DNA of 49,580 nt from an uncultured Ectothiorhodospiraceae bacterium. Lineage in GTDB: Bacteria > Pseudomonadota > Gammaproteobacteria > XJ16 > Halofilaceae. Under the pieces are notes generated by a model that was not told the DNA's origin, did not search any database, and was given only the letters and a program-made list of their open reading frames with translations. This document shows positions 1 to 49,580 of the stretch, piece by piece (within the stretch, counting starts at the first letter, position 1; the number at the start of each line of letters is the position of its first letter). The translations under genes and the position numbers were made by a program. The stretch is taken from positions 1 to 49,580 of the forward strand of contig CAJXKK010000020.1 in the NCBI GenBank assembly GCA_913055615.1. Direction: 5' to 3'.

Positions 1-438
1 CTGGGCACGAGCTTCGCACAGGGTGATTTCGAAATCCCGGTCAATGCGACCTATACGTACACGGAAGGCGAGATCAGCCGGGATAATGCGACTTCCGGTC
101 TGAACGAAGGCGACCAGCTGCGCGACATCCCCGAGAACCAGTTCAGCCTGCGCACCGGGCTGGAGCACGTCAGCGGCTGGGATAACTACGCCATCGTGAA
201 GTTCACCGACGAGATGTGCGTGTCGACCGGTTGCAACAAGTCCGGTACCGAACTGGACGAAACGGAATCACTGGCCGTGGTCGATTTCGTCAGCCGTTAC
301 CCGCTGCGCAAGGAGACCAATGCGTTCCTGCGGATCGAGAACGTGTTCGACGAGCAGCGGATCGTCTCAAGGCTCCCGGATGGCGCCCGTCCCAACAAGC
401 CCATGACGGTGTCGGTGGGGCTGACGCACGAGTTCTGA
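1..438 (+). CDS. TonB-dependent receptor, C-terminal fragment
   Basis: The reading frame is open from base 1, so the 5' part lies outside the window. The 145 visible residues are alternating beta-strand-like stretches that end in a typical TonB-dependent receptor terminus: a segment with RIENVFDEQ, then a GARPNKP-type turn, then a last strand VSVGLTHEF with terminal Phe. In this family such a C-terminus closes the 22-stranded outer-membrane barrel that imports siderophores, cobalamin or other large substrates using TonB energy. The substrate cannot be told from the fragment. Two cysteines lie close together near the middle (CVSTGC), probably an extracellular loop disulfide. No partner genes of an uptake system lie downstream. 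Family is fairly sure, specificity unknown. Confidence 0.85.
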   Translation: MGTSFAQGDFEIPVNATYTYTEGEISRDNATSGLNEGDQLRDIPENQFSLRTGLEHVSGWDNYAIVKFTDEMCVSTGCNKSGTELDETESLAVVDFVSRYPLRKETNAFLRIENVFDEQRIVSRLPDGARPNKPMTVSVGLTHEF

Positions 439-476
439 ACGGATGACCGCGGCGGGAGCGCCGCAATGGAGTAACG

Positions 477-504
477 CGGCCGGGTCCGGTTTCGGATCCG
501 GCCG
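477..504 (+). terminator. Strong hairpin after the TonB receptor gene
   Basis: A 12-bp stem (CGGCCGGGTCCG paired with CGGATCCGGCCG, one G-U pair) closes a GTTT loop 39 bases after the receptor stop. There is no T-run after it, so it may act as a Rho-assisted or bidirectional terminator between the converging receptor gene and the glycosyltransferase gene that ends at 555. Confidence 0.5.
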
Positions 505-554
505 CATGGCCCACCAGCCCGTCAGGCCGGCCCGGGCAATCGGAACCGGATATG

Positions 555-1598
555 TCACTCCATCAGGATGCGCCGCCAGTCATCCGCCAGGCGGTCCTCC
601 GTCCATGCCGAGACGTCCGGCGCTGCAGGCGTGCCTCGTTCCAGCCATTCAGCAAGCTTCGCCACCAGTGGCTGCAACCGCCACGCCGGATAGCGGTACT
701 CGGGCGGATACTGCTCGGGATAACACAGCGCATTCGGCACCAGCGGTGTCGCCCCGGCACTGACGGCCTCCAGCATGGCCAGCCCCTGGAATTCGTGCCG
801 GGCCGTACTGATAGCGATGCCCGCGCGCCCGAGAAGCGCCCGGTACTCGCAAGCCTCCACTCGTCCGTCCGCGACGATGCGGTCCGCGAGCCCGTTACGG
901 ATACGCTCGAGTGCCCCTGGAGCGGTACGCGGGCGAGCGCCGAGCAGCGCCAGGCGGAAGTCGATCCCGGCCCCCGCGAGTTCGAGCAGTGCGTCCGCGA
1001 ACAGGTCCGGCTCCTTGTCGTATTCCCAGCGGTGGTTCCAGACGATCAGGCGCGGGTCGCGTTGCGCAGCCGGGGCGATCGGGGTGATCGGCACCGGGCA
1101 GACGGCCGCCTTCGCCGCGAGTCGATCACGCATCCCGGCGGGGACTTCGTCCGGCATGCGCCGGAGCAGTTGCTCGACCCCGTCGAGGAAGGTGTCGCGA
1201 TTGAACCCGGAATTGAACAGCAGTCGCTGCGCCGCGAGCGCGCCGTAGAGCTGCACGATCTGCGGTTCCACCGATTTCACCTGCTGTTCGCCGACGGGGT
1301 AGGCGAACTGGTTCTCGTGGAAGTAATACCAGGCTGGCACGTTCGCGAGCTGCGGATGCAGGCCACGCAGGGTCGCCAGGTCCACCATGGAGGTCGCGAG
1401 GATCCGCTCGGGTGGGCGCTCAGGCACGCGGTCGATCCAGGATAACGGATTGCCACGAATGCGCCAGCGGAAGTGGCGCCCGGGCAGTTCCAGGCGTTGC
1501 CATTCCAGCCCCGGATGCGCGCGAACCAGCCAGTCGGCCCAGGCGCGATGGCTGTCGGCCCGGTAGGCGGAGAGCAGCAGGATCGAGCGTTGGATCAA
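555..1598 (-). CDS. DUF3524 glycosyltransferase, queuosine-tRNA mannosyltransferase-like
   Basis: A 347-residue protein with the two-part layout of the DUF3524/GTDC1 family. The N-terminal half holds LLLSAYRADSHR, then LPGRHFRWRIRGN, then YYFHENQFAYP; the C-terminal GT-B half holds VWNHRWEYDKEPDL and the nucleotide-sugar segment ARHEFQGLAMLEAVSAGATP. The human member adds mannose to queuosine in tRNA-Asp, so a tRNA hypermodification role is likely, but the sugar and target of bacterial members cannot be read from sequence. It stands alone: the next gene is divergent, and no queuosine biosynthesis gene is in the window. The ATG at 1598 gives a full-length N-terminus. Family assignment is strong, substrate is inferred. 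Confidence 0.85.
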   Translation of the reverse strand: MIQRSILLLSAYRADSHRAWADWLVRAHPGLEWQRLELPGRHFRWRIRGNPLSWIDRVPERPPERILATSMVDLATLRGLHPQLANVPAWYYFHENQFAYPVGEQQVKSVEPQIVQLYGALAAQRLLFNSGFNRDTFLDGVEQLLRRMPDEVPAGMRDRLAAKAAVCPVPITPIAPAAQRDPRLIVWNHRWEYDKEPDLFADALLELAGAGIDFRLALLGARPRTAPGALERIRNGLADRIVADGRVEACEYRALLGRAGIAISTARHEFQGLAMLEAVSAGATPLVPNALCYPEQYPPEYRYPAWRLQPLVAKLAEWLERGTPAAPDVSAWTEDRLADDWRRILME

Positions 1599-1718
1599 GG
1601 GGATATCCGGAATGGACGCGGTGTCCGCGTGTTATCGTATCGCTGGTTTACGGCGGCTGTTCGCAGTGGCGCCGCGCAAGCAAGCATGCATTCATAGCAA
1701 AACCGGAGGACAGGAACG

Positions 1719-2195
1719 ATGGGTTTCGCTCTTTCCGACATGCAGGTCACCAGCCCCGCGTTCGAATCGCGTGGCCCGATCCCGCAGAGACACGCCGCCG
1801 ACGGCGACGACCGTTCCCCCGAACTCGCATGGTCCGATGTGCCGGACGGGACGAAGGCCTTTGCGGTGGTCTGCCATGACCCGGACGCGCCGCTGGTCAA
1901 GCCGGGAAACTATGGTTTTGTGCATTGGGTCCTGTACAACCTCCCTGCATCGACCACTCACCTCGCGGAGGCCACGGACCACGGCACGGCGGGACCCAAC
2001 GACTTCGGCAACATGGGCTATGGCGGGCCGATGCCGCCGGAAGGCCATGGGGTCCATCACTATTTCTTCTGGGTGATCGCGCTCGACCGGGATCTCGATC
2101 TGGAGCCGGGCTTGACCCTCTGGCAGTTCCTTGAGCGCGCCGAGCCGCACATCCTCGGCATGAACCGGATCGTGGGCACCTACGAGCGCGGCTGA
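1719..2195 (+). CDS. YbhB/YbcL family Raf kinase inhibitor-like protein (PEBP)
   Basis: A 158-residue protein with both family signatures: the DPDAP box near residue 54 and the GPMPP.GHGVHHYFFW segment near residue 104, which form the anion-binding pocket of phosphatidylethanolamine-binding proteins. E. coli YbhB and YbcL are relatives of similar size; their cellular role is poorly known. A good ribosome site (GGAGGACAGG) lies a few bases before the ATG. No signal peptide is seen, so it should be cytoplasmic. It is monocistronic, divergent from the glycosyltransferase gene and followed by a strong hairpin. Confidence 0.9.
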   Translation: MGFALSDMQVTSPAFESRGPIPQRHAADGDDRSPELAWSDVPDGTKAFAVVCHDPDAPLVKPGNYGFVHWVLYNLPASTTHLAEATDHGTAGPNDFGNMGYGGPMPPEGHGVHHYFFWVIALDRDLDLEPGLTLWQFLERAEPHILGMNRIVGTYERG

Positions 2196-2238
2196 TTCGA
2201 CGCCGCGTCGGCCGCCCAGTTATCGCGGTTCGCCCCTT

Positions 2239-2267
2239 GGCGCCCGGATCGCCCAGGTCCGGGCGCC
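2239..2267. terminator. Bidirectional hairpin between convergent genes
   Basis: A perfect 10-bp stem (GGCGCCCGGA with TCCGGGCGCC) around a 9-base loop sits between the stop of the PEBP gene (2195) and the stop of the minus-strand gene at 2271. It lacks a T-run on either strand but its position fits termination for both. Confidence 0.55.
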
Positions 2268-2270
2268 GCT

Positions 2271-2873
2271 TCAGGGCTCGCCGTCCAGGCTCTCCATGCT
2301 GAGCCCGCTGGTATCGATATCGGCGGGCGGTGGCGGCTTGCGCTCGCTCAGCGGGCCGGCGTCTTCGCCGGCGAGGCTGAGTTCACCGGTGTCGATTTCC
2401 GGCGCGGGTTTCCTGTCGGGCGGTGCGAGCGGCGTATCCGAGGTGTCGATTGCGAGACCCTCGAAGGAGTCCGGTATGGCGAGATCGACCAACGTCCGGT
2501 TCGGATCGCCCGCCGCCGCGATCGAGCCGCCGGTGCGCTTCACGGGATCCCCATCCGGCTGCGCCCTGTTCCGGTCTTCGGTTGGCGCCTTCGACGCCGC
2601 GGGACCATTTTCGGCGCCCGGCCCCGGCGTTGCCGGGGTGGCCATTGGGCGGACTTCGCACGCGGCGCCCGCGCGCAGGAAGGCCTGTTCGAGCTTGCGG
2701 GCCGTGGCCTCGTCGATGTTCTTCTTGACGACCACCGGCTTGCCGCTGAACAGGGCCTCGACGCGCTCGGCCGGCATGCGGAACAGGCTCGCCAGCTGCT
2801 GTTGGACGACCTCCACCGGCTGGTCACCGGTGATCCCGCCGTGGAAAACGACCTGGAATTCTCCGTCCGCCAT
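2271..2873 (-). CDS. Hypothetical protein with N-terminal FxVVF-type domain and acidic IDT repeats
   Basis: A 200-residue cytoplasmic-looking protein in two parts. Residues 1-75 form a compact domain (FQVVFHGGITGD, LFRMPAERVEALFSG, VVVKKNIDEATARKLEQAF) that I know only as an uncharacterised N-terminal module of proteobacterial proteins; elsewhere it can precede membrane or peptide-binding regions. Residues 76-200 are low complexity, Pro/Asp/Glu-rich, and repeat a short motif: AIDTSDTPLAPPD, then EIDTGELSLAGED, then DIDTSGLSMESLD. No membrane helix or signal peptide is seen. The tail is probably disordered and may offer repeated docking motifs. Function unknown. Confidence 0.75.
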   Translation of the reverse strand: MADGEFQVVFHGGITGDQPVEVVQQQLASLFRMPAERVEALFSGKPVVVKKNIDEATARKLEQAFLRAGAACEVRPMATPATPGPGAENGPAASKAPTEDRNRAQPDGDPVKRTGGSIAAAGDPNRTLVDLAIPDSFEGLAIDTSDTPLAPPDRKPAPEIDTGELSLAGEDAGPLSERKPPPPADIDTSGLSMESLDGEP

Positions 2874-3026
2874 GGGCGCATCTCCCCGGCCACCGATCGC
2901 AGCGGTGGCATCCGGCCAGTCACATGGGCAAGCTTATCATGACGCGCGCCCGGGCTCCGCGCCCGCGCCCGCGCCCGCCTTACGCGTAGGCGGACCGGGG
3001 CGCCGATCGACTGACCGGAGGAGGGG

Positions 3027-3239
3027 ATGTTCGGCAAGGTACTGATCGCGCTGGGAATTCTTCTGGTCGTGGCCGGGGTGGTGCTGGTCTATGCCCCATG
3101 GCTGGTCAGCTGGTTCGGTCGCCTGCCCGGCGATATCCGGATCGAGCGTGACGGCGGCAGCGTGTTCATCCCGATCACCTCGATGGTGATCGTGAGCATC
3201 GTTGTATCCGTAATTCTCAATATCTTCTTCCGCCAATGA
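3027..3239 (+). CDS. DUF2905 small membrane protein
   Basis: A 70-residue protein with a helix at residues 4-28, the conserved loop FGRLPGDIRIERDGG, and a second helix at residues 48-67. This is the standard size and layout of DUF2905, a widespread inner-membrane family of unknown function. A ribosome site (GGAGGAGGGG) precedes the ATG closely. Confidence 0.9.
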   Translation: MFGKVLIALGILLVVAGVVLVYAPWLVSWFGRLPGDIRIERDGGSVFIPITSMVIVSIVVSVILNIFFRQ

Positions 3240-3560
3240 GCACCTGGAACGGGCCCTCCTCGATGCCGGAGGAGCCGTCGCATGAGCGACTGGCAGGAGG
3301 GGCTGCGACTGCTCCATCTGCTGGCCGCCGCCGTCCTGGTGGGACTGCGTCTCGGCGGCGGCCGCGGCTTTTGCCGGGTCGGATTGACCGTTCGTTAGTA
3401 CCGGCGCGCTGGCAGGTTGGCTGTCGGCCCGGGTATCGAATTGCGCGCAATCAGGTTACGCTGTACATATTACTGTGGATCGTCCGGTCGATGGTTCGAG
3501 CCCCATCCCCCGCCGTGGGATCCGCCGTCTGTCACCAATCCGGTTTCGAAGGAGTCAAGC
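3240..3560. other. Gap of 321 bases with a possible 38-residue membrane peptide
   Basis: No convincing gene. A short frame at 3282-3398 (+) begins MSDWQEGLRLLHLLAAAVLVG and could be a small membrane peptide or the decayed start of a membrane protein; it ends after 38 codons. A longer frame starting at 3236 reads into the dehydrogenase gene and is Arg/Pro-rich, so it looks like an artefact. The last bases carry the ribosome site AAGGAG of the next gene. Confidence 0.3.
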
Positions 3561-4613
3561 ATGTCGCAAGCGCGCGCCTATGGTGCCCAGTCGCCGTCCT
3601 CCGGTCTCGCCCCGCTGAACATCGAGCGCCGCGAACCGCGCCCGGATGATGTTGCGATCGAGATCCTGTACTGCGGGGTCTGCCACACCGATATCCATTT
3701 TGCCCACAACGACTGGGGCTTTACCGAGTACCCGTTGGTCCCCGGGCACGAAATCATCGGCCGCGTGACCGCGACCGGGTCCGGCGTGTCGGGTTTCCGG
3801 GAGGGCGATATCGTGGGTGTCGGCTGCATGGTCGATTCGTGCCGCGAATGCAGCGCGTGCAACGACGGGCTTGAGCAGTACTGCCTCGAGGGCTGTGTCG
3901 TGACCTATAATGGGCACGATCGCCACGACGGCAGCACCACGTACGGCGGCTACTCCGAATCGATCGTCGTCAGCGAACGCTTCGTCGTGCGGGTGCCGGA
4001 TGCCCTGGATCCCGCCGCGGCCGCCCCGTTGCTGTGCGCGGGTATCACCACATACTCGCCACTGCGCCATTACGGCGTGCGCGCCGGTCACCGCGTGGGC
4101 GTGGTTGGCATGGGCGGCCTCGGGCATATGGGCATCAAGTTCGCCAAGGCCCTGGGTGCCGAGGTGACCGTGTTCACGCGTTCCGACGCGAAGGTCGAAG
4201 AGGCCCGCCACCAGGGCGCCGATCGCGTGGTCGTATCGTCCGATCGCGAGCAGATGGACGCGATTGCTGGCTACCTTGATTTCATTCTCGACACGGTGCC
4301 GGTGCAGCACGACCTGAACCCGTATCTCAATGCGCTCAAATATGACGGTACGCACATCCTCGTGGGCCTGCTCGAGCCGGTGGAGCCGGCGCTCAACGCG
4401 GCCGCCCTCGTCGCCAAACGCAGGGTGCTTGCCGGATCGCTCATCGGTGGTATGCCGGAGACCCAGGAGGTGCTGGATTTCTGCGCCGAGCACGGTATCG
4501 CCTGCGATGTCGAGATGCTCGATATCCGCAACATCAACGAGGCGTATGAGCGGGTGCAACGCAGCGACGTCCGCTATCGCTTCGTCATCGATATGGCCAC
4601 GTTGCGCGACTGA
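3561..4613 (+). CDS. Zinc-dependent NAD(P) alcohol dehydrogenase, YahK/cinnamyl-alcohol type
   Basis: A 350-residue medium-chain dehydrogenase. The catalytic zinc site is visible as CGVCHTDIH and GHE; the structural zinc is bound by the four cysteines of the CRECSACNDGLEQYC region. The Rossmann motif reads GVVGMGGLGHMGIKFAKALG, followed by FTRSDAK, a pattern typical of NADPH-using aldehyde reductases such as E. coli YahK. It probably reduces aldehydes to alcohols in the cytoplasm. The frame is open upstream, but the ATG at 3561 follows AAGGAGTCAAGC and matches the family N-terminus (AYGAQSPSSGLAP). The real substrate is unknown. Confidence 0.9.
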   Translation: MSQARAYGAQSPSSGLAPLNIERREPRPDDVAIEILYCGVCHTDIHFAHNDWGFTEYPLVPGHEIIGRVTATGSGVSGFREGDIVGVGCMVDSCRECSACNDGLEQYCLEGCVVTYNGHDRHDGSTTYGGYSESIVVSERFVVRVPDALDPAAAAPLLCAGITTYSPLRHYGVRAGHRVGVVGMGGLGHMGIKFAKALGAEVTVFTRSDAKVEEARHQGADRVVVSSDREQMDAIAGYLDFILDTVPVQHDLNPYLNALKYDGTHILVGLLEPVEPALNAAALVAKRRVLAGSLIGGMPETQEVLDFCAEHGIACDVEMLDIRNINEAYERVQRSDVRYRFVIDMATLRD

Positions 4614-4621
4614 GCCGGATC

Positions 4622-5956
4622 ATGGGGCGTAAACAGCCGCGGCGGCTGGCACCGGAACAGGCCCCGCGGCTGGACGTCCGGATCGATGACCTCGATCACG
4701 AGGGGCGCGGTGTCGGCCGGTTCGACGGCAAGGTCGTGTTCGTCGATGGCGCGCTCCCGGGTGAGCGCATCCGTGCCCGCTGTACGGCCCGGGCCAAGCG
4801 TTTCGACGAGGCGGTCGTGGAGGCGGTGCTGGAGCCTTCACCCGAGCGGGTCGAACCGTTCTGCCCGGTATTCGGGCGCTGTGGCGGCTGTACCCTGCAG
4901 CACCTCGCGCCGGAGGCACAACTCCGACAGCGCGAACGCCGCGTCCATGAGCAGTTGGCCCGCGCCGCCAACGAGTTGCCCGGGCAGTGGCTGGCCCCGC
5001 TGACGGGGCCGGTCCAGGGCTACCGTACCCGGGCACGCGTGACGGTCCGGTACATCCGTCGGCAGGGCGTGCTGCTCGGGTTCCGGGAACGCGCCGGCCG
5101 TCATGTCGTCGATACCGATGCCTGCGCCATCCTCGATCCCCGCCTGCAACGGCTGATCCCGCGACTGAGGTCGCTGATCGCTTCCCTGGATCGGCCCGAG
5201 CGGGTGTCCGCGCTGGAGATGGCTACTGGCGATGGTGATACTGTCGTCGCCTTCCAGTACTCCGGCCCGCTCGGCGATGCGGACCGCGCGCGTCTGGTCC
5301 GTCTGCAGGATGAGGCGGGCGTGGCGATCGAGATCGCGGATGGCCCGTCGGCGGGGCCGGTCGATCCGGATCGACCGGCCGATGCGTTTTACGAGCTGCC
5401 CGATGAGCGCCTCACGCTGCGGTTCGCCGCCGGCGATTTCATCCAGACGAATGCCGCGGTCAATCGGTCCCTCGTCGCGCGCGCAATGGAATTGCTTGCC
5501 CCGGCGCCCGGCCAGACCGTGCTCGATCTATACTGTGGCATCGGCAATTTCAGCCTGCCTGCCGCACAACGCGGTGCGGCGGTCACGGGCATCGAGGGCG
5601 ATGCGAGGCTCGTGGAACGGGCCGCGGGCAATGCGCGTGCCAACGGGCTCGCCGGGCGTGTTGATTTCCGCCAGGCGGACCTGTCCGCGGCGCCGCTCGC
5701 TGACTGGCTGCAGCGCCTGAATCCGGCCTCGGTGCTGCTCGACCCGCCGCGCGCCGGTGCACCGGAGGCCGTGAGCGCACTGGTGGCGCGGCCGCCGGCG
5801 CGCATCGTGTACGTGTCCTGCGATCCGGCCACACTCGCCCGCGACCTCGGGCGCCTGACGGGCGAGGGCGGATACCGTCTGCGGGCGGCCGGCATCGCCG
5901 ACATGTTCCCGCACACCGGCCATGTCGAGGCCATCGCCGCGCTGGAGGCCGGCTGA
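4622..5956 (+). CDS. rlmD: 23S rRNA (uracil-1939-C5)-methyltransferase RlmD
   Basis: A 444-residue protein, the usual RlmD length. It has an N-terminal TRAM domain (residues 15-70, LDHEGRGVGRFDGKVVFVDG), a [4Fe-4S] cluster set of Cys81, Cys87, Cys90 and Cys168 (CPVFGRCGGC and DTDACAIL), the SAM motif DLYCGIGNFSLPAA, the DPPR motif in LLDPPRAGAPE, and the catalytic-Cys region VYVSCDPATLARDL. It methylates U1939 of 23S rRNA with S-adenosylmethionine. It starts 8 bases after the dehydrogenase stop, so the two are probably cotranscribed though unrelated in function. Confidence 0.95.
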   Translation: MGRKQPRRLAPEQAPRLDVRIDDLDHEGRGVGRFDGKVVFVDGALPGERIRARCTARAKRFDEAVVEAVLEPSPERVEPFCPVFGRCGGCTLQHLAPEAQLRQRERRVHEQLARAANELPGQWLAPLTGPVQGYRTRARVTVRYIRRQGVLLGFRERAGRHVVDTDACAILDPRLQRLIPRLRSLIASLDRPERVSALEMATGDGDTVVAFQYSGPLGDADRARLVRLQDEAGVAIEIADGPSAGPVDPDRPADAFYELPDERLTLRFAAGDFIQTNAAVNRSLVARAMELLAPAPGQTVLDLYCGIGNFSLPAAQRGAAVTGIEGDARLVERAAGNARANGLAGRVDFRQADLSAAPLADWLQRLNPASVLLDPPRAGAPEAVSALVARPPARIVYVSCDPATLARDLGRLTGEGGYRLRAAGIADMFPHTGHVEAIAALEAG

Positions 5957-5992
5957 GCGACCCGCTCGGCCAACCGCCGCGCACTGTCTGCA

Positions 5993-6028
5993 CGTTCCCG
6001 CGTCGATTTTTGTCGCTGTGCGGGAACG
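5993..6028. terminator. Inverted repeat between convergent rlmD and the His-rich gene
   Basis: Perfect 9-bp arms (CGTTCCCGC and GCGGGAACG) flank an 18-base T-rich centre. It lies 37 bases after the rlmD stop and 61 bases from the stop of the minus-strand gene, and could end both transcripts. The large loop makes this a moderate call. Confidence 0.4.
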
Positions 6029-6088
6029 CCGTACCGCCGTCTGGCGTATGCAGGTAGGGATGCGCCCGGAGAGCGACGGCATTGCCGG

Positions 6089-6487
6089 TCAGCGGTAGTG
6101 ACGCTCGCTCCAGATGAACCGCACGCCATCGATGTTCAGGCCGATCCCGCTGCGGTAGCCGTGGTGGCGCCGCTTGTAGCGGTCGCCATACGGCCGGTAA
6201 TGGCGATAGCCGTGACCCCGGTACCCGCGATCATGATCGCGCTTCCAGTAATGCCTGCTCTTGCCGCGGTACACGCGCTTGTGGCCTCCATACCTGTGAC
6301 CACGATGGGCCCCATGCCTGTTGCCGTGGCGATAGTGTTTTGCACCCTCGCGGTGGTCGCGCTCGTATTCGTGCGCGCCGTGTTTTTTGTCGGCCCATTT
6401 GCCGTGGCGTTCACCGGCTTCGGCCGCGGGTGCCGTGCCGAGCCCGATGGCGATCGCGATCGCCAGTGCTGCTGCCGTTGCTTTCAT
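6089..6487 (-). CDS. Secreted histidine/arginine/tyrosine-rich protein
   Basis: A 132-residue protein with a clear signal peptide (MKATAAALAIAIAIGLG, cleavage likely near AEA-GE at about residue 24). The mature part is extremely rich in His (about 17), Arg, Gly and Tyr in irregular HG/RH/GHR repeats, and ends in a short ordered tail GLNIDGVRFIWSERHYR. Similar short basic His-rich envelope proteins occur in many proteobacteria without a known function; metal or polyanion binding is possible from composition alone. It is transcribed divergently from the glycine-zipper protein gene, which is also exported. Confidence 0.7.
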   Translation of the reverse strand: MKATAAALAIAIAIGLGTAPAAEAGERHGKWADKKHGAHEYERDHREGAKHYRHGNRHGAHRGHRYGGHKRVYRGKSRHYWKRDHDRGYRGHGYRHYRPYGDRYKRRHHGYRSGIGLNIDGVRFIWSERHYR

Positions 6488-6664
6488 GGCGTGTGACTCC
6501 TCGTCCAGGCGACGACGGATGTGTCGTCCTCCAGCGGCGCCGAGTATCGCCGCGGCGTGCTGAACGGGGACTGAACGGCCCGTTCAGATTCGGTTCAGGC
6601 AACGCGGGGTAACGTATCGCCAGACAGTGCGGGATTGGCCCGCACGGGATGGGAGGAACACGCC

Positions 6665-7234
6665 ATGAAGGTTCGCGGATTGCGGTTGTCCCCGGTTCTG
6701 TTGCTGCTTGCGCTGGCCGTCGGGCCGCTGCAGGCGGGGAATTACGACGATTATGACGACGGCCGGACGTATGAAGGCGAGGCGTTTTATGTCGACGCCC
6801 AGGTCGTCGAGGTTCGGCCCCGGATCCGGGTCGTCGAGGTGTCGGAGCCGCGCCGGGTGTGCTGGGACGAGGAGGTGGAGCGCAGCGTCCACGATGATCG
6901 CCGGGGTCCGTCCACCGGGACCGTCGTGGGCACGGTCATCGGCGGCGCGATCGGCCACAATGCCTCGAAAGGGCGCAGCCGCACGGCGGCGACCGCCGCG
7001 GGCGCTGTCCTCGGGGCGGTCATCGGCCGGGATATCTCCCGGGCGCATCGTGGACCGCCGCGGCGGATGATCGATACCGAGCGCCGCTGCGAGGTCGAGC
7101 GCAACGTGCGCGAGGAGGAACGGATCGACGGCTACCGCGTGTTCTATCGCTACGGCGGGCGCGCGTTCGAGACGCGCTCGGACCATGATCCAGGCGACAC
7201 GATCCGGGTCCAGGTGCGGATCACCCCTTTGTGA
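6665..7234 (+). CDS. Glycine-zipper 2TM exported protein
   Basis: A 189-residue protein with a signal peptide (residues 1-23, LLLLALAVGPLQAG). The centre, residues about 90-130, is a glycine-zipper hairpin: GTVVGTVIGGAIG, a basic loop, then AAGAVLGAVIGRDIS. This is the pattern of the Rickettsia 17-kDa/glycine-zipper 2TM outer-membrane family. A conserved Cys pair (VCWDEE and RRCEVE) flanks the hairpin. The frame is open further upstream, but the ATG at 6665 follows GGGAGGAACACGCC and starts the signal peptide. It precedes a PepSY protein and a two-component system, so an envelope homeostasis role is plausible. Confidence 0.85.
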   Translation: MKVRGLRLSPVLLLLALAVGPLQAGNYDDYDDGRTYEGEAFYVDAQVVEVRPRIRVVEVSEPRRVCWDEEVERSVHDDRRGPSTGTVVGTVIGGAIGHNASKGRSRTAATAAGAVLGAVIGRDISRAHRGPPRRMIDTERRCEVERNVREEERIDGYRVFYRYGGRAFETRSDHDPGDTIRVQVRITPL

Positions 7235-7294
7235 AACTGATCGCGGCCGCGCTGGCAGTACAATGGGCTCCACGCGAACGGGACGGTAGAGCAC

Positions 7295-7588
7295 ATGCGT
7301 GGCGGGACGGGCTGGATGGTGGCGACGGCTTTGGCCGTAATGACGCTGGGGACAACGCTCCCGGCGGCGAGCGCCGCGGACATGCGAGGCGTTCAACTGG
7401 TCCAGCGCGAAGATCTGATCTCGCGTGATCGGGCGGCCGATATCGCCCGCTCCAGAACGGGTGGGCGCGTGCTGCGCGTGGATCTGCGCAACGGCGATCG
7501 GCCGTGGTACCGCGTCCGCGTCCTGATCGATGGCGAGCACGTGCGCAGCGTTGCGGTCGATGCGCGCAGCGGTCGGCTGCGGCGCTGA
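7295..7588 (+). CDS. PepSY-domain exported protein
   Basis: A 97-residue protein with a signal peptide (residues 1-28, ending LPAASAAD). The mature part is one PepSY unit: DRAADIARSRTGGRVLRVDL, then YRVRVLIDGEHVRSVAVDARSGRL. PepSY proteins are periplasmic modulators often encoded beside PhoPQ-type sensor systems. It ends 15 bases before the response-regulator gene, so the two are very likely cotranscribed and it may feed back on the sensor. Confidence 0.85.
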   Translation: MRGGTGWMVATALAVMTLGTTLPAASAADMRGVQLVQREDLISRDRAADIARSRTGGRVLRVDLRNGDRPWYRVRVLIDGEHVRSVAVDARSGRLRR

Positions 7589-7603
7589 GGCCGGGGAGGC
7601 GGC

Positions 7604-8287
7604 ATGCGGGTCCTGATCGCCGAAGACGACGCCGCGCTGCAAACGGAGATCGCCGCGGCGCTGCGCGCGCAGGGATTCGCCGTCGATATGAGTGGCGATG
7701 GCGAAGAGGCGCTGTATTGCGGCAACGAGTATCCGATCGACGTGGCGATCCTCGATCTGGGGCTGCCGGGCCGCAATGGGCTCGATGTCCTGCGTGCCTG
7801 GCGCGAGGCGGGGCGGACATTCCCGGTGCTGATCCTGACCGCGCGCGGTCGCTGGCAGGATAAGGTGACCGGCCTTGAGGCCGGTGCCGACGACTATCTC
7901 GTCAAGCCGTTCCATATCGAGGAGGTCGTCGCGCGCCTGCGCGCCCTGGTGCGCCGCTCGGCCGGCTGGTCGCGCCCCGTGATCGAGGCGGGTCCGATGT
8001 CGATCGATACCGCCGCCCAGACGGTGACCGTTGATGACCGGCGCGTCGTGCTCACCGCCTATGAGTATCGCCTGCTGGAGTATCTTGCCCTGCATGCCGG
8101 CGAGGTCGTCTCGAAAACACGCCTCGGCGAGCATATCTACGACGAGGAGATCGAACGCGACAGCAACGTCCTGGAGGTTCTGCTGAACCGATTACGGCGC
8201 AAGCTCGATCCGGACCGTTCGCGCGAACCGATCGAGACCCTGCGGGGTCGCGGCTATCGCCTGCGTCTGCCCCTCGCCGGAGACTGA
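7604..8287 (+). CDS. OmpR/PhoP-family response regulator
   Basis: A 227-residue regulator. The receiver domain has the acidic pocket (EDD at residues 7-9), the phosphoacceptor Asp51 (AILDLGLPG), Thr in LTARG and Lys in VKPF. The C-terminal winged helix carries LTAYEYRLLEYLALH, the recognition-helix region SNVLEVLLNRLRRKL and the wing ETLRGRGYRL. The best family match is the PhoP/QseB group. It lies between the PepSY gene and its cognate kinase with 3 bases to the next start, as in a phoPQ-like operon. The signal sensed is unknown. Confidence 0.93.
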   Translation: MRVLIAEDDAALQTEIAAALRAQGFAVDMSGDGEEALYCGNEYPIDVAILDLGLPGRNGLDVLRAWREAGRTFPVLILTARGRWQDKVTGLEAGADDYLVKPFHIEEVVARLRALVRRSAGWSRPVIEAGPMSIDTAAQTVTVDDRRVVLTAYEYRLLEYLALHAGEVVSKTRLGEHIYDEEIERDSNVLEVLLNRLRRKLDPDRSREPIETLRGRGYRLRLPLAGD

Positions 8288-8290
8288 ACC

Positions 8291-9643
8291 GTGAGGATGC
8301 CGGACTCGCTTGGCGCACGCCTCACCCTTGCCCTGGCGGTGGTGCTGGTCGCATTCCTCGGGCTTGCCGGACTCGCCGTTGAGCGGGCCTTTCGCGAGGG
8401 CGTCGAGCAGGCCGTGCGGGAGAACCTCGCCGTCCAGGTCTATCTGCTGCTCGGCGCGGCCGAGATCGACGGCCAGGGGCACCTGCGCATGCCCGATGTA
8501 CTCCCCGAGCCGCGCCTTGGCACGCCCGATTCGGGTCTCTACGCGGCGATCCGCGATGGCTCGGGCGAGCCGCTTTGGCAATCCGAATCCAGTGTCGGTC
8601 TCGATATCGCCTATCCGAGGGCCGTGGGCAACGGTAACCGGCGGTTTGCCCGGGCTCACGCGGGCGACGGCCGGGAACTGTTCGCCCTGCGCCACGCGGT
8701 CAACTGGGAGATCCACGGTGAAAATCGCCGGCTCGTGTTCCTGGTGGCGGAGGATGCCGAGGGGGCCGCCGCCCGCGTCGCCACTTTCCGCTGGACGCTC
8801 TGGGGCTGGTTCGTCGGCGTCGCGGTCCTGCTGCTGATGCTGCAGGCGCTGTTGCTGCGCTGGTGCCTGCGGCCGCTGCGCCGTGCCGCCGGCGAGATCA
8901 CGTCGATCGAGCGCGGTGAGCGCGCGCGCGTCGGTGATGATTACCCGTTTGAATTGCGCCCGTTGACCGCCAGCGTCAACGAACTGCTCGCCAGCGACAA
9001 GCGCCGACTGGAGCGCTACCGCGAGGCACTGGCCGATCTCGGTCACAGCCTCAAGAATCCGCTCGCCGTACTGCGTTCGATCGCCCGTGATCCGTCCGCG
9101 GGCGAACGGGCTACGCAGGTAGAGGAACAGGTGGAGCGCATGCAGCAGGCGATCGATTGGCATGTCCAGCGTGGCGCCGCCGCCGGCCGGGGCGGTCTCG
9201 CCCGACCGATCCCGGTCGCGGACCTGGTCAGGCGCGTCGGTGCTTCACTGGCCCGCGTCCACGCCGATCGAACGATCCGGCTGGAATGCGATATACCGCG
9301 GGACGCGGTGGTCCGTGGCGATCCCGACGATCTGATGGAAATCGTCGGCAATCTGCTCGACAACGCGTGGAAATGGGGCCGTAGCCGAATCCGGGTCACG
9401 ACCCGGCGGCCCGCGCATGACGGTGGCCTCGCCCTTACGATCGAGGATGACGGTCCGGGGATCCGGCCCGACCGCCGCGAGGCCGTACTGGAACGCGGCG
9501 TGCGTATGGATGAGAACGTGCCGGGTGATGGTCTGGGTCTCGCGCTCGTCCGCCGGATGGTCGAGGAGACATGGGGTGGGCGGCTCGAACTGCAGGCGAG
9601 CGATCTCGGCGGTCTGCGCGTTCGGGTGATATTCCCGTCTTGA
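8291..9643 (+). CDS. PhoQ-like membrane sensor histidine kinase
   Basis: About 450 residues. A first membrane helix (residues 11-30) and a second (about 168-190) bracket a periplasmic sensor region of about 135 residues rich in acidic residues. A HAMP-like linker leads to the dimerisation helix with the phospho-acceptor His near residue 252 in LGHSLKNPLAVL, the PhoQ-type H-box. The ATPase domain shows the N-box GNLLDNAWKWG, the DDGPGI motif and GDGLGLALV. The start may be GTG at 8291 or ATG at 8297. It forms a pair with the preceding response regulator. PhoQ senses divalent cations, acid or cationic peptides; whether this one does is not known. Confidence 0.93.
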   Translation: MRMPDSLGARLTLALAVVLVAFLGLAGLAVERAFREGVEQAVRENLAVQVYLLLGAAEIDGQGHLRMPDVLPEPRLGTPDSGLYAAIRDGSGEPLWQSESSVGLDIAYPRAVGNGNRRFARAHAGDGRELFALRHAVNWEIHGENRRLVFLVAEDAEGAAARVATFRWTLWGWFVGVAVLLLMLQALLLRWCLRPLRRAAGEITSIERGERARVGDDYPFELRPLTASVNELLASDKRRLERYREALADLGHSLKNPLAVLRSIARDPSAGERATQVEEQVERMQQAIDWHVQRGAAAGRGGLARPIPVADLVRRVGASLARVHADRTIRLECDIPRDAVVRGDPDDLMEIVGNLLDNAWKWGRSRIRVTTRRPAHDGGLALTIEDDGPGIRPDRREAVLERGVRMDENVPGDGLGLALVRRMVEETWGGRLELQASDLGGLRVRVIFPS

Positions 9644-9707
9644 GCGGGGGCGTCTCATGAAGATTCGGTGATCCGTGTGAACCGGTTCACGGAATCAGCA
9701 ATCAGTG

Positions 9708-9725
9708 CGCGCTATAGCGCGTTTT
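9708..9725 (+). terminator. Short hairpin plus T-run after the sensor kinase gene
   Basis: CGCGC-TATA-GCGCG followed directly by TTTT, 65 bases after the kinase stop. It resembles a small intrinsic terminator for the two-component operon. The stem is only 5 bp with a 4-base loop, so strength is uncertain. Confidence 0.4.
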
Positions 9726-9791
9726 CGCCGCGATTCCGGTGGCTGGTCGGTTGAATGCCCTGCCAGAGCAAAGAATACTGAGCGCCCGCCC

Positions 9792-10058
9792 ATGGATTCG
9801 ACGGTGACACGCATGAAGCTGATCCCGATCGAACTGACATTCGCCTGCAGCAGCTGCAAAGGCCGCACGTTCCGCGTGGAGTCCGAGCCGCACCGTCGTT
9901 GTCCCGTGATCTGCAAGGGTTGTGGCCGGAATGTCGGCCGCTGGGGCGACCTGCGCGCGAGCGGCATGATCGTGTCGGCGGGCGGCACCGACGGCCTCGT
10001 CGCGGGCATGATCGATCGTGCATTCGCCCGTCGCCGCGCGCGCCACGAGTCGGAATAG
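9792..10058 (+). CDS. Small zinc-ribbon protein
   Basis: An 88-residue protein with two Cys pairs spaced like a zinc ribbon: CSSCKG near residue 27 and CKGCGRN near residue 47, with a further Cys in RRCPV. The C-terminal part (VSAGGTDGLVAGMIDRAFARRRARHE) looks helical and basic. No enzyme motif is seen. The frame continues upstream to 9705, but the N-terminal extension is Arg-rich and overlaps the terminator-like region; ATG at 9792 or 9813 is more likely. I do not recognise the family. Confidence 0.6.
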   Translation: MDSTVTRMKLIPIELTFACSSCKGRTFRVESEPHRRCPVICKGCGRNVGRWGDLRASGMIVSAGGTDGLVAGMIDRAFARRRARHESE

Positions 10059-10076
10059 GGGAGGAGGCGGCAGGGG

Positions 10077-10745
10077 TCAGGCGCCAGGCCGCACGACCCG
10101 CGCCAGTTCGGTCGACGCCTCCCAGTCCATCTTCCCGTGCCGGCAGGAGATCACCGGAATATCCAGTACCGCCGCCAGGTCATCGCGGTAGGTGTCGCCG
10201 TCCGTCGCACCCGGGTCCGGTACATTGACCACGACCGCCTTCGCTTCCAGTCCGCGGTTGCGGATCGCCTCGACCGTCAGACGGCTGTGATTGATGCAGC
10301 CGCTGCGGTTGGCCGCCACGACCACCACCGGGAAACCCAGCGCGGCCGCAAAATCCGCGTTGGTGGCGTCGATCGTCAAGGGGGAAAGAAACCCGCCAGC
10401 CCCCTCGACCAGCCGGAAGATATGCGGATCGCCCGCCTCGACCGCGGCGACGATCGCGGCCAGATCGACCTGGTTGCCGCCCGCCTGCGCCGTCTGTGCG
10501 GTCGAGATCGAGCCGGCGAGCCGGTAAGGAGTGACCCGGTCGATCGGTTCGCGTTCTCCCGCCGCCTGCGCGAGCGCCAGGCCATCGCTCGGGTAGAGCG
10601 CTCCGCCCTGGCGTTTGCAACGCTGTTCGATCGGTTTGCGCGCCGCGACATCGACACCCAGATGCCGCAGCGCGATGGTCAGATTGCAGGACACCGTCGT
10701 CTTGCCGACCGCCGTGTCCGTGCCCGTGATGAACACCCCCTGCAT
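10077..10745 (-). CDS. bioD: Dethiobiotin synthase BioD
   Basis: A 222-residue protein of normal BioD size. The P-loop GTDTAVGKTTVSC starts at residue 8; the substrate-binding Lys follows in ARKPIEQ; the conserved VEGAGGFLSPL segment (usually VEGAGG..sPL) is near residue 114; VVVVAANRSGCINHSRL is the Mg/diaminopelargonate region. It closes the ureido ring of dethiobiotin using ATP and CO2, the step before BioB. No other bio gene is next to it, so the biotin pathway is split in this genome. Confidence 0.92.
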   Translation of the reverse strand: MQGVFITGTDTAVGKTTVSCNLTIALRHLGVDVAARKPIEQRCKRQGGALYPSDGLALAQAAGEREPIDRVTPYRLAGSISTAQTAQAGGNQVDLAAIVAAVEAGDPHIFRLVEGAGGFLSPLTIDATNADFAAALGFPVVVVAANRSGCINHSRLTVEAIRNRGLEAKAVVVNVPDPGATDGDTYRDDLAAVLDIPVISCRHGKMDWEASTELARVVRPGA

Positions 10746-11025
10746 CGATGGATCTCCCCGTTTGCCGTGTCGCGCGAGCCGGAATCATTGCGCACACGCG
10801 GCGACTCGGCAAGGGCACGACTCATCGATGACTGAAACCCCGATGCCGGGGAATCCGAGACATGTCGGCGCTGTCGGACCGTCCGACTCGCTGTGAACCA
10901 CGGAGTATGGACATGTTGGTGAAAGAAGCGGGATCGCGGGTCTGATGGCGGCGGTGACGACCGCGGGTTGAAAACGCCGGGCCGTCATCGGCATTTCCCC
11001 ACCAGTGAACCACTGAGGAGGGCTT
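10746..11025. other. Intergenic region between bioD and the HPF-like gene
   Basis: About 280 bases without a supportable gene. It holds the divergent control regions of bioD and the HPF-like gene. I see no clear RNA gene or consensus promoter. A good ribosome site (GAGGAGGGC) precedes the plus-strand ATG at 11026. Confidence 0.4.
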
Positions 11026-11340
11026 ATGCACATCGAGATCAACGCGGCCGATGGCGTCGAGCGGTCGGTGGCGCTGGACGATCATATCCGTGAGCGCCTG
11101 CAGCGCGTGGAACGACATCACGGCAAGCGCCTGACGCAGATCATCGTCCACCTCAAGGACACCAATGCGCGCAAGGGCGGGGTGGACAAGCTGTGCAGCA
11201 TGGAGGCGCGCCCGGCTGGCCTTGATCCGATCACCGTGCATGCCCTGGATACCGATACCTACCTCGCGGTGCGCGACGCGAGCGAAAAACTCGACCGTGC
11301 GCTCGAGCATCGGCTCGGGCGCCAGGAGGCCGCGCCGTAA
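11026..11340 (+). CDS. HPF/RaiA-family ribosome-associated protein
   Basis: A 104-residue protein that matches the beta-alpha-beta-beta-beta-alpha fold of hibernation promoting factors: an opening strand MHIEINAADG, a first helix LDDHIRERLQRVERHHG, strands through IIVHLKDTNARKGG, and a final helix EKLDRALEHRLGR. Family members bind the 30S decoding channel and silence or protect ribosomes. This is the short type without the C-terminal dimerisation domain. It is not next to rpoN, the usual site of hpf, so it may be a second, specialised copy. Confidence 0.85.
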   Translation: MHIEINAADGVERSVALDDHIRERLQRVERHHGKRLTQIIVHLKDTNARKGGVDKLCSMEARPAGLDPITVHALDTDTYLAVRDASEKLDRALEHRLGRQEAAP

Positions 11341-11410
11341 CAGGCCGGGGCGGTCTCGCCCCGGCGCTGAATGGGATGCCCGGGCGAGACTCGCGGGTCA
11401 CACCGGCGCG

Positions 11411-12205
11411 TTAGCGCCAGCGCTCGGCGATCTGATCCATGGTGCCGTTGTCGGTAATGATGCGCTTGCCGCGGTCGAATGCCGTCAGCAGTTCTTCGCC
11501 GCGCGGGTTGGTCTTCATCGCGGTAACGAATTCGCGCGTCTCGTCGAAGGCGGGTGTCTTGCCGAACTGGCCGCTGCGGTCCATTTCCCGGATCTTGTAG
11601 TCCCAGACGACCTCGTAGCCGGCGAAGCCATCGATCCGGCCCTCGTCCAGCATCCGGAAACCCTGTTCGATCGAGTCGACCAGCTGTTTCTCGAACGCGG
11701 ACTGCTCCTCCCAGCGGTCGCCGAAGTTCCAGCCGCGGGCGGCGCCGATGCTCTTGCCGGCGAGGGACTCGAGCCCGTCCCATTCCAGGTCGGTCTCGCC
11801 ATCGGTGTAGATCAAGAAGTCAACGGCGTTGACCGGCTCCCTGGAGTAATCCATGTATTCCATCCGCTCGGCGTTCTTGCCGGCCGGGAATAGCAGTTCG
11901 ACCTTGTCGCGTTTGAGCTCGTACATCGCGCGGGCCCACGGAACGATCCGCAGTTCGAGCGTATAACCGACGGCATGGAAACTCTCGCGGATCACGTCCC
12001 AGCTGTATCCCTGGAAGACGCGCGAGTTCGCGCCGGGCGGGACCACCTCCCAGGTCTCGTCATCGGCTTCGGGTTTGTAGAAGCCAAAGGGCGAGTAGCC
12101 CGGGAGTGTCGCGATCGACACGGTCTTGTCCTGCGCCGCGGTCAGTGAAGGCACGGCAAGGGCTGAGAGCAGGAAGGCGAGTGCAATGGAACGCAAACGA
12201 TACAT
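11411..12205 (-). CDS. Periplasmic solute-binding protein (SBP_bac_3 type)
   Basis: A 264-residue protein with a signal peptide (residues 1-24, LALAFLLSALAVPSLTAA region). The mature part has the bilobed family-3 features: YSPFGFYKP near the N-terminus, GYSWDVIRESFHAVGYTLELR, ELLFPAGKNAERMEYMDYS and a hinge segment LAGKSIGAARGWNFGD. Such proteins bind polar amino acids or similar small ligands, but no permease or ATPase gene is beside it, so it may be an orphan receptor. ATG at 12205 begins the signal peptide. It lies downstream of ectC with a hairpin between them, so it is probably a separate transcript. Confidence 0.8.
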   Translation of the reverse strand: MYRLRSIALAFLLSALAVPSLTAAQDKTVSIATLPGYSPFGFYKPEADDETWEVVPPGANSRVFQGYSWDVIRESFHAVGYTLELRIVPWARAMYELKRDKVELLFPAGKNAERMEYMDYSREPVNAVDFLIYTDGETDLEWDGLESLAGKSIGAARGWNFGDRWEEQSAFEKQLVDSIEQGFRMLDEGRIDGFAGYEVVWDYKIREMDRSGQFGKTPAFDETREFVTAMKTNPRGEELLTAFDRGKRIITDNGTMDQIAERWR

Positions 12206-12376
12206 GAATAACAACTCCGAATGTGCCGGTCATGGAGGCCCGATGTCCCGATTCCATTGGTTTGCGCTCGTTATCCCGGTCGTCCGGAGAATCAGGCCAC
12301 ATGTTTACAAGCAAAGGCTATGCCGGATCGGTGGCAGTGGCCAGCCCGAATGCCGCCGTGCAGACCCCATGGTGTT

Positions 12377-12400
12377 GCCTCCGAGTGAGGCCCCGGAGGC
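12377..12400 (-). terminator. Hairpin after ectC
   Basis: Seven-bp perfect arms (GCCTCCG and CGGAGGC) with a 10-base loop, beginning 11 bases after the ectC stop. No T-run follows on the minus strand. It is the likely 3' end of the ectoine transcript. Confidence 0.5.
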
Positions 12401-12410
12401 TCATTCCGGC

Positions 12411-12812
12411 TCAGGCGGTGGTCTCTTCCGGCGCCGGATAGACACCGTCGGCGTCATGCACTTCCTTGCCGGTCAGGGCGGGACGGAATACACAGACCAT
12501 GCGCATATCGGCCCCCTCGTAGGCGCGCAGGAAGTGTTCATCATTCTGGTCCAGCACGTAGACGGTATCCGGACCGATGGGCCACTTGCCGCCGTCGGAG
12601 ACCGTCTGGACTTCCCCCTCGCCCGCGATGCAGTAGACCGTCTCCAGGTGGTTTTTGTAGTGGATGTGGGTCTCCGTGCCCGCACGGATCACCGTGTCGT
12701 GGACCGAGTAACCCATGTTGTCGTCGGCGAGCACGAGCCGGCGGCTTACCCAGGTTTCGCCATCGACCTCGCGCTCGGTACCGAGGATTTCATTCAGTGT
12801 ACGCACGATCAT
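12411..12812 (-). CDS. ectC: L-ectoine synthase EctC
   Basis: A 133-residue cupin, the standard EctC length. It opens [16 protein letters not shown], holds the metal and substrate-binding segments [20 protein letters not shown] and [13 protein letters not shown], and ends in a normal acidic tail. EctC cyclises N-gamma-acetyl-diaminobutyrate to ectoine, the final step of synthesis of this compatible solute, in the cytoplasm. It lies 69 bases after ectA. The usual middle gene ectB is not between them or anywhere in the window. Confidence 0.96.
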
Positions 12813-12881
12813 GCCTTTACTCCGGTTATGGTTGTGAGCACCGCACGCCGCGGCGGCGCCGGTGGTTCCGTAAGGGGGGCG

Positions 12882-13478
12882 TCAGGCCTCAGGCCATTCC
12901 AGGGGGCCCACGCGGAACAGGTCTTCCGCCTCGTGCTTCTCGGGGAAGAACTCGGCCGGGAAGAACGGGATCTTCCGGCACGGAACGCCCCATTTGCGCG
13001 CGAACGACCGGAACAGATTCTGCGAGGGTCGATTCGACGGCGTGATACTGGCCTCGATGTAGCGCACGTTGCGACAACCATCAAGCGCCAGCAGGTGGCG
13101 CAGCAACTGGATGCCGACGCCGCGTTTGCGCACCTTCGTACTCACACCCACCTGCCACACGAACACCGTGTCGTCCTGCCGTGGCGGGATATAGGCGAGC
13201 ACGAAGCCGACGATCTCACCATCCTTCTCGGCCACGAGGCAGGTATCGCCGAAGTGCTGGCAGAGCAGGATGTAGGCGTATGAGGGGTTCAGTTCGAGCG
13301 TTCCGGCGGCCTGCACGAACTCCCACATACGGGCGCCATCGGTCGGCGTGGCCGAGCGATAAATGATGTCCGCATGGCGGGGGCCCGGGATGCCGGGCTT
13401 GCCCGCTTGCGACGCTCCGCCTTCGAGTGCGGTCGGTTGTTCCATCATCGGGATCTCCCGGATCGTTGCGGTACGCAT
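12882..13478 (-). CDS. ectA: Diaminobutyrate acetyltransferase EctA
   Basis: A 198-residue GNAT enzyme. The acetyl-CoA motif is QVGVSTKVRKRGVGIQLL; other family segments are LELNPSYAYILLCQHFGDTC, IEASITPSNRPSQNLF and the C-terminal ENLF-type end EAEDLFRVGPLEWP. It acetylates L-2,4-diaminobutyrate to N-gamma-acetyl-diaminobutyrate. The ATG at 13478 shares its A with the TGA stop of the aspartokinase gene, so translation is coupled; the longer open frame upstream is aspartokinase coding sequence. A second Met (MMEQPT) lies ten codons in. Confidence 0.95.
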   Translation of the reverse strand: MRTATIREIPMMEQPTALEGGASQAGKPGIPGPRHADIIYRSATPTDGARMWEFVQAAGTLELNPSYAYILLCQHFGDTCLVAEKDGEIVGFVLAYIPPRQDDTVFVWQVGVSTKVRKRGVGIQLLRHLLALDGCRNVRYIEASITPSNRPSQNLFRSFARKWGVPCRKIPFFPAEFFPEKHEAEDLFRVGPLEWPEA

Positions 13479-14689
13479 CAACTGGCCTCCGCGAGCGCGA
13501 GACGGTCGTGCAGCAGCTCGACCGCCGGCTCGACCTTTTCGGGTTCGATCAAGCAGGTAAGCGCGTGGTCTGCACTGTAATCGCGGTATACCTCGATGCC
13601 CGCCCTGCGGGCATGGATGCGCGAGGCGCTGTGCCATTGCTCGGCCGCCGCGCCGAGACCGAGCCCGACCGCGGAAACGGAAGCGCGCGCCTCGCCGACT
13701 CGCACGCGCGCGTCGAAGCGCTCGCGGATGCGCTCGCCGAAGGCGTGCGGATCGGGCAGATCGCTGGCGGCGATGAACAGCTCGCGTGGGCCGTTACGCC
13801 CCTGACGCCGGTCGAGGAAGACGTCGTCCGTGCCCAGGTGATCGCGTACCGCGTCGCCGAGTTTGTCCCGGCTGTCGGCGCTCTTTGCGGTGACCACGAT
13901 CGGCACGAGGGTCGGATGGCTGGCGACCCCGACGACCCGGGGATCGCACGGCAACGGCACATCGCGGACGATCGTGCCACCGGCCTCCGGCTCGAAGGTC
14001 GACAGTGCGTGGATCTCGACGCCGTGGTCGCGCGCGTAGCCGACCGCGCGCGGATTCAGCACGGATGCGCCGTGGCGAGCCAGCGTCAGCATCTCCGCAT
14101 AGCTGATCTCGTCGAGACGGCGCGCGTCCTCGACCACGCCGGGATCCGCGGAGTACACGCCGGCGACATCCGAGCAGATCTCGCAGCGCTCGGCGTCCAG
14201 CGCCGCCGCCAGGGCGACCGCGCTGATATCCGAGCCGCCGATGCCAAGGGTGGTGACGTCGAGGCCGGGGCCGAGGCCCTGATAGCCGGCGACGACCACG
14301 ATCCGCCCCGCCGCGAGCTCGTCGCGGATGCGCGCCGGCTCGACCGCGGTCACGGCCGCGTTGAAATGGTTGTCCGAGGTGCGAACGCCGCTCTGGGGGC
14401 CGTTCAGCGAGACGCTCGGGGCATCACGGGCGTCCAGTGCCATCGACAGCAGGGCCATCGACTGGCATTCGCCGGTGGACAGCAGCACGTCGAGCTCGCG
14501 CCGGGGTGGATCGTCGGCCATGCGGTTGGCGCGATCCAGCAGCTCCTGCGTGGTCGAGCCCATGGCCGAGACCACGACGACGACGTCGTGCCCTTCGCGG
14601 CGGGTCTGCAGGATGCGTTCCGCGACCCGGTGGATGCGTTGCTCGTCGGCGACGGAAGAACCGCCGTACTTCTGCACGATTATGCTCAT
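13478..14689 (-). CDS. ask: Aspartokinase of the ectoine locus
   Basis: A 403-residue aspartate kinase. The N-terminal kinase domain has [11 protein letters not shown] (common form KFGGTS), [25 protein letters not shown] and [19 protein letters not shown] (common form TLGRGGSD). ACT regions follow after about residue 260. It makes aspartyl phosphate, the first step towards aspartate semialdehyde and hence diaminobutyrate. Length fits the class without a long insertion, unlike the longer Ask_Ect enzymes often placed after ectC. Here it is first in the operon, before ectA, with a strong ribosome site (AAAGGAGAAG). The altered core motifs suggest a specialised, perhaps feedback-insensitive copy; that is inference. 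Confidence 0.9.
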
Positions 14690-14757
14690 GATGGTGAGTG
14701 TTGCTTCTCCTTTAGGCAGTGGATTGGCAATCGGGTGATGGGGTCAGGGGATCGGGC

Positions 14758-15342
14758 TCAGGCCGTGCGGTCGTCGTGTCGATGCTCGGCCGGTTGCGGT
14801 TCAACCGGCAGGTCGTTGACGGCGGGATTGGCCGACCCGCGGGCCAGCAGCGGTGCGGCCTCGATGCCCTCCGCTTCCAGCAGGGTGACGACCTCGTCCA
14901 GGTGTGCCGCGATCGCCTCACGGCGGTCCGCGGGCAGGGCGGCGAAACGCCCCACGAATTCTTCCTGCAGTGGGGCCGGGGCCTCGTCGACGACCGCCGC
15001 ACCGGCGTCGGTGAGTTCGACCCGCACCTGACGCTTGTCGGTGTTGCGCCGACGCCGTGTCACCAACCCGCGCGCCTCGAGGCGATCGACGATCCCCGTG
15101 ACCGTCGGCGGCTTGAGGCCGAGGCTGCGCGCGAGCTGACCGGGATTGAGCGACTCGCCACGCTGGATCTCGCGCAGGCAGATGATCTGCGGACCGGTCA
15201 GTCCGTAGCGGGACTTCAGCCGGCGACCGTGCAGGTCGACCGCCTGAATGATCCGCCGGAGTGAGCGCAGTACCGCCCGCGCGGTCTCGTCCTCGCCGGT
15301 GATGCCCGGGCGCTCTGGATCGTTTGGAGGTTGTTTCGACAT
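14758..15342 (-). CDS. ectR: MarR-family regulator, EctR-like
   Basis: About 194 residues. The winged helix is clear: SRYGLTGPQIICLREIQRG, LARSLGLKPPTVTGIVDRLE (recognition helix) and the wing RRRRNTDKRQVRVELTDAG. EctR1 regulators of this family repress ect operons in halophilic methylotrophs and other bacteria; the position 68 bases before the aspartokinase gene on the same strand supports the name. An open frame reaches back to 15390, but that codon lies upstream of the -10 element found at 15379-15384, so ATG at 15342 must be used. An operator-like palindrome at the start of transcription suggests autoregulation. It is probably cotranscribed with ask, ectA and ectC. Confidence 0.85.
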   Translation of the reverse strand: MSKQPPNDPERPGITGEDETARAVLRSLRRIIQAVDLHGRRLKSRYGLTGPQIICLREIQRGESLNPGQLARSLGLKPPTVTGIVDRLEARGLVTRRRRNTDKRQVRVELTDAGAAVVDEAPAPLQEEFVGRFAALPADRREAIAAHLDEVVTLLEAEGIEAAPLLARGSANPAVNDLPVEPQPAEHRHDDRTA

Positions 15343-15362
15343 TGAAATTTTCGTGACTGAAT

Positions 15363-15407
15363 ATTTCGTGGGCGAAATACTATAGCGCACCTGTTGCGGG
15401 AATCCAA
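15363..15407 (-). promoter_or_regulatory. ectR operon promoter with palindromic operator
   Basis: On the minus strand: TTGGAT (15407-15402), 17 bases, TATAGT (15384-15379), then the inverted repeat ATTTCG-N4-CGAAAT (15378-15363) lying across the expected transcription start. A further TTTCGTG copy follows at about 15348. The layout fits steric repression by the MarR-type product just downstream. Confidence 0.65.
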
Positions 15408-15565
15408 CCGGAGGGTGCGGCGGGTGCGGGGCGTCGGTTTTGCCTCGATGGGAAAAGGCCGGGCGGCCATTTCTCAGGACAGGCTCCTGGGCCGGCCTGT
15501 GAAGACTTCCGGGGCTCCCCGGGGAGTGACTCTCCTCCGGGCCTAAAAGGCAGCGCGGTTGCGGC

Positions 15566-16759
15566 TCAGCTGGCGAGCTGCTCGATGATGCGGGCGCCGC
15601 CCACGTAGGTCGCGATCGCGGAGCCCGCCGTCGAGAATACGAATACGAGCAGGATGCGCGTGACGCGGTTCTTCCACCAGTTGCGGGGCTGGGCGAGCTG
15701 GTCGCGCAGGGTATCGAAATCGCTCATGCGCGGGCGCCGCATGAGCGTCTCGACGGCACCGGTCACCATGCCGGCACCGATGGTCGGATTGAGCGACGTC
15801 AGCGGTGCGGCGATAAAGCCGGTTACGACCGTGATCGGGTGCGCGCGCGCGAGGATGGCGCCGATGGCGGTCAGGGTACCGTTGATGACCACCCATTCCA
15901 TGACCAGGCGGCCGCCGAACTCGGGGCCACGCGCGAACCCCAGCGCGAAACCGCTGAGGATAATGGCAACGACCAGCCACGGAAGGATCCGGATGAAGTA
16001 ACCGCGCGGCGGGATACACTCGAGCTCGGCGCGCTCGGTCGCGGGAGGCGGGTCCGATTCAAGCCGCTCGGCCAGCCCGTCCAGGTGGCCCGCGCCGACG
16101 ACCACCAGCAGCCGCCGCGGGCGCTCGCTGCGAATGCGCTCGAAGATATGGCCCGCCATGTAGCGGTCGCGCTCGGCGATCATGATCCGGTACAGCGTGG
16201 GCGAGCGCTGCGAGAATTCGGCGAAGGTGCTCTCGAGGACGTCGCCTTCCTTGAGATGCTCGATCTCTTCCTCCTCGAGCTTCGAGCGCGACAGGCAGGT
16301 CGCCAGCAGCCCGGTCATCAGCGTCCAGCGCTGATACCACGGGACGCTGCGTGTGAGCCGCTTGAGGGTGATGCCGATCTCGCGGTCGATGAGCCACAAG
16401 GGCAGATCCCGTTCGCGCGCCGCCTCGACGGCCACGCGCATCTCGCCGCCGGGCTCCACGCCCAGCTGATCGCCGAGGCGTTTCTGGTACGCGGACAGTG
16501 CGAGCTGGGCGGCAACCATGCCGGCGCGCCCCGAGCGCACGATCCGGAACAGATCGACATCCGACCAGTCATCATTGCCGATCAGCCGTTGATGCCGCGG
16601 CTGGCAGAGTTCAACGGCCACGGCGTCGTAATCGCCCCCGGCCAGGGCCCGGCGCACATCGTCCATGCTCTGGTTCGAGACATGGGCCGTGCCGAGGAGC
16701 GTCACCTCGGTGCCGTCGACCGTCAGGGTGCGTGTAGGGGCGTCGCTGGTCGAGGTCAC
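15566..16759 (-). CDS. TraB/GumN family membrane protein (PrgY-like)
   Basis: About 397 residues. The TraB domain shows VTLLGTAHVSNQS, YDAVAVELCQPRHQRL, and VVVVGAGHLDGLAERL; C-terminal to it (residues about 265-395) there are several membrane helices, with the conserved stretches PLTSLNPTIGAGMVTGAVE and RRPRMSDFDTLRDQL. This is the PrgY branch named for a pheromone-shutdown protein of Enterococcus; the fold resembles a metal-dependent protease or erythromycin-esterase-like enzyme, but the proteobacterial role is unknown. The frame is open to an ATG at 16879, but the N-terminal extension is atypical; GTG at 16759 is my choice, without a strong ribosome site. Confidence 0.85.
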   Translation of the reverse strand: MTSTSDAPTRTLTVDGTEVTLLGTAHVSNQSMDDVRRALAGGDYDAVAVELCQPRHQRLIGNDDWSDVDLFRIVRSGRAGMVAAQLALSAYQKRLGDQLGVEPGGEMRVAVEAARERDLPLWLIDREIGITLKRLTRSVPWYQRWTLMTGLLATCLSRSKLEEEEIEHLKEGDVLESTFAEFSQRSPTLYRIMIAERDRYMAGHIFERIRSERPRRLLVVVGAGHLDGLAERLESDPPPATERAELECIPPRGYFIRILPWLVVAIILSGFALGFARGPEFGGRLVMEWVVINGTLTAIGAILARAHPITVVTGFIAAPLTSLNPTIGAGMVTGAVETLMRRPRMSDFDTLRDQLAQPRNWWKNRVTRILLVFVFSTAGSAIATYVGGARIIEQLAS

Positions 16760-16962
16760 GATTGCTGCAGGCCAGGTGGCATCGGGGAACGCGCATGGTA
16801 CGCAAACCGCGCAGCCCCCACCAGGGACCTGTCCGGATAACCATGCCCCTGATGCGCGCGTGGCACGGATTCCCCGCATGGCACTAGGCTCAACCCCGCA
16901 CAGCCGTTACAGTTGGGCCACGATCGCCGACAATCCACGGCGACTGCAGGAGGCTCATCCCG

Positions 16963-17469
16963 ATGATCGGCTTGATCGCGCGCATCCTCAAGGTGCTCAA
17001 CTCGGAAACGGATCCGCGCCAGATCGCGGGGGCGGTCGTGCTGGCGGCACTGTTCGGGCTGACGCCTTTGTGGACGCTGCATAACCTCATCGTCCTGCTG
17101 CTGGTACTCGTGCTGCGGGTGAATCTGAGCATCTTCATCATCGCCTGGGGGGTTTTCACGGTGCTGGCGTTCGCGCTCGATCCGCTGTTTGACGCGCTGG
17201 GCCACGCGGTACTCACAGCGGAACCGCTGCGCTCGATGTGGGCCGCGTTCTACGCCACGGATCTCGGCAAACTGAGCGCCTTCAACAACAGTGTGGTGAT
17301 GGGCAGCCTCTGCGCGGGCCTGATCCTGGCGCCGGTGCTGTGGTTCGCCACCATTCACCTCGTGCGCAATTACCGCACGCACATGCTTGACTGGGTCCGC
17401 CGCAGGCGCATCTATCAGGTCATAAGCGGCAGCCGCCTCGTGACCACCTACCAGTCGTTCCGCAGCTGA
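16963..17469 (+). CDS. TIGR03546 family membrane protein
   Basis: A 168-residue protein with helices at about residues 20-50, 52-75 and 108-130, opening with LIARILKVLNSETDPRQIAGAVVLAALFG, the hallmark of this family (related to DUF2062). The C-terminus is basic and probably cytoplasmic. It is followed 10 bases later by a TIGR03545 gene; the two families are regularly neighbours, pointing to a joint membrane role that has not been defined. Confidence 0.88.
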   Translation: MIGLIARILKVLNSETDPRQIAGAVVLAALFGLTPLWTLHNLIVLLLVLVLRVNLSIFIIAWGVFTVLAFALDPLFDALGHAVLTAEPLRSMWAAFYATDLGKLSAFNNSVVMGSLCAGLILAPVLWFATIHLVRNYRTHMLDWVRRRRIYQVISGSRLVTTYQSFRS

Positions 17470-17479
17470 GGGGCGCGTG

Positions 17480-19219
17480 ATGAAAGCAATCCGCTTGTGG
17501 GGTCTGGGTGCGTTCGTCGCGATCGTCGGCGCCATCGTTGCGCTGTGGGTGTTGTTCGCCGATACGCTGGTGCGTCGGGGCGTGGAATCGGCGGGCACGT
17601 CCATGGTCGGCGCCCGGGTCGAACTCGAGGCCGCCGATGTCGGTTTTTCGCCAGCCCGGCTCGAGCTGCGGGGGCTCGCGGTCACGAACCCCGACGAGCC
17701 TATGCGCAATGCGCTGGAGGCGCAGCGGCTGGCCTTCGACATCGACTGGATCGGGCTGCTGCTGGATCGGGTGCACATCGACGAGGTCGCGGTCGAAGGG
17801 CTGCAGTTCGGTACGCAACGCGAAACGAGTGGTGCGGTCATGGCCACCGAGCGGACCGTGCAGGAGAGCGGCCTGATCGACAAGGCACGCGAGCGCGCCG
17901 AGATCCCGCCGCTCGAAGTGCCCTCGGTGGAGTCGGTGCTTGGGCGCGAGAATCTGCGCAGTCCCGCACTGATCGAAGAGGCGCGGTCGAAGCTGGAACA
18001 GCGGCGCACCGCACTCGAAGAACGCCTCGCTGAACTGCCCGGCGAGGAGGAACTGGAACGCTATCGCCGGCAAGTCGACGAGTTGACTGAAGGCGACGAC
18101 ACGGCGTCCCGGCTGATGGGCCTGAAAAAGCTCCGTGACCTCGTGGACGATATCGACGACGACCGCAAGGCGCTTCGTCGCGCGCGCGACGAAGTCAAGG
18201 AATCCCTCGCCGCGGCCTCGGATACGGCGTCGCAAGCGCGCAGCGCTCCGCAGGCCGATATCGAGCGCCTCTATCGCAAATACACCGATCCCGGCGCTGT
18301 CGCCGGGGAATTGGCGTACTACCTGCTCGGCCCGAAGGTGGAGGGCTGGGTGAACCAGGGCTGGTACTGGTATGGCCGGCTGTCACCTTACCTGGGAGGC
18401 GGCGGCGACGGCGCCGATGCCGAAGCTGCGAGTGGCCCGGAGACCGTCAAGGCCGTCCGCCGTGTCGGGCGCAATGTCGTCTACCCCGCCGCCGGTGAGG
18501 AACCCCGCGTTTTGCTGCGTCAGGTGCGGATCAGCGGTGCCGCGGGCGGTGGCGACCTCGATGGGCGGGTCACCGACATCGCGGTCCCTCCGAACCGGTG
18601 GGGTGAGCCGCTGCGGCTCAGCCTGGCCGGACAGGGCGTGAGCGGCATCGCCCGCCTGCAGGTCGATGCCTCCATGGATCGCCGTGATCCGGCCAGCAGC
18701 ATAAGCCGGCTGGATCTCACGGCGAACGGCACGGATGTCGCCGGCCTTGCCCTGGGGCCCGAGGACGGCATCCTGGCCGACAGTGGCCAGGCGGATTTCG
18801 CGGTCGAGGGGACGATCCGTGATCGGGCACTCGACCTCGACGTGAAATCGGCGATCCGGAATGCGGCCTTCAGCGCCGGCAGCGATGCCGACTCGATCCT
18901 GCAGGAGGTCGCCACGGCCCTGGAGAATGCCGGGCGGCTGGATATCGGAGCGCGTGTCGGCGGGACGATCGATGCGCCGGACTTCGAGCTGACCTCGTCG
19001 CTGACCGGCATCCTTAAGCCCCTGCTGCGCAGCCGTCTGCAGGCGGAAGCCGGCGAGTTCCGCGAGGGCCTGGTGGCCGAGGTGACGGACCGGACCGGCG
19101 GCTCGCTGGACGAGCTGGAGGCCTCAAGCGCGAAGCTGGATCGCCTGGAGCAGGATCTGGAAGGCCGACTGGAAGGCTTCCGCAAGGTCCTGGACCGGGC
19201 GCGCAAGCCGCTCGACTGA
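17480..19219 (+). CDS. TIGR03545 family AsmA-like protein
   Basis: A 579-residue protein with one N-terminal membrane helix (residues 5-27) and a long periplasmic part. Residues 35-110 resemble the AsmA/DUF748 start (VELEAADVGFSPARLELRGLAVTNPDEPM); residues about 165-260 are predicted coiled coil (KLEQRRTALEERLAELPGEEELE, then DDIDDDRKALRRARDEVKE); the C-terminal half returns to repetitive beta strands and ends in another coiled coil. AsmA-like proteins bridge inner and outer membrane and are linked to phospholipid transport. GTG at 17477 directly precedes the ATG chosen here. Partner of the upstream TIGR03546 gene. Confidence 0.85.
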   Translation: MKAIRLWGLGAFVAIVGAIVALWVLFADTLVRRGVESAGTSMVGARVELEAADVGFSPARLELRGLAVTNPDEPMRNALEAQRLAFDIDWIGLLLDRVHIDEVAVEGLQFGTQRETSGAVMATERTVQESGLIDKARERAEIPPLEVPSVESVLGRENLRSPALIEEARSKLEQRRTALEERLAELPGEEELERYRRQVDELTEGDDTASRLMGLKKLRDLVDDIDDDRKALRRARDEVKESLAAASDTASQARSAPQADIERLYRKYTDPGAVAGELAYYLLGPKVEGWVNQGWYWYGRLSPYLGGGGDGADAEAASGPETVKAVRRVGRNVVYPAAGEEPRVLLRQVRISGAAGGGDLDGRVTDIAVPPNRWGEPLRLSLAGQGVSGIARLQVDASMDRRDPASSISRLDLTANGTDVAGLALGPEDGILADSGQADFAVEGTIRDRALDLDVKSAIRNAAFSAGSDADSILQEVATALENAGRLDIGARVGGTIDAPDFELTSSLTGILKPLLRSRLQAEAGEFREGLVAEVTDRTGGSLDELEASSAKLDRLEQDLEGRLEGFRKVLDRARKPLD

Positions 19220-19269
19220 CCTGGCCCGCAACTGGATGACGTCCACGCGCGGGCCATGTCGGCGCCGGT

Positions 19270-20265
19270 TCAGGCGGTCCGGTCGGCCTCCACGCGCCAG
19301 CCCGTGACCGACCCGTTTTCATCCTCGAAAACGGCCGTGCGGACCGGGGCGAATCCGGCCGCATCGAGCTGTCCCTTGATCCTCGCGATATCCCCTTCCG
19401 TGCAGGCCGCCACCTGCATATCGGCGAGGCGCTGACGCATCGAAACCACACGCTGGCGGGCCTCCTCCAGCCAGTCGAGCGCCTCGTTCGGCCCGACCCT
19501 GCCGGTCATCGCCAGTACTTCCTGCACGTAGTTCAGGGGACCCAGAAGAACGCGTGGATTGGAATGTCCGCGCGCCGCGCTCTGGATCGACTGGATCGCC
19601 TCGTCCACGGCGCGGCGTTTCTTCGCCGCCTTCGGGGGCAGCGTGCCGCCGGAGCCGCCGCGCGGCGGGCGCGTTTCGGCGAGCGCGCGCAGGAAGTTCC
19701 GCGTCTTGAGGTACACGCGGGCTTCATCGAGTACGTAGTCGATCCCGCGCGCCTCATCACGGGCTGAGCGCACGAACGCCGAGTCGCCGTGATGCAGGAT
19801 CAGCGCGGCGCGCCCGTCGGGCCGCAGCACGCGTGCCAGTTCCGGGATCGAGCGGGCCGTGTCGCTGTACTCGAGGCCGAACTGGCTGCAGACGAGATCG
19901 ACCGTGGCATCGGTGAACGGCAGCGCCTCGGCGGGTGTGCGCGCATGGAAATGGATACGCGCCAGGCGTTCGCGCACAGCGTCGTCGCTGACCCGCGTGA
20001 CCGGGTCGATCGCCGCCAGGTCGGTTCCGTGGACCGTGAAGCCACGTCCAGTCGCCACCGCCGTGTCCAGTGCGAGCAGGGCCACGGCGCCGTTGCCGGT
20101 CGCTACGTCAACGATGCAGGCGCCGTCCGCAAGGGCCGCGAATCGTTCCCGCCAGAATGCGGCGATGCCGCCACCGTAATTGCCGCACGTGACCTGGCTG
20201 AACGAATGGAGATTGCCGTACGCCCAGTATCGATCCCAGGGGGCGCTTTCGGAGGCGGCGGTCAT
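19270..20265 (-). CDS. Class I SAM-dependent methyltransferase
   Basis: A 331-residue protein. The SAM-binding motif I is ACIVDVATGNGAVALLAL near residue 50, with motif II HGTDLAAIDP and the post-motif FTDATVDLVCSQFGLEYSD at about residue 115. An Arg/Lys-rich insertion (PPRGGSGGTLPPKAAKKRR) sits near residue 205. The rest is helical with a C-terminal domain ending in VTGWRVEADR. The substrate is unknown. It stands alone with a 470-base gap on its 5' side. Confidence 0.8.
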   Translation of the reverse strand: MTAASESAPWDRYWAYGNLHSFSQVTCGNYGGGIAAFWRERFAALADGACIVDVATGNGAVALLALDTAVATGRGFTVHGTDLAAIDPVTRVSDDAVRERLARIHFHARTPAEALPFTDATVDLVCSQFGLEYSDTARSIPELARVLRPDGRAALILHHGDSAFVRSARDEARGIDYVLDEARVYLKTRNFLRALAETRPPRGGSGGTLPPKAAKKRRAVDEAIQSIQSAARGHSNPRVLLGPLNYVQEVLAMTGRVGPNEALDWLEEARQRVVSMRQRLADMQVAACTEGDIARIKGQLDAAGFAPVRTAVFEDENGSVTGWRVEADRTA

Positions 20266-20735
20266 GGCGATACCTGTGCTGTGATGAACGACGGGAAAGG
20301 GATTCTACTGCCCGTCTATTACCCGGCACCACATGCGATCCGCCCGGGAGGTTCTTCACCGCAGGTCGCTGCAATGGATCGGGATGGACGCCGCATCTGG
20401 CTTTGCCTCGGGCGAATCGTCTGACGGTGTCCAGGCCTCCTGCGCCGGCACACCGGATCACAATGGCACCGTGCGCAGGGTGATGAAAGCGTTGCGCGAT
20501 GACGGGATGTTCATCGAGCTCCGGTTGCCGCTGACCCGGGCGCGGTGCACGGGGCGTTCGGTCCGGTTCCTTCACGGTCGCTTGTGAACGCGTGGCAGTG
20601 CCTGGTGCGATGTGTACATGACGCCTGCACTTGGCCGAGGCTATTTGATCGGGTACTGTCCGCCGATCCACACACCGCTGCATGGGTGGCATCTCCGTGA
20701 ACGAGGCTGGCCGCTCAACGTCGGAACTCCACTTT
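20266..20735. other. Gap of 470 bases between divergent genes
   Basis: No gene can be supported. Short open frames exist on both strands but lack ribosome sites and have compositions unlike the neighbours. The right end carries a plausible promoter for mltD (20631-20659). The left end should hold the control region of the methyltransferase gene. Confidence 0.4.
20631..20659 (+). promoter_or_regulatory. Candidate promoter for mltD
   Basis: TTGGCC, 17 bases, TACTGT. Transcription would start near 20666, leaving a leader of about 70 bases before the ATG at 20736. Only a consensus match. Confidence 0.4.
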
Positions 20736-22409
20736 ATGAACAAGTCCCTGTTCCGGCGCCGCCCGCCGGCTTTGATCTGGACGGCCGTCCTTGCACTGGC
20801 CGGGTGCGCGACTCCCGGGGGCGATGAACGCAGTCCAGCGCAGACGACCTTCGGTTCCGGAACCACTTCGGCGGACGGTGGTGAGGCCGCGAGCGTGACG
20901 GTGCGGAATCCGGCCATGGATGGCTCGCTCATCCCGCGCTCGAAGCCGGGCTCGAGGATCGTGGATCGGCCGCCACTCGACCCCGAAGCGGCGGACGTCT
21001 GGTCGCGGCTGCGGAACGGATTCGGACTGCCGGACGTCGATGAAGACCGCATCGACGCCGAGATCGCGCGCTATGAGGGACGGCAGCGGTATTTCGAGAT
21101 CGTGGCGCAGCGCGCGCAGCCCTACCTGCGCTATATCCTCGACCGCATCGAGGCGCGGGATATGCCGGCCGAACTGCTGCTGATCCCCGTGGTCGAGAGT
21201 GCGTTCCGCCCGTTCGCCTATTCCCATGCGCGCGCCGGCGGGCTGTGGCAGTTCAAACCCCTCACGGGTCAGCGCTTCGGGCTCGAGCAGAACTGGTGGT
21301 ACGACGGGCGTCGCGACGTGCTCGCGAGCACCGATGCCGCGCTGGATTATCTCGAGTACCTGAACGGATTCTTCGACGGCGACTGGCTGCTGGCGATCGC
21401 CGCCTACAACGGCGGTGAGGGGACGGTGCAGCGCGCGGTACGGGTCAACGCGGCGCAGGGCCAGCCGACCGATTACTGGCACCTCGATCTGCCTACGCAG
21501 ACCGAGAAATACGTCCCGCGCATACTGGCGCTGCGGGCGATTCTGGCCGCGCCCGACGAGCATGGGATCGCGCTGCCCGAGATGCCGGAAGAAGAGGCGC
21601 TGACGGTCGTGGAGCTGGATGACCAGGTCGACCTCGCACTCGCCGCGGAGATGGCCGGGATGCCGCTGGAGGCGCTCCATCGCTACAACTCCGGCTACAA
21701 CCGTTGGGCGACGCCGCCCGACGGGCCGCACCGCCTGGCGGTGCCGAAAAGGCAGGCGGACACCCTGAGAGCGGCGCTGGCGAGCCGTGATGAACGGGGC
21801 ATGATCCGCTGGCGTCGCCACGCCGTGGAATCCGGCGATACGCTCGGTGCGATCGCGGATACCTACGGGACGACCGTCGACATGCTGCGCGACGTCAATG
21901 ACATCAGCGGATCCCGCATCCGGGTCGGCGAGCACCTGCTGGTGCCCATGCCGAGTCGCGAGGGCGAGGCCTACACCCTGAGTCTCGACAACCGGCGCCG
22001 GAGCACCCAGGCGAGCGGGCCGAGCGGGCGTGAGCGCATCGACTACCGCGTACGGCGCGGCGACACCTTCTGGGATATCGCCCGGTCCCATGATGTCGAC
22101 GTCCAGCGCCTGGCCGCGTGGAATGACATGGCCCCCGGTGACGCGATCCATCCAGGGCAGGATCTGGCCATCTGGATCGAGGGCGGTCAGGGCGGTCAGG
22201 GCGGGCGCGGCGGACCGGGCGAGCGCCTGCAGGAGGTAAGCTACACGGTGCGCGAAGGCGATTCTCTGTATGAGATCGCGCGCCGGTTCAATCTCGATGT
22301 CGAGGACATTCGGCGCTGGAACAGCCTGCAGCCGGGTACCTACCTCCAGCCGGGGCAGAGCCTTGATCTGCGGGTCGATGTGACCGAGCAGGCCGAGGCC
22401 CGACCGTAA
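20736..22409 (+). CDS. mltD: Membrane-bound lytic murein transglycosylase D with three LysM domains
   Basis: A 557-residue lipoprotein: signal peptide with lipobox LALAGC near residue 24. The family-1 transglycosylase domain (about residues 110-270) has the catalytic Glu in IPVVESAFRPFAYS, followed by GGLWQF and AYNGGEGTV. Three LysM modules follow, beginning HAVESGDTLGAIADTYG, YRVRRGDTFWDIARSHD and YTVREGDSLYEIARRFN. A Gly-rich linker (GGQGGQGGRGG) separates the second and third. It cleaves peptidoglycan between MurNAc and GlcNAc with 1,6-anhydro ring formation. The start at 20736 gives the lipoprotein signal; an upstream extension to 20682 does not. Confidence 0.94.
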   Translation: MNKSLFRRRPPALIWTAVLALAGCATPGGDERSPAQTTFGSGTTSADGGEAASVTVRNPAMDGSLIPRSKPGSRIVDRPPLDPEAADVWSRLRNGFGLPDVDEDRIDAEIARYEGRQRYFEIVAQRAQPYLRYILDRIEARDMPAELLLIPVVESAFRPFAYSHARAGGLWQFKPLTGQRFGLEQNWWYDGRRDVLASTDAALDYLEYLNGFFDGDWLLAIAAYNGGEGTVQRAVRVNAAQGQPTDYWHLDLPTQTEKYVPRILALRAILAAPDEHGIALPEMPEEEALTVVELDDQVDLALAAEMAGMPLEALHRYNSGYNRWATPPDGPHRLAVPKRQADTLRAALASRDERGMIRWRRHAVESGDTLGAIADTYGTTVDMLRDVNDISGSRIRVGEHLLVPMPSREGEAYTLSLDNRRRSTQASGPSGRERIDYRVRRGDTFWDIARSHDVDVQRLAAWNDMAPGDAIHPGQDLAIWIEGGQGGQGGRGGPGERLQEVSYTVREGDSLYEIARRFNLDVEDIRRWNSLQPGTYLQPGQSLDLRVDVTEQAEARP

Positions 22410-22439
22410 GCATATGGGTGCGCAATCAGGGGGGGCGAT

Positions 22440-22874
22440 GTGGCGGGGTTGAGCGAACGGCTGGACGCATCCGAGCGCGTCCTCTTCCATAAACGGGTTC
22501 ACCCGGCGATCTGGATCCGCCCGGGCGCCGTGCTCGGGATCGGGTTGTTCGCCATGTTGGGCGAGGGTGGGCCCGCGGCGCTCATCGCCATCGTGGCCGG
22601 CGCCATCGATCTGTGCGTGCGCGCACTCCAGGCGATCCGGATCGAACTGATGGTGACCGACCGCCGGGTGCTTGCCCGAACCGGGATCTTTCGCACGCAC
22701 GAGATGACGGTCGCGGACACGAACGCGGTCGAACTCGTTCACAACGGCTTCGCGAAGCACCTCGGCTTCGCGTTCGTGCGGCTCACACCCACTGAGGGCA
22801 AGGCGCGGACGATCGGCTTTGTCCCCGATTCCGCGGCATTGCGTCAGGCCATGGACAAGGTCGAAACCGCCTGA
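22440..22874 (+). CDS. PH-domain (bacterial PH / DUF304-like) membrane protein
   Basis: A 144-residue protein. Two close hydrophobic segments at about residues 27-60 form a membrane hairpin, followed by a PH-like strand series: IELMVTDRRVLARTGIFRTHEMTVA and HLGFAFVRLTPTEG. Small proteins of this kind are common and uncharacterised. The start is GTG at 22440, since the in-frame region has no ATG there; a G-rich ribosome site (GGGGGGCGAT) precedes it. It follows mltD by 30 bases and may be cotranscribed. Confidence 0.75.
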   Translation: MAGLSERLDASERVLFHKRVHPAIWIRPGAVLGIGLFAMLGEGGPAALIAIVAGAIDLCVRALQAIRIELMVTDRRVLARTGIFRTHEMTVADTNAVELVHNGFAKHLGFAFVRLTPTEGKARTIGFVPDSAALRQAMDKVETA

Positions 22875-23186
22875 GGCGTGCGCCCGGTCTCCGGTTCAGC
22901 CGGGCCCCGCCCCGGGACCGCCGGCGACGGTGTCCAGCTGCAGGCGGTGAGGAAAAAGCGTGGTCGCGGGGAGAACCCACTTGGTCATCGGGCGGTTGCA
23001 TGCGGGTGCAAGAGGCCACGGGCGCCGTTCTGCGGGCCGCTCAGACCGGGGGGCGGTCAGCCAGTGTAGCGCCCCGCATCCGATTGGCTGCAATCCAATG
23101 CTTGGCATCGTGGACGTTTTGGGCGACCCTCACGCTCAGACTGATCGGTGTCGGGCCGGTCCATCACGCATTTGGGGGGCGCGGTC
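22875..23186. other. Gap of 312 bases before the OhrR-type gene
   Basis: No supportable gene. A small inverted repeat ATTGG-N7-CCAAT at 23083-23099 lies about 90 bases before the regulator start and could be an operator, but it is short. A GC-rich inverted segment just after the PH-protein gene may end that transcript. Confidence 0.35.
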
Positions 23187-23648
23187 TTGACCGAACACGA
23201 AACCACGGACAACTCGCTCGAACTCGGCAATCAGCTGTGTTTCAGCGTCTATTCGACGGCGCACGCTTTCACCCGGCTCTACACCAGCCTGCTGAAATCG
23301 CTGGACGTGACGTACACGCAGTACCTCGTCCTGCTCGTCCTCTGGGAGGAGGATGGCCCGACGGTGAAGGCGCTGGGCGAACGGCTATCGCTCGATTCCG
23401 GGACACTGACGCCCTTGCTGCGGCGGCTCGAAGAGGCGGGCTATGTCCATCGGGTGCGCGCCGAGCGCGATCAGCGCTGCATGCACGTCTACCTCACGGA
23501 ACATGGCCGTGGCGTTCGCCCGGACGTGCACGACGTACGCCGCTGCGTATTTGAGGCCACGGGCCTGAACTTCGATGAGCTGAAAGACCTGCAGGGGCGT
23601 CTGGAGACATTGCGCTCCGCGCTCGACTCGACCGCCCAGCGGGGGTAA
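23187..23648 (+). CDS. ohrR: OhrR-type MarR regulator (thiol-based peroxide sensor)
   Basis: About 153 residues. It has the OhrR hallmark NQLCFSVYS with the reactive Cys18, then LDVTYTQYLVLLVLWEEDG, LGERLSLDSGTLTPLLRRLE (recognition helix) and the wing VRAERDQRCMHVYLTEHG. Extra cysteines at positions 98 and 120 suggest the two-cysteine mechanism known for Xanthomonas OhrR, in which an oxidised N-terminal Cys forms a disulfide with a C-terminal one. The family represses organic hydroperoxide resistance genes until oxidised. No ohr gene is adjacent; the downstream genes point to glutathione turnover. The start may be TTG at 23187 (after GGGGGGCG) or GTG at 23148. Confidence 0.82.
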   Translation: MTEHETTDNSLELGNQLCFSVYSTAHAFTRLYTSLLKSLDVTYTQYLVLLVLWEEDGPTVKALGERLSLDSGTLTPLLRRLEEAGYVHRVRAERDQRCMHVYLTEHGRGVRPDVHDVRRCVFEATGLNFDELKDLQGRLETLRSALDSTAQRG

Positions 23649-23724
23649 GCCCGCCGATCGATCTTGCCGGTACCGCGGCATTCCTCCATGCTGCCTGACT
23701 AACCCGATGACGAGGAAAAGCCCG

Positions 23725-25116
23725 ATGCTGGAGCCGGTGCTCAAACGGATCGACGACGGTATGGATGCCTCCATCGAACGCTGGTCCGAACTGCTGCGAA
23801 TCCCGAGTGTGAGCACGGACCCGGCTTACGCTGACGACGCCCGCCGCGCCGCGCACTGGTTGATAGAGCAGTTCGAGGCGCTCGGTTTCACTATGGAACT
23901 GCACGAGACCGAGGGTCACCCGGTCGTGCTCGGCCATCACCCCGGACCGGGTGGTGATGTGCCCCACCTGCTGTACTACGGGCACTACGACGTGCAGCCG
24001 GCTGATCCGGTCGAACTCTGGGATTCGGGACCGTTCGAGCCGACGGTGGTCGACAGCGTTCACGGCAAAAAAGTGGTTGCCCGCGGTGCGGTCGACGACA
24101 AGGGCCAGCTGATGATGTGGGTCGAGGCCCTGCGCGCGTGGCAGGCGGAGCATGGCACGCTGCCGGTGGAGACCACCGTCCTGCTCGAGGGCGAAGAGGA
24201 GATCGGCAGCAAACACCTGCGGCCGTTCCTCGAGGCGCAGCGCCCACGGCTCGCGGCAGCGGATGTCTGTGTCGTCAGCGACACCTCCATGTGGGACGTG
24301 GATACCCCCGCGATCACCTACAGCCTGCGCGGCCTGCTGTATACGGAGATCACCTGCCGCGGACCGTCGCACGATCTGCACTCCGGTTTCTACGGCGGGG
24401 CGGTGGTCAATCCGCTGAATGCGCTGGCACGGGTACTCGCGGATCTGCACGACGACAATGGCCGCATCCGCATCCCCGGTTTCTATGACCAGGTGCTGGA
24501 ACCGGGAGAGAGCGAGCGCGCCGCCTGGGAAAGCCTGGATATGGACGAGGCGGCGTTCCTCGAAGGGGCGGGCGTAACCGCCGGCGGCGGCGAGCGCGAC
24601 CGGAGCCTGCCGGAGCGCATCTGGACCCGGCCGACCGGCGATGTGAACGGCCTCTACGGGGGCTATACCGGCGCCGGCGCCAAGACGGTCATCGCGACCG
24701 AGGGCACCGCCAAGGTGAGTTTCCGGCTCGTCCCCGAGCAGGATCCGGACGCGATTGCGGAGGGTTTCCGTCGTTTCCTCGACGAACACACGCCCGCCGG
24801 CTGCAGCTGTGAACTCACGATCCACTCCGCCGCCCCGGCGATCCGGATCGATCCGGAGTCGGCATGGCTGCGCACCGCGTGCGCGGCGATGGGCGATATC
24901 TACGGGCGCGAGGCCGTGCCGATCGGCTGCGGCGGCTCCATCCCGATCGCCGCATGGGCGCGCGGGATCCTCGGTATCGACACGCTGCTCATGGGCTTCA
25001 GTCTCGACGACGATGCGATGCACAGCCCGAACGAGAAGTTCGAGATCACCTGTTTCGAGCGCGGCATGAAATCGCACGCGGCCCTGCTGGCGCGGATCGC
25101 GGAGGGCCGGGTCTGA
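23725..25116 (+). CDS. M20-family metallodipeptidase (Cys-Gly dipeptidase-like)
   Basis: A 463-residue M20 hydrolase. The two-zinc site is visible: His and Asp in YYGHYDVQPADP, Asp in ARGAVDDKGQL, the Glu-Glu pair in LEGEEEIGSKHL, Asp in CVVSDTSMWD, and His in MHSPNEKFEI near the C-terminus. The dimerisation lid follows YTEITCRGPSHDLHSGFYGGAVVNP. This layout matches the DUG1/CNDP2 branch that cleaves dipeptides such as Cys-Gly. ATG at 23725 is preferred because GAGGAAAAG precedes it; ATG at 23707 is possible. It lies between OhrR and ChaC, which would supply Cys-Gly. Confidence 0.88.
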   Translation: MLEPVLKRIDDGMDASIERWSELLRIPSVSTDPAYADDARRAAHWLIEQFEALGFTMELHETEGHPVVLGHHPGPGGDVPHLLYYGHYDVQPADPVELWDSGPFEPTVVDSVHGKKVVARGAVDDKGQLMMWVEALRAWQAEHGTLPVETTVLLEGEEEIGSKHLRPFLEAQRPRLAAADVCVVSDTSMWDVDTPAITYSLRGLLYTEITCRGPSHDLHSGFYGGAVVNPLNALARVLADLHDDNGRIRIPGFYDQVLEPGESERAAWESLDMDEAAFLEGAGVTAGGGERDRSLPERIWTRPTGDVNGLYGGYTGAGAKTVIATEGTAKVSFRLVPEQDPDAIAEGFRRFLDEHTPAGCSCELTIHSAAPAIRIDPESAWLRTACAAMGDIYGREAVPIGCGGSIPIAAWARGILGIDTLLMGFSLDDDAMHSPNEKFEITCFERGMKSHAALLARIAEGRV

Positions 25117-25142
25117 GGTTGGCGGGCGCGCGCGGGCAAGGC

Positions 25143-25619
25143 ATGGCGGAGGGTGTCCACACGGCGCCCGGTTTCACGGGCGCACCTGCGGTTACGTATC
25201 GACTGTATATCCGGGTTCCCCGGCGGGTGTCCATCGAACCCGGGCGACTCGGGCGTTATGTCCTCGACAGCGGCTGGTACGTTTACACCGGCAGTGCGCG
25301 GCGCAACATGGCGGCCCGGCTGCGCCATCACCTTGCCGTCAACGATACGCGCCGCTGGCACATCGACTGGTTGCTGGGCGCTGGTCTGGGGCAGGTAATG
25401 CACATACGACTCGACACGGAGTCGGAATGCGCCATCAATGCGCGGATCGATGGCCGTGTCGTGATTCCCCGCTTCGGCGCAACCGATTGCCGCCATCGCT
25501 GCGGCAGTCATCTGCTGTGGCTCGGGACCCGGCGACCGCCCGTGGTTCCGCGCGATCCGCGTCGGCGCCGCACGCGCTCGGCGGTGTACCCGGCCGAACG
25601 CTGCGCGGATGCGGCATGA
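25143..25619 (+). CDS. DUF123 (GIY-YIG-like) protein
   Basis: A 158-residue protein. Core: YRLYIRVPRRVSI, YVLDSGWYVYTGSARRNMAARLRHHL and RRWHIDWLLG, then CAINARIDG and CRHRCGSHLLWLG. This is the DUF123 fold, related to GIY-YIG nucleases (YVYTGSA in place of GIY-YIG core). Archaeal members are sometimes fused to endonuclease III, so a DNA-repair link is plausible; catalysis is unproven. The stop overlaps the ChaC start (ATGA at 25616), so the two are translationally coupled, and a DNA glycosylase follows. Confidence 0.8.
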   Translation: MAEGVHTAPGFTGAPAVTYRLYIRVPRRVSIEPGRLGRYVLDSGWYVYTGSARRNMAARLRHHLAVNDTRRWHIDWLLGAGLGQVMHIRLDTESECAINARIDGRVVIPRFGATDCRHRCGSHLLWLGTRRPPVVPRDPRRRRTRSAVYPAERCADAA

Positions 25620-26335
25620 ATCGGATCGAGGCGCGACCCGCTCGCGGCATCACCCGTGAAGTGCTCGAAAACGACGCCGTCCGCGCGGCCATCAGCGAGA
25701 ATCATCCGGAGGTTCCGCTGCTGTCCAATGAGACGCTGCGCGCATCGATGGAGCAAACACTCGAGCAGCGCCCGGTCGAGGTGGATATGCAAGGCGTCTG
25801 GCTGTTCGCCTACGGGTCACTCCTGTGGAATCCCTGTATCGAAGTGGCGCAGCGGTGTCCGGCCCGGCTGTACGGATACCACCGGGATTTCCGCCTGAAG
25901 CTGACGTACGGCCGCGGCACGCCCGAAACCCCGGGGCTGATGCTGGGACTGGTCCCGGGCGGGTCCTGTCGCGGTGTGGCGCTGCGCGTACCCGCCAATG
26001 TACTGAAACGCGAGCTTATGCTGGTCTGGCGACGGGAGATGCTCACGGGCGTCTACGTGCCGCGTTGGCTCACGCTGAAAACGCCAAACGGCGCTCTGCC
26101 GGCGATCGCGTTCACCGTGGATCGCAGCCACCACTGCTATTGCGGTCGTCTGGGGGAAGACGACACGGTGGCCCTGATGGCCACGGGGCAGGGGTTGCTG
26201 GGGACGGCCCGGGATTATCTGGAGAGCACCGTCGAGCACCTTGATTCCGAACGGATTTACGACCGCCGCCTGCACCATCTGCGCGCGCGTGTCAGGCGGT
26301 ATCGGGCGGGAGGTGGATCGTTTGTCGCGCGATGA
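25616..26335 (+). CDS. chaC: Glutathione-specific gamma-glutamylcyclotransferase, ChaC family
   Basis: A 239-residue protein with the ChaC signature WLFAYGSLLWNP near residue 62, ARLYGYHRDFRL, and GTPETPGLMLGL in which the Glu is the expected general acid/base. ChaC enzymes cleave glutathione to 5-oxoproline and Cys-Gly in the cytoplasm. The ATG at 25616 overlaps the previous stop; the frame is open further upstream but that region codes for DUF123. An N-terminal extension of about 55 residues precedes the fold. Its product Cys-Gly is a natural substrate for the dipeptidase encoded two genes upstream. Confidence 0.92.
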   Translation: MNRIEARPARGITREVLENDAVRAAISENHPEVPLLSNETLRASMEQTLEQRPVEVDMQGVWLFAYGSLLWNPCIEVAQRCPARLYGYHRDFRLKLTYGRGTPETPGLMLGLVPGGSCRGVALRVPANVLKRELMLVWRREMLTGVYVPRWLTLKTPNGALPAIAFTVDRSHHCYCGRLGEDDTVALMATGQGLLGTARDYLESTVEHLDSERIYDRRLHHLRARVRRYRAGGGSFVAR

Positions 26336-26942
26336 ATTGCACGCGCGCTTTCTCGCGATCGCTGCCGGTTTCTCGCCCGATCTGCGGGCGGCTATGGAGC
26401 GGGTCGGCCCGCCCGAACCGCGTGGTCGCGGCGATCAGCCGGTGGGGCGCTTCCTTGCACGGGCCGTGGTCGGCCAGCAGCTGTCGACGCGCGCGGCCGG
26501 CACGATCTGGTCCCGGGTCGAGGCGATGGGGCATGCCGAAGGGATCGAGATCCCCGCCGGCCTGACCGAGGATCGGTTCGAGGCGTTACGCGCCTGCGGG
26601 GTCTCGGGCGGCAAGGCCCGCGCACTGCTCGCGATCCGCGCCGCGCAGGCGCAGGGGTGGCTGGACGGAGCGGCGCTGGCGGCGCTCGATCACGGCGAGC
26701 GCTCGCGCCGCCTGCGTACGATCCGCGGGGTCGGCCAATGGACCTGCGATATGGTCTCGATCTTCCACTGCGGCGATGAGGATGTCTGGCCCGAGACGGA
26801 CGTCGCCGTACAACGCACATTCGTGGATCTGATCGGCCGCCGCCGCAAACCTGCGCGCGCCGCCGCACGATTCGCACCACACCGCTCCTGGCTGGCGCGC
26901 TACATGTGGCGCATCACCGATGCCGACCCGGACGGTGACTGA
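26322..26942 (+). CDS. DNA-3-methyladenine glycosylase, AlkA-like (HhH-GPD)
   Basis: About 206 residues. HhH-GPD elements are clear: FLARAVVGQQLSTRAAGTIW, LRACGVSGGKARALLAI, LRTIRGVGQWTCDMVSIFH (the hairpin) and the catalytic Asp in WPETDVAVQRTF. A final segment HRSWLARYMWR is typical of this group. It excises alkylated bases such as 3-methyladenine. TTG at 26322 is preceded at good distance by GGGAGGTG inside the end of chaC; a longer frame from 26241 lies in chaC. It is the last gene of the run. Confidence 0.87.
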   Translation: MSRDELHARFLAIAAGFSPDLRAAMERVGPPEPRGRGDQPVGRFLARAVVGQQLSTRAAGTIWSRVEAMGHAEGIEIPAGLTEDRFEALRACGVSGGKARALLAIRAAQAQGWLDGAALAALDHGERSRRLRTIRGVGQWTCDMVSIFHCGDEDVWPETDVAVQRTFVDLIGRRRKPARAAARFAPHRSWLARYMWRITDADPDGD

Positions 26943-27029
26943 GCAGACAAAGCCGGACCGCTGAGGCCCAAAACGGATGATCGACGCTGGATCAGCTCTC
27001 AGCCTTTTACCCTTGGCCCTTGGCCCTCC

Positions 27030-27449
27030 TCATCCCTTGCCCCGCACATCGCGACCGTCGCGGATCTGCGCAATCGCGATCCCCATGGCCTCCCGCCAGC
27101 GCTGCCCCAGCCTCTCATCGAATTGCGAATCGGTCTCCGCCAGCGTTCTGATCAGGGATTCCAGCCAGTTGTCATACATCCATGGATCGATCCGATAGCC
27201 CTTTTTGCCATGGCTCTTGTGGAGGCGTTTGAGTTCGTGATCGCCGAGATCGCTGCCGCCCGCGTACAGGATCGATGCGCTGATGCCGTGCCGGAGAAGG
27301 TGGATCTGCTGTTGCCAGTCGGTATCCACGAACTTCGCGGCAATATCCGGATGACTGCTGACGAAAATCCTGTAGAAGCGTGAAAGGAAATCGCTGCGCT
27401 GGAGACAGCGATTGAAGCTCTGGTGGATGTCGGAGTATGTATCGGCCAT
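27030..27449 (-). CDS. Single-domain globin
   Basis: A 139-residue protein with the globin helical pattern: FLSRFYRIFVSSHPDIAAKF (A/B/C region), IHLLRHGISASILYAGG (E), LKRLHKSHGKKGYRI (F, proximal His probably at residue 77 or 80), and LGQRWREAMGIAIAQI (H). It most resembles stand-alone sensor-type globins of proteobacteria that occur near cyclic-di-GMP signalling genes. A FimX-like protein gene lies upstream on the same strand, but a terminator-like element separates them. Ligand and partner are unknown. Confidence 0.8.
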   Translation of the reverse strand: MADTYSDIHQSFNRCLQRSDFLSRFYRIFVSSHPDIAAKFVDTDWQQQIHLLRHGISASILYAGGSDLGDHELKRLHKSHGKKGYRIDPWMYDNWLESLIRTLAETDSQFDERLGQRWREAMGIAIAQIRDGRDVRGKG

Positions 27450-27754
27450 ATCGATCCGCGCTCGCGTGTGCCGTGTCCGCAATATGGGGTGGAGTTTGCC
27501 GCAGCGTCTGCCGGGTCGTATTGATCTGGCTCAAGTCCGTGACCGGAGGGTGTATTTACACGCCGGCGCCTGCATGCGCCTGGCGCTTTGGGAGGCTGTC
27601 GATCGGGACCGATAGATCGGGAAAAAAAGCGCAGGTGGCCGAAGGAAGACAGGCCACCGCCGAAGTCGTCAAGGGCGAATCGGCAGGCGTCCGCGCGCGC
27701 GGTTTGCCGGAAGGACAACGACGATCTGCTGGACGTGCGGTTCGAAGTCGCCGC
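27450..27754. other. Gap of 305 bases between the FimX-like gene and the globin gene
   Basis: Holds a terminator-like hairpin with T-run for the upstream gene (27622-27658, minus). The rest should carry the globin promoter; I cannot point to a consensus. No further gene is supported. Confidence 0.4.
27622..27658 (-). terminator. Intrinsic terminator of the FimX-like gene
   Basis: Minus strand: GGTGGCC, 11-base loop, GGCCACC, five bases, then seven T. It lies about 100 bases after the stop at 27755. The gap between stem and T-run weakens it slightly. Confidence 0.6.
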
Positions 27755-29836
27755 TTACATCGCCATGGAGGAAAAGTCGTAATCGCGTTCCGTGCCGGGC
27801 TCCTGCAGGAACTCTCCCTGGATCATGTCGGGGCCCAGCCCCCAGAGCACCGACAGGCTGCTCGCGTCCGTCACGCCGGGGCAGATCGTCTTCTTGCCCT
27901 CTTCGGATGCCTGCGCGGCGATCTCGCGGATGGCCTGCTGGTTCTGTGCGTTGTGCTGGAGGTTATGCGTGAATTCGTCGTTCACGCGCAGATAGTCCAC
28001 CGATACGTGGCGGGTAACCTGGAACGGGTCGGCACCATGGCCGAATCCGGACAGGCACACGCGGCAGCCGATCGTATGGACGGCCTTCGCGAACGCGCTT
28101 GCCTGCTTGATCCGGTTCGCGGCGGCCCCGGCGTCGACCTGGAACACCACTGCGCCCTCAGGCAGGTTGACCTGCGTGACGCGGTCGTGGATCCATTTGA
28201 ACAGGCCGGGATCGTCGAATGCGTGCCCGGATAGCGGGACGAAGAACACCGATTTGTCATCCAGCTTGAGCTGTTCGACCAGGGCCTTGAGGGCGTTGAG
28301 CACAGTCCATCGATCGAGCCCTTTGGACATGCCGGTACGCTCTGCAGCGGTCAGCAGATCCGGATCCTCGACCGGCCGGCCAGAGTCGTCGAGCACGCGG
28401 AAGACGACTTCGTAACGGGGGACGCTCTCGCCCGTAAGACCCACGATCGGCTCATAGAGCAGCTGCAGGCGCTCATCGCGCAGTACTTTGCGGATGCGGT
28501 CGACCCATTGCTGGTCGATCTGCTTCTGTGACAGCTCCCCCTCTTTCGGCTGGTCGATACGGTGCGCGTCCGGTCCGGCCTTCACGGCCTCCTTCCATGC
28601 GCGCTCGGCCCGCGAAAGGATTTCGTTGGGGTCCGTCGTGCTGCCGTCGATCCGCGCAATCCCGATCGTGGCCGTGACGCCGATCGATCTCCCGTTGACG
28701 TCGCAGATGTAGTCCTTGATCGCGCCCCGGACCCGGCCGGCGAGTTCGTCCAGCGCCTGCTGATCGGAGGTCGGTGTCAGCACGGCGAAGGTCGCGCCGT
28801 CCAGTCGTGCCACTATGTCTTCGTCGCCGAAAGTGGCCTGCAGGACCCCCGCGATGTCGCCGATCACCTGGTCGGAGCCAAGGATGCCGACGCGGTCCTT
28901 GACCGACCCGAAATCGTCCAGCGCCAGTTCGAGGAGGCTGGATTCGCCTTCCTCGCGCTCGGCTCGGGTGAGTGCGTCCTGCAGCTGTCCCATGAAGTGC
29001 TGGCGGTTGAACAGGCCGGTAACGCTGTCGCGCTGGCTGAGCAGGTTGAGCTGTTTCTCCAGCTCTTCCGTGTCGCCCTGATGGCGGATGATGATCTGAC
29101 TGCAGGCCTCGCCCTCGATGGATGCGCGCGAGAATTCCACCTCGGCCTGGAAATGACTGCCGTTGGCCTCCTGCAGTGACAGCTCGAGGGTCCCGACGGC
29201 CTGGTCACTGGTGGAGTAGTTGCGCAGGAATTCCTTGAGTTTCTTCTGGTCCTCCGACTGGACCATGTCGATCATGGGCATGCCCTCCACTTCCTCGAAG
29301 GCGTCATAACCGAACAGGGTCAGGTAGGCATCATTGGCGAGTACATGCATGCCGTCGTGGATGTAGGCGATGGCATCGCGCGAGGATTCCATCAGTGCCC
29401 GGGCCCGCTGTTCGCTCTCGCGGTAGGCGGTGCTGAGCCAATGCGCCTGGCGGCGCACGCGTACGCGATCCAGTTCGCGGATGATCACATGGCGCATCTG
29501 CTCCTGATCGCCGGGCTGGATGCGCTCGGCGGCACCCATCGCCAGCGCCTTGCCGACGCTCGGATCCGCGTCCTCGCCGAAGGCGATCACCGGCACGAAC
29601 AGCTCATGCGCCCGGATCGCCTCGATCGTGTCGCCCAGCGACAGGTCCATCGCCGCGAGCGAATGCATCGCCACATCGACCGTGCCTTTCGCGAGGGCGG
29701 CGTCGAGTTCTTCCCGGTCTTCGGCGCGGACCACCTTCACGGCATAACCGGCCGGTCGCATCATCGAAGTGACGAACTCGGCGTCATCGAGCGCGTCGCT
29801 GATCATCATCAGGCGGATTGTCGATTGGTTGTTCAA
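27755..29836 (-). CDS. FimX-like degenerate REC-PAS-GGDEF-EAL protein
   Basis: A 693-residue protein. Residues 5-120 have a receiver-like fold but the phosphoacceptor position reads VDVAMHSL, without Asp. Residues 140-255 are a PAS domain. Residues 265-425 are a GGDEF domain in which the signature is RLDGATF (about 344-350). Residues 440-685 are an EAL domain in which ExLxR is EVVFR (476-480), and DDFG is LSGFGHG (596-602). Loss of both catalytic sets while keeping the fold is characteristic of FimX, a cyclic-di-GMP effector controlling type IV pili. So it should bind rather than make or break the nucleotide. The start is TTG at 29836, overlapping the epmB stop (TTGA), which implies translational coupling. 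Confidence 0.85.
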   Translation of the reverse strand: MNNQSTIRLMMISDALDDAEFVTSMMRPAGYAVKVVRAEDREELDAALAKGTVDVAMHSLAAMDLSLGDTIEAIRAHELFVPVIAFGEDADPSVGKALAMGAAERIQPGDQEQMRHVIIRELDRVRVRRQAHWLSTAYRESEQRARALMESSRDAIAYIHDGMHVLANDAYLTLFGYDAFEEVEGMPMIDMVQSEDQKKLKEFLRNYSTSDQAVGTLELSLQEANGSHFQAEVEFSRASIEGEACSQIIIRHQGDTEELEKQLNLLSQRDSVTGLFNRQHFMGQLQDALTRAEREEGESSLLELALDDFGSVKDRVGILGSDQVIGDIAGVLQATFGDEDIVARLDGATFAVLTPTSDQQALDELAGRVRGAIKDYICDVNGRSIGVTATIGIARIDGSTTDPNEILSRAERAWKEAVKAGPDAHRIDQPKEGELSQKQIDQQWVDRIRKVLRDERLQLLYEPIVGLTGESVPRYEVVFRVLDDSGRPVEDPDLLTAAERTGMSKGLDRWTVLNALKALVEQLKLDDKSVFFVPLSGHAFDDPGLFKWIHDRVTQVNLPEGAVVFQVDAGAAANRIKQASAFAKAVHTIGCRVCLSGFGHGADPFQVTRHVSVDYLRVNDEFTHNLQHNAQNQQAIREIAAQASEEGKKTICPGVTDASSLSVLWGLGPDMIQGEFLQEPGTERDYDFSSMAM

Positions 29837-30915
29837 GGCGTTGAAGGGCCTCCCGCCGAGTCCAGCGTGGGCGTTGTCATGCCGTCACGGCACCCGCTCC
29901 AGTCATGCGCGAGCGGGGTCTTCCCGGGCCGGCCGGCCTGCTCGACCACGAGCCGCGGTACCAGGTAGCCGGGAAGAAGGGCCGCAACGCCGGCCATGAG
30001 TCGACGGGCCTCTTCGGACCCTGTTTCGAATTGGGCAGCCCCCCGCACGGGATCCAGCATATGCAGATAATACGGCAGCACGCCTGCCGCGAACAGCCGA
30101 CGCGAGAGTTCCGCCATGGCTTGCACTTTGTCGTTGACCCCCCGCAGCAGAACCGCCTGATTCAGTACCATCGCCCCCGTGGCGCGCAGACGCGCTGCGG
30201 CTGCGCCCACGGACGCGTCGATTTCGTTGCCGTGATTCGCATGCAGCACGACGACCGTCGCAAGACGCGTGCCACTCAGCCAGTCACAGAGCGCGTCGTC
30301 GACGCGCTCGGGCAATACGACCGGCAGCCGCGTATGGATCCGCAGGGTCCCGACGTGGGGGATGGCCTCGATGCGCTCGACCAGCCCGGCGAGCTTGTGG
30401 TCGGATAGCGACAGCGGGTCGCCGCCGCTGAGGATGACTTCCTCGATACTGTCGTCGCCGGCGATATAGTCGATCGCGGCCTGCCAGTCGTCCGGCCGCG
30501 GATTCGCATCGGCGTAGGGGAATTCGCGCCGGAAACAGTAGCGGCAATGGATGCCGCAGGCCCCGGTCGTGACCAGCAGCACGCGGCCATGGTACTTGTG
30601 GAGTACCCCGGGGCGGATCATGGCCGCACGGTCGCCGACCGGATCCGGGCCGAATCCGGGGACCTCCCGTCCCTCGGCCGCGCTCGGCAGGACCTGTGCG
30701 AGCAGCGGGTCGTGGGGGTCGCCGCGGCGCATGCGGGCGGCGTAGCCGCGCGGTACCCGCACCGGGAAGCCGGCATCGCCGGCGGCGTCGCCAGGGAGAT
30801 CGAGCAGCGACCGCAGTTCGCCCGCATCCCGGATCGCCATTGCGAGTTCACGTTGCCATTCCGCCACCGTGGCGGGCGCGGGGTCGTTTTTTTGCTTGCG
30901 GGTTGCCGGTATCAT
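29833..30915 (-). CDS. epmB: EF-P-(R)-beta-lysine 2,3-aminomutase EpmB
   Basis: A 360-residue radical-SAM enzyme. The cluster motif is CGIHCRYCFRREF; EEVILSGGDPLSLSD follows, and RIHTRLPVVLP and LLRGVNDK are further family segments; YYLHMLDPVRGAAQF lies near the C-terminus. EpmB turns L-alpha-lysine into (R)-beta-lysine, which EpmA attaches to EF-P. The ATG at 30915 is 38 bases from the divergent efp start; a longer frame would overlap efp. The stop overlaps the FimX-like start. Confidence 0.95.
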   Translation of the reverse strand: MIPATRKQKNDPAPATVAEWQRELAMAIRDAGELRSLLDLPGDAAGDAGFPVRVPRGYAARMRRGDPHDPLLAQVLPSAAEGREVPGFGPDPVGDRAAMIRPGVLHKYHGRVLLVTTGACGIHCRYCFRREFPYADANPRPDDWQAAIDYIAGDDSIEEVILSGGDPLSLSDHKLAGLVERIEAIPHVGTLRIHTRLPVVLPERVDDALCDWLSGTRLATVVVLHANHGNEIDASVGAAAARLRATGAMVLNQAVLLRGVNDKVQAMAELSRRLFAAGVLPYYLHMLDPVRGAAQFETGSEEARRLMAGVAALLPGYLVPRLVVEQAGRPGKTPLAHDWSGCRDGMTTPTLDSAGGPSTP

Positions 30916-30953
30916 AGCCGTCCGATTTTTCCCGGCTTCCCGACGAGGGTCAA

Positions 30954-31523
30954 ATGGCGACATACAGTACGAACGAGTTCAAGTCAGGCCTCAAGATCAT
31001 GCTGGACGGTGATCCCTTCCAGATCCTCGAGAATGAGTTCGTCAAACCGGGCAAGGGGCAGGCCTTCAACCGGGTCAAGGTGCGCAACCTCAAGACCGGC
31101 CGCACGGTCGAGCGCACGTTCAAGTCCGGCGATTCCGTGGAGGCCGCCGACGTGATCGATACCGAGATGACCTATCTGTACTCGGATGGCGAGTACTGGC
31201 ACTTCATGGACCCGAACTCGTTCGAGCAGATCGCCGCCGACGCGGCCGCCATGGGCGATGCCCACAAATGGCTGCGCGAGCAGGACACGGTCGAGATGAC
31301 GCTCTATAACGGCGAGCCGCTCACGGTCACACCGCCGAATTTCGCCGATCTGCGCATCGTCGAGACCGATCCCGGCATCCGCGGCGATACCGCCCAGGGC
31401 GGCACCAAACCGGCCAAGCTGGAGACCGGCGCCGTGGCGAAGGTGCCGCTGTTCGTCGAGGAGGGCGAGGTGATCCGGGTCGATACGCGCAAGGGCGAAT
31501 ACGTCAGCCGGGTGAAAGAATAA
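30954..31523 (+). CDS. efp: Elongation factor P
   Basis: A 189-residue protein with the three-domain EF-P layout. The modified lysine is Lys34 in VKPGKGQAF, the loop recognised by EpmA. Domain II starts near [15 protein letters not shown] and domain III near [15 protein letters not shown], ending [14 protein letters not shown]-like. EF-P rescues ribosomes stalled at polyproline. Presence of Lys34, epmA and epmB in one locus shows beta-lysylation. Confidence 0.97.
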
Positions 31524-31629
31524 AACACAACCCGCGATATCCCGCCGCGCCCCGCATCCACCCGGGTATCGTTGGCCGCGCCCACGGCCGGCTCCCGATC
31601 GCGCTCACCCTGGCGCAGCGGTTTCCCTC

Positions 31630-32613
31630 ATGACGGATCTGGACGATTCCGGCACCTGGGGGGCCGTCGCCGGCACCGACATCCTGCGCCTGCGCGCGCG
31701 CATGCGCAGCCGGATCCGCGCCTTCTTCGATGCCAGCGACGTGCTCGAGGTCGATACGCCGGCGCTCTCCGCGGCCGCCCCGACCGAACCGCGGGTCGAG
31801 CCCGTGCGTGCGCGCGTGCTCGGCGAGACCCGTTTCCTGCAGACCTCGCCCGAATTCCCGATGAAGCGCCTGCTGGCGGCCGGTATCGGCGATTGCTGGC
31901 AATTGGCGCGCGTGTATCGCGACGGTGAACGCGGGCGTTGGCATCAGCCGGAGTTCGATCTGCTCGAATGGTATCGGCTCGGGTTCGGTCACCACGACCT
32001 GATGGAAGAGGTGGAAGCCGTCGTTGCGGCCACGCTGGCGCCGGAGCGGCCGGTGCCGCGCGCGGAGTACATCACGTATTCGCAGGCGTTCCGCCGTTAC
32101 GCCGGCGTCGAGCCATTGAGCGCGGACATGGAGGAAGTGCGCGCCGCCGCGGATGAAAACGCTCTGTCACCGGTCCCGGGCCTGGACGATGACGACCGCG
32201 AAGGCTGGCTCGACCACCTGTTGACCAGCCTCGTCGCACCGCGCTTTGCGCCGGATCGATTGACCTTCCTCTACGACTGGCCGGCCTCGCAGGCCGCTCT
32301 GGCGCGGATCGATGTGGACGATCCGCGCGTCGCGGCCCGATTCGAGGCCTTCTGGGGCGAGCTCGAACTCGCCAACGGCTTCCACGAACTGGCGGATGCC
32401 GGCGAGCAGCGGGCGCGCTTCGAAGCCGAAAACCGCACGCGTCGCGCCGAGGGTGGCGCCGCCGTCCCGCTCGACGAGCGGCTGTTGGCCGCGCTCGAGG
32501 CCGGGCTGCCCGACTGCGCCGGCGTCGCGCTGGGCTTTGATCGGCTGGTCATGCTGGCCGCCGGAACGGATACAATCGACGCCGTCCTCCCGTTTCCAGT
32601 CGAGCGCGCATGA
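31630..32613 (+). CDS. epmA: EF-P lysine--lysine ligase EpmA (GenX/PoxA)
   Basis: A 327-residue class-II aminoacyl-tRNA-synthetase paralogue without the anticodon domain. Motif 2 is in ARVYRDGERGRWHQPEFDLLEW, and motif 3 in GVALGFDRLVMLAAG. LQTSPEFPMKRLLAAG is the substrate-lysine region. It attaches (R)-beta-lysine to Lys34 of EF-P. It follows efp by 106 bases and its stop overlaps the start of the next gene (ATGA). Confidence 0.96.
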   Translation: MTDLDDSGTWGAVAGTDILRLRARMRSRIRAFFDASDVLEVDTPALSAAAPTEPRVEPVRARVLGETRFLQTSPEFPMKRLLAAGIGDCWQLARVYRDGERGRWHQPEFDLLEWYRLGFGHHDLMEEVEAVVAATLAPERPVPRAEYITYSQAFRRYAGVEPLSADMEEVRAAADENALSPVPGLDDDDREGWLDHLLTSLVAPRFAPDRLTFLYDWPASQAALARIDVDDPRVAARFEAFWGELELANGFHELADAGEQRARFEAENRTRRAEGGAAVPLDERLLAALEAGLPDCAGVALGFDRLVMLAAGTDTIDAVLPFPVERA

Positions 32614-33122
32614 ACGATCACACCGAAAACGACGTCCTGCGTTGCGGCGGGATCAACATGGCCCACCTCGAGCGCCTGATCGAAGGCCTTGGCATGACCG
32701 TGGTCTGGGTCGAACAAGGCGCGGCCATTCCCGGCACCCACTGGGGCGAACCGGAAGCCGGACTGATCGGCGATCGGCTCTACCTGCGCGGTGACACGCC
32801 TGTCCACTCCGCTCTGCACGAGGCCGGGCATTTCGCCTGCATGGATGCCAGCCGGCGCGAGCGGCTGCACACCGACGCCGGCGGCACGGCGATCGAGGAG
32901 TGCGCCGTGTGCTATCTACAGATCGTCCTCGCGCAGGAACTGCCCGATGTCGGCAGCGCGCGCATGCAGCGCGATATGGACCGCTGGGGCTACACCTTCC
33001 GCCTGGGCAGTACCCGGGCATGGTTCGAGCACGACGCGGACGACGCCCGCGCCTTCCTGGTCGAGCGCAACATCATCGGCGCGCTGCGCTGGTCGGCCGA
33101 ACGGGACAATCACCGGCCGTAG
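32610..33122 (+). CDS. HExxH-motif protein of unknown function coupled to epmA
   Basis: A 170-residue cytoplasmic protein. SALHEAGHFACMD contains a zinc-protease-like HExxH (His70-Glu71-x-x-His74); candidate third ligands are Glu96/Glu97 in GTAIEECAVCYLQ. Other conserved-looking parts are GTHWGEPEAGLIGDRLYLR and WGYTFRLGSTRAWFEHDADDA. I know similar proteins from other gammaproteobacteria only as hypothetical. It is not EpmC, which has a different sequence. The start overlaps the epmA stop, so it is made with the EF-P ligase. The TAG stop is formed by the first bases of a REP palindrome. Confidence 0.75.
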   Translation: MNDHTENDVLRCGGINMAHLERLIEGLGMTVVWVEQGAAIPGTHWGEPEAGLIGDRLYLRGDTPVHSALHEAGHFACMDASRRERLHTDAGGTAIEECAVCYLQIVLAQELPDVGSARMQRDMDRWGYTFRLGSTRAWFEHDADDARAFLVERNIIGALRWSAERDNHRP

Positions 33123-33230
33123 GAGCGGGCTTGCCCGCGAACCGGCTTGTCATGGCGATGCGCTCGACTCGCGTCTCTGTCCCGTAGCCCGAGCAGGACG
33201 GAAACGATCGCGAGCAAGCTCGCTCCTACA
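33119..33230. repeat. REPIN: two REP palindromes in inverted orientation
   Basis: GTAGGAGCGGGCTTGCCCGC at 33119 (plus orientation) and its inverse, TCGCGAGCAAGCTCGCTCCT at 33208. Each has a 5'-GTAGGAGC tail and a short palindromic stem. This is the Pseudomonas-type REP form, mobilised by RAYT transposases acting in trans. Confidence 0.8.
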
Positions 33231-33235
33231 GGTAT

Positions 33236-33267
33236 ATCACTGCGCATCACATTTATCACTGCGCATC
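33236..33267 (+). repeat. Short direct repeat ATCACTGCGCATC
   Basis: Thirteen bases present twice (33236-33248 and 33255-33267) between the REPIN and the third REP. Possibly a duplicated REP-insertion target or slippage product. Confidence 0.5.
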
Positions 33268-33277
33268 GCAGGATTCA

Positions 33278-33300
33278 TGTAGGAGCGGGCTTGCCCGCGA
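33278..33300 (+). repeat. Third REP palindrome
   Basis: TGTAGGAGCGGGCTTGCCCG and three more bases, the same core as the copy at 33119. It is followed by tRNA-Arg on the other strand. Confidence 0.75.
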
Positions 33301-33374
33301 TTGGGGCCGGCACCGAATATTGGCATCGGTGCACGGATACCAGGATGACGCCTGATCGTTGGCCCACTGATGTC

Positions 33375-33451
33375 TGGCGCCCCGAGGAGGACTCGAACCT
33401 CCGACCACTCCCTTAGGAGGGGAGTGCTCTATCCGACTGAGCTACCGGGGC
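33375..33451 (-). tRNA. tRNA-Arg (anticodon CCU), CCA encoded
   Basis: On the minus strand a full cloverleaf: acceptor GCCCCGG with TCGGGGC, D-arm GCTCAGTCGGATAGAGC, anticodon stem CTCCC/GGGAG around loop CTCCTAA (anticodon CCT at positions 34-36), T-arm GGAGG-TTCGAAT-CCTCC, discriminator G and encoded CCA. It decodes AGG. Confidence 0.96.
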
Positions 33452-33526
33452 GGGTCCCGCGGTTGTACCGACGGCTCCGCCCGCGGTCAAGATGTTCCGG
33501 GGGGCATTGCCGGATGCGGGCACTGA

Positions 33527-35014
33527 TCACCCCGGATCGGTGATACGGCCCACGGCCCGGTGCCAGCCCGCAAGGCGGCGCTCGCGTTCCTCGTGTGTGA
33601 TCGATGGCTCGAAGCGGGACTCCAGCGCCCATTGGCCGCGCACCTCTTCGAGCGTGCCCCAGACGCCGTAACCGAGGCCGGCGAGGTAACTGGCGCCGAG
33701 TGCCGTGGTCTCGGTATCGCGCGGGCGTTCCACCGAGACGCCGACCAGGTCCGCCAGACGCTGCAGGAGCCAATTGTTGGGCACCATGCCCCCATCCACG
33801 CGCAGTTCGCGCACCGGCGTGTCCGCATCGGCGGCCATGGCGACGACGAGGTCGCGGGTCTGGTAGCAGACGGCCTCGAGCGCGGCCCGGGCAAGCTCCG
33901 CGGCCCCGGTGTTGCGGGTGAGGCCGAAGATCGCGCCGCGGGCGTCGGGATCCCAGTAGGGCGCACCGAGACCGGTAAAAGCCGGTACGAGATAGACATC
34001 GTCATCGGGATCGGCCCGGCGGGCGTATTCCTCGCTGAGGGTCGCGCTTTCGAGCATGCCGAGATCGTCGCGTAACCACTTGATCGTGGCGCCGGCGACG
34101 AAGATCGATCCCTCGAGTGCGTAGGTGGGTTGGCCGGCGAGCCGGTAGGCCATCGTGGTCAAAAGGCGATTGTGCGATGTGACCGGCGTCGACCCGGTGT
34201 TCATCAGGGCAAAGCAGCCGGTTCCGTAGGTGCTCTTGATCATCCCGGGGGTGAAACAGGTCTGGCCGACCACGGCGGCGTGCTGGTCGCCGGCCACACC
34301 GCGGATTGGCAGGGCACGGCCGATATAGCCCGAATCCGCACTGCCGAAGTCGTCGGCCGAATCGAGCACCGTCGGCAACATCGAGCGGGGGACGTCGAAC
34401 AGCGCAAGCAGCTCATCGTCCCAGCGCTGCTCATGGATATTGAAAAGCATGGTCCGCGAGGCATTGGTGGCGTCGGTGGCGTGTACGCGCCCGCCGGTCA
34501 GACGCCAGATGAGCCAGCTGTCGACCGTGCCGAAGGCCAGCCGCCCGGCCGTGGCCCGGTCGCGGGCCCCCGGTACGTTGTCGAGGATCCACGCCACCTT
34601 CGTAGCGGAGAAATAGGGGTCGAGCACAAGCCCCGAGCGGGCGGAGACCTTTGGCTCGTGACCCTCCGCCTTCAGGCGTGAGCAGTACTCGGCCGTTCTG
34701 CGATCCTGCCAGACGATGGCATTGTGGATGGCCTCGCCCGAGCGGGTGTCCCACACGACCGTGGTCTCGCGCTGGTTCGTGATGCCGAGCGCGACCACAT
34801 CGACGCCCTCGCGGTCTGCCTGCCCCAAAGCATCGCGTGCGACCTTCAGGGTCGACTGCCACAGATCCTCCGGGTCGTGTTCGACCCAGCCACCTTGCGG
34901 ATAGTGCTGATCGAACTCGACCTGGGACGATGCGACAACGCGCCCACGAAAATCATGGACGATGGCACGGGAACTGGTGGTGCCCTGGTCGATCGCGAGA
35001 ATTCCGCCCGGCAT
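33527..35014 (-). CDS. glpK: Glycerol kinase
   Basis: A 495-residue FGGY kinase. It starts [17 protein letters not shown], holds [12 protein letters not shown] and [13 protein letters not shown], the glycerol-site [14 protein letters not shown] and [16 protein letters not shown] (usual AGDQQAAL), and the C-terminal [13 protein letters not shown]. It phosphorylates glycerol to sn-glycerol-3-phosphate. ATG at 35014 follows GAGGAGGCGGATC. It is divergent from glpR and the transporter operon; the control region carries a TTTCGAACATTC site. Confidence 0.96.
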
Positions 35015-35081
35015 GATCCGCCTCCTCACTGCTTGCCCGGCAATCCGGATCTGCGCATGGATTGCTCACCCGATGGCCTCA

Positions 35082-35142
35082 ATCATCGATCGATTATGAA
35101 AAATGTCAAGCGCGAATGTTCGAAACCGAAAAAATCGGCTAT
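35082..35142. promoter_or_regulatory. glpK/glpR divergent control region with GlpR-like sites
   Basis: Minus-strand promoter for glpK: TTGACA (35109-35104), 16 bases, GATGAT (35087-35082). Just upstream of it is TTTCGAACATTC (35125-35114, minus orientation), repeated exactly at 36124-36135 before glpD. A second shared element, CGAAAAAATCGGCTAT at 35127-35142, matches 36065-36080 at 15 of 16 bases. These are the likely GlpR operators. Confidence 0.6.
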
Positions 35143-35197
35143 CCTCTGTCGGTGTTGGCCGGTGCCGGCCTGACCCGATCCCCGCGAGAGCACAGAT

Positions 35198-35995
35198 ATG
35201 ACCTCGGACGAACATGGAAACGATCTCAATACGCGCCAGCGCGCGATGCTCGCCCTGGTGAGGGAGCAGGGGTTCGTGGCCATCGAGGAGCTGGCCCGCC
35301 ATTTCGAGGTGACAACCCAGACCATTCGCCGCGACATCAACGCCCTTTGCCGTCGCGGTCTGCTGCGCCGCTATCACGGTGGCGCGGGCCTGGCCTCGAG
35401 TGTCCAGAACGAGCCCTATACGGCGCGCCAGGTCTCGCGACGCGCCGAGAAGCAGCGCATCGCCCGCGCGGTCGCGCGGCGGATCCCGGACCAGGCGTCG
35501 CTGTTCATCACGCTCGGGACCACCGCCGAGGCGGTGGCCGCGGCGCTGACCGATCGCCGCGAGCTGCGCGTAATCACCAACAACCTCAATGTCGCCAACA
35601 TCCTGATCGATAACACCTCTTTCGAGGTCATTATCGCTGGCGGGGTCGTGCGCGCCCGCGATCGCGGCGTTACCGGGGAGGCGACGATCGACTTCATGAA
35701 CCAGTTCAAGGTGGATTACGCCGTCATGGGGATCTCCGGCATCGACGGGGACGGCGCGCTGCTCGATTTCGATTACCACGAAGTGCGTGTGCTGCAGGCG
35801 ATTATCGCCAACGCCCGGGCCGTTTACCTCGCGGCTGATGCGACCAAATTCGGCCGTAACGCCATGGTCCGAGTGGGCGAACTCGCACAGATCGATGCCC
35901 TGTTCACGGATGAACCGCCACCCACCGGCGTCCAGCGCCTGCTGGCCGATGCCGGCGCCAGCCTGTTCCTGGCCCCGGCCGAAGCAGGGGCCTGA
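35198..35995 (+). CDS. glpR: DeoR-family glycerol regulon repressor GlpR
   Basis: A 265-residue regulator. The DeoR helix-turn-helix is LARHFEVTTQTIRRDINALCRRGLLRR-like (near residues 28-55) followed by YHGGAGLASS; the effector domain carries ITLGTTAEAVAAAL, VITNNLNVANIL and YLAADATKFGRNA, the sugar-phosphate-binding pattern. GlpR represses glp genes until glycerol-3-phosphate binds. The gene lies between glpK and glpD with putative operators on both sides. Confidence 0.94.
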   Translation: MTSDEHGNDLNTRQRAMLALVREQGFVAIEELARHFEVTTQTIRRDINALCRRGLLRRYHGGAGLASSVQNEPYTARQVSRRAEKQRIARAVARRIPDQASLFITLGTTAEAVAAALTDRRELRVITNNLNVANILIDNTSFEVIIAGGVVRARDRGVTGEATIDFMNQFKVDYAVMGISGIDGDGALLDFDYHEVRVLQAIIANARAVYLAADATKFGRNAMVRVGELAQIDALFTDEPPPTGVQRLLADAGASLFLAPAEAGA

Positions 35996-36054
35996 CCGCC
36001 TGCGCGCGCGGCGCACCGCGGAACCGTTTGTGGGACGGATGGATCAGATTCACG

Positions 36055-36135
36055 TTTCGAATAACGAAAAAGTCGGCTATGTGATTTTCGACTTGTCATC
36101 GAACTGAAAACAGATTATTTTCATTTTCGAACATT
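36055..36135 (+). promoter_or_regulatory. glpD operon control region
   Basis: Contains TTTCG-N5-CGAAA (36055-36069), the CGAAAAAGTCGGCTAT element (36065-36080), a weak promoter TTGTCA-17-TATTTC (36093-36121), and TTTCGAACATTC at 36124-36135. The region is strikingly AT-rich compared with its surroundings. It probably lets GlpR repress glpD and the transporter genes. Confidence 0.55.
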
Positions 36136-36202
36136 CTGTTGTTGAATCGTTCCCGGGGAAACACCGGGTGCGAGGGTCTATCGCAACCGAGAGCGCCTGG
36201 TG

Positions 36203-37732
36203 ATGCCGGATTCCGGGAACTTCGATGTGCTGGTGGTCGGTGGCGGCATCAATGGTGCCGGCATCGCCCGGGATGCGGCGGGGCGCGGTCTCGGCGTGGC
36301 GCTCTGCGAGCAGGGTGATCTCGGCAATTACACCTCCTCGGCCAGCACGAAACTGATCCACGGCGGCCTGCGTTATCTCGAGTATTACGAGTTCGGACTC
36401 GTGCGCAAGGCCCTGCTCGAACGCGAAGTACTGCTTGGCATCGCCCCGCACATCATCTGGCCGCTGCAGTTCGTCATGCCCCATGTGAAGGCGCTGCGCC
36501 CAGCGTGGATGATCCGGGCGGGGCTTTTCCTGTACGACCATCTCGGCGGCTCCGGCAGCCTGCCCCGATCGCACGGCATCCCGCTTCGCCGGCATACCGC
36601 GGGGGAAGCGCTGCGACGCGATCTGGTCAAGGGCTTCGTGTACTCCGACTGCTGGGTTCAGGACGCCCGGCTGGTCGTTCTGAACGTTATGGACGCCGCC
36701 GAGCGCGGTGCGACCGTCTGGCCGCGTACGCGCTGTGTGGCGGCCGAGCGGCGGGCGGATCACTGGGCGGTCACTCTGCGATCGACGGTTGATGATACGG
36801 AGTGGACAGTCCACGCGAGGTCGATCGTCAATGCCGCCGGCCCCTGGGTCGGCGGCCTTCTCGACGACGCGGACGGATTTGCCAGCCGGCACCGGGTGGA
36901 ACTGGTCAAGGGGAGTCACATCATCGTCCCGCGCCTGTTCGATCATGGCTACGCCTACATATTCCAGAACACCGATCGGCGGGTGGTCTTCGCCATCCCT
37001 TACGAGCGCGATTTCACGCTCATCGGAACCACGGATGTCCCGTACACCGGCGACCCGGCGGATGCGCGCACATCGCCCGAAGAGATCGAATATCTCTGTG
37101 ATGCGGTCAATCACTATTTCGCCGAGCCGATCGGGCCGGACGACGTCATATCCACGTATGCCGGTGTCCGCCCGCTGCATGATGAATCGGGATCGGGCAG
37201 CGCGTCGGCGATCAGCCGCGACTACTCGCTGGATCTGGATACCCGCCGGGCGCCCGTGCTCACGGTGCTTGGCGGCAAACTGACCACCTACCGGAAACTG
37301 GCCGTAGAGGCGATTGACCGGCTGGCGCCACTGCTGGGCAATGATGCGGCTGGATGGACCGGCGAGGCCTCGTTGCCGGGCGGTGACCTCGGGGAAGCGG
37401 GGTTCGATGCGTTTTTGGCATCGCTGCAGCGGCGCTGTCCCTGGCTGCCCGCCGGGATGGCTTGGCGCCTGGTGAGGAACTATGGAGCCCGGGCCGACGA
37501 TATTCTGGCGGATGCGGCTTCGCTCGGCGATCTGGGGCGGCACTTCGGGGCCGACCTGTACGAGGCGGAGGTGCGCTACCTTATCGATCGGGAGTGGGCC
37601 ATGACGGCCGAGGATGTGCTCTGGCGCCGCAGTAAACTCGGTCTGCAACTGACGGTGGAAGAACGCGCGGGCGTCGAGGACTGGATGGCGAATGGTGCGA
37701 GCGAGCCGTTGCGCGGGGCAGCGGGGCGATGA
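36203..37732 (+). CDS. glpD: Aerobic glycerol-3-phosphate dehydrogenase GlpD
   Basis: A 509-residue flavoprotein. FAD-binding starts with VVGGGINGAGIARDAAGRG; ASTKLIHGGLRYLEYYEF, VNAAGPWV, IPYERDFTLIGTTD and STYAGVRPL are family segments; GGKLTTYRKLA closes the FAD domain and a C-terminal helical domain follows. It oxidises glycerol-3-phosphate to dihydroxyacetone phosphate and passes electrons to quinone at the inner membrane. GTG at 36200 precedes the ATG. Its stop overlaps the start of the first transporter ATPase gene. Confidence 0.96.
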   Translation: MPDSGNFDVLVVGGGINGAGIARDAAGRGLGVALCEQGDLGNYTSSASTKLIHGGLRYLEYYEFGLVRKALLEREVLLGIAPHIIWPLQFVMPHVKALRPAWMIRAGLFLYDHLGGSGSLPRSHGIPLRRHTAGEALRRDLVKGFVYSDCWVQDARLVVLNVMDAAERGATVWPRTRCVAAERRADHWAVTLRSTVDDTEWTVHARSIVNAAGPWVGGLLDDADGFASRHRVELVKGSHIIVPRLFDHGYAYIFQNTDRRVVFAIPYERDFTLIGTTDVPYTGDPADARTSPEEIEYLCDAVNHYFAEPIGPDDVISTYAGVRPLHDESGSGSASAISRDYSLDLDTRRAPVLTVLGGKLTTYRKLAVEAIDRLAPLLGNDAAGWTGEASLPGGDLGEAGFDAFLASLQRRCPWLPAGMAWRLVRNYGARADDILADAASLGDLGRHFGADLYEAEVRYLIDREWAMTAEDVLWRRSKLGLQLTVEERAGVEDWMANGASEPLRGAAGR

Positions 37733-38823
37733 CACTGCGACTGGAAGGCATCAGCAAGTACGTGGAAGGCGAGATGCATATCGATCGGGTCGATATGGCA
37801 TGCGAGCCGGGACAGGCGACCGTGCTGCTCGGATTGACGCAGGCCGGCAAGACGACCCTGATGCGCCTGATGGCCGGTCTCGACCGGCCGAGCAGCGGGC
37901 GGATCCTGATGGACGACCGCGATGTCACGCGCGTGCCGGTGCGCAAGCGCAAAGTCGCCATGGTGTACCAGCAGTTTATCAATTACCCGTCGCTCAGCAT
38001 CTACGACAATATCGCCTCACCCCTGAAACTCGCGCGCATCTCCAAAGTGGAGATCGATCGCCGGGTGCGCGCCGAGGCCGAACGGATGCAGATCGGGCAT
38101 CTGCTCGATCGGCTGCCGGCGGAACTGTCGGGCGGCCAGCAGCAACGCACCGCCATGGCGCGGGCGCTGGTGCGCGATGCGCAACTGCTGTTGCTCGACG
38201 AACCGCTGATCAATCTCGACTACAAGCTGCGCGAACAGCTGCGCGAGGATCTCCAGCAGATCTTCCGCGAACGCGACACGGTGATCGTGTACGCCACGAC
38301 CGAGCCGCTGGAAGCGCTGACCCTGGGGGGCAGCACGGCGGTGATGCACGAAGGGCGCCTCGTCCAGCACGGTCCGACCCCGGAGGTCTATCACCGCCCC
38401 GCCAGTGTGGCCGTATCGCAGGTCTTCAGCGATCCACCGATGAATCTGTTCGCCGGTGAGCTCGACAATGGCGAGCTGTCGCTCGGCGCCGAGGCCCGTT
38501 TCAAAGCGCCCACCCATCTGCGCGACCTGCCGAGCGGGCGCTACCGTTTCGGCGTCCGCCCGGGGCAGATGCACCTCGACAATCGCGACCAGGCGCGAAT
38601 GGCGTTGACCGGCGAGGTCGAGGTCGCCGAGATCGCCGGCTCCGAGACCTACATCCATGTCCGTCACGGGGAGGCCGCGTGGGTGGTTCAGGTCGAGGGC
38701 GTGCACGCGTTCGGACTGGGAGACCCGATCACGGTCTACATCGACCCGGATCGTCTGTTCGCGTTCGACAGCGCGGGGCGACTCGTCGCGGCGCCCGCAT
38801 CAGCCCGGCCGGACGCGACGTGA
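37729..38823 (+). CDS. glpS: Glycerol ABC importer ATPase 1 (GlpS)
   Basis: A 364-residue MalK-type ATPase with C-terminal TOBE region. Walker A is LLGLTQAGKTTLM (Gln-Ala in place of the usual Ser-Gly), the signature is intact (LSGGQQQRTAMARAL), Walker B is LLLLDEPL with D-loop INLDYKLR, but the switch (H-loop) position reads YATTEPLEAL with Thr instead of His. By the Rhizobium glpSTPQUV scheme it is GlpS. The missing His and the missing signature of its partner fall on the same composite ATP site. The start overlaps the glpD stop (ATGA). Confidence 0.9.
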   Translation: MTLRLEGISKYVEGEMHIDRVDMACEPGQATVLLGLTQAGKTTLMRLMAGLDRPSSGRILMDDRDVTRVPVRKRKVAMVYQQFINYPSLSIYDNIASPLKLARISKVEIDRRVRAEAERMQIGHLLDRLPAELSGGQQQRTAMARALVRDAQLLLLDEPLINLDYKLREQLREDLQQIFRERDTVIVYATTEPLEALTLGGSTAVMHEGRLVQHGPTPEVYHRPASVAVSQVFSDPPMNLFAGELDNGELSLGAEARFKAPTHLRDLPSGRYRFGVRPGQMHLDNRDQARMALTGEVEVAEIAGSETYIHVRHGEAAWVVQVEGVHAFGLGDPITVYIDPDRLFAFDSAGRLVAAPASARPDAT

Positions 38824-38847
38824 GCACCGGCATGCGCGGGGGAGCCC

Positions 38848-39927
<1,080 letters not shown>

Positions 39928-39960
39928 TTCGTGTACTGATTCGGGGGCCGGAGTCGGGCT

Positions 39961-40830
39961 ATGGAAAAAACGTACTATCCAAAAGCATGGCTGATGGTGC
40001 TCCCGGTCGTCGCGATCGTCTCGTTCAGCGCGATCGTGCCGCTGATGACCGTCATCAACTACTCGGTGCAGGATATCTTCGGCCCCGAGAACCGATACTT
40101 CGTGGGTATGGAGTGGTTCCGGGAGATCCTCGGGGATCCCGAGATCCGCGGTGCGTTCCAGCGCCAGTTCCTGTTCTCGTTCGCCGTGCTGGCGATCGAG
40201 ATCCCGCTGGGGATCGCCATCGCGCTGTGCATGCCCCGCAAAGGGCCGTGGGTATCGGTGGTTCTGATCCTGCTGGCATTGCCACTGCTCGTGCCGTGGA
40301 ATGTGGTCGGCACCATCTGGCAGATGTTCGCGCGGCCGGATATCGGCCTGCTCGGAATCGGGATCAATGGCCTCGGTATCGACTACAACTTTACCGGCAA
40401 CTCGATCGATGCCTGGGTCACCGTGCTCGCGATGGACGTCTGGCACTGGACATCGCTCGCCGTCCTGTTGTGTTACGCCGGTCTCCAGGCCATCCCGGAT
40501 GCCTATTATCAGGCGGCGCGGATCGATGGCGCCTCGCGCTGGGCCGTGTTCCGCTACATCGAATTGCCCAAGATGCGGGGCGTGTTGATGATCGCGATCC
40601 TGCTGCGCTTCATGGACAGCTTCAAGATATTCGCCGAGCCGTTCGTGCTGACCGGGGGAGGTCCGGGCGACTCGACGACCTTCCTGAGCCAATACCTGAC
40701 GACGATGGCCGTGGGGCAGTTCGATCTGGGCCCGGCCGCCGCGTTCTCGATCATCTACTTTCTGGTCATCCTGCTGGTCAGCTATGTTTTCTACCAGGTG
40801 ATCAACAATCTCGGCAAAGGCGTGAGCTGA
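39961..40830 (+). CDS. glpP: Glycerol ABC importer permease (GlpP)
   Basis: A 289-residue MalF-type permease with six membrane helices (first at about residues 10-32, last about 258-282). The EAA loop reads YYQAARIDGASRWAVFRYIELP, contacting an ATPase. PGDSTTFLSQYL and LPLLVPWNVVGTIW are typical of sugar-alcohol importers. It follows glpT by 33 bases. Confidence 0.92.
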   Translation: MEKTYYPKAWLMVLPVVAIVSFSAIVPLMTVINYSVQDIFGPENRYFVGMEWFREILGDPEIRGAFQRQFLFSFAVLAIEIPLGIAIALCMPRKGPWVSVVLILLALPLLVPWNVVGTIWQMFARPDIGLLGIGINGLGIDYNFTGNSIDAWVTVLAMDVWHWTSLAVLLCYAGLQAIPDAYYQAARIDGASRWAVFRYIELPKMRGVLMIAILLRFMDSFKIFAEPFVLTGGGPGDSTTFLSQYLTTMAVGQFDLGPAAAFSIIYFLVILLVSYVFYQVINNLGKGVS

Positions 40831-40843
40831 GGAGGCGATCGAA

Positions 40844-41707
40844 ATGACGCGAAACCAGGATCCCCGAAGCGCGGCCGCGCCGGACAGCACACTCGGCACG
40901 GCCATCCGGGCGCGGGTGCCGAATGCCGTGCTGATGCTGTACATCCTGTTCCTGCTGCTGCCGCTGTACTGGCTGCTCAAGATGTCGCTGCAGCCCAACA
41001 GCGAGATCGTCGGCGCCTTCACGCTGTATCCAGCGACCGTGACTTTCGACAATTACATCAAGATCTTTACCGATTCTTCGTGGTACACGGGCTATCTGAA
41101 TTCGATCTACTACGTCGGGCTCAACACCATCATCTCGCTGCTGGTCGCGCTGCCCGCCGCCTACGCCTTCTCGCGTTACCGCTTTATGGGCGACAAGCAC
41201 CTCTTCTTCTGGCTCCTGACCAACCGGATGGCGCCGCCCGCGGTTTTCCTGTTGCCGTTCTTCCAGCTGTACCAGAGCGTCGGCCTGTTCGATACGCACC
41301 TCGCCGTGGCGCTGGCGCACACACTGTTCAACGTGCCGCTCGCGGTCTGGATCCTCGAGGGTTTCATGTCGGGGGTCCCCAAGGAGATGGATGAGACCGC
41401 CTACCTCGACGGCTACAGCTGGCCACGGTTCTTCGTGAAGATATTCCTGCCGCTGATTTCGGCTGGTGTCGGTGTGACCGCCTTCTTCTGTTTCATGTTC
41501 AGCTGGGTCGAACTGCTGCTGGCGCGGACGCTGACGTCAACGGACGCCAAGCCGATCGCGGCGACCATGACCCGAACGGTCAGTGCCTCCGGTATGGATT
41601 GGGGGCTGTTGGCCGCGGCCGGCGTGTTGACCCTGATTCCCGGCGCCCTGGTCATCTGGTTCGTGCGCAATCACATCGCCAAGGGCTTCGCCCTGGGGAG
41701 GGTGTAA
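40844..41707 (+). CDS. glpQ: Glycerol ABC importer permease (GlpQ)
   Basis: A 287-residue MalG-type permease with six helices. The EAA loop is MDETAYLDGYSWPRFFVKIFLP. LPLYWLLKMSLQPNSEI and LPAAYAFSRYRFMGDK mark the first half, and GALVIWFVRNHIAKGFALGRV the conserved C-terminus. It pairs with GlpP and follows it by 13 bases. Not the periplasmic phosphodiesterase that bears this name in E. coli. Confidence 0.92.
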   Translation: MTRNQDPRSAAAPDSTLGTAIRARVPNAVLMLYILFLLLPLYWLLKMSLQPNSEIVGAFTLYPATVTFDNYIKIFTDSSWYTGYLNSIYYVGLNTIISLLVALPAAYAFSRYRFMGDKHLFFWLLTNRMAPPAVFLLPFFQLYQSVGLFDTHLAVALAHTLFNVPLAVWILEGFMSGVPKEMDETAYLDGYSWPRFFVKIFLPLISAGVGVTAFFCFMFSWVELLLARTLTSTDAKPIAATMTRTVSASGMDWGLLAAAGVLTLIPGALVIWFVRNHIAKGFALGRV

Positions 41708-41709
41708 CC

Positions 41710-41985
41710 ATGGGGTGGATGGCGTGGACCCTGCCCACGGCGATCTTCTGCAGCGCGGTGTTCGCCATGCTGGCGCTGATGGCCGTGCTCGAGAAGGTCT
41801 ATCCGACGGTGCTCCGCAAGGGTTTACTGCCCATCGAGACGACCCGTGGTGATCGCCTGTTCATCGGTCTGCTGACCAGCGGCTTCATCCACCTTTTCTG
41901 GCTCGCGGCAACCGAGGAACTGTCGCTTGTCTGGGCCTCGGCGATCTCGGCGTTGTGGCTGGCCACCCTGCTGCGCTGGGGATGA
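41710..41985 (+). CDS. glpU: DUF2160 small membrane protein of the glycerol importer (GlpU)
   Basis: A 91-residue protein with three short helices (about residues 5-27, 48-65, 70-88) and the conserved segment PTVLRKGLLPIETTRGDRLFIGLL-like loop. DUF2160 proteins accompany this importer type in Rhizobium and others; their role is unknown. ATG at 41710 lies 2 bases after the glpQ stop. Confidence 0.8.
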   Translation: MGWMAWTLPTAIFCSAVFAMLALMAVLEKVYPTVLRKGLLPIETTRGDRLFIGLLTSGFIHLFWLAATEELSLVWASAISALWLATLLRWG

Positions 41986-42107
41986 CGCGCGGGGCCAATA
42001 TGGGGCACGGAATTGACGGCCTGTGTTTTCCGCGCAGGCCGTAAACGACAACGCCGGCAACTTTACCACGCCGGCACCAACGAGCCCGGCCGTTCCGGGC
42101 TGAGGGG

Positions 42108-43856
42108 ATGACCATGCAATGGCTGAGTAAACGGTACGGCACCGGCCTCACCGCGGTGAGTGCTGCGATGATCGCTACGCTCGTGGCCGGTCCGGGGGCG
42201 GCGCAGGCCGCAACCGAGGCCGAGATGGAGAAAGCGAAGGAATGGCTGGACGAGTTCCAGCCATCGACACTCTCCCGGGAGGAGCAGCTCAAGGAACTCG
42301 AGTGGTTCATCGATGCAGCGAAGGAATTCAAGGGCATGGATATCGAGGTCGTGTCCGAGACCATCGCCACGCACGAGTATGAATCCGATGTGCTGGCAGA
42401 GGCCTTCTCGGAGATCACCGGCATCAACCTCACGCACGACCTGATCCAGGAAGGGGACGTGATCGAGAAGCTGCAGACGGAGATGCAGACCAAAACGCCC
42501 ATCTATGATGCCTACGTCAACGATGCCGACCTGATCGGCACGCACTTCCGTTACGGTGATGTCATCCCGCTGTCGGATTACATGGAGGGCGAGGGCAGCG
42601 ACGTAACACTGCCGACGCTCGATCTCGACGACTTCATGGGTACCAGCTTCGCGACCGCGCCGGACGGCAAGCTGTACCAGCTGCCGGACCAGCAGTTCGC
42701 GAACCTGTACTGGTTCCGGTATGACTGGTTCCAGCGGCCGGACCTGCGCGAGCGCTTCGAGGAGCGTTACGGCTATGAACTCGGCGTGCCGGTCAATTGG
42801 TCAGCGTACGAGGATATCGCCGAATTCTTCAGCAAGCACGTAAAGGAGATCGACGGCGAGCGCGTCTACGGGCACATGGACTACGGCAAGAAGGATCCAT
42901 CGCTCGGCTGGCGTTTCACGGATGCGTGGCTGTCCATGGCGGGCGCGGGTGACAAGGGGATCCCCAACGGCAAGCCCGTCGATGAGTGGGGTATCCGGGT
43001 CGAGGATTGCCACCCGGTCGGTTCGGACGTCCGCCGCGGCGGTGCCGTCAACGGCCCGGCGGCGGTCTATTCGCTGCGCAAATACATCGACTGGCTGAAG
43101 GAGTACGCACCACCGGAGGCGGCCGGCATGACGTTCTCCGAGGCCGGCCCGGTGCCCGCACAGGGCAACATCGCCCAGCAGATCTTCTGGTACACCGCGT
43201 TTACTTCGAGCATGGCGGAGGAAGGCCTCCCGGTCGTAAACGAGGACGGTGAACCGAAATGGCGTATGGCCCCGTCCCCGCACGGTCCGTACTGGGAAGA
43301 GGGCATGAAACTCGGTTATCAGGATGTCGGTTCCTGGACCCTGTTCAAGCATGCCGATCCGAAGCGCCGCAAGGCGGCCTGGCTGTACGCCCAGTTCACG
43401 ACCTCGAAGACGGTCTCACTGAAGAAAACGCACGTGGGCCTGACCCCGATCCGTGAATCGGACATCCAGCACGAGTCGTTTACCGAGCGGGCGCCGGAAC
43501 TCGGTGGTCTGGTCGAGTTCTATCGCAGCCCGGCACGGCTGCAGTGGACCGATACGGGCACGAACGTGCCGGACTACCCGAAGCTGGCCCAGTTGTGGTG
43601 GCAGAACGTGGCCGACGCCGTCACCGGCGATGAAACGCCCCAGGGCGCGATGGATAACCTGGCAAAGGAACAGGACCGCGTCATGGAGCGGCTGGAACGG
43701 GCCGGGGTGCAGGAGCGCTGCGGGCCGAAGCTGAACGAACTGCGTGAAGCGCAGTACTGGTTCGATCAGCCCGGTGCGCCGAAGCCGAAGCTTGACGACG
43801 AAAAGCCACAGGGCAAGACCGTGGCCTACGATGAGCTGATCAAGAGCTGGCAGTAA
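42108..43856 (+). CDS. glpV: Glycerol ABC importer substrate-binding protein (GlpV)
   Basis: A 582-residue periplasmic protein with a signal peptide (residues 1-35, ending GPGAAQAA). The mature part begins with a helical segment ATEAEMEKAKEWLDEFQP and has the family-1 binding-protein fold: VVSETIATHEYESDVLAEAFSEITG, LYQLPDQQFANLYWFRYDWF, and the C-terminal helical lobe. The large size fits glycerol-type GlpV proteins. It is the last gene of the operon, followed by a strong hairpin. Start by ATG at 42108 or 42114. Confidence 0.92.
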   Translation: MTMQWLSKRYGTGLTAVSAAMIATLVAGPGAAQAATEAEMEKAKEWLDEFQPSTLSREEQLKELEWFIDAAKEFKGMDIEVVSETIATHEYESDVLAEAFSEITGINLTHDLIQEGDVIEKLQTEMQTKTPIYDAYVNDADLIGTHFRYGDVIPLSDYMEGEGSDVTLPTLDLDDFMGTSFATAPDGKLYQLPDQQFANLYWFRYDWFQRPDLRERFEERYGYELGVPVNWSAYEDIAEFFSKHVKEIDGERVYGHMDYGKKDPSLGWRFTDAWLSMAGAGDKGIPNGKPVDEWGIRVEDCHPVGSDVRRGGAVNGPAAVYSLRKYIDWLKEYAPPEAAGMTFSEAGPVPAQGNIAQQIFWYTAFTSSMAEEGLPVVNEDGEPKWRMAPSPHGPYWEEGMKLGYQDVGSWTLFKHADPKRRKAAWLYAQFTTSKTVSLKKTHVGLTPIRESDIQHESFTERAPELGGLVEFYRSPARLQWTDTGTNVPDYPKLAQLWWQNVADAVTGDETPQGAMDNLAKEQDRVMERLERAGVQERCGPKLNELREAQYWFDQPGAPKPKLDDEKPQGKTVAYDELIKSWQ

Positions 43857-43893
43857 GTCGAAGCGCCCTCGCGGCGCGATCCGCCGATGTGGG

Positions 43894-43928
43894 GGGGGGA
43901 GGGGAGCGCTGCGCGCTCCTCTTCCCCC
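43894..43928. terminator. Strong hairpin at the end of the glp operon
   Basis: A 16-bp stem with two G-U pairs and a 3-base loop TGC, 38 bases after the glpV stop and 12 bases before the end of the convergent CoA-transferase gene. No T-run, but predicted to be very stable, and placed to serve both genes. Confidence 0.6.
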
Positions 43929-43939
43929 GCGTGGCGACT

Positions 43940-45169
43940 TCAACCGATGATACCGTCCCGCCGCAGGCGTTCCCGCCTGTCGTCATCGAGACCGAGCACT
44001 CCCTGCAGGATCGCGTCCGTGTGCTGTCCCAGTGTGGGAGGCGCTGCGGCCTCTGCCGTGGGCGTGGCCGACATCTTCAGCGGACTGCCGACCAGCGGAA
44101 CACTGCCGCCCAGCGGATGCGGGGCCTCGGTCCGCATGCCACGGGCCTGTACCTGCGGGTCGGCGAAGACCTGATCGATCCGATTGATCGGGCCGCAGGG
44201 CACTCCGGCCGCTTCCAGCCGCTGCAGCCAGTCGTCACTGCCCGCCCGGGCGAACGCGGACTGCAGGAACGGGATCAGCTCCTCCCTGTTTTCGACGCGC
44301 GCGGCATTCGTGGCGAAGCGTTCATCATTCGCCAGGTCCGGCCTGTCGATCAGCTCGCAGAGCCGCCGGAACTGATCGTCGTTGCCGACGGCAACGATGA
44401 AGTGGCCGTCGCTGGCGGCGAACACCTGGTAGGGCACAATATTCGGGTGCGCATTGCCCAGCCGGTCCGGCGGGTCCCCGGAGACCAGGTAGTTCATCGC
44501 CTGATTGGCCAGCGAAGCGACCTGGACATCGAGCAGGGCCAGGTCGATGTACTGGCCTTGTCCGGTGCGCTCACGCCACGCGAGCGCGGCGAGCACCGCG
44601 ATCGCGGCGTAGAGCCCGCTCATGATGTCGGCCAGCGCGACACCGACCTTCTGCGGGCCGCCGCCGGGGGCGTCGTTGGGCTCGCCGGTGATGCTCATCA
44701 GACCGCCCATCCCCTGGATCAGGAAGTCATAGCCGGGGCGGTCGGCGCCGGGGCCGGTCTGGCCGAACCCGGTGATCGAGCAGTAGATCAGGCCCGGGTT
44801 GAGCGCCGACAGCGAGGCGTAGTCGAGGCCGTAGCGCGCCAGTCCTCCGACCCGGAAGTTCTCGAGCACGATATCGGAGTGGGCGGCCAGATCGCGCACG
44901 ATGGCCTGCCCCTCGTCGGTGGTAATGTCCACGCTGACGGACTTCTTGCCGCGGTTGGCCGAGAGGTAGTACGCCGATTCCCCGGATTGCCCGGCGTCGG
45001 TGCCCGTGAACCACGGCGGCCCCCAGTGGCGCGTATCGTCGCCGCGGCCGGGGCGTTCGATCTTGATCACCTCCGCGCCGAGGTCGGCCAGCGCCTGACC
45101 GGCGGTCGGTCCGGCCAGTACCCGCGACAGATCCAGTACCCGCAGGTGGGAGAGGGCGCCTTCGGCCAT
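43940..45169 (-). CDS. CaiB/BaiF family CoA transferase (succinate/glutarate type likely)
   Basis: A 409-residue class-III CoA transferase. It starts [30 protein letters not shown], holds [12 protein letters not shown] and [10 protein letters not shown], and the catalytic Asp in [12 protein letters not shown] near residue 175. Members move CoA between carboxylic acids. The glutaryl-CoA dehydrogenase gene ends 7 bases upstream, so glutarate plus succinyl-CoA is the likely substrate pair, feeding the dehydrogenase; this is inference from the neighbour. Confidence 0.88.
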
Positions 45170-45176
45170 GCGTCAA

Positions 45177-46367
45177 TCAGCCCGTGAAGGCCTGCAGCCC
45201 GGTCTGGGCGCGTCCCAGGATCAGGGCGTGGATGTCGTGCGTGCCCTCGTAGGTGTTCACCGCCTCCAGATTCATCAGGTGGCGGATCACGTGGTACTCA
45301 TCGGCGATCCCGTTGCCGCCATGCATGTCGCGCGCGGTCCGCGCGATGTCGAGGGCTTTGCCGCAGTTGCTGCGCTTCATCATGGAGATGATCTCCGGCG
45401 CGGCGTCGCCCGAGTCCATCAGGCGCCCGGCGCGCAGTGCCCCCTGGAGGCCCAGCGCGATTTCGGTCTGCATGTCGGCCAGCTTCTTCTGCACGAGCTG
45501 GGTCGCGGCGAGCGGCCGGCCGAACTGCTTGCGGTCGAGCGTGTACTGGCGCGCGGCCTGCCAGCAGAATTCGGCCGCACCCATCGTGCCCCAGGCGATC
45601 CCGTAACGGGCCCGGCTGAGGCACCCGAACGGCCCGCGCAGGCCCTTCGCCTGGGGTAAACGGTTGGCCTCGGGCACGAACACGTCATTCATCGCGATCT
45701 CGCCGGTGATCGACGCGCGCAGCGAGAACTTGCCCTCGATCGCCGGCGTCTCCAGGCCGTCCATGCCCCGTTCAAGCACGAAACCGCGGATGACGTCCTC
45801 ATCGTCCTTCGCCCAGACGATCAGTATGTCGGCGACCGGGGCATTGGTGATCCACGTCTTGGTCCCGTTCAGCAGGTAACCGCCGTCGGTCGTCCGCGCG
45901 CGGGTTTTCATGCCGCCCGGGTCGGAGCCGGCATCCGGTTCTGTGAGTCCGAAGCAGCCGATCCATTCGCCGCTGGCCAGCTTCGGCAGGTACCGCCGCC
46001 GCTGCTCCTCGCTGCCGTAGGCATAAACGGGATGCATGACCAGGCTCGACTGCACGCTCATGGCCGAGCGATACCCGGAATCGACGCGTTCGACCTCCCG
46101 GGCGATCAGACCGTAACTGACGTAGCCCAGCCCCGCGCAGCCGTATTCCTCGGGCAGGGTGCTGCCGAACAGCCCGAGTTCGCCCATCTCCGTCATGATC
46201 GCGCGGTCGAAGACCTCGTGGCGGTGGGCCTCGGTGATGCGCGGCATGAGCTGGCCATCGCAGTAGCCCCTGGCGCTGTCCCGCACCATGCGCTCTTCGT
46301 CCGTCAGCTGCTGTTCCAGCAGAAACGGATCCGCCCACTGGAAATCGGTGAAGGCCGTATCGGACAT
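45177..46367 (-). CDS. gcdH: Glutaryl-CoA dehydrogenase
   Basis: A 396-residue acyl-CoA dehydrogenase, the typical GcdH length. [17 protein letters not shown] and [21 protein letters not shown] are FAD/substrate segments; the catalytic Glu lies in [12 protein letters not shown] (GcdH form); [18 protein letters not shown] includes the GcdH-type Arg. It oxidises and decarboxylates glutaryl-CoA to crotonyl-CoA in lysine, tryptophan or glutarate breakdown. ATG at 46367 follows GGAGCGATCCC; the open frame reaching 46685 is unlike the family. Confidence 0.93.
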
Positions 46368-46558
46368 GGGATCGCTCCGTTGGCGTCCTGCGGACGCGTG
46401 GTCGAGTGAGCGTACCTTTGACGGGTGGCTGATACCACCCGGAGGCTCTGTGCAGCCCGACCTGCAGGACGCCCGATAGTCAGACATTCCCTGGGCACAT
46501 GTCATGGAGCGGCATCGATGGGGCGAGGCCCATGAATAGCGTCCCTGCCATGGCCCAC

Positions 46559-48400
46559 TCAGTGTTCCCGATGCTCGAGCCAGATGCCAAGTGCCATCAA
46601 GACCCAGACAAACTCCCCGTAGTACGACGGGTGATCCCGCAGGTGCACATCCATCAGTTCGTCGATGAACTCCCCGCGCACCCATCCGTGACTCCGAACC
46701 TTGCGGAGCATGTCCTGCGCCAGTTCGTGCAGCCGTTTGTCATCACGCAGCCACATGCCGAACGGCAGGCCGAACCCGTGCTTTTTCTTGTCGATCACCT
46801 CGTCGGGCAGGAATCCGCGGAACGCCTGTTTGTAGAAACGCCGCAGCTGCCCGCGGTGAAGTTTGGTGGCGGAGGGAACGCGGCAGGAGAGCGCGACGAC
46901 GTCGTCATCGAGCATGGGGAACGTCACGTCGATACCGGCGAGCCGGCAGGCGCCGTTCACTTTGCGCAGATCATTGTCCGCGAGGGTGATCTGCCAGTCG
47001 AGATACAGCATCCGGTTGAGCGTGCCGGCGTCCTCGCGTGTGGCATACAGTTCACGCAAGTGCGCGAGCGGATGCTCCCGGTTGATGGCGGTCAGAAAAT
47101 CCGGCTCGAATACGGTTTGCGGATCGATACGGTGCAGGAAGTTGTAGGTCTCGGTCCGATCCGGCAACGGGATCCGTGCCTGCTCGATGTAACTGCGGCC
47201 CTTGCGCAATCCAGGCAAGCGGCCGGCGGGCCCCATCAGCATCGGTTCGAGCACGCCAGCGCGCAATGCGCGGGGAATACGGAAGTACTGCTCGAATAGA
47301 CCCTGCTTCGCGTACCGCGCGTTGCCGGCGAACAGTTCGTCGCCGCCATCCCCGGCCAGCAGGCGACTCATCCCATGCTGTTGGGCCATGCGCGCGCACA
47401 GATAGGCGGGCAGGGCCGAAGAGTTGCCGAACGGCTCATCAAAGGTGCGAACCACCGCTTCGACCGTGTCGGCGATATCGGTCGGCGCCGCATAGTATTC
47501 GCTCAGGGGGACATCGAAGTGCCGGGCGGCCAGGCGCGCGTACTCCATCTCGTCGTAGCCGGGTACGTCGAAACCGATGCTGCACGCATGCGCCTTGCCG
47601 GGCGCCCGCGCCGCATGCAGGCCGGTGACGGTGGAACTGTCGAGCCCGCCGCTGAGAAAACTGCCGGTGTCGCCCGCCAGGCGGCGCTCGACCGCGTTGC
47701 CCAGCGTATCCCGGAGTTCGCGTCCGAGTGCGGCCTCATCGGCCGGTGCCTCACTGAAATCCGGCGTCCAGTACCGTTCGACCGCGATGTCCTCGCCGGA
47801 CAGCTGCAGGCGATGCGCGGCAAGGAGCTTGCCCATGCCCGTGTAGAGCGTGGCCGGGGCCGGGATCATGTGGAAGTACAGATAATCATGGATGGACTGC
47901 GGGTCGATCGCGCTCGGCGCGTCCGGATGTTCACTGAGCAGCGGACGCCGCGTCGCCACCACGACACCGCCCCGGCAAGGGGCGTAATACAGCGATGCCT
48001 GCCCGAAGCGGTCGATCGCGGCCACCAGTCGGCCCGCCCGCGAGTCGGCGATCACGAGGGCGAAATCGCCGCCGAGTCGATTCAGGAAATCGTCGCCATG
48101 GCGGCGGCGCGCCGCGAGTGCAGCGCCCGCGTCCCCGTGGGTCGACGCGAGCTCCGCCAGTTCCGGATCAAGCCAGCGCGGATGCCCGGTGACCGCCGCC
48201 AGCAGCCCGTCTTCAGCGATTGCCTGATCGCCGGCAATACCGCACGCCCCGTCGCCCAGGCGCCGGTTGCAGGAAGCGCCCGGCCAGGGGGTGTCGGCAT
48301 CAAGCGCCTGCGATGGATGCAGCCAACAGACGAAATCAGGCAAAGCGCGAAGCTCCGGCGCGTTCGATGGGGTTGATGCTGGCATGCTGGCGCTTGTCAC
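46559..48400 (-). CDS. Asparagine-synthase-like protein with incomplete glutaminase domain
   Basis: A 613-residue protein with two parts. The N-terminal part (about 1-200) follows the class-II glutaminase fold ([48 protein letters not shown]) but has no Cys at position 2: the protein begins with about 20 extra residues and VCWLHPS where MCGIAG is expected. The C-terminal synthetase part has the PP-loop [13 protein letters not shown] and [13 protein letters not shown], and ends [15 protein letters not shown] with a long tail. Such proteins occur in polysaccharide or exosortase gene sets and may use ammonia or another amine. Start GTG 48400 or ATG 48385. It may belong with the pyrophosphatase-like and mannose genes nearby. 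Confidence 0.85.
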
Positions 48401-48508
48401 GTTACGGGTCCAGGAAAGCGTTGATTATCGCAGGTCAGGCTCCGCTGCACGCACCCGGTGGATCGCTGCCCCGCCTGCCTCGCACGCCCAAGGCGCGGGC
48501 CGCCATGC

Positions 48509-49021
48509 TCAGAATGGCACGGGCGGGCCGCGCCAGTCCGGATCGCGCGGTCGGCTGCGCCCCAGCGCCGCCTCCGCCTCGCCCCAGCCCGTACAGGACC
48601 CATCAGTCGGCAGACCCCGCAGCATGTTGAGGCCGCGCTTCATGGTGATATACAGGCGAAAGAACGCCACCCACCGTTTTCGGGCAGCGGCGCTGACGGG
48701 GGTCCGGCTGCAGATCAGCTTGTCATCGTAGAGCCCGCGCTCGGCCAGGCCGACCGCGCCCCGGGCAGGAACCCGCACGCGGGTGCCCCGTGCGAGCCGG
48801 GGCCCCAGAACGACCGCATCGAGCAGGTCACCCTCGAGACCGACCCGGTCCGGCACCGACCCGTAATTGCAGGGACAGGGCAGCGGCGACACGAAATCGA
48901 TCGCACCCCTGGAGCCGCGCTTGAGAAAACTCCAGCGCGGGATCTCGATGACCACTTCGACCATCGGCCCACCGTGTACCGGCGGCGGTTGCTGTTCCGT
49001 GTGGTGTCGCGCTGGCTCCAT
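48509..49021 (-). CDS. Inorganic-pyrophosphatase-like protein with altered active site
   Basis: About 170 residues. The fold is recognisable: VEVVIEIPRWSFLKR, FVSPLPCPCNYGSVPD, GDLLDAVVLGP and YDDKLIC. Compared with E. coli pyrophosphatase from memory, the acidic loop DGDPVD reads EGDLLD here, a further Asp in the TDE segment becomes Glu, and the Tyr-Lys of the C-terminal helix is Tyr-Ile. The tail is Arg/Pro-rich. It may therefore hydrolyse another substrate or be weakened. Start could be ATG at 49021/49024 or 48964; the first two lie very close to a TATAGT element at 49036-49031. Confidence 0.7.
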   Translation of the reverse strand: MEPARHHTEQQPPPVHGGPMVEVVIEIPRWSFLKRGSRGAIDFVSPLPCPCNYGSVPDRVGLEGDLLDAVVLGPRLARGTRVRVPARGAVGLAERGLYDDKLICSRTPVSAAARKRWVAFFRLYITMKRGLNMLRGLPTDGSCTGWGEAEAALGRSRPRDPDWRGPPVPF

Positions 49022-49068
49022 CATCACGCGACTATAGCAGTGCAGAGCCACCGGCGAGCCTCACCATC

Positions 49069-49136
49069 GTAGCCCGGATGAAGTAAAACGGAATCCGGGG
49101 CATCGCATCAACCGCCCGCGCACTCCCCGGATTCCG
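49069..49136. repeat. Palindromic extragenic repeat with CGGAATCCGGGG arms
   Basis: GTAGCCCGGATGAAG at 49069 leads into a perfect 12-bp inverted repeat, CGGAATCCGGGG (49089-49100) and CCCCGGATTCCG (49125-49136), 24 bases apart. This is the common gammaproteobacterial 'GTAGCCCGGAT' intergenic repeat class, distinct from the REPs at 33.1 kb. Confidence 0.7.
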
Positions 49137-49257
49137 GCTGCGCCTGCAAAACCGCCTCTGCTGTCGGGCATCATCGAAGCGCTTGATGACAGCCGCTCGC
49201 AAGCCGACTAATCTCAGACGTCCGGCGGCAACCTCCCCAGGAAAGGACAGCAAGTGT

Positions 49258-49580
49258 ATGAGTCACGATAAGGAAGGGGTCCCGGTACAGCCAGTGATAC
49301 TCGCGGGCGGCTCAGGCACGCGTCTGTGGCCCCTGTCGCGTTCGCTGTACCCGAAACAGTTCCTGCCGTTGACCGGCGAAACCTCGCTCTTCGCGCAGAC
49401 GCTCGATCGACTCGACGCCATCGGGTCGTCGCGACTCGCTTTGGCCGCACCGTTGATCGTCTGCAACGACGAGCACCGGTTCCTCGTGGCGGAACTGCTG
49501 CGCGCGGCCGGCAAGAGCCACGCACGGATCATGCTGGAGCCGGAAGGGCGCAATACCGCCCCGGCGATCGCGCTGGCCGC
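49258..49580 (+). CDS. manC: Mannose-1-phosphate guanylyltransferase, N-terminal part
   Basis: The gene runs off the right edge; 107 residues are visible. ATG at 49258 follows AGGAAAGGACAGC. The nucleotidyltransferase signature is PVILAGGSGTRLWPLSR, followed by YPKQFLPLTGETSLF and the segment ILEP-type MLEPEGRNTAPAIALAA. This is the ManC/AlgA/CpsB family, making GDP-mannose from mannose-1-phosphate and GTP for surface polysaccharides. Whether it carries the fused isomerase domain cannot be seen. It may open an exopolysaccharide gene set. Confidence 0.93.
   Translation, partial: MSHDKEGVPVQPVILAGGSGTRLWPLSRSLYPKQFLPLTGETSLFAQTLDRLDAIGSSRLALAAPLIVCNDEHRFLVAELLRAAGKSHARIMLEPEGRNTAPAIALA

Follow-up and report, generated by a model that had tools for sequence, protein, structure and literature searches.

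Enzymes of the ChaC family convert glutathione to Cys-Gly and 5-oxoproline, and Dug1-like enzymes hydrolyse Cys-Gly. In Francisella, ChaC has been shown to participate in glutathione use (PMC7340319). The COG1833/DUF123 proteins are predicted GIY-YIG nucleases, of which the members from Methanococcales are fused to endonuclease III, and a role for them in base excision repair has been put forward as a proposal, without demonstration (PMC1564403). Relatives of all of these proteins are encoded side by side at positions 23187-26942 of a 49,580-nucleotide stretch of DNA (the window) from an uncultured Ectothiorhodospiraceae bacterium, where an initial annotation had described a five-gene cassette headed by an OhrR-type regulator. 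Comparison within the genus makes it fairly probable that the stretch instead comprises two unrelated units, an operon of M20, DUF123, ChaC and AlkA-like genes that is kept at genus level, and an OhrR gene that became adjacent to it by rearrangement.

Gene identities were assigned through Pfam and NCBIfam profile searches and sequence searches of the PDB, and three genomes of the genus were compared, namely that of the window (G000), its nearest relative (G002) and a third member (G001). Reading frames and family matches bear out the presence, strand and order of the five genes as first described, all on the + strand (Table 1), and the Pfam, NCBIfam and PDB matches support the identities given to them. 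Overlaps or near-overlaps had also been claimed for the last three genes; the DUF123 and ChaC frames do overlap by ATGA (25616-25619) and those of ChaC and the AlkA-like gene by approximately 14-23 nt (26313 or 26322 to 26335), and both overlaps are found again in G002. Substitution patterns between G000 and G002 reveal purifying selection on all five genes, with dN/dS values of 0.06-0.14. The idea of a horizontally acquired island was rejected, as G+C content stays level along the window and synteny of the unit with G002 is kept. Elsewhere in the window, an EpmB gene lies start-to-start with an elongation factor P-like gene (29833-31523, overlapping at 30954-30963), an order also seen in G002.

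Table 1. Features of the OhrR and M20-DUF123-ChaC-AlkA region (window coordinates).
Feature	Position	Strand	Remarks
Alpha/beta hydrolase gene, probable decayed 5' remnant	22919..22994	-	Aligns to G002 (L075 7920-7991)
OhrR-type MarR regulator	23187..23648	+	Neighbour, probably outside the operon; LGNQLCF holds the peroxidatic Cys, Tyr pair conserved
M20 upstream region	23659..23724	+	Promoter-like TTGCCG-N17-CATGCT; shared with G002, in which OhrR does not immediately precede M20
M20 metallodipeptidase	23725..25116	+	Nearest solved relative is yeast Cys-Gly dipeptidase Dug1; retains the metal-ligand motifs
DUF123 / COG1833 GIY-YIG-type protein	25143..25619	+	Cys/His cluster at C-terminus; PMC1564403
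ChaC glutathione-specific gamma-glutamylcyclotransferase (predicted)	25616..26335	+	PF04752
AlkA/Mag-like HhH DNA glycosylase	26313..26942	+	Start GTG 26313 or TTG 26322; catalytic Asp in TDVAVQR

The M20 protein, for which orthologues are present in both G001 and G002, combines the M20 fold and its di-metal ligand motifs with a best PDB match to Dug1 (4g1p, E=1.7e-56), and this Dug1-like affinity supports the suggestion that the enzyme is of the Cys-Gly type; the next-best matches are carboxypeptidase 4mmo and non-specific dipeptidases 2zof. Its start is more likely the ATG at 23725 than position 23707, because alignment to the G002 and G001 proteins begins only at the former, and the gap between OhrR and M20 is therefore 76 nt. 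Inspection by eye shows TTGCCG-N17-CATGCT within this gap, conserved upstream of M20 in G002 as well, so that M20 plausibly has a promoter of its own, with this as the candidate element. A consensus sigma-70 scan found no promoter and did not list the element.

The remaining members of the operon belong to known families. The DUF123 protein matches PF01986 (E=3.7e-18) and contains CRHRCGSH, thus having both the domain and the C-terminal Cys/His cluster when compared with the described family (PMC1564403). ChaC matches PF04752 (E=2.9e-29) at 102.8 bits against a gathering score of 21 and possesses the YGSL motif. The G002 ChaC (L076:5724-6440) has a stop a few residues before the end of the window protein and is otherwise intact. 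A second ChaC copy, 37% identical, is located elsewhere in G000 (L080, contig C28, genome position 23284-23784), and the window ChaC is therefore not the sole one. The AlkA-like protein has its best PDB match in 2yg8 (E=1.2e-17), and the PDB alignment recovers both the HhH region and the catalytic Asp; against the NCBIfam AlkA equivalog NF007641 it scores 32 bits, below the cut-off of 229.

The regulator is most similar in the PDB to Xanthomonas OhrR (2pfb, E=4e-39), and alignment to that protein places an N-terminal peroxidatic Cys and a Tyr pair within a MarR fold. Its score of 144 bits lies under the cut-off of 200 for the equivalog NF052638, a Vibrio-named model of a narrower group, and is compatible with an OhrR-type sensor. 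The position of Xanthomonas Cys127 is occupied by Glu, and the other Cys of the window OhrR is absent from the G002 orthologue; a 1-Cys mechanism is therefore likely, and the protein is probably of the 1-Cys type. A second OhrR, 57-58% identical to that of the window, is encoded in G000 (contig C49, L078:8867-10163) and in G002 (L079), in both cases divergently from a glutathione S-transferase gene. The sequence GCACACGATCCAATTGTGTGC between the two genes is perfectly conserved from G000 to G002, with a palindrome score reached by 38 of 300 shuffles, and is likelier to be an OhrR operator than any sequence in the window.

It had been suggested that OhrR, as a sensor of organic peroxide, governs both the breakdown of glutathione and alkylation repair in a single system. 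The peroxidatic Cys and Tyr pair required of such a sensor are intact, OhrR and M20 share a strand across the short gap, and no Ohr above the family cut-off was found in any of the three genus genomes, so that the window OhrR needs another target. Neither a linked ohr gene nor an inverted-repeat operator was found for the window OhrR, however: the best 21-nt palindrome upstream of ohrR has 14 positions and was matched by 273 of 300 shuffles, and that upstream of M20 has 10 positions and was matched by all 300, neither being beyond chance. The candidate element upstream of M20, and the arrangement in G002 described below, also count against control by OhrR, and we regard the one-system model as very improbable.

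OhrR is 93% identical in amino acid sequence between the window and G002, and the order MltD, PH-like, OhrR is retained there, followed by approximately 10 kb and only then by M20-DUF123-ChaC-AlkA. The intervening DNA carries a MacA/MacB-like export set, CocE-type hydrolases and an ATP-grasp ligase, names that, the ligase excepted, come from reading the sequences. The window matches the end of the G002 OhrR gene up to 23646 and the region upstream of G002 M20 from 23659 onward, leaving a junction of 12 nt. The G002 OhrR gene lies divergently from one for an alpha/beta hydrolase with a lipoprotein-like signal, and this hydrolase is the likelier OhrR partner in G002. No match to it was found anywhere in the G000 genome; a short segment upstream of the window OhrR is the probable decayed start of the gene, which is intact in G002. 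On this reading OhrR would be a peroxide-sensing repressor, and its partner at the site, to judge by G002, would have been the divergent hydrolase gene. The window's genome would have lost this gene, and the 10 kb would be gone or would never have arrived, so that OhrR would adjoin M20 by rearrangement. Separate transcription of OhrR and the M20 unit, like the direction of the rearrangement, is inferred. Against the two-unit reading, it draws on three genus genomes only, G002 could itself carry an insertion between an OhrR and an M20 gene that were once adjacent, and the same-strand gap of 76 nt permits read-through from OhrR in the window's species.

In the third species, M20, an aspartyl protease, GloA, DUF123 and ChaC occupy one stretch in other surroundings (G001, L077:7466-13285), and upstream of them, on the opposite strand, lies GshA. 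Searches of that genome detected no match to OhrR and none to AlkA. M20, DUF123 and ChaC are hence together in all three genus genomes, joined by AlkA in two of them. Of the cassette first proposed, the M20-DUF123-ChaC-AlkA operon stands, with its overlaps conserved in two species, whereas OhrR is probably not part of it, being some 10 kb away in G002 and without a detectable relative in G001. GshA is found in all three genomes, and glutathione is therefore probably made in the genus.

The survey was extended to relatives of ChaC, DUF123 and M20 in the class, in the phylum and in the GTDB species collection. It took in 26 ChaC loci of the GTDB collection of 84,980 species (flanks of up to 6 kb), 30 ChaC loci from the class (3 of them second copies within the genus), 30 DUF123 loci from the class, 24 from the phylum besides the window, and 5 M20 loci; removal of the window's own locus and the three second ChaC copies left 112 outside loci. 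Another cassette gene was present at none of the 112, most of which extend only about 1.5 kb per side, so that looser linkage would escape detection, and OhrR was directly upstream of the four genes in neither G001 nor G002 nor any of these loci. As a positive control, the same test applied to the window's DUF123 locus retrieves the cassette there. For the ChaC genes of G015 and G053 the inspection covered longer stretches, and in G015 a GloA-like gene lies approximately 5 kb away. In two genomes of one other genus (G095 and G215), ChaC and DUF123 share a contig approximately 14-17 kb apart, which may be chance. All of the gene families are known, and the gene order is local to the genus.

That M20-DUF123-ChaC persists in differing surroundings may reflect a genuine functional link between DUF123 and ChaC, a point against the reading preferred here. 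An alternative explanation holds that the genus possesses a true glutathione/electrophile module, in which DUF123 and AlkA might repair DNA damage by methylglyoxal-type electrophiles. The order M20-DUF123-ChaC is indeed kept despite different flanks, and in G001 it includes GloA, with GshA nearby; yet GloA and GshA lie away from the unit in G000 and G002, no such grouping appears among the 112 outside loci, and the case rests on three genomes. We consider this module unlikely, and the loose glutathione theme of G001, with GshA and GloA nearby, is the sole mildly interesting remainder. Still more speculative is the proposal that the company kept by M20, DUF123 and ChaC (GloA and GshA in one species, AlkA in two) reflects a DUF123 GIY-YIG nuclease that repairs electrophile DNA adducts and so couples thiol turnover to repair, which we hold to be improbable. 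It is equally doubtful that M20 is a general dipeptidase or carboxypeptidase within a chance grouping of four genes lacking shared function: its next-best PDB relatives and the absence of linkage outside the genus would fit, but Dug1 is the top match, and ChaC and M20 stay together through the change of surroundings in G001.

With OhrR set apart as a neighbour, the four-gene operon probably breaks down glutathione. By its predicted activity, ChaC would split glutathione into 5-oxoproline and Cys-Gly. Hydrolysis of this dipeptide would fall to the Dug1-like M20 enzyme and return cysteine and glycine, a step qualified by the fact that general dipeptidases and carboxypeptidases are also found among Dug1-like sequences. 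The glycosylase and the GIY-YIG protein, which would be co-translated by way of the overlapping frames, probably act in base-excision repair, and any link with glutathione is hypothetical. The unit joins ChaC and a Dug1-like dipeptidase, covering both steps of glutathione breakdown by the gamma-glutamylcyclotransferase route, in one bacterial operon, and it offers a handle on the DUF123 family, whose function is a prediction. The locus also illustrates how gene loss and rearrangement can bring a stress regulator next to an operon unrelated to it, mimicking a regulon.

Compared with described systems, the window OhrR matches Xanthomonas OhrR (2pfb/2pex) over its full length and shares the reactive Cys equivalent to Cys22 and the Tyr pair, but differs in having no ohr gene beside it. 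The M20 protein matches the Dug1/CNDP2 dipeptidases (4g1p, 2zof) over its full length and keeps their metal-ligand motifs (HYD, DD, EEE, SD and MHS); unlike them, it falls in the bacterial subfamily NF006579/NF006053, and its Cys-Gly preference is putative. The AlkA-like protein aligns with AlkA/Mag-type glycosylases (2yg8, 3s6i) at the HhH region and catalytic Asp, but is short (approximately 209 aa) and under the NCBIfam AlkA cut-off. ChaC retains the YGSL motif and the REM-TG catalytic-Glu region of its family (Francisella FTN_0599, PMC7340319; PDB 5hwi/5hwk, 6k95), whereas an N-terminal extension of approximately 55 aa ahead of the ChaC domain is unlike known ChaC; the alignment to the solved structures covers the core only, and the activity is predicted. 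Finally, the DUF123 protein shares PF01986 and the family-typical His/Cys-rich C-terminus with the COG1833/DUF123 GIY-YIG proteins (PMC1564403) and, in contrast to the Methanococcales members fused to endonuclease III, is a stand-alone bacterial copy beside ChaC.
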